Shown here: one piece after another, positions 1-64,000 of the stretch
Layout: every line of letters begins with the position of its first letter
How positions within the stretch are numbered: position 1 is the first letter of the stretch
Assembly (NCBI GenBank): GCA_021773435.1
Contig: JAJFKC010000037.1
Coordinates: forward strand, 1-64,000
DNA: 64,000 nt
Direction: 5' to 3'
Origin: Porticoccaceae bacterium
Lineage (GTDB): Bacteria; Pseudomonadota; Gammaproteobacteria; Pseudomonadales; Porticoccaceae
Made by a program: the position numbers and the translations under genes
Notes under the pieces: model-generated
Told to the model about the DNA's origin: nothing
Database searches by the model: none
Seen by the model: only the letters and a program-made list of their open reading frames with translations

Positions 1-10
1 TAGAGTGCAT

Positions 11-80
11 AAAGGCTGGCTCCTGAGCTTGAATCTAGTTTTGGTCAACCAAATTTTAGCTCGTTAGCCAGCCTCTTTTT
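11..80 (+). terminator. Long nested hairpin followed by a T-run
   Basis: Three nested inverted repeats are visible: GGCTGGCT/AGCCAGCC (14-21 with 66-73), GAGCT/AGCTC (25-29 with 58-62) and TTTGGT/ACCAAA (40-45 with 48-53). A T-run follows at 76-80. This looks like a rho-independent terminator for a plus-strand gene lying left of the window. The interrupted stem is longer than usual, so an attenuator or other structured RNA is possible. Confidence 0.45.
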
Positions 81-172
81 CCCTTAAACACAGCCTGTAT
101 TCAACGACTTAACTCTTAAGTAAGTGCCATTCAGGTCAGACACGTTGATCACAACAATATTTCTCCCAACCA

Positions 173-355
173 TCAATAATTATGGTTTAAAGCTAAACCA
201 TTTTGTCGTAACTCTGCTACCACCAGAGTTGTCTGCCTGCTATCAATCCCAGCGCCATGAATCCCACCCTTTTTCGCTCTGAGAACCCCAACGCCCAGCG
301 CTTTCGTCAAGGTGGCGGATTCAAGGGGAAACAAGGTCAGGTCGTGCATTGCCAT
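173..355 (-). CDS. Small hypothetical protein (60 aa)
   Basis: A 60-residue reading frame that I do not recognise. It lies about 100 bases downstream of the CoA transferase on the same strand. Its main support is a good Shine-Dalgarno sequence, GGGAGG, about 8 bases before the ATG. The protein is mildly basic with no signal peptide or membrane segment; the middle is glycine-rich (a GGIHGAGID stretch) and the C-terminal third looks amphipathic. It could be a real small protein of the same transcript or the remnant of a longer gene. No function is proposed. Confidence 0.35.
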   Translation of the reverse strand: MAMHDLTLFPLESATLTKALGVGVLRAKKGGIHGAGIDSRQTTLVVAELRQNGLALNHNY

Positions 356-457
356 ATTTTCATCCTCCCAAGTTCAGCAATCAAGTTCGCTGCCCCTTGA
401 TTGCTTGACCGGCGAGCTATCGATAGCACTGTATCAACGTTCGCAACCGCCAATCAC

Positions 458-1681
458 TTACCCCAGGCCAATAGCACCTTTTTCACCCAGCTCGCTAATA
501 GCCTTATCGTCATAACCCAGGTCGCGGAGGATTTCTTGACTGTTGGCACCAAGCTCGGGGCCTAGCCTGGCAGGCACTTTCGGCGAACCTTGCACCCAGA
601 AGGGGCTGTTGATTTGCTGACCCCGACCGGAGTTGTGACCTTCGACATCGATAATCATGTCGTTTAACAGTGCCTGGGGATCATCGATCACATCTTCAAA
701 GGTGGCGACTGCGCTAAATGTGATGGAATGATCCCTCAGCCGCTGACGCCACTCATCACAGTCCCGTGTAGCAAATACTTCTTTCAGAATAGGCCCTAGC
801 TCTCTGCCATGCTTATGGCGATCTCGGGTTTTTGCAAACCGGGCGTCTTCGGCCAGATCCGGACGTTCTATGGCCTTAACAAACTTCGGCCAGTTTTTAT
901 CTTCCTGTAAAACAATAATAGATAACCAGCGATGGTCTTTGGTCTGATAATGATTGACCAGGGCATTTCCCGGAGCAGCGGGTCGCATGCGTTTAGCCGG
1001 TGGAGCACCCGCCAGCACCCCGGACAAATTACTGGATCCGGCCCACAGGCCATTGGCCATCAAACTACTATATACCTTGGCCCCTTTACCGGTGCGCTCC
1101 CGCTGAAAAAGCCCGGTGACGATGGCTGCGTACAAGGTCATGGCACTGGGATGATCACCCATAGCCAATGCAGGCAGGGTCGGATCACTATCTTCAGTAC
1201 GAACAATATCCATCAGCCCGGTGCGCGCCCAATAGGCGTTGCCGTCGAAGCCTGGGGTGTTGGCATCATCGCCTTTCTCGCCGTAGCCAGTAATTTGTGC
1301 ATAAATAAGTTGGTTATTCCCTGGGGCCAGATCTTCGTGGCGAATTTTTAATCTTTCGAGCACTTTAGGGGGGAAATTGGTAATGAGCACGTCGGCGTCA
1401 CTGACCAGTTTTTTCAGCACTTCATAGCCTTCTTCTGATTTCAGATCCAGGGCGATACTACGCTTATTACGGTTGTCCTGTTGCCAGGCATAGGGGAAAT
1501 CGAGGGGCATAAAGGGAGGCCCCTTATGAGCGTGGCGAAGTGGATCGCCCGTGCCGGGTGTCTCCACCTTAATCACATCAGCACCGAAATCAGCCATGAT
1601 GGCACCGCAGCCGGGGCCAAAAATAAAGGTCGAAACTTCTATCACTTTAATGCCACTCAAAACAGCTTGTGCCTGGGTCAT
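458..1681 (-). CDS. CaiB/BaiF family III CoA transferase
   Basis: A 407-residue family III CoA transferase (formyl-CoA transferase / CaiB / BaiF type), which moves CoA between organic acids through an enzyme-bound aspartyl thioester. The family N-terminus is clear (GADVIKVETPGTGDPLR near 33-49), and the putative catalytic aspartate is Asp176 in AMGDHPSAM, followed by the usual RTGKG motif. Length is normal for the family. The ATG has GGAG about 11 bases upstream. The substrate cannot be read from sequence. It is the only clear member of its transcript apart from a possible small downstream gene, and a 20-bp direct repeat sits in its promoter region. Confidence 0.9.
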   Translation of the reverse strand: MTQAQAVLSGIKVIEVSTFIFGPGCGAIMADFGADVIKVETPGTGDPLRHAHKGPPFMPLDFPYAWQQDNRNKRSIALDLKSEEGYEVLKKLVSDADVLITNFPPKVLERLKIRHEDLAPGNNQLIYAQITGYGEKGDDANTPGFDGNAYWARTGLMDIVRTEDSDPTLPALAMGDHPSAMTLYAAIVTGLFQRERTGKGAKVYSSLMANGLWAGSSNLSGVLAGAPPAKRMRPAAPGNALVNHYQTKDHRWLSIIVLQEDKNWPKFVKAIERPDLAEDARFAKTRDRHKHGRELGPILKEVFATRDCDEWRQRLRDHSITFSAVATFEDVIDDPQALLNDMIIDVEGHNSGRGQQINSPFWVQGSPKVPARLGPELGANSQEILRDLGYDDKAISELGEKGAIGLG

Positions 1682-1709
1682 AACATTTATTCTCCGTGTC
1701 TAAAAATTG

Positions 1710-1749
1710 ATTTAGTTGTTCGAATTTTAATTTAGTCGTTTGAATTAAT
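1710..1749. repeat. Two tandem ~20-bp direct repeats upstream of the CoA transferase
   Basis: ATTTAGTTGTTCGAATTTTA (1710-1729) is followed immediately by ATTTAGTCGTTTGAATTAAT (1730-1749), with five mismatches. They lie 29-68 bases upstream of the minus-strand CoA transferase start, where a promoter or operator would be. A two-turn spacing of about 20 bp would suit two regulator dimers on one DNA face. Confidence 0.4.
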
Positions 1750-1801
1750 TGCTTGCTGACAGATTTAAGTGGCGGGTCTTATATCCCCACTAACTATCTG
1801 T

Positions 1802-2413
1802 TCAATTCGCGTTGGCCTTCAATGCCGCTTCCACCAATGGCAGTCGATCATTGCCAAAATACATATCATCACCATTAACAAGGATTGTAGGCGAACCAAA
1901 ACCGCCACGATCGATAAGTTCCTGGGTCGTGTCGCGCAAACGATCCTTGACATCGGCTTCGGTAATGCGCTTAAAAAACACTTGCTCATCGATGCCCACC
2001 TGGGTACAGATATCAGCCAGCACATCGCGTCGAGAAATATCTTTTAGATCACCCCAATAGGTTTCGAACAATGCCCGCGCGTAAGCGGGCAGCACGCCTT
2101 CATCCAGGGCCACAAAGGCTCCGCGCATACAATCCACTGCACGTACTGGAAAGACTTTTGGCCATGAGATACTAACGCCGCAAAATCTTGCCCAGTCCTG
2201 CAGGTCTTTATCACCATAAACGGTTTTAACTGGATGCGGATTAGCCCGCGCTTCGTAGATATCCTGATTTACTGCGTTAAACACCCCACCCACCAGAATG
2301 GGCCGCCATTGAATCTCAGTGCCGGTGCTTTCACAAAGCGCCTCTATGCGACTAAAGGCCAGATAGGTCCAGGGGCTGGAACAGTCAAAAAAGAATTCTA
2401 ATAATGTAGCCAT
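1802..2413 (-). CDS. DsbA-like 2-hydroxychromene-2-carboxylate isomerase family protein
   Basis: A 203-residue thioredoxin-fold protein of the DsbA / GST-kappa / HCCA isomerase group. The N-terminus FFFDCSSPWTYLAF carries the family active-site region (Cys11-Ser12-Ser13-Pro14), where characterised isomerases use a serine to bind glutathione. The C-terminal GGFGSPTILVNGDDMYFGNDR block is also typical, with the cis-Pro-type SPT turn. NahD-type members isomerise chromene carboxylates in naphthalene breakdown, but many homologues have other roles. It lies between the CoA transferase and a Nudix hydrolase on the same strand, which suits aromatic or acyl-CoA catabolism. Confidence 0.85.
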   Translation of the reverse strand: MATLLEFFFDCSSPWTYLAFSRIEALCESTGTEIQWRPILVGGVFNAVNQDIYEARANPHPVKTVYGDKDLQDWARFCGVSISWPKVFPVRAVDCMRGAFVALDEGVLPAYARALFETYWGDLKDISRRDVLADICTQVGIDEQVFFKRITEADVKDRLRDTTQELIDRGGFGSPTILVNGDDMYFGNDRLPLVEAALKANAN

Positions 2414-2468
2414 AACTTGCTCGCTTTTTGTCTAATACTTTTATCGATTTCCTTTTGCTTACTACCAA

Positions 2469-2552
2469 ATAACTAACTCTACGCATTTATTCCCAGGCGC
2501 TTACTTCTATGCGCTTACTTCTATGCACTTACTTCCAGGCACTTACTTCCAC
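2469..2552. repeat. Tandem 14-bp minisatellite over a stop codon
   Basis: Consecutive 14-bp units run from 2483 to 2552: GCATTTATTCCCAG, GCGCTTACTTCTAT (twice, identical), GCACTTACTTCCAG and GCACTTACTTCCAC. A more diverged copy may start at 2469. The last unit overlaps the final codons and TAA stop of the Nudix gene on the minus strand. There are no spacers, so it is a tandem repeat and not a CRISPR array. Confidence 0.8.
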
Positions 2553-3166
2553 GCAAAGACCGGCTGCTCGAAATGATCAACCCGGGTATGTCGCCCATGC
2601 AAACAAACCTCTCGAAATTGAAACATCACCGCAGCAGTGGGTGCATGGATGAAATTATCCTCGACCAGCAAACGAATAACGGGGCGATCACTTTCGGGAA
2701 TATCCAGAAACTCTGGCGAGTCTGACCTATTTAATTCACTAAAGCTGACCAGATGTATAGATTCCACTTCATCGGGATTCGCTGTCATGGCCGCATCAAT
2801 ACCAGCCCAGACCACCACTGGTGTAATCAGATAGCCTGAGCGGGTCTGGTAATCATCGAGCACGCCCAACACGTTTTTGGGTGGCAAATGCAGGTCAATC
2901 TCTTCGTGCATTTCTCGCAGTACTGCGTCCACCGGGGTCTCGCCCTCATCGATACGACCACCAGGCAAGGCCCATTGACCTTTGTGGGCACGCAATTTTG
3001 ACGAGCGCCGAGTCAATACAATGGCACCCTCCCCCTGATCAGTGGCCACCATTACCAGCCCGACCGCAGCATGTTTCAAGCCTTCATCCGACTGATTTTG
3101 CGCGGGGAAGCTCACCACTCGGTCCTGCAGGACCTGCCTTAATTGCGTATTTAACTGATATTCCAA
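2543..3166 (-). CDS. Nudix hydrolase, CoA pyrophosphatase (NudL)-like
   Basis: A 207-residue Nudix hydrolase. The Nudix box runs from Gly70 to Leu92 (GRIDEGETP...REMHEEI) with the metal-binding REMHEE at 84-89; the usual glycine after EE is replaced by Asp91. The preceding LTRRSSKLRAHKGQWALPGG resembles the CoA pyrophosphatase (NudL/CoAse) subgroup, which cuts CoA and CoA esters to 4'-phosphopantetheine derivatives. That role fits neighbours that handle acyl-CoAs. The gene ends inside a tandem 14-bp repeat, so its last residues may differ between strains. Other Nudix substrates are possible. Confidence 0.8.
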   Translation of the reverse strand: MEYQLNTQLRQVLQDRVVSFPAQNQSDEGLKHAAVGLVMVATDQGEGAIVLTRRSSKLRAHKGQWALPGGRIDEGETPVDAVLREMHEEIDLHLPPKNVLGVLDDYQTRSGYLITPVVVWAGIDAAMTANPDEVESIHLVSFSELNRSDSPEFLDIPESDRPVIRLLVEDNFIHAPTAAVMFQFREVCLHGRHTRVDHFEQPVFAWK

Positions 3167-3296
3167 GTTCCGTCCTCTGCCATCGCCTGCTTTTGACTTA
3201 CGGGCCGCTGGATAAAATATACTCGCTCAAAGCGTTCGCGCCAAACATTAAACTCAGCCTATACTGAAGCCAACCAAAATACACAGGGGCTTTACG

Positions 3297-4556
3297 ATGA
3301 ACAACCAACAACTCAAGCATGTTCTCGACGGCTACAAAGTACTGGACTTCACCCATGCCCTGGCTGGGCCGACCGCCACCAGAATGATGGTGGAGATGGG
3401 TGCCGAGGTGATCAAGGTCGAAATTCCGCCAGTGGGCGATATGACCCACTCTTTCCCCATCGTTCGCAATAAGCGCAGTGCCTTTTATATCCAGCAGAAT
3501 CGCGGCAAGAAAAGCCTGTTTATCGACGTTAAAAAACCCGAAGGTCTGGCCATCATCAAGGAGATGATCAAAGACGTCGATGTACTGGTACAAAATTTCG
3601 CGCCCGGTGCCATCGGCCGTATGGGTCTGGACTACGAGACTGTATCCGCTATAAACCCCGGCCTCGTGATGTGCTCAATCTCGGCCTTTGGCCAGACCGG
3701 GCCACTGGCCGAGCGACCGGGCTACGACTTTATCGCCCAGGCAATCGCCGGAGTTACCCATGTTAACGGGGAGCCAGATCGACCACCGTCGATACCGGGT
3801 CTGGGTATCGGTGATGTTATGACCGGTGTACACGGGCTAGGCGCTATTGCCTGCGCATTGTTATACCGAGAAAAAACTGGCCGAGGTCAGCATCTCGATA
3901 TCTCCCTGCTAGATAGTTATTACCATTGCCATGATCTCAACGTCGCTCTATATAGTGCGTCTGACGGCAAGATCAACCCAACTCGCAACGGCTCGCACGT
4001 TGCTGCAGGCGCGCCCCTGGGTATTTTCAATGGCAAAGATCCCGATGAGTATGTCGCCATCGCCTGCGCCACCAACCGACAATGGCGACAATTGTGTTCC
4101 GCTATGGATAGAGAAGACCTGGCTCGGCATCCGGAATATGCTGACAACAGGGATCGAGTGCCTAAACGGAACGAAATTATGGGACTTATCAATGACTGGA
4201 TTGCCAGCCACAAAACCACTGCCGATGCCCTGGCAAAATTCGACGAATATCGCGTGCCCTACGCCCCGGTGCTGGATATTGGCCAGACCGTTAATCATCC
4301 CCATCATCGCGCGCGTGGTACCGTTCGCACCATCAAGGATGACGAGTTTGGTGATTTCGAGGCTCCGGGCTTTCCCTTTCGGTTTTCAGATTTTCCCGAA
4401 CAGCTTGATCTTAAGGCACCCCATCGCGGTGATCACAATGGCGAATTAATGACCGAATATCTACATATGTCAGATACCGAAATAAAAGCCCTTGAAGAGC
4501 AAGGTATTCTGGTTACCGAACAGACCAAGCATCTGGCTAAACAACAGGCCTCATAA
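3297..4556 (+). CDS. CaiB/BaiF family III CoA transferase
   Basis: A 419-residue family III CoA transferase, paralogous to the one at the left end. Family signatures include LAGPTATRMMVEMGAEVIKVE (22-42) and FGQTGPLAERPGYDF (131-145). The putative catalytic residue is Asp173 in GLGIGDVMTGVHG, and RTGRGQ-type residues follow. A likely RBS (AGGGG) precedes the ATG, and a TATACT -10-like hexamer lies at 3260. It starts a plus-strand run with a crotonase and an MDR reductase, which suggests activation of an organic acid to its CoA ester followed by hydration and reduction. Donor and acceptor are unknown. Confidence 0.9.
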   Translation: MNNQQLKHVLDGYKVLDFTHALAGPTATRMMVEMGAEVIKVEIPPVGDMTHSFPIVRNKRSAFYIQQNRGKKSLFIDVKKPEGLAIIKEMIKDVDVLVQNFAPGAIGRMGLDYETVSAINPGLVMCSISAFGQTGPLAERPGYDFIAQAIAGVTHVNGEPDRPPSIPGLGIGDVMTGVHGLGAIACALLYREKTGRGQHLDISLLDSYYHCHDLNVALYSASDGKINPTRNGSHVAAGAPLGIFNGKDPDEYVAIACATNRQWRQLCSAMDREDLARHPEYADNRDRVPKRNEIMGLINDWIASHKTTADALAKFDEYRVPYAPVLDIGQTVNHPHHRARGTVRTIKDDEFGDFEAPGFPFRFSDFPEQLDLKAPHRGDHNGELMTEYLHMSDTEIKALEEQGILVTEQTKHLAKQQAS

Positions 4557-4652
4557 GACTCTGCCTTACCGGACTAATTTTACCGAGCTGTTTTAACAAC
4601 CTATAAACACGGGCTATAAGCCAGCTAATTACCCGCGACAGGAGTAGACACT

Positions 4653-5396
4653 ATGGCTGATAAAGCCGACAGCACCGTAAAAAATACAACGATCACCATA
4701 AAAGATGAAGGCGCGATACGTTATTTAACACTCAATCGACCGGACAAACTTAATGCCATGAATCAAGTCCTGGATGATGAATTGTCGGCGGCACTGAGCG
4801 CTGCTGACCAGGACTCCGATGTCTCCGTGATAGTGATCGCTGGTGAAGGCCGTGCCTTCAGTGCTGGTGCCGATTTGTCTGATATGGGAGAGTCGCCCTC
4901 GTCGCGAGACATTGCTGACAGCATTAATCATAGCATCGGTTTTTATCAACAGATGGTTAGCCTCAATACGCCGATGATTGCCGCCGTCCACGGTTACGCC
5001 CTGGGTGGTGGCTGCAATCTCGCCATCAGTTGCGATATGGTCGTCGCTGCGGATAACGCCGTGTTTGGTTACCCAGAAGTCAAACTAGGCATGGCCGCAG
5101 CGGGGGTTTCGCCAACACTGGTGCATCAAATTGGTCGCAAGGCGGCTTTTGAACTACTTGTGCTATGTGAAAATATCAATGCCGAAAAGGCTCTGGAATT
5201 TGGCATGATCAATCGCGTTGTCGCCCCAGATAAATTGCTGGATACAGCCGCTGAAATCGCCCAACAACTGGCCAGCTATGATCACGATGCGCTGTGGTTG
5301 ACCAAACAATTAATTCGACGCTGTGCGGATATGCCACTACCTAGCGCGCTCGAGCTAGGTCGTGATATTGGCCTCGCCGCAGGCATGTACAAGTAA
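4653..5396 (+). CDS. Enoyl-CoA hydratase/isomerase (crotonase) family
   Basis: A 247-residue crotonase-fold enzyme. The oxyanion-hole segments are FSAGADLSD (69-77) and HGYALGGGCN (113-122). Glu142 (YPEVKLG) and Glu167 (AAFELL) align with the two catalytic glutamates of true hydratases, so hydration of an enoyl-CoA is plausible. GACAGGAG lies just before the ATG. It is the second gene of the plus-strand run between the CoA transferase and the MDR reductase, 96 and 31 bases away respectively. Chain length and exact substrate are not evident. Confidence 0.88.
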   Translation: MADKADSTVKNTTITIKDEGAIRYLTLNRPDKLNAMNQVLDDELSAALSAADQDSDVSVIVIAGEGRAFSAGADLSDMGESPSSRDIADSINHSIGFYQQMVSLNTPMIAAVHGYALGGGCNLAISCDMVVAADNAVFGYPEVKLGMAAAGVSPTLVHQIGRKAAFELLVLCENINAEKALEFGMINRVVAPDKLLDTAAEIAQQLASYDHDALWLTKQLIRRCADMPLPSALELGRDIGLAAGMYK

Positions 5397-5427
5397 TTAA
5401 TACAAAAGACAAACAGAGAACGCCAAT

Positions 5428-6432
5428 ATGAAAGCTTACGAAATCAACACCAAAGGCATCGATGCTCTCGCCCTGGTAGAACGAGATTCTGTTGCTCTAG
5501 AGCCTGGTCAAGTGCGCGTGCGAATAAAAGCATCCTCCTTAAATTACCGGGATTTGCTCACCGTGATGTACGGCGGTATGGGTGGCAAGCTGCCGCTTAT
5601 CCCCAATTCCGATGGCTGTGGTGAAATTATCGAAACCGGCTCGGAAGTGACCCGCTTTAAAACCGGTGACCGGGTGATTACCACCTTCTTCCAACGCTGG
5701 CTCGACGGTGATATCAGCGCAAATGTTATGCGCAGCTCGCTGGGTGGAGCCATAGACGGCGTGCTGGCAGAAGAAGTGGTGCTCGACGAGCTGGGTGTTG
5801 TCGCCCTGCCCGAGCACATGAGTTTTGAAGAAGGCGCAACACTTTCCTGCGCGGCACTCACCGCCTGGCAATCGATGGTCGTTAAAGGTGGTGTTAAAGC
5901 CGGCGATATTGTATTGGCCCTCGGCACTGGTGGCGTATCCATTTTCGCCCTTCAACTGGCGGTGATGCATGGTGCGCAGGTCATCATCACGTCCAGCAGC
6001 GATGAAAAACTTGAACGCGCCAAAGCGCTCGGTGCCTGGCAGACCATCAACTACAACTCCGACCCCGAGTGGGAGAAAACTGTCCTTAAGTTAACTGACG
6101 GCCTGGGAGTGGATCAGGTGCTTGAAGTCGGCGGTGCGGGGACCCTGGAAAAATCCCTTACCGCTACTCGTTTCGGCGGCATGGTTGGTCTGATCGGAAT
6201 TTTGTCCGGTATTGGCGGGGCAGTGAATCCAGATGCCATACTGCGCAAGTCTATTAACTTGCAGGGCATTTATGTCGGCAGCCGCGCCATGTTTGAGGAT
6301 ATGAACCGTGCGCTGTCAGCCCATCAAACCAAACCTATTATCGATCAGACCTTTGATTTTGATAACGCCCAGGATGCCTATCGTTGCCTGGAGCAACAGG
6401 GGCATTTTGGTAAGGTGGTGATTCGTTACTAA
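5428..6432 (+). CDS. MDR-family NAD(P)-dependent reductase (quinone oxidoreductase-like)
   Basis: A 334-residue medium-chain dehydrogenase/reductase. A GroES-like N-terminal half is followed by a Rossmann half with LALGTGGVSIFALQLA (163-178). The cysteine and histidine ligands of zinc alcohol dehydrogenases are missing, so this belongs with zinc-free quinone or enoyl reductase types and not with classical alcohol dehydrogenases. It is the last gene of the CoA transferase-crotonase run and converges with a cupin gene 37 bases away. A reductive step on an unsaturated acyl or carbonyl compound is the simplest reading. Confidence 0.85.
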   Translation: MKAYEINTKGIDALALVERDSVALEPGQVRVRIKASSLNYRDLLTVMYGGMGGKLPLIPNSDGCGEIIETGSEVTRFKTGDRVITTFFQRWLDGDISANVMRSSLGGAIDGVLAEEVVLDELGVVALPEHMSFEEGATLSCAALTAWQSMVVKGGVKAGDIVLALGTGGVSIFALQLAVMHGAQVIITSSSDEKLERAKALGAWQTINYNSDPEWEKTVLKLTDGLGVDQVLEVGGAGTLEKSLTATRFGGMVGLIGILSGIGGAVNPDAILRKSINLQGIYVGSRAMFEDMNRALSAHQTKPIIDQTFDFDNAQDAYRCLEQQGHFGKVVIRY

Positions 6433-6469
6433 GTTGATAGCCACAAACTAAAAAAAGTGTTGGCTTGCA

Positions 6470-6814
6470 CTAATTGAGTTCGGCCGGGTCAAGATTGTAA
6501 TCCGCCTCAAGAGTGGACGGATCGACCGCCAGGCCAGCAATTATTTTAACGCCCGTGCATTGTTCAGAATGTACGGCCCGCGGTGGACCGATAACTCTTG
6601 CACCAGGGCCACATTCATAACTTATCCCGCTAGCCACATCAGTGATATTAATCTGACCTTCTAAAATATAGGTCTGTGCATAAAAGTTGTGCCAGTGGGG
6701 GGCTACTTCTCCTGGTTCGAGTTCCGCCTCAAAAGTCCAGAGATTAGCGGCTTCGATTTCTTCGATAGCCTGCTCCTTAGTCGTAAATGCGTTTTCAGTG
6801 ACGATTAAAGCCAT
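6470..6814 (-). CDS. Small cupin-domain protein
   Basis: A 114-residue single-domain cupin. The metal site is suggested by PHWHNFYAQTYILEG, with His40 and His42 and Gln47 in the usual Glu/Gln position, and by His82 in the second cupin motif. Small cupins of this kind may be isomerases, dioxygenases or non-enzymatic sensors, and nothing here decides which. It lies just downstream of a crotonase on the same strand (46-base gap), so the two may share a transcript; it converges with the MDR reductase. Confidence 0.75.
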   Translation of the reverse strand: MALIVTENAFTTKEQAIEEIEAANLWTFEAELEPGEVAPHWHNFYAQTYILEGQINITDVASGISYECGPGARVIGPPRAVHSEQCTGVKIIAGLAVDPSTLEADYNLDPAELN

Positions 6815-6860
6815 GGTCGTCTCCTATTGGTTTACTCTCAAAAACTAGTCTATTTTTGGA

Positions 6861-7670
6861 TCATTTTTTTAGTAAGGGAGCCATCATGCGCTGGGGTTCG
6901 TCAGTTTCATAGGCTGCGGCCAGGTAATCAATACCCAACGTTATACCCTCTGAAGGACTGAGGTTTTCCCAGGCATTAATCAATTCTTTCTGGGCTCGCA
7001 CTGCAATTGGCCCGGCAGCGACAATTTGAGCGACTCGTAATTCGACAGCTTCATCCAGCTCACCTTCGTCGACCAGGGTGTCGATAAAACCCATGGCCTG
7101 ACCTTCATCGGCATTATAATTAGCGCTGGTCAATAGCATCTCGCGGGTCTTACCCCAGCCTATCAACATGGGCAACAGGGCTGCTTCGATGACCGAGGGT
7201 AAACCCACTTTAACTTCGGGCATACCGAAAATCACTGAGCTGTCGGCAACACGAAAATCACAGGATGCAGCCAGCTCAACCCCCGCACCGAGGCAATAGC
7301 CTTTCATGCGTGCAATCACTGGCACCGGACAATCCCGTACCGCCTGGCAGGCAAGGTGTAAGCGAGTAATAAATTCCCGTCCGGTTTGCGGCGTCAGCCC
7401 ATCCAGCTCTGGCAAAAATGCGCCGCCAACGAAGGCGCGCTCACCTACACCGCTAATCACCACAACACGCAGCTGGTCATTGGCTTTTAGCTCAGCAAAT
7501 ATCTCTCCTAGATCAGCCATCATGGCACTGCCGATGGCATTCATTTTTTTCGGGTGGCCCACTTCTATCCAGGCGACTTCACCGCCGCACTCGCGGGTTT
7601 CGATGCGACAGGTAGCACTGCTGTTGTCGTCCGGGTGCTTATCGACCTGGCTGTTATTATGCTTTGTCAT
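6861..7670 (-). CDS. Enoyl-CoA hydratase/isomerase (crotonase) family
   Basis: A 269-residue crotonase with an N-terminal extension of about 20 polar residues. Oxyanion-hole segments are FVGGAFLPEL (80-89) and MKGYCLGAGVELA (122-134). Glu152 (MPEVKVG) and Glu177 (TREMLL) match the catalytic glutamate positions. FVGGAFLPE differs from the usual FSAGADL, so substrate geometry may differ from textbook hydratases. It is divergent from the SnoaL-like gene, and the intergenic region contains a 15-bp palindrome that could control both. Confidence 0.87.
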   Translation of the reverse strand: MTKHNNSQVDKHPDDNSSATCRIETRECGGEVAWIEVGHPKKMNAIGSAMMADLGEIFAELKANDQLRVVVISGVGERAFVGGAFLPELDGLTPQTGREFITRLHLACQAVRDCPVPVIARMKGYCLGAGVELAASCDFRVADSSVIFGMPEVKVGLPSVIEAALLPMLIGWGKTREMLLTSANYNADEGQAMGFIDTLVDEGELDEAVELRVAQIVAAGPIAVRAQKELINAWENLSPSEGITLGIDYLAAAYETDEPQRMMAPLLKK

Positions 7671-7725
7671 TTAGGTTTCTTTATAAGGCAATATGTTATT
7701 AGTATAGCGAACATTTAATGGTTCT

Positions 7726-7740
7726 AATTTGAATCAAATT
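7726..7740. promoter_or_regulatory. 15-bp perfect palindrome in a divergent promoter region
   Basis: AATTTGA-A-TCAAATT is a perfect 7+1+7 inverted repeat between the minus-strand crotonase and the plus-strand SnoaL-like gene (25-39 bases before the latter's ATG). It looks like an operator for a dimeric regulator. No regulator gene is adjacent. Confidence 0.4.
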
Positions 7741-7764
7741 CTAAAACAGTTTGCGATCTAAATT

Positions 7765-8178
7765 ATGAATGACAGCGAAGAAGCCCTGTTTTGTAACGAT
7801 GCCTTTTATCAGGCCTTTTTAAGTCGCGACATTAGCGCCATGAATAATACCTGGGCCAAAAATGCAGCCTTGCTTTGTATTCATCCGGGTGGTCAGGCTT
7901 TAACGGGCCGCGAAGATGTAATCACCAGCTGGCAGAATATCATTGCCCATAACACCTGCCCACGAATTATGCACAAAGTTGATCAGATCACTCTTTATGA
8001 GGGGATGGTGTTGATTACCTGCTACGAGTGGGATGAGCGTCAACCGGATCACTTTCTATTAGCCACCAACGGTTTTGTGAGGGAGGAAGGTCGTTACCGA
8101 ATGGTCTTCCATCAGGCGGGGCCGACACCGATTGGGCCGGTTGAAACGGATACCGAAGTGGAAAAACCCGTACATTAA
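7765..8178 (+). CDS. SnoaL-like / NTF2-fold protein
   Basis: A 137-residue protein with the NTF2-like layout of SnoaL/DUF4440 proteins: an N-terminal helical part (FCNDAFYQAFLSRDISAMNNTW), an IHPGG turn near residue 40, then a curved sheet ending in the WRMVFHQAG-like segment YRMVFHQAGPTP. Members range from ketosteroid-isomerase-like enzymes to ligand-binding proteins. No catalytic assignment is possible. It is a single gene, divergent from the crotonase and convergent with the tartrate-dehydrogenase-like gene. Confidence 0.75.
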   Translation: MNDSEEALFCNDAFYQAFLSRDISAMNNTWAKNAALLCIHPGGQALTGREDVITSWQNIIAHNTCPRIMHKVDQITLYEGMVLITCYEWDERQPDHFLLATNGFVREEGRYRMVFHQAGPTPIGPVETDTEVEKPVH

Positions 8179-8215
8179 GACCAATGTATCAGGTCTGTAT
8201 TGTATGGAGTGTCGC

Positions 8216-9274
8216 CTACAATTCTTTGTATATCGCTTCAGCCAGAGTTTCAGTATCAGCATCACCGCCCATATCAGGAGTCAGGTCGGCACCGCGTTCT
8301 AATACAGCCTCAATTGCGGTCACTATTCTCTGTGCCGCCTCAGTTTCACCCAGATGCTCCAGCATCATCGCCCCAGACCAAATCTGACCAATAGGATTAG
8401 CGATGCCCTGACCGGCGATATCAGGCGCCGAACCGTGCACTGGCTCGAACATTGAGGGGAACTTGCCTTCCGGGTTAATATTCGCCGACGGCGCGATACC
8501 AATGGTGCCAGCTATTGCTGGGCCAAGATCAGACAATATATCGCCAAATAAATTGCTGCCAACTACCACGTCAAACCAGTCGGGGTGCAGCACAAAGTTG
8601 GCCGCCAAGATATCGACATGGTATTGGTCAGTTTTAATATCCGTGTAATGACTGGCCATCTCAGCAAAACGCTCGTCCCAAAACGGCATGGTGTGCAAAA
8701 CACCATTGGACTTGGTCGCCGAGGTCACATGTTTAGCATCGCGCTGCCGTGCCAGCTCAAAAGCATACTTGAGAACTCGGTCAATGCCTCGACGGGTGAA
8801 CACATCGGTCTTGATCGCCGTTTCGTATTCAGTACCCTCATTGCTACGTCCACCAATGGACGAATATTCCCCTTCACTATTTTCACGCACCACGTAAAAA
8901 TCAATGTCCTCGGCACTGCGATTGGCCAACGGCGAGGTAACGCCTTTTAGCAAGCGCACCGGGCGTAGGTTGATGTATTGATCAAAGCGGCGACGGATGG
9001 GGATCAATAAGCCCCACAGCGAAATATGATCGGGTACACCGGGGAATCCCACCGCGCCGAGAAAAATGCCATCGCTATCTGCCAATTGCTCGATACCGTC
9101 GTCTGGCATCATCTTGCCGGTGGTGTGGTAGGTTTCACAACTCCAGGGGAATTCAGTCCATTGCAGACCGAAGTCCTGCTGGTCCGCCACCTTTTGCAAT
9201 ATTCGCACCGCCGGAGGCATTACTTCCTTGCCGATTCCGTCACCGGGGATAACTGCAATCATGTATTTTTTCAT
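8216..9274 (-). CDS. Tartrate dehydrogenase / isopropylmalate dehydrogenase family
   Basis: A 352-residue beta-decarboxylating dehydrogenase. It starts with the family motif VIPGDGIGKEV and contains INLRPVRLL, the lysine-tyrosine-type region VDILAANFVLHP and the metal/NAD region SNLFGDILSDLGPAIAGTIG. The overall pattern is closer to tartrate dehydrogenase/decarboxylase (TtuC-like, D-malate dehydrogenase) than to LeuB or isocitrate dehydrogenase, notably in the RRFDQYINLRP block and the absence of nearby leu genes. It would oxidise a 2-hydroxy acid such as tartrate or D-malate using NAD and Mn/Mg. Exact substrate uncertain. Confidence 0.85.
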   Translation of the reverse strand: MKKYMIAVIPGDGIGKEVMPPAVRILQKVADQQDFGLQWTEFPWSCETYHTTGKMMPDDGIEQLADSDGIFLGAVGFPGVPDHISLWGLLIPIRRRFDQYINLRPVRLLKGVTSPLANRSAEDIDFYVVRENSEGEYSSIGGRSNEGTEYETAIKTDVFTRRGIDRVLKYAFELARQRDAKHVTSATKSNGVLHTMPFWDERFAEMASHYTDIKTDQYHVDILAANFVLHPDWFDVVVGSNLFGDILSDLGPAIAGTIGIAPSANINPEGKFPSMFEPVHGSAPDIAGQGIANPIGQIWSGAMMLEHLGETEAAQRIVTAIEAVLERGADLTPDMGGDADTETLAEAIYKEL

Positions 9275-9457
9275 TGTAATAGACTCCCAAGCGGCATTTG
9301 TCGAGCGACCTTATACTGAATTCAGTTTCTAATTGCCACCGCTTTGATATCGTAAGGACCAGCCGATAAAACAACAGCAGCGTAGATACTGCATCTAACC
9401 AAAAATTTTGTATACTTTGCGGTCGAGACTAACTAAACACGAACACAGGGGAATCAA

Positions 9458-10978
9458 GTGGGAATTAAAACTGGCAAAGCCTATATCGAAAGTCTGCGTG
9501 ATGATCGCGATTTATATGTCAATGGTGAACGGGTAGGTGATGTCACTGCCCATGGCCCCTACAAAGGCATTATTAATGAAATGGCCGACCATTACGATCG
9601 CTTTCACGATCCAGAAATACAGTCACGCATGACCTTCCCATCACCGAAAGATGGTGCGCCAGTCAGCAATTCCTTCCTGCTAACCACGACATGGGATGAA
9701 ATGTTGCAGCGCATAGACGGTGAAACTTTGCGCAAGGATCACACCTACGGCCTGATGGGCCGACTGCCGGATTTCATGAACGCTTTTGTCACCGATGTCG
9801 CCGCCGTACCTCATGTGCTGGGCCATAAAGACAAGGCCTTTGCCGACAATGCGGTACGTTACTGGGAGTATTGTCGCGACGAAGATATCTGCCTCACCCA
9901 TACTCTGGTTGACCCGAAGAAAGATTACAGCCAGGGCATAGAGGGCCAACGGGCGCTTAAATTCATCCGCGAAACCGACGCCGGTATTATCGTCAGTGGT
10001 GCCCGTATGTTATCGACACTTGCACCGGTCAGCGAAGAAATCTGGGTGGGTCCTTATCTACCGAGATTACCGGGCGAAGAGGACTACGCGCTGTCTTTTG
10101 CCATACCGGTCGCCACACCTGGCCTGACTTTTGTTGCCCGCGAACCCTACGCCAGCGGCCGCAGCCGGTATGACCGGCCGCTATCAGAAAGATTTGACGA
10201 AGGCGATGCACTGGCACTGTTTGACAATGTCCTGATCCCCTGGGAGCGGGTTTTCGTCTGCCGCGATGTCACGGTTTACAATATGATGGGGCCGACTTTT
10301 CCAGGCTTTCTTGCCTTGCAGGCGATTATTCGAGGTCGAGCCAAGCTACGCTTTATGATTGGCCTGGCCAGTAAAATAATTGATGTACTGGGCAGAGAGG
10401 AACAAGCCCATTATCGCTCTTTGATTGGTGAGCTATGCGCCTATGACGAAATGGCCGACGGCTTGATTGATTCCAGTGCCCGCGAAGTTCTCACCAAAGC
10501 CAATGCCGAGATTAAAAACGCCGCCAACCCCGACTTCAGTCTTGAAGACCATCTGAAAGAAATGGCCGCACTATTCGCGAAACCAGAACGCGGCATGGTC
10601 GGCATGTCAACACTGCGATTTTTCGTGCCACAAATGAATAAGAAAATAGCTGATGTAATTCGCTTTGTCGGCAGTAGCTCGCTGGTCATGACTCCCACTG
10701 CCGCAGATTTCGCCCATCCGAAAATTGGCCCTCTCCTGGAGGAATATATTGCCGGTGCAGGTGTTACTGCTAAAGAGCGTGTGCAAGTGATGAAATTAGC
10801 CTGGGATGCCGTCTCAACTCAATTTGGCGGTCGCCAGGACATTTATGAAACATTTTTCGCCGGCGACCCGGAACTTGGGCGCCAACTTCACTACCAAACG
10901 CCAAAACGGGCCGGCTATGTCGCGATGGTTGATCGCTTACTGGCCGAAACGAATGCTGCCGATAAAGCAGCTGACTAA
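9458..10978 (+). CDS. 4-hydroxyphenylacetate 3-monooxygenase-type oxygenase (HpaB family)
   Basis: A 506-residue FADH2-using aromatic hydroxylase of the HpaB/HpaH family. The N-terminus (KTGKAYIESLRDDRDLYVNG) and the RLPDFMNAFVTD block near residue 100 are family hallmarks; size is normal. Such enzymes hydroxylate phenols ortho to the OH and need a separate flavin reductase (HpaC), which is not in the window. The start is GTG, with AGGGGAA 7-13 bases upstream. The next gene is an unrelated membrane protein 17 bases on, so this oxygenase appears isolated from other aromatic degradation genes. Confidence 0.88.
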   Translation: MGIKTGKAYIESLRDDRDLYVNGERVGDVTAHGPYKGIINEMADHYDRFHDPEIQSRMTFPSPKDGAPVSNSFLLTTTWDEMLQRIDGETLRKDHTYGLMGRLPDFMNAFVTDVAAVPHVLGHKDKAFADNAVRYWEYCRDEDICLTHTLVDPKKDYSQGIEGQRALKFIRETDAGIIVSGARMLSTLAPVSEEIWVGPYLPRLPGEEDYALSFAIPVATPGLTFVAREPYASGRSRYDRPLSERFDEGDALALFDNVLIPWERVFVCRDVTVYNMMGPTFPGFLALQAIIRGRAKLRFMIGLASKIIDVLGREEQAHYRSLIGELCAYDEMADGLIDSSAREVLTKANAEIKNAANPDFSLEDHLKEMAALFAKPERGMVGMSTLRFFVPQMNKKIADVIRFVGSSSLVMTPTAADFAHPKIGPLLEEYIAGAGVTAKERVQVMKLAWDAVSTQFGGRQDIYETFFAGDPELGRQLHYQTPKRAGYVAMVDRLLAETNAADKAAD

Positions 10979-10995
10979 CTAAACCTGGTAAAGGT

Positions 10996-11757
10996 ATGGG
11001 GACAACCAGCACGTTAATCCAGACCCTGAAAAGACAGGATTGGCGCATTTGGTTGGGCACTGTCGTCACTGTCCTCTGGCTTGCGGGAGGCATTTGGTAC
11101 GTCATACTAGTCAGCAGCGACACCCCGGATCAGAAATTCTCCCTCGAAGCGGTAGGAGGCTTTTTAGAAGGCGCTTTTGCGCCACTCGCCTTCTTATGGC
11201 TGGTCTTAGGGCTGTTCATTCAACAGCGCGAACTGGCTAACAACACCGAGGCGCTGCGCCTGACTTCCGAGCAATCAATTAAGCAAACCCAGGCGATTGC
11301 TGCCACCGAAATGAATGCCCGGCAGGAAACCTTCTTCAAAATATCAGAAAACGTCAATCGGCAGCTGGGCGGTATTTCGGGCATGCTATTGGCGTCAGGG
11401 CTAGGGCCGCTCGGCAATGGTAGCTTTAGCCGTGAACAAATTGATGATTATTTTGCCCAGGTTGCTAAAGGTGATGACGAGGTTTTTGCCAGATTATTTT
11501 TAAGTATGCATTTTATGGCAGAAGGTGGCCTACCAGAATTAATGTACGGCACCGAAATTCGCAAGCGACATACGGCAAATTATATGCGCGCTTTTGAAAA
11601 GCTTTGCAAACTGGCAAAAAATTGCGATGTTGATCGTATTATCGAAGACTCACTTATGCAGAGTGCGCTTGGATTGCTTTATCAACGCATGCTAGAGAAC
11701 AAACCACTGGGGTTGGAAGCAGACTTTACGGAATCGGCTGCAGATCAGATAAGCTAA
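10996..11757 (+). CDS. Hypothetical two-helix membrane protein
   Basis: A 253-residue protein that I cannot assign. Two hydrophobic segments near 17-39 (WLGTVVTVLWLAGGIWYVIL) and 52-71 (the GAFAPLAFLWLVLGLFI part) are probable membrane helices. They are followed by a polar, heptad-like stretch (QQRELANNTEALRLTSEQ onward, 72-110) likely to form a coiled coil, and then a cytoplasmic helical domain. It follows the hydroxylase by 17 bases and may be cotranscribed, but no functional link is evident. Confidence 0.75.
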   Translation: MGTTSTLIQTLKRQDWRIWLGTVVTVLWLAGGIWYVILVSSDTPDQKFSLEAVGGFLEGAFAPLAFLWLVLGLFIQQRELANNTEALRLTSEQSIKQTQAIAATEMNARQETFFKISENVNRQLGGISGMLLASGLGPLGNGSFSREQIDDYFAQVAKGDDEVFARLFLSMHFMAEGGLPELMYGTEIRKRHTANYMRAFEKLCKLAKNCDVDRIIEDSLMQSALGLLYQRMLENKPLGLEADFTESAADQIS

Positions 11758-11845
11758 TCGCCACAAAACTGCCCTGATTAGAGTTCCGGAGTTTAACTAC
11801 CCGAATCAGTCCCATTGATAAATGCTTCACAAGGCAATCGTTTCT

Positions 11846-12058
11846 ATGTCAACGTTCGTATCTGAATCGACCATCACCTGTCCCCAATGCGGTCACCACA
11901 AGACAGAAGTAATGCCGCTGGATTACTGTCAGTGGTTCTATGAATGTGAATCTTGCCAGGTACTATTGAAACCCGATCCGGGGCATTGCTGTGTTTATTG
12001 CTCCTTTGGCACGGCTAATTGTCCTCCCGTTCAATTAGGTAGCGGCGGCTGTGAATAA
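11846..12058 (+). CDS. GDCCVxC-type cysteine-rich small protein
   Basis: A 70-residue cysteine-rich protein. It has two zinc-ribbon-like pairs (Cys12/Cys15 in TCPQC and Cys34/Cys37 in CESC) and then GHCCVYCSFGTANCPP (47-61). This matches the GDCCVxC family, with His replacing the usual Asp. Relatives are often near mercury-resistance (merT/merP) genes, none of which are here. An in-frame ATG 24 bases upstream exists, but this start fits family length better and has AAGG upstream. Metal binding is likely; a specific role is unknown. Confidence 0.8.
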   Translation: MSTFVSESTITCPQCGHHKTEVMPLDYCQWFYECESCQVLLKPDPGHCCVYCSFGTANCPPVQLGSGGCE

Positions 12059-12215
12059 GTCTAAAGCTACATAACGCAAAGTCACTGCCGGTTTCAATCC
12101 ATAAGCGCATAAAGCCGAGGAATTTGCAGAATATCCAGGGGACGGGTATCTTGTCGGCCCTGCATTAACCCCACAGTTTGTTAATCCCCTAATTAGAACC
12201 AAAAGGAAACCGTCA

Positions 12216-12827
12216 ATGCCTTTTCCTGCACCTGCGCCACGCACTCATTTACATAACCGAAAAATCGATTGTCAGGGTTACCTGCGCGATGACGGCATGT
12301 GGGATATCGAAGCCATCATAGTTGATACCAAAACCTATACCGTCGACAACCGCTGGCGTGGTTTGCTTGATCCCGGCGTCCCCATTCACAATATGGGTCT
12401 GCGGCTAACCATTGATCACGACTTTGTCGTTCATGCTGTAGCAACTACGATGGACGACCAGCCCCATCAAGTTTGTCATGAAGCACTCGATGTTTATCAA
12501 CGGCTGGTCGGCCTGCGTATCGGTCCGGGCTGGAATCGTAAGGTAAAGGAATTACTCGGCGGCATCCAGGGTTGTACGCATCTGGTTGAATTACTCGGCC
12601 CCATGGCCACTGTCGCTTTTCAGACCACAGCGTCTCCGGCGGTGAAAGAGATGGCGCGAGAAAAATGTCCTGATGTCTATGAAGATATCGAACCGGATCC
12701 GACTCAAAAACCTTTTGTCTTGAACTCCTGCCATACCTGGCGGAGCGATAGCCCAGCGGTGGCGGAAGTTTATCCACTGCACTTTACCGGTCCGGACAAA
12801 GATAAATTCGTGGAATTAGACAACTAA
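12216..12827 (+). CDS. DUF2889 domain protein
   Basis: A 203-residue protein matching the DUF2889 pattern: an N-terminal HLHNRKIDCQGYLRDDGMWD stretch, an MGLRLTIDHDF strand pair, and the IGPGWNRKVKELLGG...GCTHLVELLGPMATVAFQT segment (113-148). AAGGAAA lies 8 bases before the ATG. The family's function is not established; members are cytosolic with conserved Cys and His residues (Cys140-Thr-His here) that could bind a metal. It stands alone and converges with the antiporter gene. Confidence 0.82.
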   Translation: MPFPAPAPRTHLHNRKIDCQGYLRDDGMWDIEAIIVDTKTYTVDNRWRGLLDPGVPIHNMGLRLTIDHDFVVHAVATTMDDQPHQVCHEALDVYQRLVGLRIGPGWNRKVKELLGGIQGCTHLVELLGPMATVAFQTTASPAVKEMAREKCPDVYEDIEPDPTQKPFVLNSCHTWRSDSPAVAEVYPLHFTGPDKDKFVELDN

Positions 12828-12896
12828 TAGCGGATATTGGTGGCGCCTATTTGAGGATCTCCTATGCCCAGCAATACGCCCAGTACCTTTCTCAGC

Positions 12897-14144
12897 TTAC
12901 ACCTTCTGTTCTTCGCCAGTCAGGCGCCGCACTAGTGGCCCCAGGCTCAGGCCCTGAACAACAATAGAAAAAACCACCACCACATAGGTGACCGTCACCA
13001 ACAAGTCACGTGTTTCTCCACTGGGCAGCGATAGCGCCAGGGCCACAGAAATACCCCCGCGCAGACCAGCCCAGGTCAGGATAGTCACCACCCCGGGTGA
13101 AAAACTACGAAAGCGGCGCATCAATATAATCGGCACACCCACACTAAATAGCCGCACGATGAGTATCAGTGGAATCGCTAGCAGGCCCGCCAGCAAATAA
13201 TCCCCGCGCAGGGAAATCACTAAAATTTCAAGACCCATTAACACAAAAAGCACGGCATTAAGCACTTCGTCAACCAGCTCCCAGAAGGTATCCAGATGCT
13301 CAATGGTGTGCTCAGACATAGCCGATTGCCGACCATGGTTGCCGATTAATAAACCAGCAACGACGATAGTGATTGGCGCTGACAGGTGTAGATGCTCCGC
13401 GATGGCATAGCCACCCATCACCAGGGCCAGCGTAATTAATACCTCAACCTGATAATTGTCCACACGTTTGAGCATCTGATAGGCCAAACCACCGGATATC
13501 AGGCCAAAGACCAGTCCACCAACGACTTCCTTTAAAAACAGAGTCGATATCATTGCGACGCTCACTTCTCCACCGTCCACGGCGATATCCGCTATAACCA
13601 AAAATACCACCACGGCAACACCGTCGTTAAACAATGACTCGCCCGTAATTTTGGTCTCAAGGGTTTTCGGCGCGCCGGCACTTTTAAGAATACCCAACAC
13701 GGCTATGGGATCAGTGGGCGAAATTAATGCACCAAATAACAAGCAATAAATCAAAGGAACATTCAGATCAAACCAGTTAAATAACCAGTAGGCTCCACCA
13801 CCAATCAAAAAAGTAGCCCCGACCACACCAAGGGTCGCTAAAATTCCAATCACCCATTTTTGTTGGGCAAGATCATTGAGATTAACGTGCAACGCGCCCG
13901 CAAAAAGCAGGAAACTTAACATGCCATGGAGCAGCGTTTTATCGAAATCAATCTGCGACAGTATGGTAGCTGCGTGCTCCTCCAGGCCATCTAAAAATGG
14001 TAAAGGCAGCTGTATGGCCAGAGACATCAGCAAGGCGGTCAGCATCAAACCGATCACGGTGGGTAATTTTAAGAAACGATGATTGACCCAGCTCAAAACT
14101 GCCGAAAGGCAGATAAGAATGGCGATGATATCGAATAAACGCAT
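12897..14144 (-). CDS. CPA1-type sodium/proton antiporter
   Basis: A 415-residue inner-membrane protein with about 12 hydrophobic segments, of the NhaP / CPA1 cation-proton antiporter family. Conserved ion-site motifs are SPTDPIAVL (142-150) and GESLFNDGVAVVVF (168-181), the latter with the Asn-Asp pair (173-174) typical of electroneutral CPA1 exchangers. It would export Na+ or K+ in exchange for protons, in keeping with a salty habitat. It lacks the long cytoplasmic C-terminal domain of many NhaP proteins. A single gene, divergent from the envelope operon. Confidence 0.9.
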   Translation of the reverse strand: MRLFDIIAILICLSAVLSWVNHRFLKLPTVIGLMLTALLMSLAIQLPLPFLDGLEEHAATILSQIDFDKTLLHGMLSFLLFAGALHVNLNDLAQQKWVIGILATLGVVGATFLIGGGAYWLFNWFDLNVPLIYCLLFGALISPTDPIAVLGILKSAGAPKTLETKITGESLFNDGVAVVVFLVIADIAVDGGEVSVAMISTLFLKEVVGGLVFGLISGGLAYQMLKRVDNYQVEVLITLALVMGGYAIAEHLHLSAPITIVVAGLLIGNHGRQSAMSEHTIEHLDTFWELVDEVLNAVLFVLMGLEILVISLRGDYLLAGLLAIPLILIVRLFSVGVPIILMRRFRSFSPGVVTILTWAGLRGGISVALALSLPSGETRDLLVTVTYVVVVFSIVVQGLSLGPLVRRLTGEEQKV

Positions 14145-14363
14145 GGTGTTATTGACCGTTACAATTGAATTGACCGGAGGAACGTAATTTTACCTGTCTC
14201 TTAATCAAGATGTCGCGTTTGCTAAGATCCAGCCTATGGCATTTCAATGTCTATCCAAAACCGAACGGTGACATTCATGGCAATACGCCATTCTTACTTG
14301 CGCAAGCCATGACGACCAGATAAATTACCCGCCGTTAAGGCCCACGGTAACAGGAGTAGTCTA

Positions 14364-15335
14364 GTGAATATCGCAGTTGTGGTGCCCTGTTACCGCGTGC
14401 ACAGCAAAATCCTTGGTGTGCTCGAAAAAATGCCTGCGCTGGTCAATCACATCATCTGTGTTGACGATGCCTGTCCTGACGGCAGTGCCGAGATAATTGA
14501 AAATCAGACCAACGACCCCCGCATCGTAGTTAAACGAAATCCGCACAACCTCGGCGTTGGCGGCGCTATGATTACTGGGTTTAAAACGGCATTACAATTA
14601 GGCGCGGACATTATCGTCAAAGTAGACGGCGATGGCCAAATGAATCCACAAAAAATCGCCCAGCTAATCAAACCTATTGTCGACGGCAAGGCCGATTACG
14701 TGAAAGGTAACCGATTTTTTCTGCTGGAAAATCTCGACGGCATGCCTCGCTTACGCATGGTCGGCAATGCCCTGCTGTCATTTATGAATAAACTCTCAAC
14801 AGGTTATTGGCAGATTTTTGATCCGACTAACGGTTTTGTCGCTATTCATTCCCGCATTTTGGCTTTAATACCACTCGACAAAATACATCATGGCTATTTC
14901 TTTGAATCTGACATGCTTTTCCGCCTCGCGACCATCCGTGCGGTGGTACGAGATTTCCCACAACAAGCTTTATATTCAGATGAAAATAGCAGTTTGAATA
15001 TCTTAAAAGTGATCCCCCAGTTTCTCTGGTTGCATACCCGAAATTTTTTCAAACGAATTTTTTATAATTATCTTATTAGAGACTTTCAGCTTGCTTCAAT
15101 CGAATGGTTGCTCGGCCCCACCTTGCTTATATTTGGTGTCATCCACGGCACCCTAGCCTGGCTTGACAGTGCCGCAGCACAAATTAACACGCCCGCCGGA
15201 ACCGTCATGCTCTCGGCCCTACCCATAATCATTGGTCTGCAATTAACCCTTTCGGCGATCGGTTTCGATGTCGGCAACCAACCTTCCATCCCACTGCATA
15301 AACTACTCGACCAAGATGACACCCAGCCGAATTAG
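14364..15335 (+). CDS. Family 2 glycosyltransferase, polyprenyl-phosphate type
   Basis: A 323-residue GT2 enzyme. The GT-A domain starts VVVPCYRVHSKI and contains VDDACPDGS (33-41) and the metal-binding VDGDGQMNP (87-95). Two hydrophobic C-terminal segments (about 245-265 and 280-305) resemble membrane-anchored polyprenyl-phosphate mannose/glucose transferases (DPM1/GtrB/ArnC-like). It probably charges undecaprenyl phosphate with a sugar at the inner membrane. The start is GTG with ACAGGAG upstream. It is first in a five-gene operon with overlapping ends. Confidence 0.87.
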   Translation: MNIAVVVPCYRVHSKILGVLEKMPALVNHIICVDDACPDGSAEIIENQTNDPRIVVKRNPHNLGVGGAMITGFKTALQLGADIIVKVDGDGQMNPQKIAQLIKPIVDGKADYVKGNRFFLLENLDGMPRLRMVGNALLSFMNKLSTGYWQIFDPTNGFVAIHSRILALIPLDKIHHGYFFESDMLFRLATIRAVVRDFPQQALYSDENSSLNILKVIPQFLWLHTRNFFKRIFYNYLIRDFQLASIEWLLGPTLLIFGVIHGTLAWLDSAAAQINTPAGTVMLSALPIIIGLQLTLSAIGFDVGNQPSIPLHKLLDQDDTQPN

Positions 15336-16701
15336 CGTCCGGCAAGGCCTCTTTTTACTGGCCATAAGCTCGGCACTGCTATCGTTTCACTGGGTGTTTT
15401 ATATCTCCATAGAAATTCCTCACAAGGACGAGATACGCTATGCAGATTACGTATATAGCCTTAGTCAGTACAATATTTTTGGTCTAAATTTTGGCGATAC
15501 GCACACTGAACCTGCACGAAGCTTTTCTAACGCACCTTTATATCCGCTGGTTTTATCGAGCATCACGTCGGAAAACACCGAGACTTCGCTGGCCTGTTAT
15601 CTGGAGCAGTCTGCACGTATAGACTGCTTAAACGGAAACGCTAGTTGCGGCCCACCTGCGGGTAACGCTGAAAGCTGTCCTCACCAGCTCGAACCTTTAA
15701 TACTAACGAACTATGTGTTGGCCGGAATAAGTCTGATACTCACAGGGCTCATCGGGTTTCGCTTGTTCAAGCTACCGGCCTACCTTTACCTCACACCCGT
15801 ATTTGTTTTTTTGTCTTTTACGCTCACAGACTACGGACAGCGAATACTGGTAACCAATTTAGTCATGCCGCTGTTTCTTGGGCTGCAATTTAGCGTACTC
15901 CTATGGTTTGAGCAGCGACAAATCCGTTACGGCATCCTCGCTGGGGTTCTATTGGCATTACTGACCCTAACCCGGCCAGAATATCTATATCTGCTGCCTT
16001 TTTGCCTGCTATGTGGTCTGCTTATCGCGATAAAGTCGCCCCGATCTCGGCAATCGATAGTCTGTTTTGTGTTGGGTTTTATCCTCACTATCAGTCCGTG
16101 GCTATGGAGAAATCACGAACTCTCATCCCAGTGGCAGCTAGTTGATAACCGCTATGGTGCATTTATCCTGGCTCAGCGTCTCGCATATAACGATATGAGC
16201 ACTAAGGAATGGCTCACGTCTTTTGTGTTCTGGTTTCCGGATGTTGGTGACAATATTGCAAAGAACGTTTTTCCTCCATATTTAACTGACCGACATGAGG
16301 CTGGGGCTCAAAATTCATATAATGAAATCGCAAAACAGTTATACGCTGAATCAGCTAACCATAATCATCCTATGCAATGGCTGTTAGGACAAATGTTTAG
16401 CCAACCTGTCATGCATACTTTAACCACACTGAGCTTTAGCTGGCGTGGACTCTTCCCAGGAAAGTGGTGGGCTATCGGCGGCTTTTTTACTTATCTGCTG
16501 CTGCTTTATCGTGAATTGAAAAATCGCAGGTTTGCACTGTTATGGATAAGCGCCCTGCCTTTTTATATGCTTCTGCTTCGTGCTGGCGTATCACTGAATG
16601 TGGCCCGATATAACCTGCCATTAATTGCTCTTTACGCATTGGGATGGACACACTTAGTGTTACCTACACGATATAAAAGCAAGCTCAATCACCAAACATG
16701 A
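15316..16701 (+). CDS. Multi-pass GT-C-like glycosyltransferase / membrane protein
   Basis: A 461-residue protein with about 9-11 hydrophobic segments. A large periplasmic-type loop follows the first helix and carries acidic residues (PHKDEIRYADYVYSL), the usual place of the catalytic Asp/Glu in GT39/GT83-type transferases that use polyprenyl-phosphate sugars. The chosen ATG overlaps the end of the upstream GT2 by 20 bases; an earlier ATG at 15268 would overlap by 68. It ends in an ATGA overlap with the next gene. A periplasmic sugar transferase is inferred, acceptor unknown. Confidence 0.75.
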   Translation: MTPSRISVRQGLFLLAISSALLSFHWVFYISIEIPHKDEIRYADYVYSLSQYNIFGLNFGDTHTEPARSFSNAPLYPLVLSSITSENTETSLACYLEQSARIDCLNGNASCGPPAGNAESCPHQLEPLILTNYVLAGISLILTGLIGFRLFKLPAYLYLTPVFVFLSFTLTDYGQRILVTNLVMPLFLGLQFSVLLWFEQRQIRYGILAGVLLALLTLTRPEYLYLLPFCLLCGLLIAIKSPRSRQSIVCFVLGFILTISPWLWRNHELSSQWQLVDNRYGAFILAQRLAYNDMSTKEWLTSFVFWFPDVGDNIAKNVFPPYLTDRHEAGAQNSYNEIAKQLYAESANHNHPMQWLLGQMFSQPVMHTLTTLSFSWRGLFPGKWWAIGGFFTYLLLLYRELKNRRFALLWISALPFYMLLLRAGVSLNVARYNLPLIALYALGWTHLVLPTRYKSKLNHQT

Positions 16702-17636
16702 ATGGACAAACTAATGTTTGGCTAATGGCCTCTGCCGTGAGTGTTGTGTTGCTAGGTTTTGTATTCTGGCAACTCGACACCGCCGTCCTCAGCACCCTAT
16801 TTTTTCAATTGCGTGTCGAGCTGGTCGCGGGGTTATTCGTATTTCTGACTATCGAAGCGATGATCACCGCAAAACGTATTCAGTATTTCACCAATACCGG
16901 AGCCAGTTACAGCAGAGGGTTGTATGCCAATGCCTGGTACATTATGTGGCTGAACTTATTACCCGCGCGGCTGGGTGAAGTTGCCGCCATATCTGTTTTT
17001 CAACGGGTTTTTGCAGTGTCACCGGGTGCCGCTATTGCCAGCATAGTCACTCAACGCATATTTGATCTTGTCGTGCTTACCAGCCTGCTTATTGCACTGT
17101 TAAGCATCAGCGTACTCGGCTCCGCAACCAGTTTAGTTGTTAACCTCGCGTTAATTACAGGGATATTTCTGCTTCTGGCAACGATGAATATGTGGCTCGA
17201 TTTTGCTTGCCGAATACTCTACAGAGTTAAACATAAACATCATCTATTACGTAAACTGTTGTCTATGTTTTTACAGGGTCGTCGATGGTACAAACACGAC
17301 TTTTCCCAATTGAAGGTCTGGCATGTTCTGATTCAGACTTTTATAAAATGGCTCGCCTCCATACTGGCAGTAGCAATACTACTTATGGCCTGCCAGCTAG
17401 AGCTTCCCTATGAGCGACTATTATTGGTTGGCATTTTGACAAACTTTCTTGGTGCCGTACCCTTACAGTCAGTAGGAGGGTTCGGCGTGATGGAGGCAGG
17501 ACTGAGTGGCATTTTGTATTCGTTCGGTGTCGATTTGCCAGAAGCAATCGCAGTGAGTCTGTTGCTAAGACTGAGTGTTTTATCCTATACGCTTATGTAT
17601 TTTTTATTCTGCGCCAGCTTGTTTAGAGAGACGTAA
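16698..17636 (+). CDS. LPG synthase TM-domain / flippase-like membrane protein
   Basis: A 312-residue protein with about 8 hydrophobic segments, matching the lysylphosphatidylglycerol synthase TM region family (PF03706-like, as in the MprF flippase domain). Diagnostic features are NAWYIMWLNLLPARLGE (about 76-92) and the late glycine-rich GAVPLQSVGGFGVMEAGL segment. The aminoacyl-transferring soluble domain of MprF is absent, so this is probably a lipid translocase or related membrane factor. Its ATG overlaps the previous stop codon (ATGA), showing translational coupling. Confidence 0.82.
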   Translation: MNGQTNVWLMASAVSVVLLGFVFWQLDTAVLSTLFFQLRVELVAGLFVFLTIEAMITAKRIQYFTNTGASYSRGLYANAWYIMWLNLLPARLGEVAAISVFQRVFAVSPGAAIASIVTQRIFDLVVLTSLLIALLSISVLGSATSLVVNLALITGIFLLLATMNMWLDFACRILYRVKHKHHLLRKLLSMFLQGRRWYKHDFSQLKVWHVLIQTFIKWLASILAVAILLMACQLELPYERLLLVGILTNFLGAVPLQSVGGFGVMEAGLSGILYSFGVDLPEAIAVSLLLRLSVLSYTLMYFLFCASLFRET

Positions 17637-17641
17637 TCTTT

Positions 17642-18322
17642 ATGGCTGATCCTGTTGTTGATGCTAAATACCAGTCTATGCGCAAGCGCTTTGGTGGTGA
17701 TAATGGTGCCGGAAATGGTTACCTGGCCAACTGGTTTTTCCTACGAGAGCAAGCCTATCTTACGCCGCAAATCCGTCCGGGCGATGTGCTGGATATCGCT
17801 TGCGGTTCTGGCCTAATGCTAAAATCGCTGTCAGACGAGCATCGGGTTACCGGCATTGATTTTAACGACGACGCGTGTGTTCAAGCGAAAATTAATCAAG
17901 TGACCATCATTCGCGGTGATGCGTTTTGTTTGCCCTTCGATAACGAAAGCTTTGATGCGGTAGTTAATTGTCAGTTTTTTAACCAGCAACCCAGTGAACA
18001 GATCGCCCAGTTTTTTAGCGAAGCGAGTCGAATTTTAAAGCCCGGCGGCGAAATACATATTCTATGGCGAGGCGGGGAAACACTCGTTCATCGACTCGCC
18101 CATGGCATTTTCTCGTTAAAAAATAGATTATCCGGCGTGCCCATTTTTCCTCAATTCCTACACACACCAAAGCAATTACGTGACATGACAGAGAGCTATC
18201 ATTTAGCGGTCCGCGAACAAAGAATGACTTTGCCGCTAGGGCCAACCGATATTAACACTGACAGCCTGCTGGCAAAATGTCTGGGTGCTTCGTATTACAT
18301 GCAGTTTGAGAAAGTATCTTGA
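17642..18322 (+). CDS. Class I SAM-dependent methyltransferase
   Basis: A 226-residue methyltransferase with motif I VLDIACGSGLMLK (about 48-60), an acidic residue after the second strand (GIDFNDD), GDAFCLPF (motif II region) and ILKPGGEIHILWRG (motif III region). It starts 5 bases after the flippase-like gene and ends in a TTGA overlap with the FemAB-like gene, so it belongs to the envelope operon. A sugar, lipid or small-molecule methylation is plausible; the acceptor cannot be read. Confidence 0.87.
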   Translation: MADPVVDAKYQSMRKRFGGDNGAGNGYLANWFFLREQAYLTPQIRPGDVLDIACGSGLMLKSLSDEHRVTGIDFNDDACVQAKINQVTIIRGDAFCLPFDNESFDAVVNCQFFNQQPSEQIAQFFSEASRILKPGGEIHILWRGGETLVHRLAHGIFSLKNRLSGVPIFPQFLHTPKQLRDMTESYHLAVREQRMTLPLGPTDINTDSLLAKCLGASYYMQFEKVS

Positions 18323-19383
18323 AGATAGAGATACTCAATACCGATTCCAATACTCAAGATACCGGTGCCTGGGACGAATTTGTCGGCCAACACGATCGCG
18401 GCCTATTTTTTCATTTGTCCGCCTGGCAAAGTGTGATCAAACAAACCTATCGCTTTACCGCGCATTATCTAATCGCAAAACAAGGTTCGGCGATAGTAGG
18501 GATATTACCCGCCTGCCTGGTCAAACGGCCGTTTATTGGTAAAGCGGTCATTTCAAATCCGTTTAGTGTCTCTGCTGGCCCAGTGGCGGAATCTCCCGAC
18601 ATAGCCGAAGCACTGTTGCGACGTTTGGTGGAGGACGGAAGAAAATTCGGTGCCCGTTACATAGAACTTCGCGATGTAGCATTACCTCCACAATCTGATG
18701 ATGTAGAAACCGGAGTACCAGAGCCGTGGCAGGCACAATCGACATTTGCAACCTTCAAAAAAACACTGCTACCCGACCATGATCAAATCTTACTGGACAT
18801 CCCCAATCGGCAGCGCGCAGTAATACGCAAAGCACAAAAACATGACCTTGAAACGGTGCAGCATCGAGATGTGGATCGTTTTTTAAACGTCTATGGCCTA
18901 AGTCTGCGCAATCTTGGCACACCGATATATCCCCGCAAATATTTTTTAGCGTTACTGGATGAGTTTCCTGAATCGACTGGAATCACTACGATTTGCAAGG
19001 ACGGTGTTGATCTCACCAGCGTGCTCAGCTTTTACTATAAAGATACTGTCATGCCCTATTACGGTGGCGGCATACCCGCCGCCAGGCAGTTTAATAGTTA
19101 CCCCTATATGTATTGGCAATTGATGTGCCATGGCGTAGATAACGGCTATAGCGAATTTGACTTTGGCCGTAGCCCAATCGCCAGCGGCCCGTATTCTTTC
19201 AAAAAGAATCTGGGTTTTAAGCCTCGCAAGATGGTTTATAGCTATTTGTCGCTAGATAAACACGCCATCCCCAACCTGACCCATGACGATGATAATGTCC
19301 AACGGCTGACCAATATTTGGTCAAAATTACCGCTGGCTCTGACCAATCGTCTCGGACCACTTGGCGCAATATACGCCATCTAA
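18319..19383 (+). CDS. FemAB-like / GNAT-fold acyltransferase
   Basis: A 354-residue protein of the FemAB-like group with two GNAT-type halves. The N-terminal WDEFVGQHDRGLFFHLSAWQ and C-terminal YMYWQLMCHG...EFDFGRSPIASGPYSFKKNLGF are typical, the FGRS...GFK block being a hallmark of FemAB-related proteins in PEP-CTERM/XrtA-type exopolysaccharide loci. Family members move an aminoacyl or acyl group onto a cell-envelope acceptor. The start is TTG, overlapping the upstream TGA by four bases. Last gene of the operon. I see no exosortase gene in the window. Confidence 0.82.
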   Translation: MKIEILNTDSNTQDTGAWDEFVGQHDRGLFFHLSAWQSVIKQTYRFTAHYLIAKQGSAIVGILPACLVKRPFIGKAVISNPFSVSAGPVAESPDIAEALLRRLVEDGRKFGARYIELRDVALPPQSDDVETGVPEPWQAQSTFATFKKTLLPDHDQILLDIPNRQRAVIRKAQKHDLETVQHRDVDRFLNVYGLSLRNLGTPIYPRKYFLALLDEFPESTGITTICKDGVDLTSVLSFYYKDTVMPYYGGGIPAARQFNSYPYMYWQLMCHGVDNGYSEFDFGRSPIASGPYSFKKNLGFKPRKMVYSYLSLDKHAIPNLTHDDDNVQRLTNIWSKLPLALTNRLGPLGAIYAI

Positions 19384-19408
19384 CCCAACTCGATAATTTC
19401 AATCAATT

Positions 19409-20293
19409 TTATTGAGCTTCCGTAAGGCCAGTCAATTTTAATTGATGCTTGTTCGCCAATTCAGCAAGCGTAATACTCGCGCGCTCCCCTGCAAACAACT
19501 TCTTCATTTTTTCAAAAGCACGGCGACGATTGAGCATCAATAGCGTATTGACCCAAAGCGGTGTATCGCGCATGTGGATATATTTTTTTCCAAACCGGAA
19601 ATCATAGGGATGGCAATAGAACCAGGGCGCCTGGTCATCAGGTAATCGAGCTAATGCATTTTCAATAAATCTGTTTGGAAAATAGCGAAAGTAAATGCCG
19701 CCTAAAAATGGCAGCCTCAGACCCAAACAGGAAGTAACGGGCGCAGGCATTTCAAGCAGTCCGCAGGGCCATAAAAAAGGCGCCTGCGGAGCGTCCGACA
19801 TGCTGTAACGGGGATTGCGCGCCGGTAAGACACTGGATGAATAACTAAAACCCAAAGATTGTAATATACCCGGCGCCCAGGGCGTGGCCGCGGTTATAGA
19901 GAACATAGGCGCCCGATAGCCACTTAGTCTTTTACCACTGATATCTTCAAGTATATTTTTACCTTTTTGGGTATCCGTGCTGAATTGTTGCTCGCTGAGC
20001 GAATTAACGGGAACATGCTCTAAGCCGTGCAAGCCGAGTTCATGGCCCTGTTCGGAAATACGTCTTACCATCGCCGGATAATTTTTGGCCAGCTCTCCAA
20101 CGATAAAAAAACTGCCTGGTTTTTTTTCTGTCTCCAACCAGGCTAGCACCTGATCTACAACTTCCACAAAAGAACCATCTGTGTGAATGTCTGGGTCTTC
20201 AACATCCATGGTGAATGGAACGCTGGCGGAATGAGAAAGCAAATTAGAGTATGGGTCAGACAAGCGTGTTTCAGATAAGGGCATTTCAGACAT
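19409..20293 (-). CDS. Polysaccharide deacetylase (NodB homology)
   Basis: About 294 residues from the chosen ATG. It has the NodB-fold motif with the catalytic and metal Asp pair in FTMDVEDPDIH, then LGLHGLEH (metal His), SGYRAPMFS, and the C-terminal YFRYFPNRF...WFYCHPYDFRF segment typical of the XrtA/DUF3473-type deacetylases. It would remove N- or O-acetyl groups from an envelope polysaccharide. The frame is open upstream to 20485 but that would run deep into the FAD monooxygenase; the chosen start overlaps it by only 8 bases, implying a shared transcript. It faces the FemAB-like gene. Confidence 0.83.
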   Translation of the reverse strand: MSEMPLSETRLSDPYSNLLSHSASVPFTMDVEDPDIHTDGSFVEVVDQVLAWLETEKKPGSFFIVGELAKNYPAMVRRISEQGHELGLHGLEHVPVNSLSEQQFSTDTQKGKNILEDISGKRLSGYRAPMFSITAATPWAPGILQSLGFSYSSSVLPARNPRYSMSDAPQAPFLWPCGLLEMPAPVTSCLGLRLPFLGGIYFRYFPNRFIENALARLPDDQAPWFYCHPYDFRFGKKYIHMRDTPLWVNTLLMLNRRRAFEKMKKLFAGERASITLAELANKHQLKLTGLTEAQ

Positions 20294-21422
20294 TGGAATA
20301 TTTACGATTAAAATATTGCTGAAATAACCAGTTGGGTAAGAAGCGCATGGCATTGTCCCGTAACAACCAGTCAAGATTATTCTGTGGCGCATACCAGCGT
20401 ACCGCCTTACGGGTTTGCCGCTGAATGGGGTCGATAATGGGTCGGTTCGCCGCTTCATAGCTGAGCAACGCTTTAGGTATATCACGCTGCAGCTTTAAAC
20501 TTTCGGCCAATCTGCTTGCGCCAGTAATAGCTGCACCGGCGCCACGACCGGAAAATAACGTCATACAGTGGGCTGCATCACCTAGTATAACCGTTCTTCC
20601 AACAACCCAATCCTCGGCCTTAACCTGCTTTAGAATATCCATGTAATGCGGTTGATCTGGACAATGTTCTAACACCCTACCAATGACGGTTCCTGCGTTG
20701 TCAAAGCCGGCCAGAAGTGTCTGGGTTTGCTCGTCTTTTGGTGGCATCTTCCGAGCATCACTAGACCAGATAAATACCGAACCCAAATCCCCTTCGAGCG
20801 TGTTAAATATTGCCATGTACCGACCTTTTTGCATATGCGTCTCAAACTTGTTCTCCAAATTCAGCACATTTGGCAAGCGAAAAGCGGCGCAATATAAATC
20901 CAGGTAATCGATGGTAACGGAGTCGGGAAAAAGCAGTGGACGAGTCGATGAGTTTGGACCTTCAGCAATAACAGCTAAATCATATTTCTCTTGCAGGCCA
21001 GAAGTAAAACCCACTTCAACTGCACCTGTTTGGTTAGAAATAATCTCAATAGAATCGTTAAAACGAATTTCCATTTTATCACGCGCGGTTTGATATAAAA
21101 CGTCCACTACGTCATCACGCATTATTTGTAGAACGTCTACATTTTCAAATAACTTCTGGTAATCAAGCGCGAGTAATGTTGTCTCGTTTTTATTATGATA
21201 ACTTGAGCTAGTGATACCCATATTACGTTCTTGCATCGCCGACAACACACCAAGCTCACCTGCGTACTGGTAGGCTTTATCTGAGAGAGAAACTAGAAAT
21301 CCACCTTTTAAAGGCGCACTTGCCTGCTCGACAATCACTGGCTCAAAGCCTTGTCGTTTGAGCCACAAACCAGCCGTCAATCCGGCTATACCCGCTCCCG
21401 AAATTAATACTTTGCGTGACAT
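20286..21422 (-). CDS. FAD-dependent monooxygenase (PHBH fold)
   Basis: A 378-residue flavoprotein monooxygenase. The N-terminal dinucleotide-binding motif is SGAGIAGLTAGLWL (Gly9, Gly11, Gly14), and the second FAD motif is ILGDAAHCMTLFSGRGAG (279-296). This is the p-hydroxybenzoate hydroxylase superfamily, which hydroxylates aromatic or polyketide-type substrates with NAD(P)H. It overlaps the deacetylase by a few bases, an unusual partner for this family; it may modify a lipid or pigment made by the envelope locus, or simply be a neighbour. Confidence 0.88.
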   Translation of the reverse strand: MSRKVLISGAGIAGLTAGLWLKRQGFEPVIVEQASAPLKGGFLVSLSDKAYQYAGELGVLSAMQERNMGITSSSYHNKNETTLLALDYQKLFENVDVLQIMRDDVVDVLYQTARDKMEIRFNDSIEIISNQTGAVEVGFTSGLQEKYDLAVIAEGPNSSTRPLLFPDSVTIDYLDLYCAAFRLPNVLNLENKFETHMQKGRYMAIFNTLEGDLGSVFIWSSDARKMPPKDEQTQTLLAGFDNAGTVIGRVLEHCPDQPHYMDILKQVKAEDWVVGRTVILGDAAHCMTLFSGRGAGAAITGASRLAESLKLQRDIPKALLSYEAANRPIIDPIQRQTRKAVRWYAPQNNLDWLLRDNAMRFLPNWLFQQYFNRKYSNV

Positions 21423-21481
21423 CTACTCTCGCCTTAATAAGTTTCGCAATTTCATTGCAACCTGATCAAACCCTATAGCGC

Positions 21482-22327
21482 TCAATGCAATTTATTTGCA
21501 AGCTCAGCATATTGGTCAAGAATGGGTAATATTTGATCGCTACTCTCTGAGGGCATCGGATAAATAAGATGGGTAAAACCTCGTTCTATTAAAGCACTGG
21601 AAGCCGCTTCATCCGCAGGCGCAGCGAATACTGCTTTATCAAAACGCTGATAATTTTTCCCCGATTGTTCACATTCATGGCGTAAAGTATCCAGACCATC
21701 TTCAAAACCCGGCATAAAGCCAATAGGCATCCAGCCATCGCAGTACTCGACGGCACGTGGGAAGGCCCATTTCGATTGAGCGCCCATCCATAGTGGCGGC
21801 CCGTCGGCCTGCTTCGGTTTTGGGTAGGACCAGATGGGATCAAAGTCGACATATTCGCCATGAAATTCAGGTTCCTCCTGGGTCCAGATTTCACGCATAG
21901 CCAGAACTTTTTCTCTGACGACTTTCCAACGGGTATTAAATTCAACACCGTGATTGGCCATTTCTTCGGCATTCCAGCCCGCGCCAATACCTAAAATTAA
22001 TCGGCCTTCGGAAATAACATCCAGCGAAGCCACTTCCTTTGCCAGTTGAATGGGATCACGTTCGACTACCAGACATATCCCCATACCGAGTTGAATACGA
22101 CTGGTAACTGCTGCTGCCGCCGCCAGGGCGACGAACGGGTCGTGAGTATGCCAATATTCTTTGGGTAAATCTCCGCCACCGGGCCAGGGCGATTGCCGGG
22201 ACACCGGTATATGGGTGTGCTCGCAGACAAACAGAGAATCCAGGCCCCGCTCTTCAACCGCCTCTGCTAGCTCTATAGGTTGTATGGAATAGTCTGTGGG
22301 AAAAATAGACACACCGATATGGGCCAT
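21482..22327 (-). CDS. Luciferase-like (LLM) oxidoreductase
   Basis: A 281-residue bacterial-luciferase-fold oxidoreductase from the chosen ATG, which has GAGGATG 7 bases upstream (an earlier in-frame start at 22363 has none). Family motifs are LFVCEHTHIP near residue 35, SEGRLILGIGAGWNAEEM near 115 and PPLWMGAQ near 170. This pattern matches subfamilies often annotated as F420-dependent (TIGR03619-like). FMN is an alternative cofactor. The gene is single and divergent from the PPOX/LLM pair. Confidence 0.85.
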   Translation of the reverse strand: MAHIGVSIFPTDYSIQPIELAEAVEERGLDSLFVCEHTHIPVSRQSPWPGGGDLPKEYWHTHDPFVALAAAAAVTSRIQLGMGICLVVERDPIQLAKEVASLDVISEGRLILGIGAGWNAEEMANHGVEFNTRWKVVREKVLAMREIWTQEEPEFHGEYVDFDPIWSYPKPKQADGPPLWMGAQSKWAFPRAVEYCDGWMPIGFMPGFEDGLDTLRHECEQSGKNYQRFDKAVFAAPADEAASSALIERGFTHLIYPMPSESSDQILPILDQYAELANKLH

Positions 22328-22461
22328 GAGTACATCCTCATCATTGATTTTGCCAGACTGCAAGTCTAGGCAAGTACACTCTCAAAAGCCATTAAACACC
22401 AGGCCCATGGTTATGTTAAATTTGGCTTATTTAACTGGATGACAAGACTTGGGGTTGCTAT

Positions 22462-22908
22462 TTGAAACTGAAACAAAACCTTATTGAACAGCGCCTGGCT
22501 AGTTGGCCGATCGCACGACTCGCGACAGTCAACGTCGAAGGACAAACCCATCAAGTCCCAATTGTGTTTGTCTGGCAAGCCGGAAAAATCTGGTCGCCGG
22601 TGGATGGTAAGCTCAAGCGTGGCACTCAATTAACGCGGGTCAAAAATGCTATGGCTAATCCTGAGGGAAGCATTTTGCTCGATGAATACAGTGATAATTG
22701 GTCACAGCTTTGGTGGTTGCGTATTGATGTCATTATAAAAGTGGTCTATCTGGAGGAAGCGCAGGACCCATTCAAATCAGAAGCTAACAATGCAGTTACC
22801 ATATTGCAAAACAAATATCCGCAATACCAACACACAGCTGTTCTTACCGAGCCACCAACACTGCTACACATGACACCAACCCATCTCAATAGTTGGCAGG
22901 CGAGTTAA
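22462..22908 (+). CDS. PPOX-class (TIGR03668-like) F420/FMN-binding protein
   Basis: A 148-residue split-barrel protein of the pyridoxamine-phosphate-oxidase-like superfamily. The RLATVNVEGQTHQVPIVFVW opening and the WSQLWWLRIDV strand are close to the subfamily annotated as F420-dependent PPOX (TIGR03668). The start appears to be TTG. It is separated by only 3 bases from an LLM oxidoreductase, so the two are probably translated together and may share a deazaflavin or flavin cofactor. Substrate unknown. Confidence 0.8.
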   Translation: MKLKQNLIEQRLASWPIARLATVNVEGQTHQVPIVFVWQAGKIWSPVDGKLKRGTQLTRVKNAMANPEGSILLDEYSDNWSQLWWLRIDVIIKVVYLEEAQDPFKSEANNAVTILQNKYPQYQHTAVLTEPPTLLHMTPTHLNSWQAS

Positions 22909-22911
22909 GGT

Positions 22912-23832
22912 ATGCATCTTGGCTTAACACCCTGGCGTTCAGATCACACGGCCCAGGCATTGATCGAACAAGCTATATTTGCCGAGCAGTTGGGTTATGA
23001 ATCTTTCTGGCTGCCAGAAAACCATTTTATCGATACGGCTATTCCTGACCCACTGATGCTCCTGGCCTGTGTTGCTGGCGCTACCACTCGATTAAAACTG
23101 GCCACCGCATCTTATTTACTACCCCTGCGTCATCCCTTGCATGCCGCAGCTCAGGTGGCTGCGTTGGATCAACTATCCGGCGGGCGGGTTATTCTTGGTG
23201 TCGGTAGAGGGGTCGCAACCAATATGCTCAAAGCCTTTAACGTAGAACCCAAAAATAAGCGTCAATATTTTGAACAGAATTTGGGTTTGATGATTAAGGC
23301 CTGGTCTGGGGCAAACGTTGCTACCAACGACGCTGATAGTCCAGAGACGAAAGTCTTCTTACATCCCTTACCCGTTCAGATACCCCACCCCGATATTTGG
23401 GTCGCAGCTTTCGGCCCCAAGGCCCTGGCTCAGGCTGGCAGGCTTGGTCTACCCTATTTCGCTTCGCCGCTTGAGACGCTTGATGATTTAATCAAAAACT
23501 TCGCGCTGCACAGCGAGGCCTGTGAAAGCGCTGGGCAAATGATTCCACCAATACGACCGATTATGCGCAGGGTCTTTGTCAGTGAAGACAATGCAAGTAT
23601 TCGGGCGCTGAGAAAACAATTGAATACAGACGATCAACGCAGTCAATGGCGGGCCCAGCATGCAAAGCTAGATGACTGGATGCTGATTGGTAACAAAGCT
23701 TTTGTCAGACAAAAAACCGATGAATACCAGCAGCGTTTAGGGATTACACATTTGGTCATCACACCACTGCAGCAAATAGCACAGGATGAACAAACAGAGT
23801 CACTTAATCTTGTTGCCGAAGCCCTTAGTTAA
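22912..23832 (+). CDS. Luciferase-like (LLM) oxidoreductase
   Basis: A 306-residue LLM-fold protein. LGLTPWRSDH..., YESFWLPENHF (35-45) and SGGRVILGVGRGVA (92-105) are family positions. The PDIWVAAFGPKAL segment (about 161-173) is where the cofactor phosphate would bind. It starts 3 bases after the PPOX-like gene, a strong sign of a two-gene operon. Whether it uses F420 or FMN is not decidable here. It converges with a methyltransferase gene. Confidence 0.83.
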   Translation: MHLGLTPWRSDHTAQALIEQAIFAEQLGYESFWLPENHFIDTAIPDPLMLLACVAGATTRLKLATASYLLPLRHPLHAAAQVAALDQLSGGRVILGVGRGVATNMLKAFNVEPKNKRQYFEQNLGLMIKAWSGANVATNDADSPETKVFLHPLPVQIPHPDIWVAAFGPKALAQAGRLGLPYFASPLETLDDLIKNFALHSEACESAGQMIPPIRPIMRRVFVSEDNASIRALRKQLNTDDQRSQWRAQHAKLDDWMLIGNKAFVRQKTDEYQQRLGITHLVITPLQQIAQDEQTESLNLVAEALS

Positions 23833-23897
23833 CAGGCTCAAGCAAGCTAAACCACAAGACTCAAAATCCTAAAAAATTAAACCTGAAACCTCACACT

Positions 23898-24752
23898 TCA
23901 AACCTTTTGAGCGGTGACTAGCAATCCCAAAGCATCCATCGTGATTCCCGTTTCGCTGTTATGTGAGTCAAGCAAAGTGGCTAGTTCGCCAGCAATACTG
24001 GCTCGCACTTCTTCATCAGGATCAGCTAACCTGATGGCGCCGCCCGTAGGTGAAAGTTCCATCAAATAGCTTACCGCCTCATCCACGTCGACTCCGAGAA
24101 CAAAAGGTGTATGAAACGGCTCAACTGCGACGTCGCAAAACCCCGCCTCATTAAGAATATTTTTTACTCTGGCGTCATCGCAAAGCGAAAACGGCCCTGG
24201 TGTGCCGGGTGGCGGCAGAGCGGGGACGGATATATAGTTTGCCGCCACCGCCAACGGCAGGCGCACCCAGGCATTGTCGTCTCGCCCTGCCCAGCACATA
24301 AAGACCAGCCGCCCACCGGGTTTCAAGCTGCGGTAGATGTTTTTGAATGCCATCACTGGATCATCGAAAAACATCACGCCAAAGCGGGAAAAAACGAAAT
24401 CGTAGTGACCTACCGGCAGCGTGGATGTCTGTGCATCGGCACATTGAAAAGAGATATTTTTTACCCCGTTTCTTTTGGCTCTATTTTGAGCGGCATCCAC
24501 CATGGTTGTGGAAATATCCAGACCATGCACGTGACCGCCAGGGCCAAGCTCTGCTGCGAGCTGAATAGTGGTCTCTCCACAACCAAAACCGATATCCAGA
24601 CCGCATTCATCGCTTGAGATCATTGCAGCGTCGATGGCACACTGGCCAAAGGGTTGAAGGCTGGCTTCCAGGCGATCTTCGCGACTCACCCACTTTTGGC
24701 CTCCCTCGCCGTTCCAGAATTTCGCCATCTCAGCATTTGGTTTATCAGTCAT
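23898..24752 (-). CDS. Class I SAM-dependent methyltransferase
   Basis: A 284-residue methyltransferase of the UbiE-like group. Motif I is LDIGFGCGETTIQLA (54-68), preceded by the substrate-side FWNGEGGQKWV opening. GLDISTTMVDAAQ holds the acidic SAM-ribose ligand, and SLKPGGRLVFMCW is the later conserved strand. Family members act on small molecules or quinones. It is a single gene; the segment upstream of its start carries degenerate short repeats and a hairpin shared with the end of the gloB-like gene. Confidence 0.85.
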   Translation of the reverse strand: MTDKPNAEMAKFWNGEGGQKWVSREDRLEASLQPFGQCAIDAAMISSDECGLDIGFGCGETTIQLAAELGPGGHVHGLDISTTMVDAAQNRAKRNGVKNISFQCADAQTSTLPVGHYDFVFSRFGVMFFDDPVMAFKNIYRSLKPGGRLVFMCWAGRDDNAWVRLPLAVAANYISVPALPPPGTPGPFSLCDDARVKNILNEAGFCDVAVEPFHTPFVLGVDVDEAVSYLMELSPTGGAIRLADPDEEVRASIAGELATLLDSHNSETGITMDALGLLVTAQKV

Positions 24753-24820
24753 ACGCTATCTACCCTACGTTATCAGCCATAATTTATTAGCCATACCTTG
24801 TCAGCCACTTGGTTAGCAAA

Positions 24821-24851
24821 GCCTTATCGGCACTTTTTTTGCCGACAAGGC
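24821..24851. repeat. Hairpin between the methyltransferase and the gloB-like gene
   Basis: GCCTTATCGGCA (24821-24832) pairs with TGCCGACAAGGC (24840-24851) over 12 bp with one mismatch, and the loop is a T-run. The T-run lies in the loop and not after the stem, so it is not a textbook terminator on either strand. Just left of it, 24760-24825 contains several degenerate copies of a CAGCCA/AGCCATA-type element. Confidence 0.4.
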
Positions 24852-24905
24852 CAGTCGCGAATTTAATCTCGGCCTCGGGATCAATTTGTCAATCCGGGCA
24901 ACCCA

Positions 24906-25697
24906 CTACCAACTGTTGCGCATTTCGCGAAGTTTCACAAACACGGTTTCAGCGTCTGGATTTTCGGGCAGATCGGGAAAAGCCTCTCGCAAACCAGCAA
25001 TCACCGACGGACTGTGCAGACGGAAAAATGTATTGATATCTTTTTCCTGGCCCAATGTCGTCACAAGTGCCGCTGCTGGATCCTGGTTTTTTGTCTGCTT
25101 TAATAAGGCCTTTGCGTGTTCATTGTCCGGTTCCCGATCCAGGGTGAACTCCAGATTATTATTGAGATAATCATGGCCTGGATAAATCAACGTGTCTTCA
25201 CCCAATTCAGCCAGTTGCTTAACAAAGGTTTCATAGAGTTCCACCGGATGACCGCCGCCGTGACAGTTGCCCGCTCCAGCATTAAACAAGGTGTCTCCAC
25301 TAAACAAGCCTGGCTGCTCTGTTTTAGAAAGCAGACAAATGTGGCACATGGTGTGGCCAGGGGTATCCAGCGCTAATAGCTCAACGGTTTTTCCAACCTT
25401 GATCACCTCACCGGCTTCCAGACCTCTATCCATACCCTCAATGCTGCTGCCTGCGTTTTTATGGGCCAGCACTTTAGCACCGGTGGCATCGACAATAGCC
25501 TGATTGCCGCCGGTGTGGTCAAAATGTTCGTGGGTATTTAATATCTGAGTAATTTCCCAGCCTTTTTCCCTGCAAACATCCAGACACATTTTGTGGGCCA
25601 GTGGGTCGATGGCCAACGCTTCGCCGGTTTCCGGACAAACCACCAGATAATTAAAATTGCGATAGTCGTTTCCTGTCCATACCTGTTCAACGATCAT
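24906..25697 (-). CDS. gloB: Hydroxyacylglutathione hydrolase-like MBL-fold protein (glyoxalase II)
   Basis: A 263-residue metallo-beta-lactamase-fold hydrolase. The metal motif THEHFDHTGG gives His56, His58, Asp60 and His61; DTPGHTMCHICLL and FSGDTLFNAGAGNCHGG supply the next metal ligands and the glutathione-site pattern typical of glyoxalase II. It would hydrolyse S-lactoylglutathione to D-lactate. Length and the C-terminal NTFFRLHSPSV segment (glyoxalase II C-terminal domain) agree. It lies downstream of an LLM gene on the same strand. Confidence 0.86.
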   Translation of the reverse strand: MIVEQVWTGNDYRNFNYLVVCPETGEALAIDPLAHKMCLDVCREKGWEITQILNTHEHFDHTGGNQAIVDATGAKVLAHKNAGSSIEGMDRGLEAGEVIKVGKTVELLALDTPGHTMCHICLLSKTEQPGLFSGDTLFNAGAGNCHGGGHPVELYETFVKQLAELGEDTLIYPGHDYLNNNLEFTLDREPDNEHAKALLKQTKNQDPAAALVTTLGQEKDINTFFRLHSPSVIAGLREAFPDLPENPDAETVFVKLREMRNSW

Positions 25698-25743
25698 GTT
25701 ATTTCCTCTGCTCGATTTTGTAGTGGTTATCTATCACCGTTTT

Positions 25744-26748
25744 TTAGGATGCTAGTTCTTTTATCAGCGCTGGACGTTGCTCCCGTGGGGCATAAGTAAA
25801 GTTGATACTGATACGATCAACCAGGCCGGTATAACGTTCCTTAATCATCGGCACAATTTCGTCCGGCTCTCCAACCACGGCAAAACTGTTGAGCATTTCA
25901 TCAGTGATTAAATCACCCATGGCGACCCATTCGCCGCGCTTGGACATCTGGTTTAGCTCGGGCTGCAAATTTTCCCAACCGTGGGATTCGAGCACGCGCT
26001 TGTAGGCAGGGGTCGAGGAATAAAAAGCAATGCGCTCTCTGATGGCCCTGTCGTTCTTTGTAAACTCATCTTCATTTTGCCCAGAGACAATAAACACCGG
26101 GTAAGACAATTCAAAATCACTACGCTTCAAACCGCGCTTTGCCAGACCTTTTTCAATAATAGGCAAAGTGTGATTGCGTAAATAGTCAACAGTCGTTAGC
26201 GGATGCACCAGCATACCTTCACATAAATCAGCCGCGACTTCCGTCATCATGGGCCCTACTGCGGCAATAAACACCCGGGGCGGGCCGTAATCGCTGAGCG
26301 CTGGGGTAAACATCGGCGTCATCAAAGTGTGGTTATAAAATTCACCACGGAAATTCAATGGTTCACCGTCATACCAATTGGCCCAGATAGCGCGCATAGC
26401 CAGAATCATTTCGCGCATTCGCGCCGCGGGCTTGCCCCAGGGCATGGAGAAGCGTTTTTCGATATGAGCTTTAATCTGAGAACCCATGCCGAGGATAAAA
26501 CGCCCTTCCGAATAACTGTTTATATCGTTCCCCATCGCCGCGAGATTAAGTGGGTTGCGCCCAAACGCCACTGCAATGGCGGTAATAAGGTCGATATCTT
26601 TACTGTGTTCAGCCGCCAGCACCAATGGCAGAAAAGGATCGTGCCCGGTCTCGATAGACTGCGCGCCGTCATAGCCCGCCGCCTCCATTGGGCCAATACG
26701 ATCAACAATTTTGTCCATACCCATGGGCAGTTCGCCATCTACTTTCAT
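25744..26748 (-). CDS. Luciferase-like (LLM) oxidoreductase, TIGR03617-like
   Basis: A 334-residue LLM-fold protein. KVDGELPMGMDKIVD at the start and GYDGAQSIETGHDPFLPL near 33-50 are characteristic of the TIGR03617 subfamily, commonly annotated as F420-dependent. SEGRFILGMGSQIKAHIEKRF (about 99-119) and PRVFIAAVGPMMTEVA (about 174-189) are the usual family blocks. GGAG precedes the ATG. It is upstream of gloB on the same strand (46 bases apart) and divergent from glcD. Confidence 0.85.
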   Translation of the reverse strand: MKVDGELPMGMDKIVDRIGPMEAAGYDGAQSIETGHDPFLPLVLAAEHSKDIDLITAIAVAFGRNPLNLAAMGNDINSYSEGRFILGMGSQIKAHIEKRFSMPWGKPAARMREMILAMRAIWANWYDGEPLNFRGEFYNHTLMTPMFTPALSDYGPPRVFIAAVGPMMTEVAADLCEGMLVHPLTTVDYLRNHTLPIIEKGLAKRGLKRSDFELSYPVFIVSGQNEDEFTKNDRAIRERIAFYSSTPAYKRVLESHGWENLQPELNQMSKRGEWVAMGDLITDEMLNSFAVVGEPDEIVPMIKERYTGLVDRISINFTYAPREQRPALIKELAS

Positions 26749-27011
26749 TTTGCTCTCCTGTTTCTGTGGATGTTTGCTTCCGGATGTAACTTTCCGAATG
26801 TGTGTTTTCGAGAATTAACTGTTGAGAGTTCATCATCATATCTGTTCGCCGCTATTCAAGCACATTCAGGCACGCTCATATAAGACCTTGAGAAGAATTT
26901 CGGGCAAATGCTCAGACTGAGCGAACTTACCTGGTGGATACCCCATTAAATGACCTGCTCTGGTACCATGGGGCAAATAAACATAACTCTCACATTCAGG
27001 TAAAACCGACC

Positions 27012-28499
27012 ATGAAAATGCCCGCCGCAGAGTCGGCAATATTAAATCAACGGCAGGCATTACTTGATGAGCTCGGCTCGTTTCTACCAGCCCAACGGGT
27101 TATTTCCGATGTCGCTAGTCTGCGCACCTACGATTGCGACGCGCTAACCGCCTACCGACAGCTGCCCATGGTGGTCGTGTTACCCGATGATGTAGAGGAA
27201 GTATCGAAAATCATGGCTATCTGTCACCGTCGCGGCATCAAGGTGGTTGCCCGTGGTGCTGGTACGTCCGTATCTGGGGGAGCCCTACCCCTGGAAGATT
27301 GCGTGCTGCTGGCGATGGCTCGGTTCAATAAGATTCTCGATATCGACTACGACAATCGCTGTTTAACTACCCAGAGCGGCGTCACCAACCTGGCCCTCAG
27401 TGAAGCGGTTGCCGACCGAGGTTTTTATTATGCGCCTGACCCCTCCAGTCAGATTGCCTGCACAATTGGCGGCAACGTCGCCGAAAACTCTGGTGGTGTT
27501 CACTGCCTGAAATACGGCATGACCACCAATAACCTGCTAGGTATCGAAGTGGTTATGGTGGACGGCTCTATTATCCAACTCGGTGGCAAACACCTTGATG
27601 CTGAAGGGTATGACCTACTCGGTCTTCTCACCGGTTCAGAGGGTTTGTTGGCCGTGGTGACTGAAGTGACCGTACGCATCTTACCCGTGCCGGAAACGGC
27701 TCGGGCTATGCTGATAGGTTTTGATGATATTGAGGTGGCCGGGCAGCTGGTCGGCAATATTATCGGCCACGGCATTATTCCGGCAGGGCTGGAAATGATG
27801 GACAAGTTCATTATCAAAGCCACCGAAGATTTTTGCCATGCCGGTTATCCCCTGGACGCTGAAGCCCTGGTCATCGTTGAACTCGACGGCCCTACTGTCG
27901 AGGTCGATCATCTTGTTGAGAAAGTGGTGATGCTGGCCAACGACGCCGGAGCCAGCTCGGTAAAAGTAAGCTCTTCTGAACAGGAACGACTGACTTTCTG
28001 GCTGGGTCGTAAGTCCGCCTTCCCGGCGGTAGGCCGATTATCACCTGATTATTTCTGTATGGACGGCACCATACCCCGCAATCAATTACCCCTGGTTTTG
28101 AAACGGTTGGCGGAGATGAGTGAGCAATATCAGCTGGGCGTGACTAATGTATTCCACGCCGGTGATGGCAACCTCCATCCGCTGATAATGTACGATGCCA
28201 ATAAACCCGGTGAGCTGGTACGGGCAGAAGAATTTGGCGCGGATATACTAAAACTCTGTGTCGAGGTTGGCGGTGTACTTACCGGCGAGCACGGCGTTGG
28301 CGTCGAGAAACGGGACCTGATGAGTGTGATGTTTGATGAAGGCGACCTGGATCAGCAGATGCGGGTGAAATGCGCTTTTGATGCCGAGGGTCGACTCAAC
28401 CCTGGCAAAGTCTTCCCAACTTTGCACCGCTGTGCTGAACTCGGTGAAATGCATGTCCACAATGGGGAGCTCCCTTTCCCCGGTTTGCCACGGTTTTAA
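27012..28499 (+). CDS. glcD: Glycolate oxidase subunit GlcD (FAD-linked)
   Basis: About 495 residues from the chosen ATG, the usual GlcD length; the frame is open 26 codons further upstream without family homology. The FAD-binding PCMH domain has VVARGAGTSVSGGALP and DPSSQIACTIGGNVAENSGG, and the C-terminal FAD-oxidase domain has VFHAGDGNLHP and LTGEHGVGVEK. It oxidises glycolate to glyoxylate as the catalytic subunit of GlcDEF at the inner membrane. It is followed by glcE (52 bases) and glcF in an apparent operon. Divergent from an LLM gene. Confidence 0.93.
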   Translation: MKMPAAESAILNQRQALLDELGSFLPAQRVISDVASLRTYDCDALTAYRQLPMVVVLPDDVEEVSKIMAICHRRGIKVVARGAGTSVSGGALPLEDCVLLAMARFNKILDIDYDNRCLTTQSGVTNLALSEAVADRGFYYAPDPSSQIACTIGGNVAENSGGVHCLKYGMTTNNLLGIEVVMVDGSIIQLGGKHLDAEGYDLLGLLTGSEGLLAVVTEVTVRILPVPETARAMLIGFDDIEVAGQLVGNIIGHGIIPAGLEMMDKFIIKATEDFCHAGYPLDAEALVIVELDGPTVEVDHLVEKVVMLANDAGASSVKVSSSEQERLTFWLGRKSAFPAVGRLSPDYFCMDGTIPRNQLPLVLKRLAEMSEQYQLGVTNVFHAGDGNLHPLIMYDANKPGELVRAEEFGADILKLCVEVGGVLTGEHGVGVEKRDLMSVMFDEGDLDQQMRVKCAFDAEGRLNPGKVFPTLHRCAELGEMHVHNGELPFPGLPRF

Positions 28500-28551
28500 G
28501 TGCTATTAAGCACCCTGAAAAACTCCCTAATATACGCTCCCAGAATAGCCA

Positions 28552-29826
28552 ATGAGCCAAATACACCAACCAGCGCAGCCAGAGCAGTTGATCGATCTGT
28601 TGCAGTGGGCTGCGTCCACTAACACGCCTTTAGCGGTTCTCGGTTCAGGCAGCAAATCGGCCATTGGACACCCGGTGCAGCCCGAACATCTACTCAATCT
28701 CAGCGCCTTTTCAGGCGTTAAGCAATATGACCCCATCGAACTGGTCTTGACGGCCGGTGCGGGTACTTCTCTGGCAGAAATTGAAGCCCTGTTAGCGGAA
28801 CAAAATCAAATGCTAGCGTTTGAACCACCTGACTATTCCAACTTGTTTGGTATCGCCAATGCAGATGGGAAAAGTGGCACGCTGGGTGGAACCCTGGCTG
28901 GAAACATCAGCGGCCCCAGACGGTTTTTTGCTGGAGCAGCGCGCGATCATTTCCTCGGCTTTAAAGCGGTGAGTGGCCGAGGTGAACATTTTAAGTCCGG
29001 CGGTCGCGTGGTGAAAAATGTTACCGGTTTTGATCTATCAAAATTGATGGCTGGATCATGGGGCACCTTAGCTGCGCTATGGGAAGTCACAGTAAAAGTA
29101 TTACCTCGGCCAGAGAAAACCCGCACCTTATTAATCTTCGATCTTGATCGGGAGCAGACCAATGAGGCCTTGACCGCTGCAGTCAGCTCACCGCACAGCA
29201 TCAGTGCTGGTGCCCACCTCCCGCCCTCATTAAGCGCTCGATCCACTGTTAGTTATGTGGGTAACTCCAGTGCTTCGGTAACCGCGATTCGACTGGAAGG
29301 ATCAGAACCTTCGGTGAAGTATCGGCTTGACGCATTGAAAACATATTTTAGTCAGCAAGCTTTTAGACAGAAAAAGTTCGCGATGGAAGAGTTACACAGC
29401 CTTAACTCCAGGGCTTTGTGGCGGGAAATCGCCAACCTCGATTTGCTCAGTGATAATTCTCAGGATCAAATCTGGCGCCTGTCGATTGCGCCTGCTAATT
29501 GCTGCAAAGTGATAGCCCATCTCGCTGATTTAGGTGTATCGGACTGGCAGATTGATCAGGCCGGCGGTGCATTATGGATTGCTTGCCCAGCGCATTTCAA
29601 TGCTGCCCAGGTGCGGACAATGCTAAGCCCTTATGGCGGTCACGCTACGTTGTGGCGGGCTGATCAATCCACTCGTCTCTCGATACCTGTATTTCAACCA
29701 CAGCCTGCCCCCCTGGCCGCGCTGACACGGCGTGTAAAGGCCAGCTTTGACCCTGCCGGAATACTCAACCCCGGGCGCATGTATCCTTCTCCACCCATCG
29801 AGAGTCCATCCACCGAGCAGGCTTGA
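28552..29826 (+). CDS. glcE: Glycolate oxidase subunit GlcE (FAD-binding)
   Basis: A 424-residue second FAD-binding subunit of glycolate oxidase. It has the PCMH FAD-binding pattern (TPLAVLGSGSK, LTAGAGTSLAEIE, GTLGGTLAGNISGPRRFFAGAARDHFLG) and the GlcE-type FDPAGILNPGRMYP end. It is longer than the roughly 350 residues of E. coli GlcE, mostly in the middle (about 200-300), where a serine-rich stretch occurs. Its TGA overlaps the ATG of glcF by one base, so translation of the two is coupled. Confidence 0.92.
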   Translation: MSQIHQPAQPEQLIDLLQWAASTNTPLAVLGSGSKSAIGHPVQPEHLLNLSAFSGVKQYDPIELVLTAGAGTSLAEIEALLAEQNQMLAFEPPDYSNLFGIANADGKSGTLGGTLAGNISGPRRFFAGAARDHFLGFKAVSGRGEHFKSGGRVVKNVTGFDLSKLMAGSWGTLAALWEVTVKVLPRPEKTRTLLIFDLDREQTNEALTAAVSSPHSISAGAHLPPSLSARSTVSYVGNSSASVTAIRLEGSEPSVKYRLDALKTYFSQQAFRQKKFAMEELHSLNSRALWREIANLDLLSDNSQDQIWRLSIAPANCCKVIAHLADLGVSDWQIDQAGGALWIACPAHFNAAQVRTMLSPYGGHATLWRADQSTRLSIPVFQPQPAPLAALTRRVKASFDPAGILNPGRMYPSPPIESPSTEQA

Positions 29827-31157
29827 TGCAAACACATTTCACTGACAGTCAGCGCACCCTGCCGAATATTCAAATCGCCGATGAAGTGCTACGTAAATGC
29901 GTTCACTGTGGTTTTTGCACGGCCACCTGCCCCACCTATCGACTGACCGGCGACGAGCGAGAAAGCCCTCGGGGTCGCATATCATTAATTCAGCACCTAC
30001 TAGAGAGCGAGGAAGTGCCATCTGCGGCAACTGTGGCTAATCTGGACCACTGTCTATCTTGCCTGAGCTGCGAGAGCACCTGTCCGTCTGGCGTTTCCTA
30101 CCGACGACTGATTGATCAGGGTCGTGAATTGATTGAAGAAAAATATCAGCGCCCCGTAATTGAGCGCTGGTACCGCACGTTGCTAGCCTGGCTGCTGCCA
30201 AGAAGACACTGGTTTCGGCGGGCTTTGATCGCTGGTCGCTGGGCGAAACCACTTCTCAATCAATTCGGCAAACATCTCGCACCGGTTGGAGCGCTGTCAA
30301 AACTTATTCCAGAAAAAATTGCCAACGAAACTGAAATGATTCAACCGGGTACTTATCAGGCTGAAGGACAGGAGATTAAACGCGTCGCCTTAATCACCGG
30401 CTGCGTCCAAAGCACATTGGCGCCGGAAATAGACGCAGCAGCAGTTAGAGTATTAACCCGCCATGGCTGCACAGTGATCGTGTCCGAACCCTCGGGTGCT
30501 GGTTGCTGCGGTGCTCTGCCCCATCATCTAGGCAAAAGCCAACAGGCTCGTAAGATGGCCGAAGCTAACCTGCTCTCCTGGCAAGACCTGCTTCGCGATG
30601 AGGTGCATCCATTGGATGCCGTCCTGATGACCGCGTCGGGCTGTAGCTCCATGCTCAAAGACTACCCGCACCTGGTCGAAAGTAATTTTTCAAATATTTT
30701 ATCGTTATTAGTCAATGATATATCTATTATACTTAATGTATTATTTGAGATTAAAAAACCAGCGCTAAGGAGTGATCACGCACCGGCCACTGCTATTGTC
30801 TGGCAGAGTCCCTGCTCTCTACAGCACGGACTAAAAGAGAAAACCGCGCCCATTTCGGCACTCCAGACATGCGGCTTTACCGTGCATGAACCTCGCGATG
30901 CACATCTTTGCTGTGGCTCGGCGGGAACCTATAATCTGCTACAGCCGGATTTCGCCGGGCAATTAGCCGCCGAAAAAATTGATCGATTGGCAGAAACCCA
31001 GGCCGAGATCGTGGTCAGCGGCAATATTGGTTGTATCACACAGTTATCCAAAAAAAGCAGTGCTGACAAGCACTTACCCGTTATTCATCTCGCCGAGATT
31101 ATCGACTGGGCAACCGGCGGGCCGGTACCAAAAGCGATTAGCGACAACTTGAATTAA
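29826..31157 (+). CDS. glcF: Glycolate oxidase iron-sulfur subunit GlcF
   Basis: A 443-residue iron-sulfur subunit. Two ferredoxin-type clusters are visible, Cys25/28/31/35-Pro and Cys76/79/82/86-Pro, followed by two cysteine-rich CCG domains (SGAGCCGALP and HLCCGSAGTYN). It passes electrons from the GlcD/GlcE flavins to the quinone pool. The ATG overlaps the glcE stop. One internal stretch (about 30685-30765) is much richer in A+T than the rest and encodes a hydrophobic run between the CCG domains; it may be a lineage-specific insertion. Confidence 0.92.
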   Translation: MQTHFTDSQRTLPNIQIADEVLRKCVHCGFCTATCPTYRLTGDERESPRGRISLIQHLLESEEVPSAATVANLDHCLSCLSCESTCPSGVSYRRLIDQGRELIEEKYQRPVIERWYRTLLAWLLPRRHWFRRALIAGRWAKPLLNQFGKHLAPVGALSKLIPEKIANETEMIQPGTYQAEGQEIKRVALITGCVQSTLAPEIDAAAVRVLTRHGCTVIVSEPSGAGCCGALPHHLGKSQQARKMAEANLLSWQDLLRDEVHPLDAVLMTASGCSSMLKDYPHLVESNFSNILSLLVNDISIILNVLFEIKKPALRSDHAPATAIVWQSPCSLQHGLKEKTAPISALQTCGFTVHEPRDAHLCCGSAGTYNLLQPDFAGQLAAEKIDRLAETQAEIVVSGNIGCITQLSKKSSADKHLPVIHLAEIIDWATGGPVPKAISDNLN

Positions 31158-31195
31158 TCTTTCAAAATACGCCATCTCAATCACAGGAGATAAAT

Positions 31196-32053
31196 ATGGA
31201 ATTCGGAGCAGTATTCCCTCAAACAGAAATCGGCAGTGATCCTGTCGCCATCCGCGACTATGCCCAGGCGGCAGAAGAACTCGGCTTTAGCCATCTATTG
31301 ATCTACGATCATGTACTCGGCGCCGATCGAGATCGTCCCGGCGGTTTCGATGGGCCCTACGATAAAGATACGCCCTTCCATGAACCCTTTGTAACCATGG
31401 GTTACTTAGCCTGCGCGACTAACACAATCGAATTCGCAACCTCCGTGTTGATATTGCCCCAGAGACAAACCGCACTGGTTGCCAAGCAAGCCGCTCAGGT
31501 CGACGTACTCTCTGGTGGTCGGGTTCGGCTCGGCATTGGTACCGGCTGGAACGATGTCGAATACGAGGCCCTGGGTGAAGACTTCCACAATCGTGGCAAG
31601 CGCCAGGAAGAACAGGTGACACTAATACGCAAACTTTGGGTGAGTGATAGCGTCAGCTTTGAAGGTAAGTGGCACAAGGTTAGCCAGGCTGGGCTTAACC
31701 CCCTGCCAACGCGCCAAATTCCGATCTGGTTTGGCGGCACTGCGGATGCGGTTATTGACCGTGCTGCACGCATGGGCGATGGCTGGTTTCCACTGTTCGG
31801 CCATAAACAATCCAAGCCCACCATCGAGCGCCTACACGAACAGCTAACAAAAAATGGTCGCGACCCAGCAGGTTTTGGCATTCAGGCCCAGGCACAAATT
31901 GCCGGTGGTGATCCGGATCGCTGGGTGGCCAACGCTGAGGCATGGCGGAATATCGGCACGACTCATCTGGCAATTGCAACGATGAATGCAGGTCTGGAAT
32001 CTCCTCAGGATCATATCGATGCTATTCGTCGTTATAAAGAATCTGTGACTTGA
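31196..32053 (+). CDS. Luciferase-like (LLM) oxidoreductase, TIGR03619-like
   Basis: A 285-residue LLM-fold protein. FGAVFPQTEIGSDP at the start, LLIYDHVLGAD near 35-45, SGGRVRLGIGTGWNDVEYEALG (about 103-124) and IPIWFGGTADAVIDRAARMGDGW (about 175-197) agree with the TIGR03619 group, often called F420-dependent. CAGGAG lies about 7 bases before the ATG. It follows glcF by 38 bases in the same direction, so it may be cotranscribed with the glycolate oxidase genes, though no functional link is known. Confidence 0.86.
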   Translation: MEFGAVFPQTEIGSDPVAIRDYAQAAEELGFSHLLIYDHVLGADRDRPGGFDGPYDKDTPFHEPFVTMGYLACATNTIEFATSVLILPQRQTALVAKQAAQVDVLSGGRVRLGIGTGWNDVEYEALGEDFHNRGKRQEEQVTLIRKLWVSDSVSFEGKWHKVSQAGLNPLPTRQIPIWFGGTADAVIDRAARMGDGWFPLFGHKQSKPTIERLHEQLTKNGRDPAGFGIQAQAQIAGGDPDRWVANAEAWRNIGTTHLAIATMNAGLESPQDHIDAIRRYKESVT

Positions 32054-32275
32054 ATCGCGATTAAAAAAATACCTGCGGCCTGGAGTTCTAATATTCCAGA
32101 TCCTATTTAGGTTCAACTCAATACAGGCATTATTTGCAGGCCGGAGTTATCTTTATTGTTGTCTCTAATATGCCGTTCAACGAAAAAATGGTTCGAACGC
32201 TAGGCTCATATTTGCCTTACAAAATTCTTCAATTTAGTCCGACATTGACGAACGCGTTACACTGAACGCTTTCCC
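32054..32275. other. Non-coding stretch upstream of the carboxyltransferase
   Basis: No supported gene. Two imperfect copies of a TGCGGCCTGGAGTT / TGCAGGCCGGAGTT element occur near 32075-32090 and 32130-32146. The right end of this 303-base gap carries a candidate promoter, listed separately. Confidence 0.3.
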
Positions 32276-32304
32276 CTGACAACTTTACACCTTGTAGCTA
32301 TACC
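32276..32304 (+). promoter_or_regulatory. Candidate sigma-70 promoter of the carboxyltransferase gene
   Basis: CTGACA (32276-32281), a 17-base spacer and TATACC (32299-32304) are close to the -35/-10 consensus with ideal spacing. Transcription would start about 45 bases before the GTG start codon. Confidence 0.4.
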
Positions 32305-32356
32305 ACAGCTGCTCCCAATCTCAACCCCACCCAAATACAAGAAGGCAATTTTTACT

Positions 32357-33901
32357 GTGACTAAAATAAAGACGCAACCTCAGCCAGCCATTAATGTTGA
32401 TAAAAATAAAGTCTTTGAAGAATTCGAGGATCGTCTCAACTCGACCCTGGATAAAGGCCGGCCAGCGCCCATTGCCAAACATCATGCACGCGGCTATCGA
32501 AGCGCCCGCGAGAATCTTGAAGATTTATGTGATACCGATTCGTTTCTTGAATATGGCCAACTGGCTGTGGCCGCACAGCGCCGGCGCAGAGAGTTTGAAG
32601 ACCTAAAAATCAACACCGCTGCCGATGGGATTATTACCGGTCTGGCCACCATTAACGCTGATACGTTTGGTAAAACCGCGAGCAAAACCGTCGTGATTGT
32701 TAACGACTATACTGTGTTAGCCGGCACCCAGGGCGTTTTTCATCATAAGAAACTGGATCGCGCGCTGGAGCTCGCCGATGAATTACAACTCCCTGTGATT
32801 ATGTATACCGAGGGCGGTGGTGGGCGACCTGGTGATACCGATTACGAACTCAGCATGGATCTAACCTCCTTTGCCTCGTGGGCAGGATTAAGTGGCAAGG
32901 TGCCAACCATCGCTGTTAATAACGGTTATTGTTATGCCGGTAATGCTGCATTATTTGGCTGCGCCGACATCACTATCGCCACCAAAACATCCTGGATCGG
33001 CATGGCTGGGCCAGCCATGATCGAAGGCGGCGGTATGGGTTTATACAAACCCACCGATATCGGGCCGATACAAATTCAGACAAAAAATGGCGTTGTGGAC
33101 ATCGTGGCTGAAGACGAAGCCGATGCGACTCGGCTTGCACAACAGGTCTTGTCTTACTTTCAGGGATCAACGAACCACTGGACCTGTCCCGACCAGAGCA
33201 AGCTGTGGGATCTTATGCCTGCCGACAGGCGTTACACATACAAAGTTCGAAGAATTATTAGCACCCTCGCCGACACGGATTCGTTTATTGAAATTCGCCC
33301 CAACTTTGGCAGCGGTATTATCACCGGGTTTTTGCGCGTCGAAGGTAAAGCCTTCGGTTTGATCTGTAATGACTGCCAGCATTTGGGTGGCGCTATCGAC
33401 GCCGAGGCTTCGGTCAACGGCGCACGCTTTCTTAATCTCTGTGACAACTTTTCACTACCGGTATTGTGCCTGGTGGACACACCAGGTTTTATGGTCGGCC
33501 CCGAAAGCGAACTCGAAGGCTCAGTGCGAAAAATGTCTGACCTCATGGTTGCAGGCGCTCGCTTAAAATCCCCCATGGTCGCTATCTTTCTGCGCAAAGG
33601 TTATGGCCTCGGAGCCATCGCCATGACCGGTGGAAGTTTTGGCAGGCCCATATATAGCGCGTCATGGCCCAGCGGCGAATTCGGTGCTATGGGCCTTGAA
33701 GGAGCTGTCCATCTGGGTTTCAAAAAAGAGCTGGCCGCCGCTGAAACCGCTGAGCAAAAAGATCAACTATTTAATAAACTGCTTAATGCCATGTATGAAA
33801 GAGGCAAGGCAACGACCGCGGCTACCTATTTAGAAATTGACGGGGTTATCGACCCTGCGGATACCCGTAAAGTGATTATGACTGCAATCACTTCAAGTTA
33901 A
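32357..33901 (+). CDS. Acyl-CoA carboxylase carboxyltransferase (beta) subunit
   Basis: A 514-residue biotin-dependent carboxyltransferase of the propionyl-/methylcrotonyl-CoA carboxylase beta type. The N-terminal domain contains GYCYAGNAALFGCADITIA and IGMAGPAMIEGGGMG; the C-terminal domain contains VDTPGFMVGPESE and LRKGYGLGAIAMTGG followed by ASWPSGEFGAMGLEGAV. It transfers carboxyl from biotin to an acyl-CoA. The start is GTG with AGAAGG upstream. No biotin carboxylase/BCCP (alpha) subunit or epimerase is nearby, so it must work with a partner encoded elsewhere. Acyl specificity not determined. Confidence 0.9.
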   Translation: MTKIKTQPQPAINVDKNKVFEEFEDRLNSTLDKGRPAPIAKHHARGYRSARENLEDLCDTDSFLEYGQLAVAAQRRRREFEDLKINTAADGIITGLATINADTFGKTASKTVVIVNDYTVLAGTQGVFHHKKLDRALELADELQLPVIMYTEGGGGRPGDTDYELSMDLTSFASWAGLSGKVPTIAVNNGYCYAGNAALFGCADITIATKTSWIGMAGPAMIEGGGMGLYKPTDIGPIQIQTKNGVVDIVAEDEADATRLAQQVLSYFQGSTNHWTCPDQSKLWDLMPADRRYTYKVRRIISTLADTDSFIEIRPNFGSGIITGFLRVEGKAFGLICNDCQHLGGAIDAEASVNGARFLNLCDNFSLPVLCLVDTPGFMVGPESELEGSVRKMSDLMVAGARLKSPMVAIFLRKGYGLGAIAMTGGSFGRPIYSASWPSGEFGAMGLEGAVHLGFKKELAAAETAEQKDQLFNKLLNAMYERGKATTAATYLEIDGVIDPADTRKVIMTAITSS

Positions 33902-34096
33902 AGGAACATAAATATACCGCTAATAATCCTTCCGGATTAATACACCTTGGGCTCAACGGCAAATGTGGCAAGCTCCAAATTGCCGAATACACAGTTCACA
34001 TCTATAATATAAATACTTCCTAACACTTTGTTTTCTTGTCAATATTTCTTATCATGCGCATAGACATCTAGTTATCCAGCTAAGATATTTGCTTGT

Positions 34097-34129
34097 ATGA
34101 AGATTTATATGACGCTTAGATTTATATGA
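34097..34129 (+). promoter_or_regulatory. Mini-ORF and direct repeat at the lytic transglycosylase start
   Basis: AGATTTATATGA occurs twice (34101-34112 and 34118-34129). The second copy contains the transglycosylase ATG. A 10-codon frame beginning ATG at 34097 ends with TGA at 34127-34129, overlapping that ATG as ATGA, while no Shine-Dalgarno sequence precedes the gene's own start. This could be a leader peptide with translational coupling. Confidence 0.3.
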
Positions 34130-34797
34130 TCCTTAAATGGCACCGCCAAACACTAGCCGTCGGAATCAGCTTGATGACCCTGATGTCACCGCCGGGCCAT
34201 GCGGGCAGTGTTTACAAATTTAAAGACGACAATGGCAATATTCTATTTACAAATGTTGTGACAACCAACAAACAACCAAAAGGCGAACGCCTGGAAGAAT
34301 TCGACCGCCTGGTTCACACCACCATTTATCCCGACTCAAACATCCATACCTACCAAAATTGGGGTGCAGACCGGTCAGCTGTGCTACCCAGTTTTAGTAA
34401 ACTTCGCGATTCGTTTGATCAATTGATCAAACGAACTGCTGATCAGCATGGTGTTAATCGTGGCCTCGTAAAAGCAGTGATTCATACAGAATCCGGATTT
34501 AACCCCAAAGCCCTGTCAAAACCCGGCGCCCAGGGTTTAATGCAACTGATGCCCGCAACTGCCGAGCTTTATGGCGTTACCGACCCATTTGACCCCCATC
34601 AAAATGTTGGCGCGGGCACCCGACATTTAAAATATCTGCTCGACAGATACGGTCACATCGAGTTGGCATTAGCGGCCTATAATGCTGGTGAAGGCAATGT
34701 CAAAAAATACGGCGGTGTACCGCCTTTTACCGAAACTCGTGACTACATCAGCCGAGTGATGTCTCGCTATCACGGACTCTATTTGAATAAGATATAG
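34126..34797 (+). CDS. Lytic transglycosylase with N-terminal DUF4124
   Basis: A 223-residue exported murein hydrolase. A signal peptide (about 1-26, ending GHA-GS) is followed by a DUF4124-like segment (VYKFKDDNGNILFTN, 29-43) and an SLT domain (from about 95). The catalytic glutamate is Glu122 in VIHTESGFNPKA; GAQGLMQLMPATAELYG (135-151) and LALAAYNAGEGNV are the other SLT signatures. It cleaves peptidoglycan to 1,6-anhydro products in the periplasm. A monocistronic gene with an odd leader region. Confidence 0.9.
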   Translation: MILKWHRQTLAVGISLMTLMSPPGHAGSVYKFKDDNGNILFTNVVTTNKQPKGERLEEFDRLVHTTIYPDSNIHTYQNWGADRSAVLPSFSKLRDSFDQLIKRTADQHGVNRGLVKAVIHTESGFNPKALSKPGAQGLMQLMPATAELYGVTDPFDPHQNVGAGTRHLKYLLDRYGHIELALAAYNAGEGNVKKYGGVPPFTETRDYISRVMSRYHGLYLNKI

Positions 34798-34946
34798 CGG
34801 AGAGTTAGTGGATTTAGTATTCGACACCTGTCACCAGATCACTACTAAAGACAATAAACTCTCGATTTTCAACGTTTGTTACTGGTCTGCCTCCCGATTG
34901 TATGTGCCACGTCACGAATCTAGCAAAACTGATAAAAACAACCCGT

Positions 34947-34974
34947 TTGGTTTCAGTAGATTAAGCGCTATACT
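34947..34974 (+). promoter_or_regulatory. Candidate sigma-70 promoter of the small membrane protein gene
   Basis: TTGGTT (34947-34952), a 16-base spacer and TATACT (34969-34974) lie about 95 bases before the GTG start. The leader also holds a 7-bp GC-rich hairpin, CCCGACG/CGTTGGG (35004-35010 with 35015-35021). Confidence 0.4.
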
Positions 34975-35069
34975 TCAAGGACTGACGCGATAATAGGTGG
35001 TTGCCCGACGCTCGCGTTGGGAGCCAATATCCAGCTCGAAACAGCGTCAATTAATCAGGAGAAACTCAA

Positions 35070-35393
35070 GTGATATTAGATAAAATTAAAAATTCAATCA
35101 TGCTACGCGCGCTCACTTTCGTAGCGGCTTTATTAATGTGCCAATCATCATTCGCGTACGAACCACCACAAACGCCTCCATCGGGTGTTGAGATGGCTGC
35201 GGATCTAATTATCGGACGACCTGCGTTGCTTGCCTTAACGGTCATTAGTACAGCAATTTTTGTAGTAGCCCTGCCTTTTAATGCCGCTGGCGGAAATGTA
35301 AAGGACTCCAGTAAAAAACTGGTGGCCGGGCCCGTAATGGCCACCTTCGTGCGCTGTCTAGGTTGCCGCAGTAGCGGTTACAAAAAACAGTAA
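35070..35393 (+). CDS. Small exported/membrane protein of unknown function
   Basis: A 107-residue protein with a probable signal peptide (about 1-29, ending SSFAYE) and one hydrophobic helix (LLALTVISTAIFVVALPF, about 53-70). The end FVRCLGCRSSGYKK carries a CxxC. The RPALLALTVISTAIFVVALPFNA...VAGPVMATFVRCLGC pattern recurs in gammaproteobacterial proteins sometimes annotated as multidrug transporters; one helix makes that label doubtful. The GTG start has AGGAG 9 bases upstream; an ATG lies 10 codons later. Confidence 0.75.
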   Translation: MILDKIKNSIMLRALTFVAALLMCQSSFAYEPPQTPPSGVEMAADLIIGRPALLALTVISTAIFVVALPFNAAGGNVKDSSKKLVAGPVMATFVRCLGCRSSGYKKQ

Positions 35394-35488
35394 AATTTGC
35401 CTGAAAACGCTATCAAGCGGAAAAGTCTCTGTAATTTACGATTTCGTCTCGACCTCAGTTTGATGCAGGTCTAAGTTATTTAGGCTGT

Positions 35489-36199
35489 TTAGGTATGCCA
35501 GTACGTTATCATTGTGCCAACACCGGACAGCGTGCAAAGTACCAGTGATACAATACGGATATGTCGACTAGATACAACGTCCACCCATCGAGTCGCCAAC
35601 CAAAAACCGAGTAACGCGGCGGGAATAAGCGGCGCGGTCAATTGCATATGATGCCAGGACATGTAGCCGGTCGGCACGTGTACCGCCAAAGACAAGATAC
35701 AACTCACCGAAAAAAATGCAGAAAGATTAGCGCGAATTAGATTGGCCTGCTCATGTTGTAGCAACAGCGCCAAAGGCGGGCCGCCGATGGCTGTACTGGT
35801 ACCCATAAACCCCGATATAAAACCGGCTACTGCCATTCTGCCAGGAGTTGGCCGTATACGAATCGGCAGTACCGCCACCAACACCGCCGCGATGACCGAA
35901 ATGCCCAAGCAGAGCGACAGTAATTTGGCATCCACCCAAAGCAATAGTCCGCCCCCTGCCAACGTGCCGGGGATTCGACCGGCGATAGCGGCACCCAAAC
36001 CCTTTAACGATATATTGCTGCGATAACGGTAAGTATTAGCAAGGGACAGTATTAAAGCCGTAGCGGTGATCGGCCCGGGCACATAATCTGGTGATAGTAT
36101 AAATAGCAAAGGCGCCGCGACAATTGCCAGGCCAAAGCCAACCGTACTTTGCACAAAGGAGCCAATAAAAATAAGCAGCGCCGCAGCCATCAGATCCAT
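35489..36199 (-). CDS. TauE/SafE-family membrane transporter
   Basis: A 236-residue membrane protein with about 7-8 hydrophobic segments, of the sulfite exporter TauE/SafE (DUF81) family. FIGSFVQSTVGFGLAIVAAP (about 12-31) and the later AGFISGFMGTSTAIGGPPLAL segment (about 123-143) are the two repeated family motifs. These proteins are proposed to export sulfite, sulfoacetate or other organosulfur anions. No sulfur-metabolism genes are adjacent, so the substrate is open. Confidence 0.87.
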   Translation of the reverse strand: MDLMAAALLIFIGSFVQSTVGFGLAIVAAPLLFILSPDYVPGPITATALILSLANTYRYRSNISLKGLGAAIAGRIPGTLAGGGLLLWVDAKLLSLCLGISVIAAVLVAVLPIRIRPTPGRMAVAGFISGFMGTSTAIGGPPLALLLQHEQANLIRANLSAFFSVSCILSLAVHVPTGYMSWHHMQLTAPLIPAALLGFWLATRWVDVVSSRHIRIVSLVLCTLSGVGTMITYWHT

Positions 36200-36237
36200 A
36201 TAATTAGCCTTTCAACAAACAGGTGGAACATTACTCT

Positions 36238-36369
36238 ATGAGACCCTCATCAATTTATGTTGTCTCTGATAGCACATTGGAGCACACAACAATTAGCACT
36301 CAGGAAGTGGCCAAAAAGATACGCTCAACTTTAAAAAACGCATTCAGAACCCAGATGCTGAGGGCATAG
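36238..36369 (+). CDS. Possible small ORF (43 aa)
   Basis: An ATG-started frame of 43 codons with GGTGG about 12 bases upstream, ending 5 bases before the TTG of the CPXCG gene. The second half is basic and could be an amphipathic helix (the VAKKIRSTLKNAFRTQ part). I do not recognise it; it may be a leader ORF or chance. Confidence 0.2.
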   Translation: MRPSSIYVVSDSTLEHTTISTQEVAKKIRSTLKNAFRTQMLRA

Positions 36370-36373
36370 CAAG

Positions 36374-36568
36374 TTGAGTCTACTGGAATCAAGTAATACT
36401 CATTGCCCTTATTGCGGTGAGAGAATCGAACTATTAATCGATTGCTCTGTTCCTGAGCAACGATATATTGAAGACTGTTTTGTCTGCTGCCGACCGATCA
36501 ATATTCAGGTCACCGTCGGTGATGATGGGCAGCCCTATATAATTGCCACGGATGAAAATAATGCTTAA
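36374..36568 (+). CDS. CPXCG-motif cysteine-rich small protein
   Basis: A 64-residue protein with a zinc-ribbon-like arrangement, Cys11-Pro-Tyr-Cys14-Gly and Cys35/Cys38-Cys39-Arg-Pro, matching the CPXCG cysteine-rich family of gammaproteobacteria. Function is unknown; zinc binding is likely. The start appears to be TTG with GAGGG upstream. It lies 73 bases before hspQ in the same direction, and the two may share a transcript. Confidence 0.8.
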   Translation: MSLLESSNTHCPYCGERIELLIDCSVPEQRYIEDCFVCCRPINIQVTVGDDGQPYIIATDENNA

Positions 36569-36641
36569 TACAGAAGTTCTGGGGTTCGCGAACACAGCTG
36601 CGAAAGGGCGCACAAGGAAAAGACGACTGTAATTACACCTT

Positions 36642-36959
36642 ATGACTACACACACAAAATTCTTTATTGGCCAGATCGTCAGCCACCAGCTTTTTAATTA
36701 CCGCGGTGTGGTTTATGAGATCGATCCCGAATTCATGCTCTCCGCGCAGTGGTATGAGCAAATGGCTAAATCACGACCACCAAAACACGAACCCTGGTAT
36801 CACGTGCTCGTCGATAAAGGTGTTCATAGCACCTATGTTGCCCAGCAAAATCTACAGGCCGAAATGGAGCCGGAGTCGATTAGGCATCCCGCAATCAATG
36901 ATTTTTTTGAAGGGTTTTACGACGGTAAATATCATGTCAAAAAAAACCAGATGCAGTAG
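36642..36959 (+). CDS. hspQ: Heat shock protein HspQ
   Basis: A 105-residue HspQ (YccV-like) protein. FFIGQIVSHQLFNYRGVVYEIDP at the start and KHEPWYHVLVDKGVHSTYVAQQNL (about 49-72) are the family core. In enterobacteria HspQ binds hemimethylated DNA at oriC (denaturing DnaA mutants) and acts as a specificity-enhancing factor for Lon. Length is normal. No clear heat-shock promoter was found. Converges with the PepSY gene. Confidence 0.9.
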   Translation: MTTHTKFFIGQIVSHQLFNYRGVVYEIDPEFMLSAQWYEQMAKSRPPKHEPWYHVLVDKGVHSTYVAQQNLQAEMEPESIRHPAINDFFEGFYDGKYHVKKNQMQ

Positions 36960-36981
36960 CCCGCCTATGACCCTCGACCAC

Positions 36982-37809
36982 TCAATTTCCCATCGTTATA
37001 TTATTAGACCTTTCTCGCAACCACATCACAAATCCTGTAATGGCAAGTACGACAAATAAAATCGCCATAATATCAACCAGCAATATTCCCCATCTACCGA
37101 CTATCCGACCACTGTGAATATCCAGCAGTAGCCTTTCGACAGTAATCCCTTCGCCGACAAAATGTTTACCTAGTGCCTCAGCTAACGTTGCCGGTGTAGC
37201 TATAGCTTCTGACCAAAGAGTCGTTTCGCTTGCTACACTATTCTGGCTTGCTCGAGATTTATCATCGTCCGGCAAAATAGACCAGGTCAATTTATTGAGA
37301 TCGGCAAGATAATTTTTCTGGCTGTCCGCCAATACCAAACTATATTCACCTGTCCCACTTTTATATCGCCCTAACTTGACCAGAGGCGATGGCAAGCCAT
37401 GAGTCGCCCCCAGCCGTTCAACCAGCTCGTAATCCTGGGTAAATATAATTAATTCCTGGTTGCAACCGACGACGATATGGCCCTGATCCGACAGTTCTAC
37501 CGCGCCAAAAAGCTCGCCCCTGCAATGAGCAATTTCACGGGTATCAAGGAAAACCTCACTGCCAACGCGAGTGATAGTTTGCTTTCCCACCGAATAGCTG
37601 AGCAATACTTCCGGTTGACGAATTCCATACCAATTTAACAGCGCGGATGAACTAAGTGTACGGCTATCAAGATGCCAATCGATGGCATGGTTAAGAAACA
37701 GGCCCGTGGTAGCAAGGATCAACACAAAACCGGCAGCACTTAAACCGACACGCCGATGCCAACGCTTGAGCAAGCTTGTTTCCTTCTCTGTGATCAGAAT
37801 ATTACTCAT
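36982..37809 (-). CDS. PepSY-associated membrane protein, putative redox component
   Basis: A 275-residue protein with about two to three membrane helices: one near 20-40 (VGLSAAGFVLILATTGLFLNH) and a final hydrophobic stretch near 240-262 (LVDIMAILFVVLAITGFVMWL). This is the PepSY-TM layout, in which paired helices often carry haem or flavin-linked electrons, with His18, His36 and others as possible ligands. Its start overlaps the FMN-binding gene by 8 bases, so the two are coupled. Relatives serve as ferric-siderophore reductases or respiratory components. Electron transfer to or from the FMN protein is inferred. Confidence 0.8.
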   Translation of the reverse strand: MSNILITEKETSLLKRWHRRVGLSAAGFVLILATTGLFLNHAIDWHLDSRTLSSSALLNWYGIRQPEVLLSYSVGKQTITRVGSEVFLDTREIAHCRGELFGAVELSDQGHIVVGCNQELIIFTQDYELVERLGATHGLPSPLVKLGRYKSGTGEYSLVLADSQKNYLADLNKLTWSILPDDDKSRASQNSVASETTLWSEAIATPATLAEALGKHFVGEGITVERLLLDIHSGRIVGRWGILLVDIMAILFVVLAITGFVMWLRERSNNITMGN

Positions 37810-38422
37810 CTGCTATTGCTTGCTCATTATTGGCTACTTGTTCATTCAGGTAGAGCGCGAATCTTGCCACTCTAATAGAAGCTCTGACGGACAACGTTGC
37901 ACCGGTAATGCCATCGACCGAAGCGCTCAGTTGCAGGTCGTCGTTCTGCAACATTAAACCAATAAATTGTTGCGTAAAAAATGGGTGCCTGATTTCAGCC
38001 CCACGACTTTCTCGAAACACCAAAACACTGATATTTTCGATTTTTTTGTTTGCGATAACGATGCCCAATGTTATCGGGCGCGTCTTGCCAATCTCATCAA
38101 ATATCCAGGCGGTCCTGCCATCGTACCGCCAATAGCGGACTCGAAAGCCGGGGTAATCCCGATTAAATATTTGCCTGGCCTGTAGTTTGTCAGCGTCGCT
38201 TAACCACAGCGCTTGCATTTCAGGGTCGGAACCAGCGCCAAACGATTGTTGCAGGAATTCTTCAGCACTCAGGTATTGACCTTTCGCTGCCGCCTCGTGA
38301 GCACCTATTAATAATGCAAACGACAAAAGTAACCGGCGGACGCTTCGAACACTCTTTACCATCACTGACACTAAAGTCTGACTATGTATTACTCGGGATG
38401 AAGTGATTTTTGGCATCATCAT
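37802..38422 (-). CDS. Exported FMN-binding domain protein with a flavinylation motif
   Basis: A 206-residue protein with an N-terminal hydrophobic export segment (about 30-46, ending HEAAAKG) and a C-terminal FMN-binding domain. DGITGATLS (170-178) matches the D-x-x-T/S-G-A-T consensus at which ApbE links FMN to the final threonine (Thr176 here). The domain would therefore sit in the periplasm with covalent FMN. It overlaps the PepSY gene and follows the porin gene by 38 bases, which contain a hairpin over its Shine-Dalgarno sequence. A later start at 38362 is possible. No apbE is in the window. Confidence 0.85.
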   Translation of the reverse strand: MMMPKITSSRVIHSQTLVSVMVKSVRSVRRLLLSFALLIGAHEAAAKGQYLSAEEFLQQSFGAGSDPEMQALWLSDADKLQARQIFNRDYPGFRVRYWRYDGRTAWIFDEIGKTRPITLGIVIANKKIENISVLVFRESRGAEIRHPFFTQQFIGLMLQNDDLQLSASVDGITGATLSVRASIRVARFALYLNEQVANNEQAIADE

Positions 38423-38425
38423 ATA

Positions 38426-38444
38426 ACTCGTCCTAACGACGAGT
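38426..38444 (-). promoter_or_regulatory. Intercistronic hairpin covering the FMN gene's RBS
   Basis: ACTCGTC/GACGAGT form a 7-bp perfect stem with a 5-base loop, between the porin stop and the FMN-binding gene start. In the mRNA the 3' arm contains AGGACGAG, the best Shine-Dalgarno candidate for that gene, so folding would hide it. It may also stabilise or attenuate the porin message. Confidence 0.45.
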
Positions 38445-38460
38445 ACAAACCACCCAGCAT

Positions 38461-39681
38461 CTAGTAACTCCAGCCGACTCCGAGATTAAAGCTATCACCG
38501 TCGCCATTGCGCTGGTTAGCCCAGTCCATCTTAAGCACGACGTTTTCCACCAGCCAAAAGTTAAGTCCGAAATCAATTTGTTCGATCTCGGTATCCATAT
38601 TGATCAGGGCGCTGTCGCCAGCATTATTATCCCATTCGCTGTATCGAGCGAATAAGCCCAGCCTTGGAGTTATACGATACGAAGGCTCTATATACCAGCC
38701 TTCCTGCTGATCGCGACCCAGGGCTTTGGCCTCGTCACCATCGATATCCCACATGGCATACAAACTCCGCAATCCAAAGTCACCGGCCTGATAGGCTAAA
38801 TGACCTTCCCACAAGAATGCGCTGGCATCGTCCATGCCCAGGCCCTGGGCGATATCATCCTGATGCTGCACCGTTAAGCCCATCTCCAGTCCGCTGATCC
38901 CGGTATATTTTAGTCGCGCTGTATAGGCAAGCTCTTCAGCCGTGGCCTTACCCACCTTTTGTCGACCATCCCTGACCATGAATGCCTTGCTGCCCGTTAT
39001 GGGTGTATTCAGTCCGCTGTGTGCTGCCAGATTGTAGGTAAGGCCCGGCGCCAGTTCGCCACCGACCATGAGCCCCGCTTCCCACCAGGTGGCCGGGATG
39101 ATATTTTTTTCGACCGGATTACGCTCAACGCCATAAAAGGTATCGGGTTCGTGTGTCTGATTAATAATACCAACGGGGATCAGAAACTGGCCAATTGTAG
39201 CGGCGTGATGTTCAGCAAAATCCCATTCGATAAATGCCTGTTCAAGCTCGACTTCACCGGTCTTACCTTCGCCTGATATTGAGTGCTCCAACTCAATCTC
39301 GGAAAAAAATCGTACATCCTCAGTAAATTCATGCTCGGCAAAAAACACAAATCGATGGGCATCAACCTCATCGGTTTTGCTGTTCTTTTTGTTGTTATAG
39401 TGCAACTCACCGTAGCCACCCAGGTGGGTTTTGTCGGCCCACTCAGCCACTTTGGCATAGCCTTGAGTGGCGGTTGCGACAGTTTCCACAGCACCTGCAG
39501 TTGCTTCTACCTTCTGATTAGTATGAGCTAATTGTTTTTTTAGCATTTCTATTTCGGCTTGCTGCGCCTTGAGCATCTTCATCACATCGGCAATGGTCGC
39601 TGCATCTGTAGAAGTGTAAGCAAAGCTACATACAAGACTCAGTGCAGCACCAGTGATCGTGGTGAACAATTGCTTTTTCAC
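38461..39681 (-). CDS. Outer-membrane porin with N-terminal coiled coil
   Basis: A 406-residue porin. It has a signal peptide (about 1-27, ending TDAA), a short coiled coil (VMKMLKAQQAEIEMLKKQLA, 33-52, continuing to about 70) and then a beta-barrel rich in alternating aromatic residues, ending with the usual C-terminal aromatic (GWSY). The layout resembles DcaP / phosphate-selective-like porins with a trimerising N-terminal helix. As first gene of the operon with the FMN-binding and PepSY proteins, and with a Fur-like box over its -35, it may admit an iron-related or redox substrate. Substrate unknown. Confidence 0.87.
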   Translation of the reverse strand: MKKQLFTTITGAALSLVCSFAYTSTDAATIADVMKMLKAQQAEIEMLKKQLAHTNQKVEATAGAVETVATATQGYAKVAEWADKTHLGGYGELHYNNKKNSKTDEVDAHRFVFFAEHEFTEDVRFFSEIELEHSISGEGKTGEVELEQAFIEWDFAEHHAATIGQFLIPVGIINQTHEPDTFYGVERNPVEKNIIPATWWEAGLMVGGELAPGLTYNLAAHSGLNTPITGSKAFMVRDGRQKVGKATAEELAYTARLKYTGISGLEMGLTVQHQDDIAQGLGMDDASAFLWEGHLAYQAGDFGLRSLYAMWDIDGDEAKALGRDQQEGWYIEPSYRITPRLGLFARYSEWDNNAGDSALINMDTEIEQIDFGLNFWLVENVVLKMDWANQRNGDGDSFNLGVGWSY

Positions 39682-39767
39682 GGATAATTACCCCTAATTT
39701 GCTAATACCTTAAATTCAAGTGTGCTGAAGTAAAATCCGTCACCACATCATGTCAAATTAACGCGGG

Positions 39768-39796
39768 ACAATAATGGCATCAGATTCTAAATGCAA
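39768..39796 (-). promoter_or_regulatory. Candidate promoter of the porin/FMN/PepSY operon
   Basis: On the minus strand TTGCAT (39796-39791), a 17-base spacer and TATTGT (39773-39768) form a plausible sigma-70 promoter. The -35 hexamer lies inside the Fur-like box, so repressor binding would block polymerase. Confidence 0.4.
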
Positions 39797-39808
39797 CTAA
39801 TTATCATT
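39790..39808. promoter_or_regulatory. Fur-like operator between porin and multicopper oxidase genes
   Basis: AATGCAACTAATTATCATT has an intact right half (ATTATCATT) and a weaker left half of the Fur consensus. It sits about 109 bases before the porin start and 92 before the oxidase start, in their shared intergenic region. Iron control of one or both genes is inferred from the site alone. Confidence 0.42.
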
Positions 39809-39900
39809 CGCGTTTGATTTAGATCAATGCCATAATGTCAACAATGCCCATAATCTTGGGTAGTCAAGTTATCAACCATTTACTATTGGAGCGCCGTCCT

Positions 39901-40881
39901 GTGCTACTCATGCAGTCTTGTTTGCGAATTGGAATCCTGTGTTTTTTATTAATAGGTGCAGTGCATGCTGACCAAACTCGCGAATACTGGATCAGCGCAG
40001 AAAAAGCAGTTTGGGATTACGCGCCGGGTGGCAAAAACCTGATCCAGCCAAAAATGGGACTTGGCGTCTGGGGAGAAACAAGGGCTTATAACAAATACCG
40101 ATATTTTGCTTATACCGACGCCTCCTACTCCACAAAGATCAAACAGCCTGAGTGGATGGGAATTCTCGGCCCTCAGCTCACGGGCGAAGTCGGCGATACC
40201 CTTAAAGTGCATTTCAAAAACATGGCCGACCGACCTTTGTCTATGCATCCCCACGGCCTGCGTTACAATGAAGATAATGACGGTGCCGACCTGCGCGGCG
40301 CGGGTGGCATAGTCGAGCCAGGGAGAAGTTATACTTATATCTGGCAACTCGATGATAAAGCCGGCCCCGGCCCTAACGACGCATCCTCTATCGTCTGGGT
40401 CTACCACAGCCACGTGAACGCGGTTGAAGAGGTTTATGCAGGCCTAATCGGCACCATCGTCGTCACGGCCAAAGGCATGGCTAAATCCCCGCAGGACCCA
40501 AGCCCTAAGGATATCGATCACAGTTTTACTACTATGTTTATGGTCTTTGATGAGGAGGACGGCGAAGAAGGTGGCCTGATGCACAGCATGAACGGCTATA
40601 TTTTTGGCAATTTAAAGGGCATTGAAGCAACTCAGGGTGACCGAGTCAGATGGCACCTCATCGGTATGGGTTCTGAGGTCGATTTGCATACCGCCCACTG
40701 GCACGGCGAAACCGTTCTTAATGGCGGACGACGCACCGATGTGATCAACCTGATGCCAGCCACTATGACATCCGTAACCATGGAGGTAAGTAATCCCGGC
40801 ACCTGGTTATACCACTGTCACGTTTCTGACCACATCACCGCCGGTATGATTACGCGGTGGCAAATTCAAGCTAAAAATTAA
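39901..40881 (+). CDS. Ceruloplasmin-like two-domain multicopper oxidase
   Basis: About 326 residues from a GTG with GGAG 9 bases upstream. A signal peptide follows (cleavage near AVHA-DQ). Two cupredoxin domains carry four HxH copper motifs: His116/118 (HPHG), His169/171 (HSH), His266/268 (HWHG) and His305-Cys-His307 (HCH). The type 1 site is complete only in domain 2 (His263, Cys306, His311, Met316), so this is a trimer-forming two-domain oxidase type. Blocks such as YTDASY, ILGPQL, EVGDTLKVHFKN and HSMNGYIFGN are close to vertebrate ceruloplasmin/hephaestin. Ferroxidase activity is plausible. Earlier ATG at 39835 lacks an RBS. Confidence 0.85.
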   Translation: MLLMQSCLRIGILCFLLIGAVHADQTREYWISAEKAVWDYAPGGKNLIQPKMGLGVWGETRAYNKYRYFAYTDASYSTKIKQPEWMGILGPQLTGEVGDTLKVHFKNMADRPLSMHPHGLRYNEDNDGADLRGAGGIVEPGRSYTYIWQLDDKAGPGPNDASSIVWVYHSHVNAVEEVYAGLIGTIVVTAKGMAKSPQDPSPKDIDHSFTTMFMVFDEEDGEEGGLMHSMNGYIFGNLKGIEATQGDRVRWHLIGMGSEVDLHTAHWHGETVLNGGRRTDVINLMPATMTSVTMEVSNPGTWLYHCHVSDHITAGMITRWQIQAKN

Positions 40882-40919
40882 TGCTTTGGTGAAAATAGCT
40901 ACTACCTGGCCACACGACG

Positions 40920-41750
40920 ATGTCATCCAATACTGAAGCGCCGATCAATCAGCCCCTGCACGGCAAAGTCGCGATAGTGACCGGCGCTACCGGATATATC
41001 GATAAAGCCATCGCGCTTAAATTGGCAAGCCAGGGCGCGAGCATCGCAATCAACGGAAGGAATAAAAAAGCCGGTAATTCTGTGGTTAAAGAAATTCAGA
41101 CCCTGGGAGGTATCGCCATATTCGCCCCAGCAGATATCATGGATGGGGCAGAAGTGACCGCGATGGTCGACCGCGTTGTTGCTCAATTCGGACAGGTAGA
41201 TATATTGGTTGCGAGTGGCGCTGGAGCCAGTCACGACTCCTTACCCTTCCGTCTATTCGATGAATTAAATCACGATGAAATTGAGCACTATATTAAAAGC
41301 CACTGGTTAAGTCGCGCCTACGCCGTACAAGCATGTATAAGACACATGAAAGTGTCTGGGGGTGGGAAAATCGTCTTGATCGGTACGGACGCAGGTCGAA
41401 TTGCAACGGTAGGCGAATCCATGATCGGTGGCTCGACCGCCGGCATGATGCAAATGAGTCGGGCATTGGCCAGGGAGTTAGGCCGCCACAACATTCGTAT
41501 TAACGTAGTGTCGATGAGTTATATATCCGATGCCGAACCACGCTGGCAAAATAGCTCGGATGCCCTGGAAACTAAGGAAGACGCCGAAGGCAAACGCAAA
41601 GGCATGTTGGAAAACTTACGCAAGCGTATGTTGTTCGACGTAAGCACAGAGGATATCGCCGGCACCGTCACATTTTTTGCAGGCCCTGCATCAGATGCCA
41701 TAACCGGACAGACCTTGAGCGTTAACGGTGGCCTGAGCACCCCTGGCTAG
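40920..41750 (+). CDS. Degenerate short-chain dehydrogenase (SDR) homologue
   Basis: A 276-residue SDR-fold protein. The Rossmann opening is TGATGYID (21-28), where both later glycines of TGxxxGxG are changed. The NNAG position reads ASGAG (98-102). The catalytic Ser region is IGTDAG, and the YxxxK positions are occupied by Ile169 and Thr173 (MIGGSTAGM). The rest, including QTLSVNGGL at the end, is normal. It therefore probably lacks classical oxidoreductase activity, or uses other residues. It follows the oxidase gene by 38 bases. Confidence 0.8.
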   Translation: MSSNTEAPINQPLHGKVAIVTGATGYIDKAIALKLASQGASIAINGRNKKAGNSVVKEIQTLGGIAIFAPADIMDGAEVTAMVDRVVAQFGQVDILVASGAGASHDSLPFRLFDELNHDEIEHYIKSHWLSRAYAVQACIRHMKVSGGGKIVLIGTDAGRIATVGESMIGGSTAGMMQMSRALARELGRHNIRINVVSMSYISDAEPRWQNSSDALETKEDAEGKRKGMLENLRKRMLFDVSTEDIAGTVTFFAGPASDAITGQTLSVNGGLSTPG

Positions 41751-41827
41751 GCCCTCACCGGAACAAAAATCTATACCTTGGTCACCTCCACAGTTAAGCT
41801 ATAGGGCGAATCTACAGGAGAGTAGTT

Positions 41828-42398
41828 GTGAAAATAATTCCCATTATATTGCTGGTAATTACTATCGCCTTTGCTGCCAGCAGTTTCTATATCGTCGATA
41901 GCGGCAATGTCGCTGTAGAGAAAACCATGGGTACGGTTGAAATGGCTGAGATCGATCCTGGTCTCAACTGGAAGCTACCGGTATTCACCAAGGCTTATGA
42001 GTTTTCTATTAAATAAATTGTTACAAATTTTAATGAGTTAACGCCTAAAGCTAGAGATAATCTAAGACTCAAAGACCTCGATATTAGTATTTACTACAAA
42101 GTAGCCCCGGAAAAAATCGCGGAGATGATGGTCAAATATGCTGCTGCTTACGTCGATGGCCCCGAAGCACTGCTGCCTGCCTATGGCATCGTCTTTCGTG
42201 AAGGTCGCGATGTGATTTACCAGGAAGTTACCAAAATCGATTCGCTATCCTTACACCGCAATCGGGATACTTTACGAAGTGGCATCACAGAAAACCTTCG
42301 CCGAAAACCAGGGTGGCGTGGTGGTGATTCCGGCTAATACTCAGGGCTTCAGTATGATCCTGGATCAACAATCGCTTAGCAAAGGCAAGGAAAAATAG
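41828..42398 (+). pseudogene. Broken SPFH/prohibitin-family gene
   Basis: A GTG start with ACAGGAG upstream opens a frame with an N-terminal membrane anchor (IILLVITIAFAASSFYIVD) and SPFH features (SGNVAVEKTMGTVE, DPGLNWKLPVF). A TAA at 42014 stops it, yet the same frame continues with clear SPFH sequence (ELTPKARDNLRLKDLDISIYY, AYGIVFREGRDVIYQEV) to about 42290. There the frame shifts and the family C-terminus appears (QKTFAENQGGVVVIPANTQG), without the roughly 100-residue coiled-coil middle. One nonsense change and one frameshifting deletion are therefore needed to explain it. Confidence 0.85.
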
Positions 42399-42410
42399 GC
42401 TAGCCCAGTA

Positions 42411-43220
42411 ATGACTCAAACCCTGAAAGAAATGGAACTGGCTGGCTGGAGCGAGAAAGCCTCAGCCTATGATCTTTACGGTGGCAAAATCACACAGCAG
42501 GCTGTCGAACCCTTACTTAATGCCACGGGCGTTGAAGCCGGTATGCAGATGCTCGACATTGCCACTGGCCCCGGTTATGTGGCCGGCGGAGCGCATCACC
42601 GAGGAGCTATTGCATCCGGGATAGACCTGGCTGAGTCAATGATCGCCCAGGCGAAAAGTAAATTCCCCGATGCCCTGTTTTATGAGGGCGATGCTGAATC
42701 GCTGATTTTCCCCAGCGAATATTTTGACGTAGTAACCTGTTCATTTGGCCTGCATCACCTGGAATACCCAGAAAAAGCGCTGGCCGCAGCTTTCAGGGTA
42801 TTAAAGCCCAAGGGACGTTATGGTTTCACCGTCTGGGCTCAACCCAAGAGACACGGTTTTTTTGGCCTTGTAATGGATGCAATCACCACTCATGGCTGCT
42901 TTGACGTACCACTCCCTGAAGCCCCAGATTTGTTTAAATTCAGTGACCCTGATGAATGCCGAAAAGTACTGTCTAACAGCGGCTTTATAGATATTGAAGT
43001 GGGAGAAATCCCCATAAACTGGTCGCCGACCAGGGCAAATGAAGCACTCGATATAATTTATAAAAGTTCGGTGAGAACAGCTCGCTTATTAGAACTACAA
43101 AATACGGCGGCACAGGAAAATATTCATCAGCATATTTTGGAACAGATAGACAAGGTTATAAAAGCAGGTGATGAAATGTCATGGCCAGCTGTGATGGCTG
43201 TCGCTACCAGGCCAGCTTAA
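42411..43220 (+). CDS. Class I SAM-dependent methyltransferase
   Basis: A 269-residue methyltransferase. Motif I MLDIATGPGYVAGGA (about 47-61), SGIDLAESMIAQA (acidic ribose ligand), GDAESLIFP and VLKPKGRYGFTVWAQP are in the expected order, and CSFGLHHLEYPEKAL is the usual post-motif strand. UbiE/Coq5-like overall. It begins 12 bases after the SPFH pseudogene and may use its transcript. Substrate unknown. Confidence 0.85.
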   Translation: MTQTLKEMELAGWSEKASAYDLYGGKITQQAVEPLLNATGVEAGMQMLDIATGPGYVAGGAHHRGAIASGIDLAESMIAQAKSKFPDALFYEGDAESLIFPSEYFDVVTCSFGLHHLEYPEKALAAAFRVLKPKGRYGFTVWAQPKRHGFFGLVMDAITTHGCFDVPLPEAPDLFKFSDPDECRKVLSNSGFIDIEVGEIPINWSPTRANEALDIIYKSSVRTARLLELQNTAAQENIHQHILEQIDKVIKAGDEMSWPAVMAVATRPA

Positions 43221-43480
43221 GACAGCCTCAATAACCATAACATTTATTTATATTTCCTATGGTCAATATAATGCGTATCAATTTATTTGCGGCCATTAAT
43301 TGAGGCGTCCTTAGATTTTAATTCCCTCAATATGCCAACCGGTTATTTTCCCAAGTAGTACTAAACTCAAAAAGCATGAGTCTGTTATGCTTAGAGTCGA
43401 TAGGCGCTCTAAACTTTCCAACGGATATACAGTCGAAGGTTTTTAACGCAGACAAGATATAAATCCGAAGGTTGAAAATT

Positions 43481-44146
43481 ATGAAGCCTCTTAGCCTAGC
43501 TACCCTCGCATGCATCGCTTTAGCAGCAATAGAAATTCATGCTGAATCACCGGTATTTAAATCCGTAGACCCTGATGGCCGGGTTACCTACGGCGATCAA
43601 CCTACTGACCAGGCTATCGACTTTGACGTCATAGAAATCAAACCAACTATCGCGAATATTGATACAGGTTTGGATAAGCGCCTGGAACGAATGGCCGCCA
43701 CCACCAAACGCTTACAGGCGGATAGAAAGGCAAGGGAATCTGAACGTGTTAAGGAGCAGCCTAAAAATACCGTGGTCTATTATCCGGCAGCATCTCAGGG
43801 CGGGAATTCAGGCCGGTATTATTCTGGTAACCGGCGCGATAAGCATCGTGCCGTTAATCGGTACTATTCTGGCGATCATAATGGTTCGCATTCGACAAAG
43901 AGTTTTCATCGTGACAGAAACTCCTTCAACCTCGGCCTGGGCTTTCGTTCATCCCACTTCGATGGCTCGTTACAACTAGGCAATCGACATTTAGGCAATC
44001 GGCATTCGAGGCACGAGCACAACAATCATAGTGGCCGGTCTCGCCAGCAACATTCTACCTACGCCCCACTGAAAGAATATCGGCACTCCCGAGCCGCACC
44101 CTCGCCCTACCCCAGCTCCCGGCATACACCTCGCAATCAGCGATAG
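43481..44146 (+). CDS. Exported DUF4124 protein with a His/Ser/Arg-rich tail
   Basis: About 221 residues from the ATG (a TTG 9 bases upstream is possible). A signal peptide ends near IHA-ES. A DUF4124 segment follows (VFKSVDPDGRVTYGDQPTD, about 24-42), then a basic helix (about 65-90, rich in Arg/Lys/Glu) and a long low-complexity tail with repeated Tyr-Ser-Gly, His, Arg and Asn residues. DUF4124 proteins are periplasmic and of unknown function; the His-rich tail could bind metals. The same small domain occurs in the lytic transglycosylase of this window. Confidence 0.75.
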   Translation: MKPLSLATLACIALAAIEIHAESPVFKSVDPDGRVTYGDQPTDQAIDFDVIEIKPTIANIDTGLDKRLERMAATTKRLQADRKARESERVKEQPKNTVVYYPAASQGGNSGRYYSGNRRDKHRAVNRYYSGDHNGSHSTKSFHRDRNSFNLGLGFRSSHFDGSLQLGNRHLGNRHSRHEHNNHSGRSRQQHSTYAPLKEYRHSRAAPSPYPSSRHTPRNQR

Positions 44147-44171
44147 AATGAGTAAGCACAGGGGCAACTAA

Positions 44172-44771
44172 TCAGCTCACCACAGCAGCGTCGAGATCCT
44201 GAATCAGCGATTGCCGAACATTTTGATCTAGGCTAAATCCAGCGATAAAATAATTTGGGTGGTCAATACCAAGCTGAAAGACAGTCCCGTTTTTCAATTC
44301 ATGCACCATAGAAGCATTAAACTCAAACCGCAGAAAATGCACGGCTGCTGTCTTGACCTCGTTTTCCCTGTCCATATCTTCGTCAGCGATGGCGAAGACT
44401 TTCTCGTATCCATTAACCTGCACCCAAATCTGATCTTCAATCCCAATCATTTCCGAGAGACGTCTGGCCCGCTCGACAGGGTCATCAAACTCGATCATAA
44501 ATGTGGCCTTCCAATTTTGACCATCGCCAATTAAGGGGTTATAAGCGTCCAACTCCTCCTGAATGCCTGCTGCTTCAAAGGTCTTTTCGATGCGCAGCAT
44601 TTCCTGGATTTGATAACGAATCGTAATATCGTCTTCAAAATAAAGCCGGGCATTATTACCCAGGGCTACTTGACGATTTTTCTTATGGGCAATCACTTCA
44701 GCCCGATAGTCAGGTCGCTTTTCCGCGTATTCTTCAAGCGACCACAAATTTGCCCGTGTTAATTTTTTCAC
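44172..44771 (-). CDS. DUF3501 family protein
   Basis: A 199-residue protein of the DUF3501 family (KLTRANLWSLEEYAEKRPDYRAEVIAHKK opening; LYFEDDITIRYQIQEMLRIE, about 63-82; VHFLRFEF near the middle). Members are found with rubrerythrin and a heterodisulfide-reductase-like Fe-S protein, exactly as here: it starts 8 bases after the Fe-S gene and is the last gene of the operon. A role in peroxide or iron-related stress is inferred from this association only. Confidence 0.88.
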   Translation of the reverse strand: MKKLTRANLWSLEEYAEKRPDYRAEVIAHKKNRQVALGNNARLYFEDDITIRYQIQEMLRIEKTFEAAGIQEELDAYNPLIGDGQNWKATFMIEFDDPVERARRLSEMIGIEDQIWVQVNGYEKVFAIADEDMDRENEVKTAAVHFLRFEFNASMVHELKNGTVFQLGIDHPNYFIAGFSLDQNVRQSLIQDLDAAVVS

Positions 44772-44779
44772 AGCCGCTC

Positions 44780-46120
44780 CTATATCGCGTAGGCCTTGCG
44801 CAACAAGGTCATGGGATGTTCGGGTTTTTCATTAGTCTCTGCCAAATTGGCAATATGCGCTGCCGCCATCGGGCAATCACTGGCCAGATGCTCAGCTTTC
44901 AATTGATCGACTTTACGCACTACCGGACGAGCGATTTTGACCGCTTTATCGTAAGTCTCCTTTTTGACCGCGTAGGTACCGTCATGGCCCGAGCATCTTT
45001 CATGAGGATGCACGATGGTGTCGGGAATCAGTGCGAGAATATCTCGGCTTTTCATACCGATATTTTGCACCCGCAAATGACAGGCAACGTGATAACTGAT
45101 GTTGTCCAGTCCCGCTTTAAAATCAGTATTAAATTCAGCTTCTTTGTGGCGCAAAAATAAATATTCGAAGGGGTCAAAAAACGCGTTCTTTACCTTAATC
45201 ACATCCTCGTCATCGGGATACATCAACGGCAGTTCCTGCTTATACATCAGCACACAGGATGGCACGGGTGCAATAAGGTCGTAGCCCTCATCAACCAGTT
45301 TCGCAAGGACAGGAATATTCACTTGTCTGGCCCGATCGACCGAATCAAAATCACCTAACTCGAGCTTGGGCATTCCGCAACATTTTTCTTTCGGTACCAG
45401 TTCGATCTGTATCTCGTTGTGCTGGAAAACCCGATAAAAATCTTCCCCTAAATTGGGGCTGTTGTAATTTCCATAGCAGGTAGCGTAAAGCGCTACTTTG
45501 CCGGTGGTTTTACCGACTGGCTTCGGTGTTATTGGCCTGGCCATTGATTTAACGGTTTTACGTAGAGTTTTAGCATGGTATTTGGGTACCGGCGCATCAA
45601 CATGTACACCAAACGCTCCCTGAAAAGCTTTCCGAAACGTCTTATTACCGTTTAGGGTATTGACGGTAATATCAATCAGGGGAATGGTGGCGAGCTTGCC
45701 CACCTTGTCGGTACTGGTGAGTACTTTATCCCGGAACGACGCGCCCTGTTCTTTAAACTTAAGGGCCTTGGCGCGGAGCATCAAATGGGGGAAATCCACA
45801 TCCCACTCGTGAGGCGGCACGTAGGGGCATTTGCTCATGTAGCACATATCACAGAGATAACATTGATCGACAACCTTGCTGTAGTCGGCTTTATCAATAC
45901 CGTCGACTTCCATGGTTTCAGATTCATCCACCAGGTCAAACAGCGTCGGGAAGGAATCACACAAGCTCACGCAACGCCGGCAGCCATGACAAATGTCGTA
46001 GACTCTCTCCAGCTCTGCATCAAGATTGGTCTTGTCCCAGAACTCTTCGGTTTGCCATGCTATGGGGTGTCGGGTGGGAGCCTCCAGGCTACCCTCTCTA
46101 ATCATAATGTCATCGCTCAT
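44780..46120 (-). CDS. Heterodisulfide-reductase-like Fe-S protein (rubrerythrin operon)
   Basis: A 446-residue iron-sulfur protein. Two N-terminal clusters are Cys44/47/50/54 and Cys87/90/93/98; the second has an extra residue in its last spacer. Two later cysteine-rich CCG-type domains follow (EKCCGMPKLELGD and the HERCSGHDGTY region), as in HdrD/GlpC/GlcF-type subunits. It probably shuttles electrons between a donor and the rubrerythrin encoded upstream. The order rubrerythrin, Fe-S protein, DUF3501 is a recurrent bacterial operon. The partner that supplies electrons is not obvious. Confidence 0.87.
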   Translation of the reverse strand: MSDDIMIREGSLEAPTRHPIAWQTEEFWDKTNLDAELERVYDICHGCRRCVSLCDSFPTLFDLVDESETMEVDGIDKADYSKVVDQCYLCDMCYMSKCPYVPPHEWDVDFPHLMLRAKALKFKEQGASFRDKVLTSTDKVGKLATIPLIDITVNTLNGNKTFRKAFQGAFGVHVDAPVPKYHAKTLRKTVKSMARPITPKPVGKTTGKVALYATCYGNYNSPNLGEDFYRVFQHNEIQIELVPKEKCCGMPKLELGDFDSVDRARQVNIPVLAKLVDEGYDLIAPVPSCVLMYKQELPLMYPDDEDVIKVKNAFFDPFEYLFLRHKEAEFNTDFKAGLDNISYHVACHLRVQNIGMKSRDILALIPDTIVHPHERCSGHDGTYAVKKETYDKAVKIARPVVRKVDQLKAEHLASDCPMAAAHIANLAETNEKPEHPMTLLRKAYAI

Positions 46121-46287
46121 ATCTGGTTCTACCTTGTTAGTCAGTGCAGTTAAAATTTGCCGACACTAAACCTGAGATTCTAATTGCAAGAACCCTGTTT
46201 TATTTTGTTAAACATTGATGCTGTCCATCGACTGGCTACAAAAAACCGAAACAATCGGCTGTTCAAGATATTACTTCAGCCTAAAAT

Positions 46288-46324
46288 AATTGGGCCTCGA
46301 CAATTTGCATATCGAAGCCCAATT
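46288..46324 (-). terminator. Hairpin after rubrerythrin
   Basis: AATTGGGCCTCGA (46288-46300) pairs with TCGAAGCCCAATT (46312-46324) over 13 positions with one mismatch and an 11-base loop. It lies 26 bases after the rubrerythrin stop and is followed on that strand only by ATTTTA, so it may be a partial terminator or an mRNA-processing element limiting downstream expression. Confidence 0.45.
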
Positions 46325-46349
46325 AAGTGCCAGTTGGAACCGCCGCTAT

Positions 46350-46769
46350 TTAGCTATCGAGGGTGTCCAGGGCTTTCTGGAAACGGTTGGCGTGGCTACG
46401 TTCAGCCTTACCCAGAGTTTCCATCCAGTCAGCAATTTCGTCCAGACCTTCTTCCCGGGCCGTTTTAGCCATACCAGGATACATATCGGTGTATTCATGT
46501 GTTTCACCCGCCACGGCAGCTTTCAGATTGTCAGCTGTGGGACCGATGGGCAAGCCGGTGGCAGGATCACCGGTTTCTTCCAGGTACTCAAGGTGACCGT
46601 GGGCGTGGCCTGTTTCACCTTCAGCAGTGGAGCGAAAAACTACCGCAACGTCGTTATAGCCTTCAACGTCAGCTTTTGCGGCAAAATACAGGTATCGACG
46701 ATTTGCCTGAGATTCCCCGGCAAAAGCGGCTTTCAAATTATCTTCAGTTTTTGTGCCTTTAAGTGACAT
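46350..46769 (-). CDS. Rubrerythrin-family diiron protein
   Basis: A 139-residue ferritin-like protein. Two ExxH-type diiron halves are visible: Glu19 with Glu52/His55, and Glu89 with Glu92 and Glu123/His126. The C-terminal rubredoxin domain of classical rubrerythrin is missing, so electrons must come from a separate protein, plausibly the Fe-S protein encoded next. Peroxide reduction is the known family role. A strong RBS (AAGGAGG) lies 7 bases before the ATG. Two palindromes upstream suggest regulation. Confidence 0.9.
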
Positions 46770-46792
46770 ACGTATCCTCCTTCCAGTTAATT

Positions 46793-46804
46793 CCTGACGT
46801 CAGG
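46793..46804. promoter_or_regulatory. Palindrome upstream of rubrerythrin (proximal)
   Basis: CCTGACGTCAGG is a perfect 12-bp palindrome centred about 30 bases before the rubrerythrin ATG, a likely operator position. Confidence 0.45.
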
Positions 46805-46841
46805 GTTCATACCCATAGTCCGACGAACCAGCTCGGCGCTG

Positions 46842-46856
46842 ATCTTGTGACAAGAT
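46842..46856. promoter_or_regulatory. Palindrome upstream of rubrerythrin (distal)
   Basis: ATCTTGT-G-ACAAGAT is a perfect 7+1+7 palindrome about 80 bases before the rubrerythrin ATG. It has the look of an activator or repressor site for a dimeric regulator; no identity is proposed. Confidence 0.45.
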
Positions 46857-47272
46857 AACCCCTCTCATACCATCGGTAAAGTGAATTTTTTAGTGGCTAT
46901 TAATCGGTTTTGTCGATGTCGCGACACGTGATGATTAAACAACTCTATGGCCGGTGCATTGACCTATGCGTTGACCTGTGCATCGTTGAGAAGGGAAGAT
47001 AGTTTGGCAGGATTGTACCGGGCTGATTCGTGCCTCTAGTTAACGCTGAGCGCATTTACTCAGAAGCTGAAACAACTACTAAATCACGACCACGCGGCGA
47101 GGCGATTACTAAAAGCCCCCCGTGTTAAGGGTTATCTCACTCCGGCAAACTACTGGTCAAAAAAGCTATCTAGCCAGGTCACCTGGCCAAGCCATCTCAA
47201 TAGTGTGTGCCAAATTAAATCGCGCAGAATGGAGTCCCTCCGCACCTGAGTACCCAGGGCATCAATCAGCAA
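46857..47272. other. Non-coding stretch between rubrerythrin and cold-shock genes
   Basis: About 415 bases without a supported gene or tRNA. Visible features are a short direct repeat, TTGACCTATGCG / TTGACCTGTGCA (near 46959-46983), and the perfect palindrome GCCAGGT-C-ACCTGGC at 47173-47187. A small RNA could be encoded here, but I see no clear promoter-terminator pair. Confidence 0.35.
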
Positions 47273-47479
47273 CTAGGCCGGGCTAACGTTCTCTGCCTGA
47301 GGGCCTTTTTCGCTTTGAGTTACATCAAACTGAACCTGCTGGCCTTCATTCAATGATTTATAACCATCGCCAACGATTGACCGGAAGTGTACAAACACGT
47401 CGGGGCCGTTTTCCTGCTCGATAAAGCCGTAGCCTTTATCAGCGTTAAACCACTTAACTGTACCTGTTGAACTGGACAT
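47273..47479 (-). CDS. CspA-family cold-shock protein
   Basis: A 68-residue cold-shock domain protein. The RNP1 motif is KGYGFIEQ (about 14-21) and RNP2 is DVFVHF (about 28-33), in a five-strand OB fold that binds single-stranded RNA and DNA. The ATG chosen gives the usual family length; an in-frame start 10 codons upstream has no family match. A 9-bp inverted repeat lies 31-70 bases before the ATG in the leader, as expected for a temperature-sensitive mRNA. Confidence 0.93.
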
Positions 47480-47509
47480 AATTAAAACCTGTGCGTCGTT
47501 TAATTTCAC

Positions 47510-47549
47510 TTGCTAATATCACCGTTCTTATAACGATTTTTATTAGCAA
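47510..47549 (-). promoter_or_regulatory. Structured 5' leader of the cold-shock gene
   Basis: TTGCTAATA (47510-47518) and TATTAGCAA (47541-47549) form a 9-bp stem enclosing a small CGTT/AACG inner stem. It lies shortly before the cold-shock ATG. An RNA structure controlling translation or stability is suggested by analogy with cspA leaders. Two TGTGACTA direct repeats (47580-47587 and 47595-47602) lie further upstream. Confidence 0.45.
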
Positions 47550-47774
47550 ACAATGTGGCGCTGAATTTTGCGGCTGACTTGTGACTAGTTAACATGTGAC
47601 TATAGAGAAACGTTTATTCGTTTAAACACTCTGTAGCGGACATATATCGACCGTAGCACTAACCAATTTTCAACGCTTAAAAACATTCTATAGAAAAAAT
47701 AACCATTGTAAACACCGCCACAATGTGCGTGTTTCAAGGACATTTGTGGCAAATATAATTGTAGCTAGAATGTT

Positions 47775-48512
47775 ATGAACATGAATTCAAGACTCTCAAC
47801 ACCCTCGCCCACCAAATATTTTAGGGGTATCAAATATCTTATTAGCAATCACTACGCGGCCACAGTGCTACTCGCTTTATCGCTACAGGCAATGCCAATA
47901 TTGGCTTGTCAGCCAGCCACGGACTCCGACAGCCTGGTAATTGGCAATTTCAGCATGGGAGGCCTGCGCAACTGGGAACCCATCAAGTTCTCCGCCCAAA
48001 CGGACTACAAAATAGTCGACCTTGATGGCAAAAAAGTGCTCCGCGCCCAAAGCCTCGATACAGCTTCAGGACTGATTTACAAACAGAGAATTGACCTATT
48101 AAAAACGCCCGTTATCAACTGGTGCTGGCGAGTCGACCAGGGACTGGCTAACGACCGAGAAAAACAACGCGAAGGCGACGACTATGCGGCCCGGCTTTAT
48201 ATAGTCGTTGATGGCGGCTTATTTATTTGGCGCTCAAAAGCCCTTAATTATGTCTGGACAAGCCAATTGCCCGTCGATGACCTGTGGCAAAACCCCTACG
48301 CCGGTAAGAGCGCTATGATGCTCGCCATCCGCTCTAATACGTCACCGACAGGGATCTGGTTTTCCGAATCCAGAAATATATACCATGATCTGCAACGAGC
48401 ATTTGGTTTTCCGATCAGATACATCGATGCCATCGCAATAATGACCGACACCGACGACACCTCCGCCTCTGCACTGACTTATTACGGAGATATTTTCCTA
48501 TCGAGGCATTAA
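47775..48512 (+). CDS. DUF3047 family protein, probably exported
   Basis: A 245-residue protein of the DUF3047 family. A long N-terminal region ends in a signal-peptide-like segment (AATVLLALSLQAMPILA, about 28-44) and a cysteine that could be a lipoprotein site (PILACQP). The conserved part contains VINWCWRVDQGLANDREKQREGDDYAARLYIV and the late IDAIAIMTDTDDT segment. Family members are periplasmic and of unknown function; a carbohydrate-binding-like fold is possible. Single gene upstream of uup. Confidence 0.82.
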   Translation: MNMNSRLSTPSPTKYFRGIKYLISNHYAATVLLALSLQAMPILACQPATDSDSLVIGNFSMGGLRNWEPIKFSAQTDYKIVDLDGKKVLRAQSLDTASGLIYKQRIDLLKTPVINWCWRVDQGLANDREKQREGDDYAARLYIVVDGGLFIWRSKALNYVWTSQLPVDDLWQNPYAGKSAMMLAIRSNTSPTGIWFSESRNIYHDLQRAFGFPIRYIDAIAIMTDTDDTSASALTYYGDIFLSRH

Positions 48513-48639
48513 TCGGAGCGAAGCCTAGCGCATTGATTGGGGCATAGAAAAATTTGCCTTATAAATCAGGCGTGCTTTCAAGCAAATACTGTAATATGCC
48601 GACCCTCTAAAACCTACGCTAAGCCATCAAGTCCTCCCT

Positions 48640-50574
48640 ATGCCGCTTTTACGCCTGGATAAACTCTCCTTACAACTTGGCACCCGTGATCTTCTCAAGG
48701 ACGCTAACTTTATACTTCGCAAAGGCGATAAAATTGGTCTGCTAGGTCGTAATGGTGAAGGCAAAACCACTTTATTAAGACTTATTGCCGGTCAAATCCA
48801 GCCGGATGCCGGTGAACGGTGGCTGCGCTCTGGTACCGTTATTTCGTGGCTCGAACAATCCTTACTCCAGGCTGATACCCAGACGGTCTATGAAATCGTT
48901 GCAGGCGGTCTTGGTGAGATCGGTGAATTACTTAATGCCTATCATCAAGCCATCAATGCCGGCGACATGACTGCCATGGAAAAACTACAGGAGCTGCTCG
49001 ACAATAATGATGGCTGGCAACAACAAAAAATCGACACCGTTATTAGTCAGCTACAGCTTCCGTCCGATGCAACCATGGCCTCGTTGTCGGGGGGCTGGCG
49101 TAAGCGGGTAGCGCTGGCTCGGGCATTAGTTGCTGAGCCTGAAATATTGCTTCTGGACGAACCAACTAATCACCTGGACATCCCCACCATTGAATGGCTC
49201 GAGCAAAGCCTGCAACAATATCGGGGCGCATTGATTCTGGTCTCCCATGACCGAGCCTTCCTGCAAAAAGTCACCAATCAAATTGCCGAGCTTGACCGGG
49301 GTAATCTATATGTTTGGCAAGGCGACTACCGAGGCTTTCTAAACTATCGTGCCGAGCGTCAACATGCAGAGGAAAAATCTAACGCCCTGTTCGACAAACG
49401 TCTCGCCCAGGAAGAGGTCTGGATCCGTCAGGGTATTAAAGCCCGGCGAACCCGCAATGAAGGTCGCGTCAGGGCGCTTGAAAATATGCGGGAGAAATCT
49501 AGGCAGCGTGTTAAACAGCAAGGCAAGGCTGACTTTAAAATCGAGCTAGCCACATCCTCGGGCAAGTTGGTCGCTGAGATTGAAAATGTTTCACATAATT
49601 TTGACGACAAAAAAATCATCACAAACTTTACCAGCCGTATTATGCGCGGCGACCGAATCGGTATTATTGGGCCAAATGGCGCGGGCAAATCGACCTTATT
49701 AAAAATCATATTAGGTGAACTCACTCCCCAAAAAGGCAAAGTCACCCTGGGCACTAAGCAGGAAATCGCCTATTTCGACCAGCTGCGCAATCAGCTGGAC
49801 GACAACAAGAACCTGATTGATAACGTCTGTGGTGGTCAGGACTTTATCGACATAAACGGCAGAAATCGGCACGCCATTAGTTATCTCAGTGATTTTCTAT
49901 TCAGCCCAGAACGGGCTCGACAGACTGTCGGCACGCTGTCTGGGGGTGAGCAAAACCGCGCTACCCTGGCCAAGCTGTTTAGTAAGCCGGCTAATATCCT
50001 GGTGCTGGATGAACCCACCAATGATCTCGACATCGAAACCCTGGAATTACTCGAAGAACTGCTGCTGAACTTTGATGGCACCCTGCTGCTCGTCAGCCAT
50101 GACCGGGAATTTATGGATAACACCGTGACCCGCATATTGGCCGTGGAAGGCAATGGTCAGATCAGCGAATCCGTCGGCGGCTATAGTGACTGGCTGAGCC
50201 GTGGTGGCTCACTCAGAGATGACTTAAAGAACCCCGCTTCAAACGGTAACAATGGGGCGCCAGAAACACGGCGAAATCAAATCGGATCGAGTAATAAGAC
50301 CAATTCAGCTTCGACCACTGCTAACTCAGTGTCAAACACCGCTAACAAGGCAAAGCCTCGTTTGTCCTATCAGGTACAGCGGGAGTTAGACAAACTACCG
50401 GCTAAAATTGAGTCTTTGGAAAGTCAGCAGGCAGAACTTGAAGAACAGATCGCGGCGCCAGATTTTTATGAAAGTGACGCAGGCCTGATTAAAACGACAC
50501 TGACAGAGCTGTCAGTTATTCAAAACAATCTCGAAACCTGTTACCAACGTTGGGAAGAACTCGAAGCGCAATAA
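48640..50574 (+). CDS. uup: ABC-F ATPase Uup
   Basis: A 644-residue ABC-F protein with two nucleotide-binding domains and no membrane helices. Walker A motifs are GRNGEGKT (36-43) and GPNGAGKS (344-351); signatures are LSGGWRKRVALARAL and LSGGEQNRATLAKLF; Walker B regions are LLLDEPTNHLD and LVLDEPTNDLD. The linker between the domains and a C-terminal charged coiled coil (about 570-640), preceded by an Asn/Ser/Thr-rich stretch, match Uup. Such proteins act on ribosomes or branched DNA; E. coli Uup influences transposon excision. Confidence 0.92.
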   Translation: MPLLRLDKLSLQLGTRDLLKDANFILRKGDKIGLLGRNGEGKTTLLRLIAGQIQPDAGERWLRSGTVISWLEQSLLQADTQTVYEIVAGGLGEIGELLNAYHQAINAGDMTAMEKLQELLDNNDGWQQQKIDTVISQLQLPSDATMASLSGGWRKRVALARALVAEPEILLLDEPTNHLDIPTIEWLEQSLQQYRGALILVSHDRAFLQKVTNQIAELDRGNLYVWQGDYRGFLNYRAERQHAEEKSNALFDKRLAQEEVWIRQGIKARRTRNEGRVRALENMREKSRQRVKQQGKADFKIELATSSGKLVAEIENVSHNFDDKKIITNFTSRIMRGDRIGIIGPNGAGKSTLLKIILGELTPQKGKVTLGTKQEIAYFDQLRNQLDDNKNLIDNVCGGQDFIDINGRNRHAISYLSDFLFSPERARQTVGTLSGGEQNRATLAKLFSKPANILVLDEPTNDLDIETLELLEELLLNFDGTLLLVSHDREFMDNTVTRILAVEGNGQISESVGGYSDWLSRGGSLRDDLKNPASNGNNGAPETRRNQIGSSNKTNSASTTANSVSNTANKAKPRLSYQVQRELDKLPAKIESLESQQAELEEQIAAPDFYESDAGLIKTTLTELSVIQNNLETCYQRWEELEAQ

Positions 50575-50582
50575 AAAGACAG

Positions 50583-50662
50583 ACACGTGCCCACCTTGAG
50601 GGTCTTACACCACAACAGGCACCACAACAGGCACCACAACAGGCATCATGGTAGGCACGTGC
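50583..50662. repeat. 12-bp tandem repeats inside an inverted repeat
   Basis: CACCACAACAGG occurs three times head-to-tail (50608-50643), with a fourth diverged copy at 50644-50655. The array is flanked by the near-perfect inverted repeat ACACGTGCCCACC (50583-50595) and GGTAGGCACGTGC (50650-50662). It lies between convergent genes, where it may act as a bidirectional terminator or processing structure. Confidence 0.6.
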
Positions 50663-50680
50663 ATTGCGCTGATCTAGCAA

Positions 50681-51049
50681 TCAACCAAATTTAATGGCAT
50701 TCAATTTATTGCCATCGAGGTCTCTAAAATAACCGGCATAAATCCCGGGACCGCGCTCACCAGGTGCACCTTCGTCAGCACCACCGGCCGCAATTGCAGC
50801 TTTGTACACAGCATCAACCGTATCGGTCGAGTCAGCACCCAATGCCACCATCACTCCGTTGCCGACTGTCGCAGCATTACCATCAAAAGGCTTCATAGCC
50901 ATCAACATAGGCCCGCCGTCTGGCCCAGCCCAGGATATAAAGCGATCTGAAGCCATACCGCGTTTTGCGCCAACTACGGCAAGCACTTCATCATAAAATT
51001 TGGCCGCTCGTTCAAGATCGTTTGTTCCAACCGTTACATAACCAATCAT
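50681..51049 (-). CDS. VOC-family (glyoxalase/bleomycin-resistance fold) protein
   Basis: A 122-residue vicinal-oxygen-chelate protein. IGYVTVGTNDLERAAKFYDEVL (2-23) is the typical first beta-alpha-beta unit, and GERGPGIYAGYFRDLDGNKLNAIKF (about 97-121) is the second, with GYFRDLDGNKL as the usual DPDGN-like turn. The usual first metal ligand position is not a histidine here, so catalytic function is uncertain. Converges with uup across a repeat array. Confidence 0.82.
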   Translation of the reverse strand: MIGYVTVGTNDLERAAKFYDEVLAVVGAKRGMASDRFISWAGPDGGPMLMAMKPFDGNAATVGNGVMVALGADSTDTVDAVYKAAIAAGGADEGAPGERGPGIYAGYFRDLDGNKLNAIKFG

Positions 51050-51307
51050 TATTAACCCCTTATCTCAATGGTTTAAATTGCTTGAAGTCTAAACTTTGTG
51101 GCAGATCCAGACATGCTTCCCATCTCTGTCCAGGCTAAGTTAGCACAAATTCAGGAAAATACTTAGAGGCCGGACAACTATATTTGCAAGCGGCATTTGC
51201 AATATGGCAGAGCGCCTTTAGTTCCGTATATCGTTTGCGTAAATCGGCACGAATATTGGGACCTATCGATTTCTATTCCCGCCCATTAAAAGAGTAGCAG
51301 TTTCAAA
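51050..51307. other. Non-coding stretch before the MaoC promoter
   Basis: No supported gene. A TTTGCAA element is repeated near 51181-51208. The remaining part of this 327-base gap holds the MaoC promoter. Confidence 0.3.
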
Positions 51308-51336
51308 TTGACACCGTTCCGGTGCTCCCTTACTGT
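51308..51336 (+). promoter_or_regulatory. Promoter of the MaoC/acyl-CoA dehydrogenase genes
   Basis: A perfect -35 hexamer TTGACA (51308-51313), a 17-base spacer and TACTGT (51331-51336). The spacer region overlaps a small palindrome, CACCG-TTC-CGGTG (51312-51324), which could be an operator. Confidence 0.55.
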
Positions 51337-51376
51337 TTGCGGCCTGCTTTCTTACACCGTCTTTAAGGAATACACC

Positions 51377-51892
51377 ATGCCAAAATCTGTTGAAATTTCA
51401 CCCGGTCACTACCGCGAGTCCTATGGCCGCTATCTTGAGGACTTCAAGGTGGGGGATATCTATGAACATCGCCCTGGCCGTACCATTACCGAGTCCGACA
51501 ATACCTGGTTTACCTTGCTGACCATGAATCAACACCCGCTCCATTTTGATAAGGAATATGCAAAACACAGTGAGTTTGGCAAACCCCTGGTCAACAGCGC
51601 ACTGACGCTGTCGATTGTTGCCGGCATGAGTGTCTCTGATGTCAGCCAGAAAACCATCGCTAATTTAGGCTGGAAAGAGATCAAGATGCCAGCCCCGGTT
51701 TTTGTCGGCGATACTATTTATGCCGAATCAGAAGTGCTGGAAATTCGCGAATCAAAAAGCCGCCCGAATGCCGGTATTGTCACGGTGAAAAGTCTGGGCA
51801 AAAATCAGGATGGCACAGTAGTAATGGATTATGTTCGCTCCATGTTGATTCCCAAAACCGGCCACGCGGTCGATGATAAAGCGAACTACTAA
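51377..51892 (+). CDS. MaoC-family (R)-specific enoyl-CoA hydratase/dehydratase
   Basis: A 171-residue hot-dog-fold protein from the ATG with AAGGA upstream; the earlier open frame overlaps the promoter. The hydratase-2 motif is visible as FTLLTMNQHPLHFDKEYAK (about 46-64), with Asn/His in the catalytic D/N-x4-H positions, and a VGDTIYAESEVLEIRESKS strand pair follows. This layout resembles dehydratases acting on beta-methylmalyl/mesaconyl-type or other short acyl-CoAs. It is followed by acyl-CoA dehydrogenase 38 bases downstream. Substrate not assigned. Confidence 0.87.
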   Translation: MPKSVEISPGHYRESYGRYLEDFKVGDIYEHRPGRTITESDNTWFTLLTMNQHPLHFDKEYAKHSEFGKPLVNSALTLSIVAGMSVSDVSQKTIANLGWKEIKMPAPVFVGDTIYAESEVLEIRESKSRPNAGIVTVKSLGKNQDGTVVMDYVRSMLIPKTGHAVDDKANY

Positions 51893-51930
51893 ACCCGCCC
51901 CTGCTCGAGAGCCGCTGCGAGAACCATTGT

Positions 51931-53076
51931 ATGTCTAATGAAGAAGAAAGTTTGATCCTCGATAGCGTCAATCGCTGGCTGGAGCGAGACGTTGCGCCCT
52001 ACGCCCACGATCTGGAACAGGCTGACGAATACCCCCACGCCATGGTCGAACAAATGAAGCAGCTGGGCCTGTTCGGCGCGACTATAGACCCTGAATACGG
52101 CGGACTGGGTTTGACCGCATCTACCTATGCCAAAGTGGTCTCGGCGGTGTGCGAGGTCTGGATGTCGCTGTCGGGAATTTTTAATTCTCACCTGATTATG
52201 GCCCGTTGCATCCAGAACTTTGGCACTGAGGCCCAAAAACAGGAGTGGCTGCCCAAATTATCCGCTGGCGAATTGCGTGGCGGCATTGGCCTCACCGAAC
52301 CCGACGCCGGCACCGACTTACAGGGCATTCGCTGTGCCGCCAAGAAGGACGGCGATTATTACATCGTCAACGGAGCCAAAGCCTGGATCACCAACTCCAT
52401 TGAAGGCGATGTGCTCGGCCTGCTGGTAAAAACCGATCCGACTGCCACCCCGCCGCGCAAAGGCATGAGCATGTTTATCGCCGCAAAAGGCCCGGGCTTT
52501 AATGTTACCCGCAAGCTCAAAAAATTGGGGTACCGAGGTATCGATACTGCCGAAATCAGTTTTGAAGATTATCGCGTCCACAAAGACTGCTTGATTGGCG
52601 GCGAAGAAGGTCGCGGTTTTTATAACGCTGTCGGTGGTCTTGAGTTAGGCCGCATCAACGTTGCTGCCCGCGGTGTCGGCGTTGCCACCGCCGCACTTAA
52701 ACAGGCGACTGCTTATTCGCAGCAGCGCCATACTTTTGGCAAACCGATTTGCGAACACCAGGCCATCCAGCTCAAGCTCGGCGAGATGGCAACCCGTACC
52801 GAAGCTGCTCGCCTGTTGGTCGAACAAGCCGCTAAAGCTTTTGATAGCGGTGAGCGCTGTGATATGGAAGCCGGCATGGCGAAATACTTTGCCACCGAAG
52901 CAGCAGCGAAAAATGCCGACGAAAATATGCGCATTCACGGAGCTTATGGCTATTCCACCGAGTTTGATGTGGAACGTTTGTATCGAGACGCGCCATTAAT
53001 GATTATCGGTGAAGGCACTAACGAGATGCAGCGTATTATTATTGCCCGGCAGCTCGTCGAGCGCAATCCAATTTAG
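51931..53076 (+). CDS. Acyl-CoA dehydrogenase
   Basis: A 381-residue flavin-dependent acyl-CoA dehydrogenase. LTEPDAGTDLQGI (121-133) and YIVNGAKAWITNS (144-156) are the two family signatures for FAD binding; QQRHTFGKPICEHQAIQ (264-280) lies in the C-terminal helical domain; the putative catalytic base is Glu361 in IIGEGTNEMQRI. It would oxidise an acyl-CoA to the 2-enoyl form, with electrons going to ETF. It follows the MaoC gene in one operon. A 38-base near-palindrome covers its stop codon. Confidence 0.92.
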   Translation: MSNEEESLILDSVNRWLERDVAPYAHDLEQADEYPHAMVEQMKQLGLFGATIDPEYGGLGLTASTYAKVVSAVCEVWMSLSGIFNSHLIMARCIQNFGTEAQKQEWLPKLSAGELRGGIGLTEPDAGTDLQGIRCAAKKDGDYYIVNGAKAWITNSIEGDVLGLLVKTDPTATPPRKGMSMFIAAKGPGFNVTRKLKKLGYRGIDTAEISFEDYRVHKDCLIGGEEGRGFYNAVGGLELGRINVAARGVGVATAALKQATAYSQQRHTFGKPICEHQAIQLKLGEMATRTEAARLLVEQAAKAFDSGERCDMEAGMAKYFATEAAAKNADENMRIHGAYGYSTEFDVERLYRDAPLMIIGEGTNEMQRIIIARQLVERNPI

Positions 53077-53110
53077 TTGCTTAATTATTAGTTAATAACT
53101 AAGCAACTAA
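53073..53110. repeat. 38-bp near-perfect palindrome at an intercistronic junction
   Basis: TTAGTTGCTTA (53073-53083) and TAAGCAACTAA (53100-53110) are perfect 11-bp arms, and the centre TTATTA/TAATAA extends the symmetry. It includes the acyl-CoA dehydrogenase TAG stop. No T-run follows, so a simple terminator is unlikely; an operator for the downstream genes or an mRNA-processing element is possible. Confidence 0.6.
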
Positions 53111-53156
53111 TAACCACAAAACACACAATAAAACACTTAAAAACAGGGGAAATATT

Positions 53157-54032
53157 ATGGGCGATAGACTTTATCAGGATTTATCCTGGAAAATCGGCGA
53201 TGTTGAAATCACTCGCCTTGTTGAAGTGATACTCCGTTCGCCCGTCGAAACATTATTCTCAGACGGCACCAACGAAGCCCTGGCACCCTACTCTGGTTGG
53301 CTAAAACCCAACTTTATTGACGAAGACGACAAACTTATTCTCAGCATTCATGCCTTTCTTATCCGCGCTGGTGGTCTCAACATAATTGTTGATACCTGTA
53401 GCGGCAACGGCAAAAAATTGCCTTTGTTTCCTGAGTGGAACGACCTCAATACACCCTTTCTCGAAAACATGGCCAAACTGGGTTTTCCTGCGGAGTCTAT
53501 CGACCGCGTCCTGTGTACCCACCTGCATTTTGACCATGTCGGCTGGAACACCAAACTTGTCGGTGATACGTGGGTGCCCACCTTTCCCAACGCCCGCTAC
53601 CTGTTTGGTGAAACCGAATGGGGATTCTGGTCCGAGGAAAAAGATCATTTTAATACCGGCTGTAAGGAGCAAGCTATTATGCCCGTGCTGGACGCAGGTC
53701 TTGCCGACCTTGTTGATTCCAACCACATCATCAATGACGAGGTCAGCTTGATTCCCACACCGGGACACACTCCCGGTCATGTCAGCGTTCGTATCGCTTC
53801 GCAAGGCGAGCAAGCCATCATTACTGGTGATATGTTTCACCACCCCTGCCAGATGGCAAAGCCAGGCTTGCTCGATATTGGCGATGTCGAGCATGATCGC
53901 GCCGAACAAACCCGAATCAAATTTATGGAAACCTATGCAGATGACCAGACCATTATTCTGGGCACGCACTTCGCTACACCGACATCCGGAAAAATTGTCG
54001 CCGACGGTGACGGCTTTCGTTTTGTCAGCTAA
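53157..54032 (+). CDS. MBL-fold metallo-hydrolase (copy 1 of a tandem pair)
   Basis: A 291-residue metallo-beta-lactamase-fold hydrolase. The metal-binding motif THLHFDHVGW gives His122, His124, Asp126 and His127; TPGHTPGHVSV (201-211), Asp225 in ITGDMFHHP and His271 complete the two-metal site. The layout is close to AHL lactonases and related esterases. It aligns without gaps with the next gene, of identical length. AGGGG lies before the ATG. Substrate unknown; a lactone or ester is likely. Confidence 0.87.
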   Translation: MGDRLYQDLSWKIGDVEITRLVEVILRSPVETLFSDGTNEALAPYSGWLKPNFIDEDDKLILSIHAFLIRAGGLNIIVDTCSGNGKKLPLFPEWNDLNTPFLENMAKLGFPAESIDRVLCTHLHFDHVGWNTKLVGDTWVPTFPNARYLFGETEWGFWSEEKDHFNTGCKEQAIMPVLDAGLADLVDSNHIINDEVSLIPTPGHTPGHVSVRIASQGEQAIITGDMFHHPCQMAKPGLLDIGDVEHDRAEQTRIKFMETYADDQTIILGTHFATPTSGKIVADGDGFRFVS

Positions 54033-54082
54033 GGTTACTAAGAACACTATATAAGCGAAAAAACAATCAGGAGAATAAAATA

Positions 54083-54958
54083 ATGACTGATCGACTCTAC
54101 GAAAAGCTCAGCTGGCAGATCGGCGATGTCTCCATCCATCGCCTTGTGGAAGTTGTCCTGTGCGCACCTATTGAATCACTATTTCCAGAACGCAGTGCTG
54201 CGGAACTTGCGGCGTACGACAGTTGGCTAAGGCCTGATTATCTGGATGATGACGGCCATATGCGGTTGAGCATTCATGCCTTTCTGATCAACGCAGGTGG
54301 TATGAAAATGATCGTCGATACCTGCGCTGGCAACGGTAAAGACCTGCCTTTATATGATGAGTGGAAAAACCTCAACACACCCTTTCTCGAAAATATGGCC
54401 GAGCTAGGTTTTGCTGCTGACTCTGTCGATAGAGTCATGTGCACCCATTTGCATTTTGATCACGTCGGCTGGAACACCCACAAAGTCGACGGCAAGTGGG
54501 TGCCCTCTTTCCCCAACGCTCGCTATTTATTCAATAATACCGAATGGGATTTTTGGAAAGACCACGACGACCCCTACGAAAGTCACGCGCTGGAACACGC
54601 ACTGCAACCCATCTTTGATGCAGATCTGGTCGAGCTAGTCGACGCCAATCATCAGGTTTGCGATGAGATCAGCCTGATTCCCACACCTGGGCATACTCCA
54701 GGCCACGCCAGCGTCCTGATTCAATCCAAAGGTCAAGAAGCAGTCATTACTGGTGATATGTTCCATCACCCTTTGCAATTCGCCAAACCTGGCTGGATTG
54801 ATATGGCCGATGTCGAAAGCGATTTGGCCGAGAAAACCCGTATCGAGTTTATGCAGCGCTTTGGCAATAAGCCTTCTACTGTGCTCGGCACTCATTTTGC
54901 CACGCCCAGCGCAGGTAAAATTGTTAGCGACGGTGATGGCTACAAATTCGAAAGTTAA
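54083..54958 (+). CDS. MBL-fold metallo-hydrolase (copy 2 of a tandem pair)
   Basis: A 291-residue paralogue of the preceding gene, with the same metal site numbering (His122, His124, Asp126, His127, Asp225, His271). They share long identical blocks such as NTPFLENMA and THLHFDHVGWNT, but differ at surface positions and around residues 150-190, which often shape the substrate pocket. It starts 50 bases after copy 1, with CAGGAG upstream. Tandem duplication followed by divergence is the likely origin. Confidence 0.87.
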   Translation: MTDRLYEKLSWQIGDVSIHRLVEVVLCAPIESLFPERSAAELAAYDSWLRPDYLDDDGHMRLSIHAFLINAGGMKMIVDTCAGNGKDLPLYDEWKNLNTPFLENMAELGFAADSVDRVMCTHLHFDHVGWNTHKVDGKWVPSFPNARYLFNNTEWDFWKDHDDPYESHALEHALQPIFDADLVELVDANHQVCDEISLIPTPGHTPGHASVLIQSKGQEAVITGDMFHHPLQFAKPGWIDMADVESDLAEKTRIEFMQRFGNKPSTVLGTHFATPSAGKIVSDGDGYKFES

Positions 54959-55058
54959 GAACCTTTGATTCAGTCATTTCAAGCGCTACACGCAAAGACC
55001 ATGGTAAAACTGTGATAAAGCAAATGTGCTTGTAGCGTCTCTCACATAGGAATAACAG

Positions 55059-56180
55059 ATGAAACGCGTTCTCGTTGTTGGCGGCACCGGGCCTACCGGC
55101 CCCCATATTCTTCAGGGCCTGCTTGATAGAGGCTACGAAACCACAATTTTTCATCGTGGCACCCATGAGCCACCCGGCTTGCCCGATGTCGAACACATCC
55201 ATGGCGACCCCCACTTTGAAGAGACCATCGCCGAAGCCCTGGACGGTCGGGACTTTGATCTCGTTGTGGCCATGTACGGCCGCCTTCGTTATATCGCCGA
55301 CTATTTTGCCAATCGTTGCGAACGCTTTCTCGCAGTGGGCGGTATTCCCGTGTACAGGGGCTTAATGAATCCCGAAGACAATCACCCCTTTGGACTTAAA
55401 GTACCGACCTCAGAATCCTCTCCTTTAATGACCGAAGAGAGTGACTCAAAAGCGGCAAAGTTCGGCAACCTGATTTACCAGACCGAGCGCCATGTCCTCG
55501 ATCTGAGTGAAGCTGGTGCTTACAACAGCACCTATTTCCGCTACCCTGCAATTTATGGGCCGCGCCAACCGAACCCCATGGACTGGTCGGTGATAAAACG
55601 CGTCCTCGATGGACGCACTCACATGATTTTGCCGGAAAGCGGTCTGATGATTACTACCCGCTGCTCGGCACGTAACGCCGCCCATTATCTATTACTGGCC
55701 ATCGACAAGCCGGTCGAAAGTAAAAACCAGGTCTACAATTGCGTGGATGAAGATCAGTACACCATGCGGCAATGGATGGAGCTAGTTTCGGCTTATGCGG
55801 GTAGAAAGCTGGAAATTTTCTCCGTGCCCAAAGAACTGGGGGCACCCGCCGAGCCGCTCACCCGTCTGATGGATGTCAGCAATCACTGCTTCCTGGATGG
55901 CAGCAAAGCCCGGGATGAGCTGGGCTACCGTGACCTGATATCCGCTGAGCAGGCCATTCGCGAAAACGCCGAATGGTATGTCAACAATCCTGTGACAGAA
56001 GCAGAATATCCTAATTATCCGGACCCTTTTAATTACCAGGCTGAAGATAAACTGATGGCGGCGTTCACCGATAGCATCGCCGCGCTTAAGGAAGCCGTGC
56101 CCTTTGAAAAGCCCAAGTACTACCACTCCTATGCCCATCCCAAAAAACCAGGAGAGGGGCCTGACCATCGTGGCCGCTGA
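55059..56180 (+). CDS. NAD-dependent epimerase/dehydratase-family protein
   Basis: A 373-residue extended-SDR protein. The Rossmann motif is VVGGTGPTGPHILQGL (6-21; GxxGxxG pattern), and TYFRYPAIYGPRQPNPMDW (about 149-167) is the usual nucleotide-sugar-epimerase region. The catalytic Tyr/Lys pair is not in its usual YxxxK form (YQTERHVLD instead), so the reaction may be atypical. It has an unusually long C-terminal extension past 300. Next to the MBL pair and a classical SDR, a catabolic function is as likely as sugar metabolism. Confidence 0.8.
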   Translation: MKRVLVVGGTGPTGPHILQGLLDRGYETTIFHRGTHEPPGLPDVEHIHGDPHFEETIAEALDGRDFDLVVAMYGRLRYIADYFANRCERFLAVGGIPVYRGLMNPEDNHPFGLKVPTSESSPLMTEESDSKAAKFGNLIYQTERHVLDLSEAGAYNSTYFRYPAIYGPRQPNPMDWSVIKRVLDGRTHMILPESGLMITTRCSARNAAHYLLLAIDKPVESKNQVYNCVDEDQYTMRQWMELVSAYAGRKLEIFSVPKELGAPAEPLTRLMDVSNHCFLDGSKARDELGYRDLISAEQAIRENAEWYVNNPVTEAEYPNYPDPFNYQAEDKLMAAFTDSIAALKEAVPFEKPKYYHSYAHPKKPGEGPDHRGR

Positions 56181-56237
56181 CGTTGGCAAGGCGACTACGC
56201 CCAGACAAAGGTTTTTAAACTATTTAAGGAGATAAAC

Positions 56238-57002
56238 ATGAGTGGATTAGTTGCAGGTAAAGTGGCGATCGTCACGGGCGCAGGCTCCGGCATTGGTCGG
56301 GCCTCAGCGTTGGCTTTTATGCGTGAAGGGGCGAAAGTGGTGGTATCTGATCTAAATGACGTAGCGGGCAAAGAAACTGCCCAGCTGATAAAAGACGCTG
56401 GCGGCGAAGCAGTATTTCAACACTGTGATATTGCCGACGAAGCCCAGGTGGAAGCGCTTGTAGCAAAAGCCGTTGATGCTTTTGGGCGCCTCGACTGTGC
56501 CCATAATAACGCTGGAGCCCCCGGCGAAGGTGCTTCGATTGTAAATGACACGGTGGAGAACTTTGACTTCAATTACGCCGTTAATCTTAAAGGTGCCTGG
56601 TTATCGATGAAATATGTGGCTCGACAACTGATCGCGCAGGGCGACGGTGGCGCTATTGTCACCACCTCGTCTTTCGCCGGTCTCGAAGGCGTTCGCAACA
56701 GTGGCGCTTACGTGGCGGCCAAACACGGGGTGATCGGCCTCACCAAAACCGGGGCAATAGAACTGGCATCGAAAAACATCCGCGTCAATGCTGTATGCCC
56801 AGGTCCTATCGGCACTGCCCTGCTAATGAGTGCCATTGGTGATAATGACGCGGCGCGCGATCATATGGAAAAAATGACCCTCTTGCGCCGCTTTGGCGAA
56901 CCAGGCGAAATTGCCAATGCCGCTGTTTGGCTATGTTCCGATCAGGCTTCTTATGTCACCGGGGTTGCCTTTCCGGTAGACGGCGGTATGGCCGCCGCTT
57001 AA
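56238..57002 (+). CDS. Short-chain dehydrogenase/reductase
   Basis: A 254-residue classical SDR. TGAGSGIG (13-20), NNAG (90-93), the catalytic Ser near 144-145, and Tyr158-x3-Lys162 (YVAAK) are all present. The DLN after the second strand suggests NAD(H) preference (Asp38). It ends VTGVAFPVDGGMAA, typical of glucose-1-dehydrogenase/3-ketoacyl-reductase-like members. AGGAG precedes the ATG. It lies in the run from MaoC to DUF4197. Substrate unknown. Confidence 0.88.
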   Translation: MSGLVAGKVAIVTGAGSGIGRASALAFMREGAKVVVSDLNDVAGKETAQLIKDAGGEAVFQHCDIADEAQVEALVAKAVDAFGRLDCAHNNAGAPGEGASIVNDTVENFDFNYAVNLKGAWLSMKYVARQLIAQGDGGAIVTTSSFAGLEGVRNSGAYVAAKHGVIGLTKTGAIELASKNIRVNAVCPGPIGTALLMSAIGDNDAARDHMEKMTLLRRFGEPGEIANAAVWLCSDQASYVTGVAFPVDGGMAAA

Positions 57003-57051
57003 GTGCGCGGCACTATATTATTGACGACCAATCACCAGGTAGAACAAAATT

Positions 57052-57858
57052 ATGTCCACCAAGCAATTAAAAAAATCTATAAGCGTCGAATTATTAACCT
57101 ATATGACTCTATCAACATTGCTGTTCAGCGGCTTACTGATGACTACCCTGCCGAGCCAGGCTGACTGGAAAAGTTTGCTGGGCGAGGCCGAGAAAGCACT
57201 CACCGGCGAACAGCAAACAACGTTGAGTGAATCCGCTGCCAGTGCCTTGTCAAATAGCGATATGGTTGACGGCTTGAAGGAAGCTTTAGTTCAGGGTTCG
57301 AGAGCCGCCATCGACAGCCTCGGCAAAGAAAACGGATATCTTGACAACGTTGAGGTACGAATTCCCCTGCCAGAAAAACTCCAAACGCTTGAAACAGGTC
57401 TGCGAGCAATTGGCCAGGGCGCAGTGGCAGATAACTTTATTACTTCTATGAACCGGGCGGCCGAACAAGCCGTACCGCAAGCCACCGACCTGTTTGTCAG
57501 CACCATCCGTAACATGTCCCTTGAAGACGCCCAGAGCATACTCAAAGGACCAGATGACGCTGCCACCAACTACCTACGCGAGCATGGCGGCACCCAACTC
57601 CATACCTTGATGAAACCCATCATTAAAGACGCCACTGATAAAGTCGGCGTTACTAATGCCTACAAAAGTATGTTTAGCCAGGCTGGATTTTTGGGTAACA
57701 CTATCGACGCCGGTGACCTGGATCTCGACAGGTATGTCACCGAGCAAGCAACCAATGGTCTATTTCAACTGATCGCTGCCGAGGAGAAACGCATTCGCGA
57801 GGATCCTCTTGCCCGAACTACCGATCTTCTTAAAAGAGTTTTTTCTACAGGCAAGTAA
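57052..57858 (+). CDS. DUF4197 family exported protein
   Basis: A 268-residue protein of the DUF4197 family. A long signal-anchor-like N-terminus ends near SQADW; the conserved part contains VRIPLPEKLQTLETGLRAIGQG (about 102-123), AAEQAVPQATDLFVSTIRNMS and LMKPIIKDATDKVGVTNAYK. Mostly helical, probably periplasmic. Function is not established. It converges with malate synthase G with only 37 bases between the genes. Confidence 0.85.
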   Translation: MSTKQLKKSISVELLTYMTLSTLLFSGLLMTTLPSQADWKSLLGEAEKALTGEQQTTLSESAASALSNSDMVDGLKEALVQGSRAAIDSLGKENGYLDNVEVRIPLPEKLQTLETGLRAIGQGAVADNFITSMNRAAEQAVPQATDLFVSTIRNMSLEDAQSILKGPDDAATNYLREHGGTQLHTLMKPIIKDATDKVGVTNAYKSMFSQAGFLGNTIDAGDLDLDRYVTEQATNGLFQLIAAEEKRIREDPLARTTDLLKRVFSTGK

Positions 57859-57895
57859 AAATACACCACCAAGCTATAGACAGAAAGAATAGAGA

Positions 57896-60100
57896 TTAGC
57901 CTGGCCTGGCTTTAGCATCACGTCTTCGGGAATGCAGTACCGGCTCGGTGTAACCGCTTGGTTGCTCACAACCCTTGAATACTAATTCGCAAGCCGCCTG
58001 GAACGCGATATTGGTATCAAAATCATCGGCCATCGGCCGGTATAAAGGATCATCGGCATTTTGCCGATCAACCACCGCCGCCATTTTCTTCAGCGTTGCC
58101 AATGCGAGCTCTTCGTCACAAATGCCGTGGTGCAACCAGTTTGCAATATGCTGGCTGGAGATACGTAGCGTGGCGCGATCTTCCATTAAACCAACATGGT
58201 TAATATCTGGCACCTTGGAGCAACCGACACCCTGGTCGATCCAGCGCACCACGTAACCGAGAATGCCCTGGGCATTATTTTCCAGCTCCTTGATCACATC
58301 AGCATCAGCTACGGTGGACTTACCAAGTAACGGAATAGTCAATATATCGTCCAGGCTGGCTCGGGGCTTGCCTAGCAGCTCCTGCTGTCGTGTAGCGACG
58401 TTGACCTGGTGATAGTGTATAACGTGCAAAGTTGCAGCCGTCGGTGATGGCACCCAGGCGCAGTTTGCCCCAGCTTGAGGATGACCAATTTTAATGTCCA
58501 TCATATCGGCCATTAAATCTGGCATGGCCCACATGCCTTTACCAATTTGCGCTTTACCCCTTAATCCACAGGCTAATCCAACATCGACGTTCCAGTCTTC
58601 GTAGGCATTTATCCAGGGCTGCTGCTTCATGGTGACTTTCGGGACCATGGCACCGGCTTCCATACTGGTATGGATTTCATCACCGGTGCGATCTAAAAAC
58701 CCGGTGTTGATAAAAATCACTCGATCTTTAGCCTGGCGAATACATTCTTTCAGGTTGATGGTGGTTCGGCGCTCTTCGTCCATAATGCCTATTTTTATAG
58801 TGCGAGCGGGCATACCCAATGCCTCTTCGACCCGGGCAAATAATTCCACAGCAAAGGCGACTTCATCCGGCCCATGCATTTTAGGTTTGACGATATAGAC
58901 GCTACCGGTGCTGGAATTTCCGTTGCCACCCCGGCCTTTCAAGTCATGAAGAGCAATCAGCGAGGTGATCATGGCGTCCATAATGCCTTCAGGGATTTCT
59001 TTTTCACGAGCAGCCTTATCAAAAACGGCTTTTCCACCATCAAACAAAATGGCATCGTTAGTCATCAAGTGGCCAACATTTCGGATTAACAGAAGGCTTC
59101 TACCTGCCAACATCAATTTACTACCATCCGGTGCTGTGAACTCTCGATCACTATTCAAACGACGGGTGACGGTCGCACCGCCTTTATCAAACGAGTCAAC
59201 CAGGTCGCCCTTCATCAGGCCCAGCCAATTTCGGTACGCAACACACTTGTCCTGAGCATCGACACAGGCGACGGAATCCTCGCAGTCCTGGATTGTGGTG
59301 ATAGCCGACTCTAGAACAATATCTTTAACATGGGCAAGATCTTCCTTGCCGACATTATGAGCAGAATCTACTTGAATTTCTATATGTAAGCCATTATTTT
59401 TTAAAAGAATTGAATCAGGTTTCTTGGGTGAGCCGAGATAGCCCGCAAATTGCTGCTGATCAGCGAGACCGGCCTGCTTACCGTCCCCTAATGTCACTAG
59501 TAGCTGACCATTTTCAACCTGATAAGCCCTGGCATCGGCATGAGAACCAGCACTCAGGGCTAAGTTGCCATCCAGAAACTTACGCCCGTAAGCAATCACT
59601 TTATCGCCGCGAATTGCATTGTAGCCAGGCCCTTTAACCGCACCATCGGTTTCTGGAATCACGTCATTGCCATAGAGCGCATCGTACAAACTACCCCAAC
59701 GGGCGTTGGCGGCATTGAGTGAATAACGGGCGTTGGTGATGGGTACCACCAATTGAGGTCCGGCAAGGGTCGATATTTCTGGGTCAACATTTTCTGGATT
59801 AACACTAAAGGCTTCGCCTTCCGGCACAAGATAGCCAATGTCGATTAAGAATTGTTTGTAAGCTTCTCTGTCATGAGCTTGCCCTGCTCTGGATTTGTGC
59901 CATGTGTCAATCTGCTTTTGTAGATCTTCGCGAACGCCCAGCAAAGCCTCATTGCGAGGAGCCAGGTCCTTGATAATAGCCTCAAAAGATTGCCAAAAAA
60001 CGCCAGCATCAATATCGGTGCCGGGTATGACTTCATTATTTATCAGTGCATAAAGCTCTTTAGCAACCGATAAACCACCGACTTCTATCCGTTCACTCAT
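57896..60100 (-). CDS. glcB: Malate synthase G
   Basis: About 734 residues from the chosen ATG, the usual malate synthase G size. Family landmarks include the [13 protein letters not shown] segment, [23 protein letters not shown] (catalytic and metal region), [12 protein letters not shown], and the C-terminal [15 protein letters not shown] and [14 protein letters not shown] blocks. It condenses glyoxylate and acetyl-CoA to malate. GAGAAAG lies just upstream, and an ATG 6 bases earlier is equally possible. It sits downstream of the LysR gene with a LysR-type palindrome 90-107 bases before its start. Its product pathway links to isocitrate lyase and GlcDEF here. Confidence 0.94.
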
Positions 60101-60189
60101 ATTCATCTTTCTCAATTAGGGTAGCCACAAATTAGCGCAAAGATAAATGGCTACTATTGCTTTAAGCGCGGGATTTTAAACCCCGAACT

Positions 60190-60207
60190 ATAATTTAGAT
60201 AATTTAT
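60190..60207. promoter_or_regulatory. Candidate LysR operator upstream of malate synthase
   Basis: ATAATTTAGATAATTTAT fits ATAAnTTAnnTAAnTTAT, a near-perfect palindrome, and is followed by CGC. A very similar sequence lies upstream of isocitrate lyase at a matching distance. Confidence 0.55.
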
Positions 60208-60221
60208 CGCTTTTATTATGA

Positions 60222-61178
60222 TTATTCATTAGGTGAATATTCTGATAGCTCTCCGCCTATTTCTACGACCAACCTTCTGATCCACTGATGGTAGGGATTG
60301 TGTTGCAACAAAGGACTCCAGGCCATTTTTAGCTCGAAGCTAGGAATGCTGAAAGGCGGCTTGTGCATCCGCACCAAAGGATTATTGATTTGCAGTCGGA
60401 CCAGCTGACTGGGCAGCGTCGCAATAAGATCAGCCTGTTGGGAAAGCAGTGCCGCCACCAGATAGTGACGAGTGAACACCGTGATGCGCCGCTCTTTGCC
60501 CAGGGTTTTAAGCGCCTCATCAACCCAGCCCAGACGCTGTGAATCCTGAGGATTCATCCCAACACTGGCACCCATTCCGGTTTTACTGACCCAAACATGA
60601 CGACCGCTCAGGTAATTGTCCAGATTGAAATTTTTGTTGAGCGGATTATCGATGCTGAGCAAGCAGGAGAAATCATCCCGCCAAACCGTCGACTGATGAA
60701 AAGATTCCGGCATTTCATCAAAGCGATTGAGCAACATATCGACCCTGCCCTGCTCGACATCTTCTAGGCTCACATCACTGGGTGTTAGTACGTCCAACGT
60801 TATATTGGGGGCTTCGATAGCGAGTCGACTTAATAGGCCAGGTATCAGCGTCGATTCTGCATAATCACTGGCCATAATCCGCACTACCCGGGTTGCCGTC
60901 GATGGGTCAAAGGTGCTTTGGGGCTCCACTGCTCGCTCAATATTCGCCAGCACATCGCGAATCTGCGGTTGCAACTCTAACGCCCGCTCAGTAGGCGTCA
61001 TACCATCGCTGGTTCTGACCAATAAAGGATCATCAAGTAGCTCTCGTAGTCGCCGCAAACCATTACTCATCGCCGGTTGGGTAATGCCTAAATGGGCCGC
61101 AGATTTAGTAACATTACGCTCTCTGAGCAACACATCCAGATACACCAGCAGGTTTAGGTCGATCCTGGCTATATTCAT
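60222..61178 (-). CDS. LysR-type transcriptional regulator
   Basis: About 318 residues from the ATG chosen (an upstream TTG is possible). The N-terminal winged helix-turn-helix reads VTKSAAHLGITQPAMSNGLRRLRELLDDPLLVR; the rest is the periplasmic-binding-like effector domain. It lies between the malate synthase and isocitrate lyase genes, on the same strand as the former and divergent from the latter. Two copies of a palindromic motif flank it, one upstream of each enzyme gene. The likely role is control of the glyoxylate pathway in response to a small acid. Confidence 0.9.
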   Translation of the reverse strand: MNIARIDLNLLVYLDVLLRERNVTKSAAHLGITQPAMSNGLRRLRELLDDPLLVRTSDGMTPTERALELQPQIRDVLANIERAVEPQSTFDPSTATRVVRIMASDYAESTLIPGLLSRLAIEAPNITLDVLTPSDVSLEDVEQGRVDMLLNRFDEMPESFHQSTVWRDDFSCLLSIDNPLNKNFNLDNYLSGRHVWVSKTGMGASVGMNPQDSQRLGWVDEALKTLGKERRITVFTRHYLVAALLSQQADLIATLPSQLVRLQINNPLVRMHKPPFSIPSFELKMAWSPLLQHNPYHQWIRRLVVEIGGELSEYSPNE

Positions 61179-61203
61179 AAGACTAATACCCAATATCAAA
61201 ATG

Positions 61204-61221
61204 ATAAATTAGGTAAATCAT
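61204..61221. promoter_or_regulatory. Candidate LysR operator upstream of isocitrate lyase
   Basis: ATAAATTAGGTAAATCAT matches the pattern ATAAnTTAnnTAAnTnAT and is followed by CGC. It lies 67-84 bases before the isocitrate lyase ATG and between the divergent LysR and lyase genes, the standard autoregulatory position for LysR-family proteins. Confidence 0.55.
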
Positions 61222-61287
61222 CGCACAGCCACTAGAATTCGCCAACTTTTCATAAACCACACTTTCACGAACCACAGGAATTATCTG

Positions 61288-62607
61288 ATGAACATTGGTG
61301 ATTATGATCGCGCTGCCGAAATCGCTCGTCTGGAAAAAGACTGGGCTGAAAACCCCCGCTGGAGCGGCATTACTCGTGCCTATTCAGCTGCCGAAGTAGT
61401 TCGCCTGCGCGGCTCGATCAAGCGAGAAAACACCATCGCCAAACGCGGTGCGGAAAAGCTATGGGATTTGGTTCATGGCTCGGCAAAAAAAGGCTACGTA
61501 AATTGCCTGGGAGCACTCACTGGCGGGCAGGCCGTGCAACAGGTTAAGGCAGGCGTTGAGGCGATTTATCTGTCCGGCTGGCAAGTGGCCGCAGATAATA
61601 ACAGCAGCATGACCATGTATCCGGACCAGTCGCTCTATGCAGTCAACTCAGTACCAACTGTCGTCCAGCGCATCAACAATTCCTTTTTACGCACTGACCA
61701 AATTCAATGGGGCAAAGGCATTACCGAGGGCGATGCCGATTACATCGATTATTTCGCGCCCATTGTCGCCGATGCCGAAGCAGGTTTTGGCGGCGTGCTG
61801 AATGCTTATGAATTGATGAAAGCCATGATTGAAGCAGGTGCCTCTGGGGTGCATTTTGAAGACCAACTGGCTTCTGTTAAAAAATGCGGGCACATGGGCG
61901 GCAAAGTATTGGTGCCGACTCAGGAAGCCGTGCAGAAATTAATTGCTGCACGGCTGGCTGCCGACGTCGCCGATGTCTCAACCATTGTGCTGGCCCGTAC
62001 TGACGCTAATGCCGCCGACCTGATCACCTCTGACTTCGATAAACGCGACCGCAAATTTGTCACCGGTGAGCGCACCGCCGAAGGCTTTTATCGGGTTAAC
62101 GCCGGTATCGAACAAGCCATCGACCGAGGCTTATCCTACGCGCCCTACGCTGATTTATTGTGGTGTGAGACGGCAACACCCAGCCTTGAAGAAGCCAAAT
62201 TATTTGCCGATTCTATTCGTAAAGAATTCCCCGATCAGTTATTGGCCTACAACTGCTCGCCGTCTTTTAACTGGAAGAAAAATCTCGATGACGCCACCAT
62301 TGCCAAGTTCCAACAGGAGCTCAGCAATATGGGTTATAAGTACCAGTTCATCACTTTAGCTGGCATTCACAATATGTGGTACAACATGTTCGATCTGGCC
62401 CACAGCTACGCACAGGGTGAGGGCATGAAACACTACGTTGAGAAGGTTCAGGAACCAGAGTTTGCAGCTGCCGAGCGCGGCTACACCTTTGTTTCTCACC
62501 AGCAGGAAGTTGGCACTGGATACTTTGATGATGTCACCACCGTCATTCTTGGTGGTGAATCCTCGGTTACAGCATTGACTGGTTCAACGGAACAAGAGCA
62601 GTTTTAA
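61288..62607 (+). CDS. aceA: Isocitrate lyase
   Basis: A 439-residue isocitrate lyase. The catalytic signature [13 protein letters not shown] (Lys198, Lys199, Cys200, Gly201, His202) is intact, and [10 protein letters not shown] (96-105), VDAEAGFGG-like DAEAGFGG (162-169) and YNCSPSFNW are the other active-site segments. It cleaves isocitrate to succinate and glyoxylate, bypassing the decarboxylating steps of the TCA cycle. CAGGAATT precedes the ATG. Regulated, by inference, by the divergent LysR protein. A strong terminator follows. Confidence 0.95.
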
Positions 62608-62649
62608 TGCTGCCCTTTTAATTCTGACTGAAATTACCCACCCGGTGCT

Positions 62650-62678
62650 AAGGGTTGCTGAAAAGTAACCCTTTTTTT
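62650..62678 (+). terminator. Rho-independent terminator of isocitrate lyase
   Basis: AAGGGTTGCT-GAAA-AGTAACCCTT is a 10-bp stem (one G-T wobble) with a GAAA tetraloop, followed by seven T residues (62672-62678). It begins 43 bases after the isocitrate lyase stop. Confidence 0.85.
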
Positions 62679-62794
62679 CGCCAGTAATCTATGAATTTCG
62701 CTGCTATTTAATCAGCTCATAAGTTTCGGTGTCTGGATAAAATCCTTACCAGGCGAAGCAATTGGCGCTGACTACTGGTATCTCTACGCCGGCC

Positions 62795-63547
62795 TTAACG
62801 AACGCCGCCGTCGGCGCGCAGATTTTGTCCAGTCACCCAACGGGCATCATCGCTTGCCAAAAATGCCACCACATCAGCAATGTCTTCCGGTTTACCAATT
62901 CGTCCCATTGGTGAGCGCTGTAGAAACATTGCCTCCATACCGTCGGGGTTTTCTTCAAAGAGATGGCTCAGCATGCTTGTGTCGGTTGGCCCCGGTGAAA
63001 CAGAATTTACGGTAATGTGGCGATGGCCAAGCTCAGTTGCCATTACCAGTGTCAGCTGATCAACGGCCGATTTGCCTGCCACATACATAGCGTGATTGGC
63101 CATGCCTAATGTGGTCGCCATAGTCGAAATATTAATGATGCGACCACCTTCGGGCAAAACTTTTGCGGCTTCCTGCATCGCGAAAAAAGTTCCACGGGTG
63201 TTTATGCCAAAGGCTTTGTCATATTCTTCTTCAGTTACTTCAACAGCCGGTTTAATGGGATCAATGATAGACGCGTTATTGACCAAAATATCAAGCTGAC
63301 CGAGTTGACTGACTGTGTCTTTAATGAGCTTGCGCACCTGGGCGACATCACCAATATCAGCCTGCAATATAACGGCAGAGCCACCTAGTGCCTTAATGCC
63401 ATTGGCTACCTCTTCGGCCCCGGCAAGACTGCTCGAACAATTGATAACAACGGCCGCACCGTCCTGAGCAAAGCGCTCGGCAATAGCTCGCCCTATGCCC
63501 CGTGATGCGCCGGTAATTAACGCTACTTTTCCTGCTAACGTATTCAT
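62795..63547 (-). CDS. Short-chain dehydrogenase/reductase
   Basis: A 250-residue classical SDR. TGASRGIG (12-19), NNAS (90-93, with the usual Gly replaced by Ser), the catalytic Ser near 141, and Tyr155-x3-Lys159 (YVAGK) are present. It ends VTGQNLRADGGVR, similar to 3-ketoacyl reductase/glucose dehydrogenase-like SDRs. Single gene after the isocitrate lyase terminator, oriented oppositely. Substrate not assignable. Confidence 0.88.
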   Translation of the reverse strand: MNTLAGKVALITGASRGIGRAIAERFAQDGAAVVINCSSSLAGAEEVANGIKALGGSAVILQADIGDVAQVRKLIKDTVSQLGQLDILVNNASIIDPIKPAVEVTEEEYDKAFGINTRGTFFAMQEAAKVLPEGGRIINISTMATTLGMANHAMYVAGKSAVDQLTLVMATELGHRHITVNSVSPGPTDTSMLSHLFEENPDGMEAMFLQRSPMGRIGKPEDIADVVAFLASDDARWVTGQNLRADGGVR

Positions 63548-63618
63548 CTCGCCCTCCGTTTTTATTATTTTGAACCGACCTCGCTTTCTAAGAACTCAGA
63601 TAGCCTTAACACTGCAGA

Positions 63619-64000
63619 TCAATCGGCTATTGAATTTTTTTGGCTTTGTGTTTTTTCATCCAGCACCTCATCAACAAATTGCACAAAATTTTCATCGAGC
63701 AAAATTTTGCACATGGGACTTTTATGCCAGGTAATAGAGACCGGCGGGACTGAATAATATTCACCAACAATATGTTTGAGTTCAGCAATATCCTCAGGCG
63801 TTTTTATCGCAGCCCATTGCCCCCAGTGCATCCAAATCCAACTGAGGTTGATCCAATCTACCTTACTAAATTCAAGGGCACTCATATTTAAACTTTCACC
63901 GATCTCCTTATATAGATCTTCGGTCTGGGACGCTTTAAGCCATAGTTTCGATATCTCTTCATTCAGACCTATAGCGAGCGTGATTTCCCGAACACCATCT
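63619..64000 (-). CDS. Partial hypothetical protein, cut by the right window edge
   Basis: The frame is open from the stop at 63619 to the last base of the window; the visible 126 residues are the C-terminal part of a longer protein. An internal ATG at 63885 is therefore not necessarily the start. The visible part is rich in Trp (DWINLSWIWMHWGQWAA) and in acidic residues near the end (FVQFVDEVLDEKTQSQ). I recognise no family. A histidine-lysine-cysteine segment (TWHKSPMCK) is the only notable motif. Confidence 0.6.
   Translation of the reverse strand, partial: DGVREITLAIGLNEEISKLWLKASQTEDLYKEIGESLNMSALEFSKVDWINLSWIWMHWGQWAAIKTPEDIAELKHIVGEYYSVPPVSITWHKSPMCKILLDENFVQFVDEVLDEKTQSQKNSIAD

Follow-up and report, generated by a model that had tools for sequence, protein, structure and literature searches.

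The window analysed here, a stretch of 64,000 nucleotides, carries a three-gene operon for an outer-membrane porin, an exported FMN-binding protein and a PepSY_TM membrane protein and, divergent from it, the gene of a secreted two-domain multicopper oxidase (MCO) of the ceruloplasmin family. We hold with moderate confidence that the locus serves a probably Fur-controlled assimilation of iron, in which iron would be reduced in the periplasm, re-oxidized by the MCO and then taken up as Fe(III).

Organization of the Locus

The operon lies on the minus strand (39681-36982) in the order porin, FMN_bind, PepSY_TM. The porin gene (38461..39681, minus strand; 406 aa, GTG start) falls in the family Porin_O_P (PF07396, 7.5e-12), the gene of the exported FMN-binding protein (37802..38422, minus strand; 206 aa) in FMN_bind (PF04205, 4.8e-7), and the PepSY_TM gene (36982..37809, minus strand; 275 aa) in PF03929 (4.6e-14), with a further match to PepSY_TM_like_2. 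Between the PepSY and FMN genes there is an overlap of 8 bp, and 38 bp separate the FMN gene from the porin gene. The MCO is encoded on the plus strand (39835..40881; Cu-oxidase_3, 4.5e-17; Cu-oxidase_2, 2.4e-14). These Pfam searches confirm the identities of all four genes at their coordinates and agree with the initial annotation, which had described a porin, FMN-binding and PepSY operon divergent from an oxidase. For the MCO, ATG 39910 is a more likely start than 39835, because a convincing signal peptide (MQSCLRIGILCFLLIGAVHA), judged by inspection, sits there; this would place approximately 228 bp between the divergent porin and MCO start codons. For the FMN protein, Met21 (38362) may be an alternative start. 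The gene hspQ lies on the opposite strand past the far end of the operon and an SDR gene lies behind the MCO gene; both neighbours are shared by some of the MCO relatives.

A Two-Domain Ceruloplasmin Homologue With a Conserved Iron Site

In a phmmer search of the MCO (348 aa) against the PDB, ceruloplasmins rank first, followed by coagulation factors V and VIII and then by two-domain laccases, which bears out its earlier description as ceruloplasmin-like. The best single stretch shared with ceruloplasmin scores 119 bits, whereas the best two-domain laccase reaches 71 bits over the whole protein. Judged by these matches, the MCO is a true two-domain homologue of ceruloplasmin. Ceruloplasmin and hephaestin, the closest solved sequences, share the Fe(II)-site and copper residues with the MCO, although the MCO is bacterial and secreted and consists of two domains instead of six in a single chain.

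The Fe(II) ligands of ceruloplasmin are E935, H940, and D1025 of domain 6 together with E272 of domain 2, and a matching set is formed by E597, H602, D684, and E971 (PMC11817551, PMC3738974). Residues E245, H250, E281, and D332 of the MCO align with these ligands, and all four are invariant in 53 of 53 bacterial relatives. The ligands of the T1, T2, and T3 copper sites are likewise all present and, apart from one substitution of one trinuclear-site histidine, invariant in the same relatives. Because about one third of all alignment columns are equally conserved, the invariance of the iron site supports, but does not prove, its function; with this support we infer that the MCO is a ferroxidase. 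The enzyme is presumably a homotrimer and, since E272 of ceruloplasmin comes from the neighbouring even domain, E281 of the MCO would be supplied by the neighbouring subunit.

Distribution of the Operon and the Oxidase

Among Gammaproteobacteria, the three-gene operon is a common one. The FMN protein found a match in 70 of the 295 genomes searched from the same order, 66 of them strong (E<1e-20), and in 84 of the 369 searched from the class. In nearly all loci fetched, porin and PepSY genes flank the FMN gene in the same order and, because this order is kept at protein identities of only 25-60%, porin, FMN, and PepSY genes form a conserved unit. The MCO is far less frequent, with 53 loci in a scan of 84,980 species; ten of these loci are close gammaproteobacterial relatives with 62-83% identity (L085-L093 and L133), and a close relative occurs in 3 of the 295 sampled genomes of the order.

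Conservation of the four-gene neighbourhood, the test set beforehand by the initial annotation, was found in six other genomes and in two gene orders. In five of these (L085, L086, L087, L089, and L092) the MCO is divergent, and in L090 it lies downstream on the same strand; the contig of L092 stops inside the FMN gene, so that this locus is seen up to the contig edge. L088 has ample flanking sequence and no module nearby, the module being located elsewhere in that genome, and an FMN gene is also encoded in the L093 and L133 genomes. The FMN gene is thus present in nine of the ten genomes with a close MCO, compared with 66 of the 295 genomes from the order (22%; binomial p 1.1e-5 with no correction for relatedness). 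In the MCO tree, six of the seven module-linked oxidases are placed close together and that of L092 apart. In Poribacteria, the MCO gene is followed by genes for an FbpA-type ferric-iron-binding protein (best PDB match, E 1e-100) and a two-part permease, and in ammonia oxidizers it is often found beside bacterioferritin.

The operon itself also occurs among iron genes. Strings of feoA, feoB, porin, FMN, and PepSY genes on one strand are present at three loci (L182, L183, and L184, the L182 porin being read from a raw reading frame), with fur in front at the first two, and at a fourth locus (L076) feoB adjoins the module divergently. Elsewhere its neighbours include genes for bacterioferritin, bacterioferritin-associated ferredoxin, Grx4, and peroxiredoxin. 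Because of these feoAB and fur gene strings, the iron-gene neighbours and the enrichment of Fur-like boxes upstream of the porin (see below), the operon is very probably an assimilatory iron-reduction module.

Porin, FMN-Binding, and PepSY Proteins

The initial annotation had noted an intact flavinylation motif in the FMN protein, and DGITGATLS is indeed present; D170 and the GATLS core are invariant in 20 relatives, as is a RESRG motif. The FMN protein has no phmmer match in the PDB and no tblastn match among plasmids. ApbE is encoded by a single gene in the genome, outside the cluster, on contig C5. The same contig also encodes an FMN_bind gene with a stronger match.

An AlphaFold model of the PepSY protein (pLDDT 71) has two transmembrane helices, at about 8-42 and 239-273, flanking a beta-rich domain that is presumably periplasmic. 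His18, His41, and His232 are invariant in 20 sequences, and the protein is a probable haem-binding membrane electron carrier, which we infer to act as a dimer. Its sequence matches FoxB (7abw) weakly (E 0.095), its first and last helices bearing a weak resemblance to those of FoxB, and a fold search of the moderate-confidence model against the PDB returned nothing at E<=0.001 and weak beta-propeller-like matches alone. As to the porin, our guess is that it admits small, perhaps anionic, iron chelates.

Control Region

The intergenic region contains a Fur-like box (GCGAATGATAATTAGTTGC; 39793..39811, minus strand), recognized by its consensus match and its conservation across loci. It agrees with the Fur consensus at 13 of 19 positions, a score that is unremarkable by itself, but when the window locus is aligned with the five further divergent four-gene loci it stands out as the intergenic block best conserved in those five. 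Of 44 stretches upstream of porin genes, a set that counts some loci twice at different lengths, 61% contain a match of 13/19 or better, compared with 8.5% among stretches drawn at random from these loci. The box pattern has one perfect copy genome-wide, the intergenic one. When up to three mismatches are allowed the genome holds nine matches against seven for the reversed control and, because this is close to the control and the other matches inspected lie outside recognizable iron-gene promoters, the pattern alone proves nothing. A Fur gene is present in the genome, and the locus is probably Fur-controlled.

The overlap of the box with the -35 element of the porin operon, as described initially, is retained: the candidate porin promoter (39768..39796, minus strand) consists of -35 TTGCAT (39796-39791), a 17-bp spacer and -10 TATTGT (39773-39768), so that the -35 element reaches into the box. 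TTGCAT or TTGTAT is found, by eye, at equal distance from the box across the aligned loci. A sigma-70 scan revealed no excess of sites over chance, and the promoter assignment is therefore based on the cross-species alignment only. Whether the box also controls the MCO is uncertain, because it is located upstream of the likely MCO core promoter. Two bp from the box lies an FNR/ANR-like palindrome (TTGATTTAGATCAA; 39814..39827, plus strand), the sole perfect copy within the window, which is perfect in L089, has one mismatch in L085 and L086 and is absent in L087 and L092. Control by oxygen through this element, which would suit an oxygen-dependent oxidase, is speculation.

FeoB, FTR1, and FbpA

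No FeoB was found in this genome. Among 80 chosen genomes, FeoB is present in 1 of 10 with both module and MCO, compared with 32 of 45 with the module only (Fisher p 0.0006, ignoring phylogeny), although several of the genomes compared look like one family (Porticoccaceae) and several are metagenome bins of unreported completeness. The module-only genomes sampled from Porticoccaceae have FeoB in 8 of 8 cases, and MCO-bearing genomes overall in 1 of 21. Where FeoB is missing, another Fe(II) importer may be doing the transport.

The genome does encode an FTR1 permease (C23:174954-175715) with the REXXE motifs REVLE and REGAE. It lies directly behind a cupredoxin gene (PF13473) and a strong Fur-like box, in what appears to be a two-gene operon; four relatives show the same arrangement with a box, and another two have the cupredoxin-FTR1 pair. 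FTR1 at or above 80 bits, a threshold set after seeing the data, is present in 7 of 10 genomes with module and MCO vs. 2 of 45 with the module only, whereas for any FTR1 above the Pfam cut-off the corresponding numbers, 7 of 10 and 20 of 45, do not differ significantly (p 0.18). Two of the three module and MCO genomes without FTR1 have an FbpA relative and one has neither. Fbp as a general outlet was rejected for this genome, in which no FbpA relative was found at E<1e-10.

Proposed Pathway and Alternative Explanations

In the pathway that we propose, the porin would let small iron chelates into the periplasm, the PepSY protein would pass electrons across the inner membrane to the FMN protein with its covalently bound flavin, and the FMN protein, as suggested by its family, its motifs and the operons with feoAB, would reduce Fe(III). 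In most relatives the resulting Fe(II) would be imported by FeoB. In this lineage, where FeoB is missing, the ceruloplasmin-type MCO would re-oxidize it at a site completed in the trimer by Glu281 of the neighbouring subunit, as by Glu272 in ceruloplasmin, and the Fe(III) would then enter through FTR1 and its cupredoxin or, in some relatives, through an Fbp-type ferric ABC transporter. The gene content, its conservation, the residues and the lack of FeoB are direct observations. There is good though indirect support for the activities of reductase and ferroxidase; the coupling of re-oxidation to uptake by FTR1 or Fbp we put forward as a hypothesis. Periplasmic reduction and re-oxidation of iron, or of another metal or siderophore, during uptake had already been suggested in the initial annotation. 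For iron, it is the best-fitting reading, has found an outlet in FTR1, and is linked to iron more strongly than before because of the fur-feoAB strings, the adjacent FeoB, the conserved boxes, the FbpAB and bacterioferritin neighbours of MCO relatives and the conserved iron site; less favourable to it are the rarity of the MCO as an add-on to the operon and the separate locus at which FTR1 is encoded in this genome. Iron oxidation might also be the work of the cupredoxin encoded next to FTR1.

The most serious alternative, though we consider it rather unlikely, is that the operon is an assimilatory iron reductase and the MCO merely a ferroxidase that clears excess Fe(II) from the periplasm, as a protection against Fenton chemistry, or prepares iron for storage, and does not feed uptake. 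Bacterioferritin beside the MCO relatives of nitrifiers would suit such a role, as would the divergent rather than co-operonic position of the MCO in most four-gene loci and a Fur-like box that is not at its core promoter; however, genes of ferric ABC transporters follow the MCO relatives of Poribacteria, and genomes that have the MCO mostly lack FeoB, so that reduced iron needs another route. It is improbable that FMN-PepSY serves some other periplasmic redox task, be it respiratory or the reduction of specific siderophores or other metals, with iron control owing to its haem or metal content. PepSY proteins do take part in ferrisiderophore use (HiuB, PMC12424826) and copper handling (CrpH, PMC13038864), but the gene strings with feoA-feoB and fur, the neighbouring bacterioferritin, its ferredoxin and Grx4 genes elsewhere, and an operon in which no TonB receptor gene was recognized all speak against such a task.

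We rate lowest a role of the MCO in copper detoxification (CueO/CopA-like) or as a laccase-like oxidase, with its location owed to inherited synteny. Its copper sites are common to all multicopper oxidases, and the hspQ and SDR neighbours shared by some relatives mean that part of the linkage comes from common descent. Nevertheless, it belongs to the ceruloplasmin family by sequence and has the complete Fe(II) site, no copper gene was recognized alongside it, and the association recurs both where the genes are arranged differently and, outside the phylum, with further iron genes. As its main role, copper resistance was given little weight, and passive synteny is inadequate as a full explanation because the gene order of L090 differs.

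Comparison With Known Systems

Each part of the proposed iron-assimilation system comes from a known family, and the combination, of which the initial annotation knew no described example, was not found in open-access literature text. The closest counterparts of the operon are the PepSY-like flavinylation-associated systems (Meheust et al., 2021, PMC8238504), in which an exported flavinylated protein likewise partners a membrane protein of the PepSY type, and which have a proposed role in iron reduction and are reported to be under Fur control in Shewanella and Caulobacter. However, their substrate is DUF2271/DUF4198 rather than FMN_bind, their PepSY protein has three helices rather than two, and in our case apbE is located outside the cluster and a porin and an MCO are added; the main text of that paper mentions neither "multicopper" nor "porin". 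A Fur-regulated Caulobacter locus (PMC12004947) is in line with an iron role of related PepSY systems. VciB of Vibrio cholerae (COG3295), cited in these two papers (PMC8238504, PMC12004947), is a PepSY-related protein of the inner membrane that reportedly promotes the reduction of Fe(III) and the uptake of ferrous iron; it resembles the module in this description and differs in having no association with flavinylation genes.

FtrABCD of Brucella and others combines an FTR1 permease (FtrC) with a periplasmic cupredoxin (FtrB) and in this resembles the FTR1 operon of the present genome, although no gene for FtrA/P19 or FtrD was recognized beside FTR1 at our locus and FtrABCD has no multicopper oxidase; its ferrous oxidase "remains unknown" (PMC11966278). 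With the fungal Fre-Fet3-Ftr1 system (PMC11817551), the proposed pathway shares the logic of reduction, re-oxidation by a copper ferroxidase and an FTR1 permease, whereas the reductase is an FMN protein with a PepSY protein, the ferroxidase is two-domain and ceruloplasmin-like instead of Fet3, and FTR1 is encoded elsewhere. It is quite possible, although we are more doubtful of this than of the pathway itself, that bacteria have an equivalent of reductive iron assimilation in fungi to which the four genes belong. Reductase, ferroxidase and FTR1 would form a single iron-controlled pathway that takes the place of FeoB in some Gammaproteobacteria, and a ferroxidase of this type would feed ferric ABC transport in Poribacteria.

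Implications

The FMN/PepSY/porin module adds to the known systems for iron reduction in bacteria. A ceruloplasmin-type MCO with an intact iron site is a candidate for the ferrous oxidase behind the FTR1-type permeases of bacteria, an idea made testable by a genetic swap between FeoB and the MCO. As a compact bacterial protein with the full iron site of human ceruloplasmin, the MCO is useful both as a minimal model and for the origin of the family.

The porin-FMN-binding protein-PepSY module is joined to ferrous iron genes in feoA-feoB-porin-FMN-PepSY strings at three loci fetched for comparison (L182, 3949-9699; L183, 5373-11181; L184, 4685-9676), with a fur gene ahead of the string in L182 and L183. 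In the window, the Fur-like box between the porin operon and the divergent multicopper oxidase gene is adjoined by TTGATTTAGATCAA (39814-39827), a perfect match to an FNR/ANR-like palindrome and the sole perfect copy within the window; a palindrome resembling it occurs in the divergent four-gene loci L085, L086 and L089.

In Poribacteria, the ceruloplasmin-type oxidase is followed by an FbpA-like iron-binding protein (L094-L096, L099, L100, L102-L104, L106, L127, L135), together with an ABC permease in most loci and additionally an ATPase in L100. In ammonia oxidisers, a relative of the oxidase lies near bacterioferritin (L105, L107, L108, L111, L113, L114, L121, L122, L136); in many cases a DUF2325 gene separates the two or is found in their vicinity. 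The Nitrosospira oxidase locus (L123, 11068-14770) has a downstream TonB-dependent receptor and a possible DUF4198 protein, scoring slightly under the Pfam cut-off.

The window's own genome also encodes, on contig 23, a cupredoxin-FTR1 operon (L174, 8895-10108), which is accompanied by a strong Fur-like box and whose gene pair resembles FtrB/FtrC.
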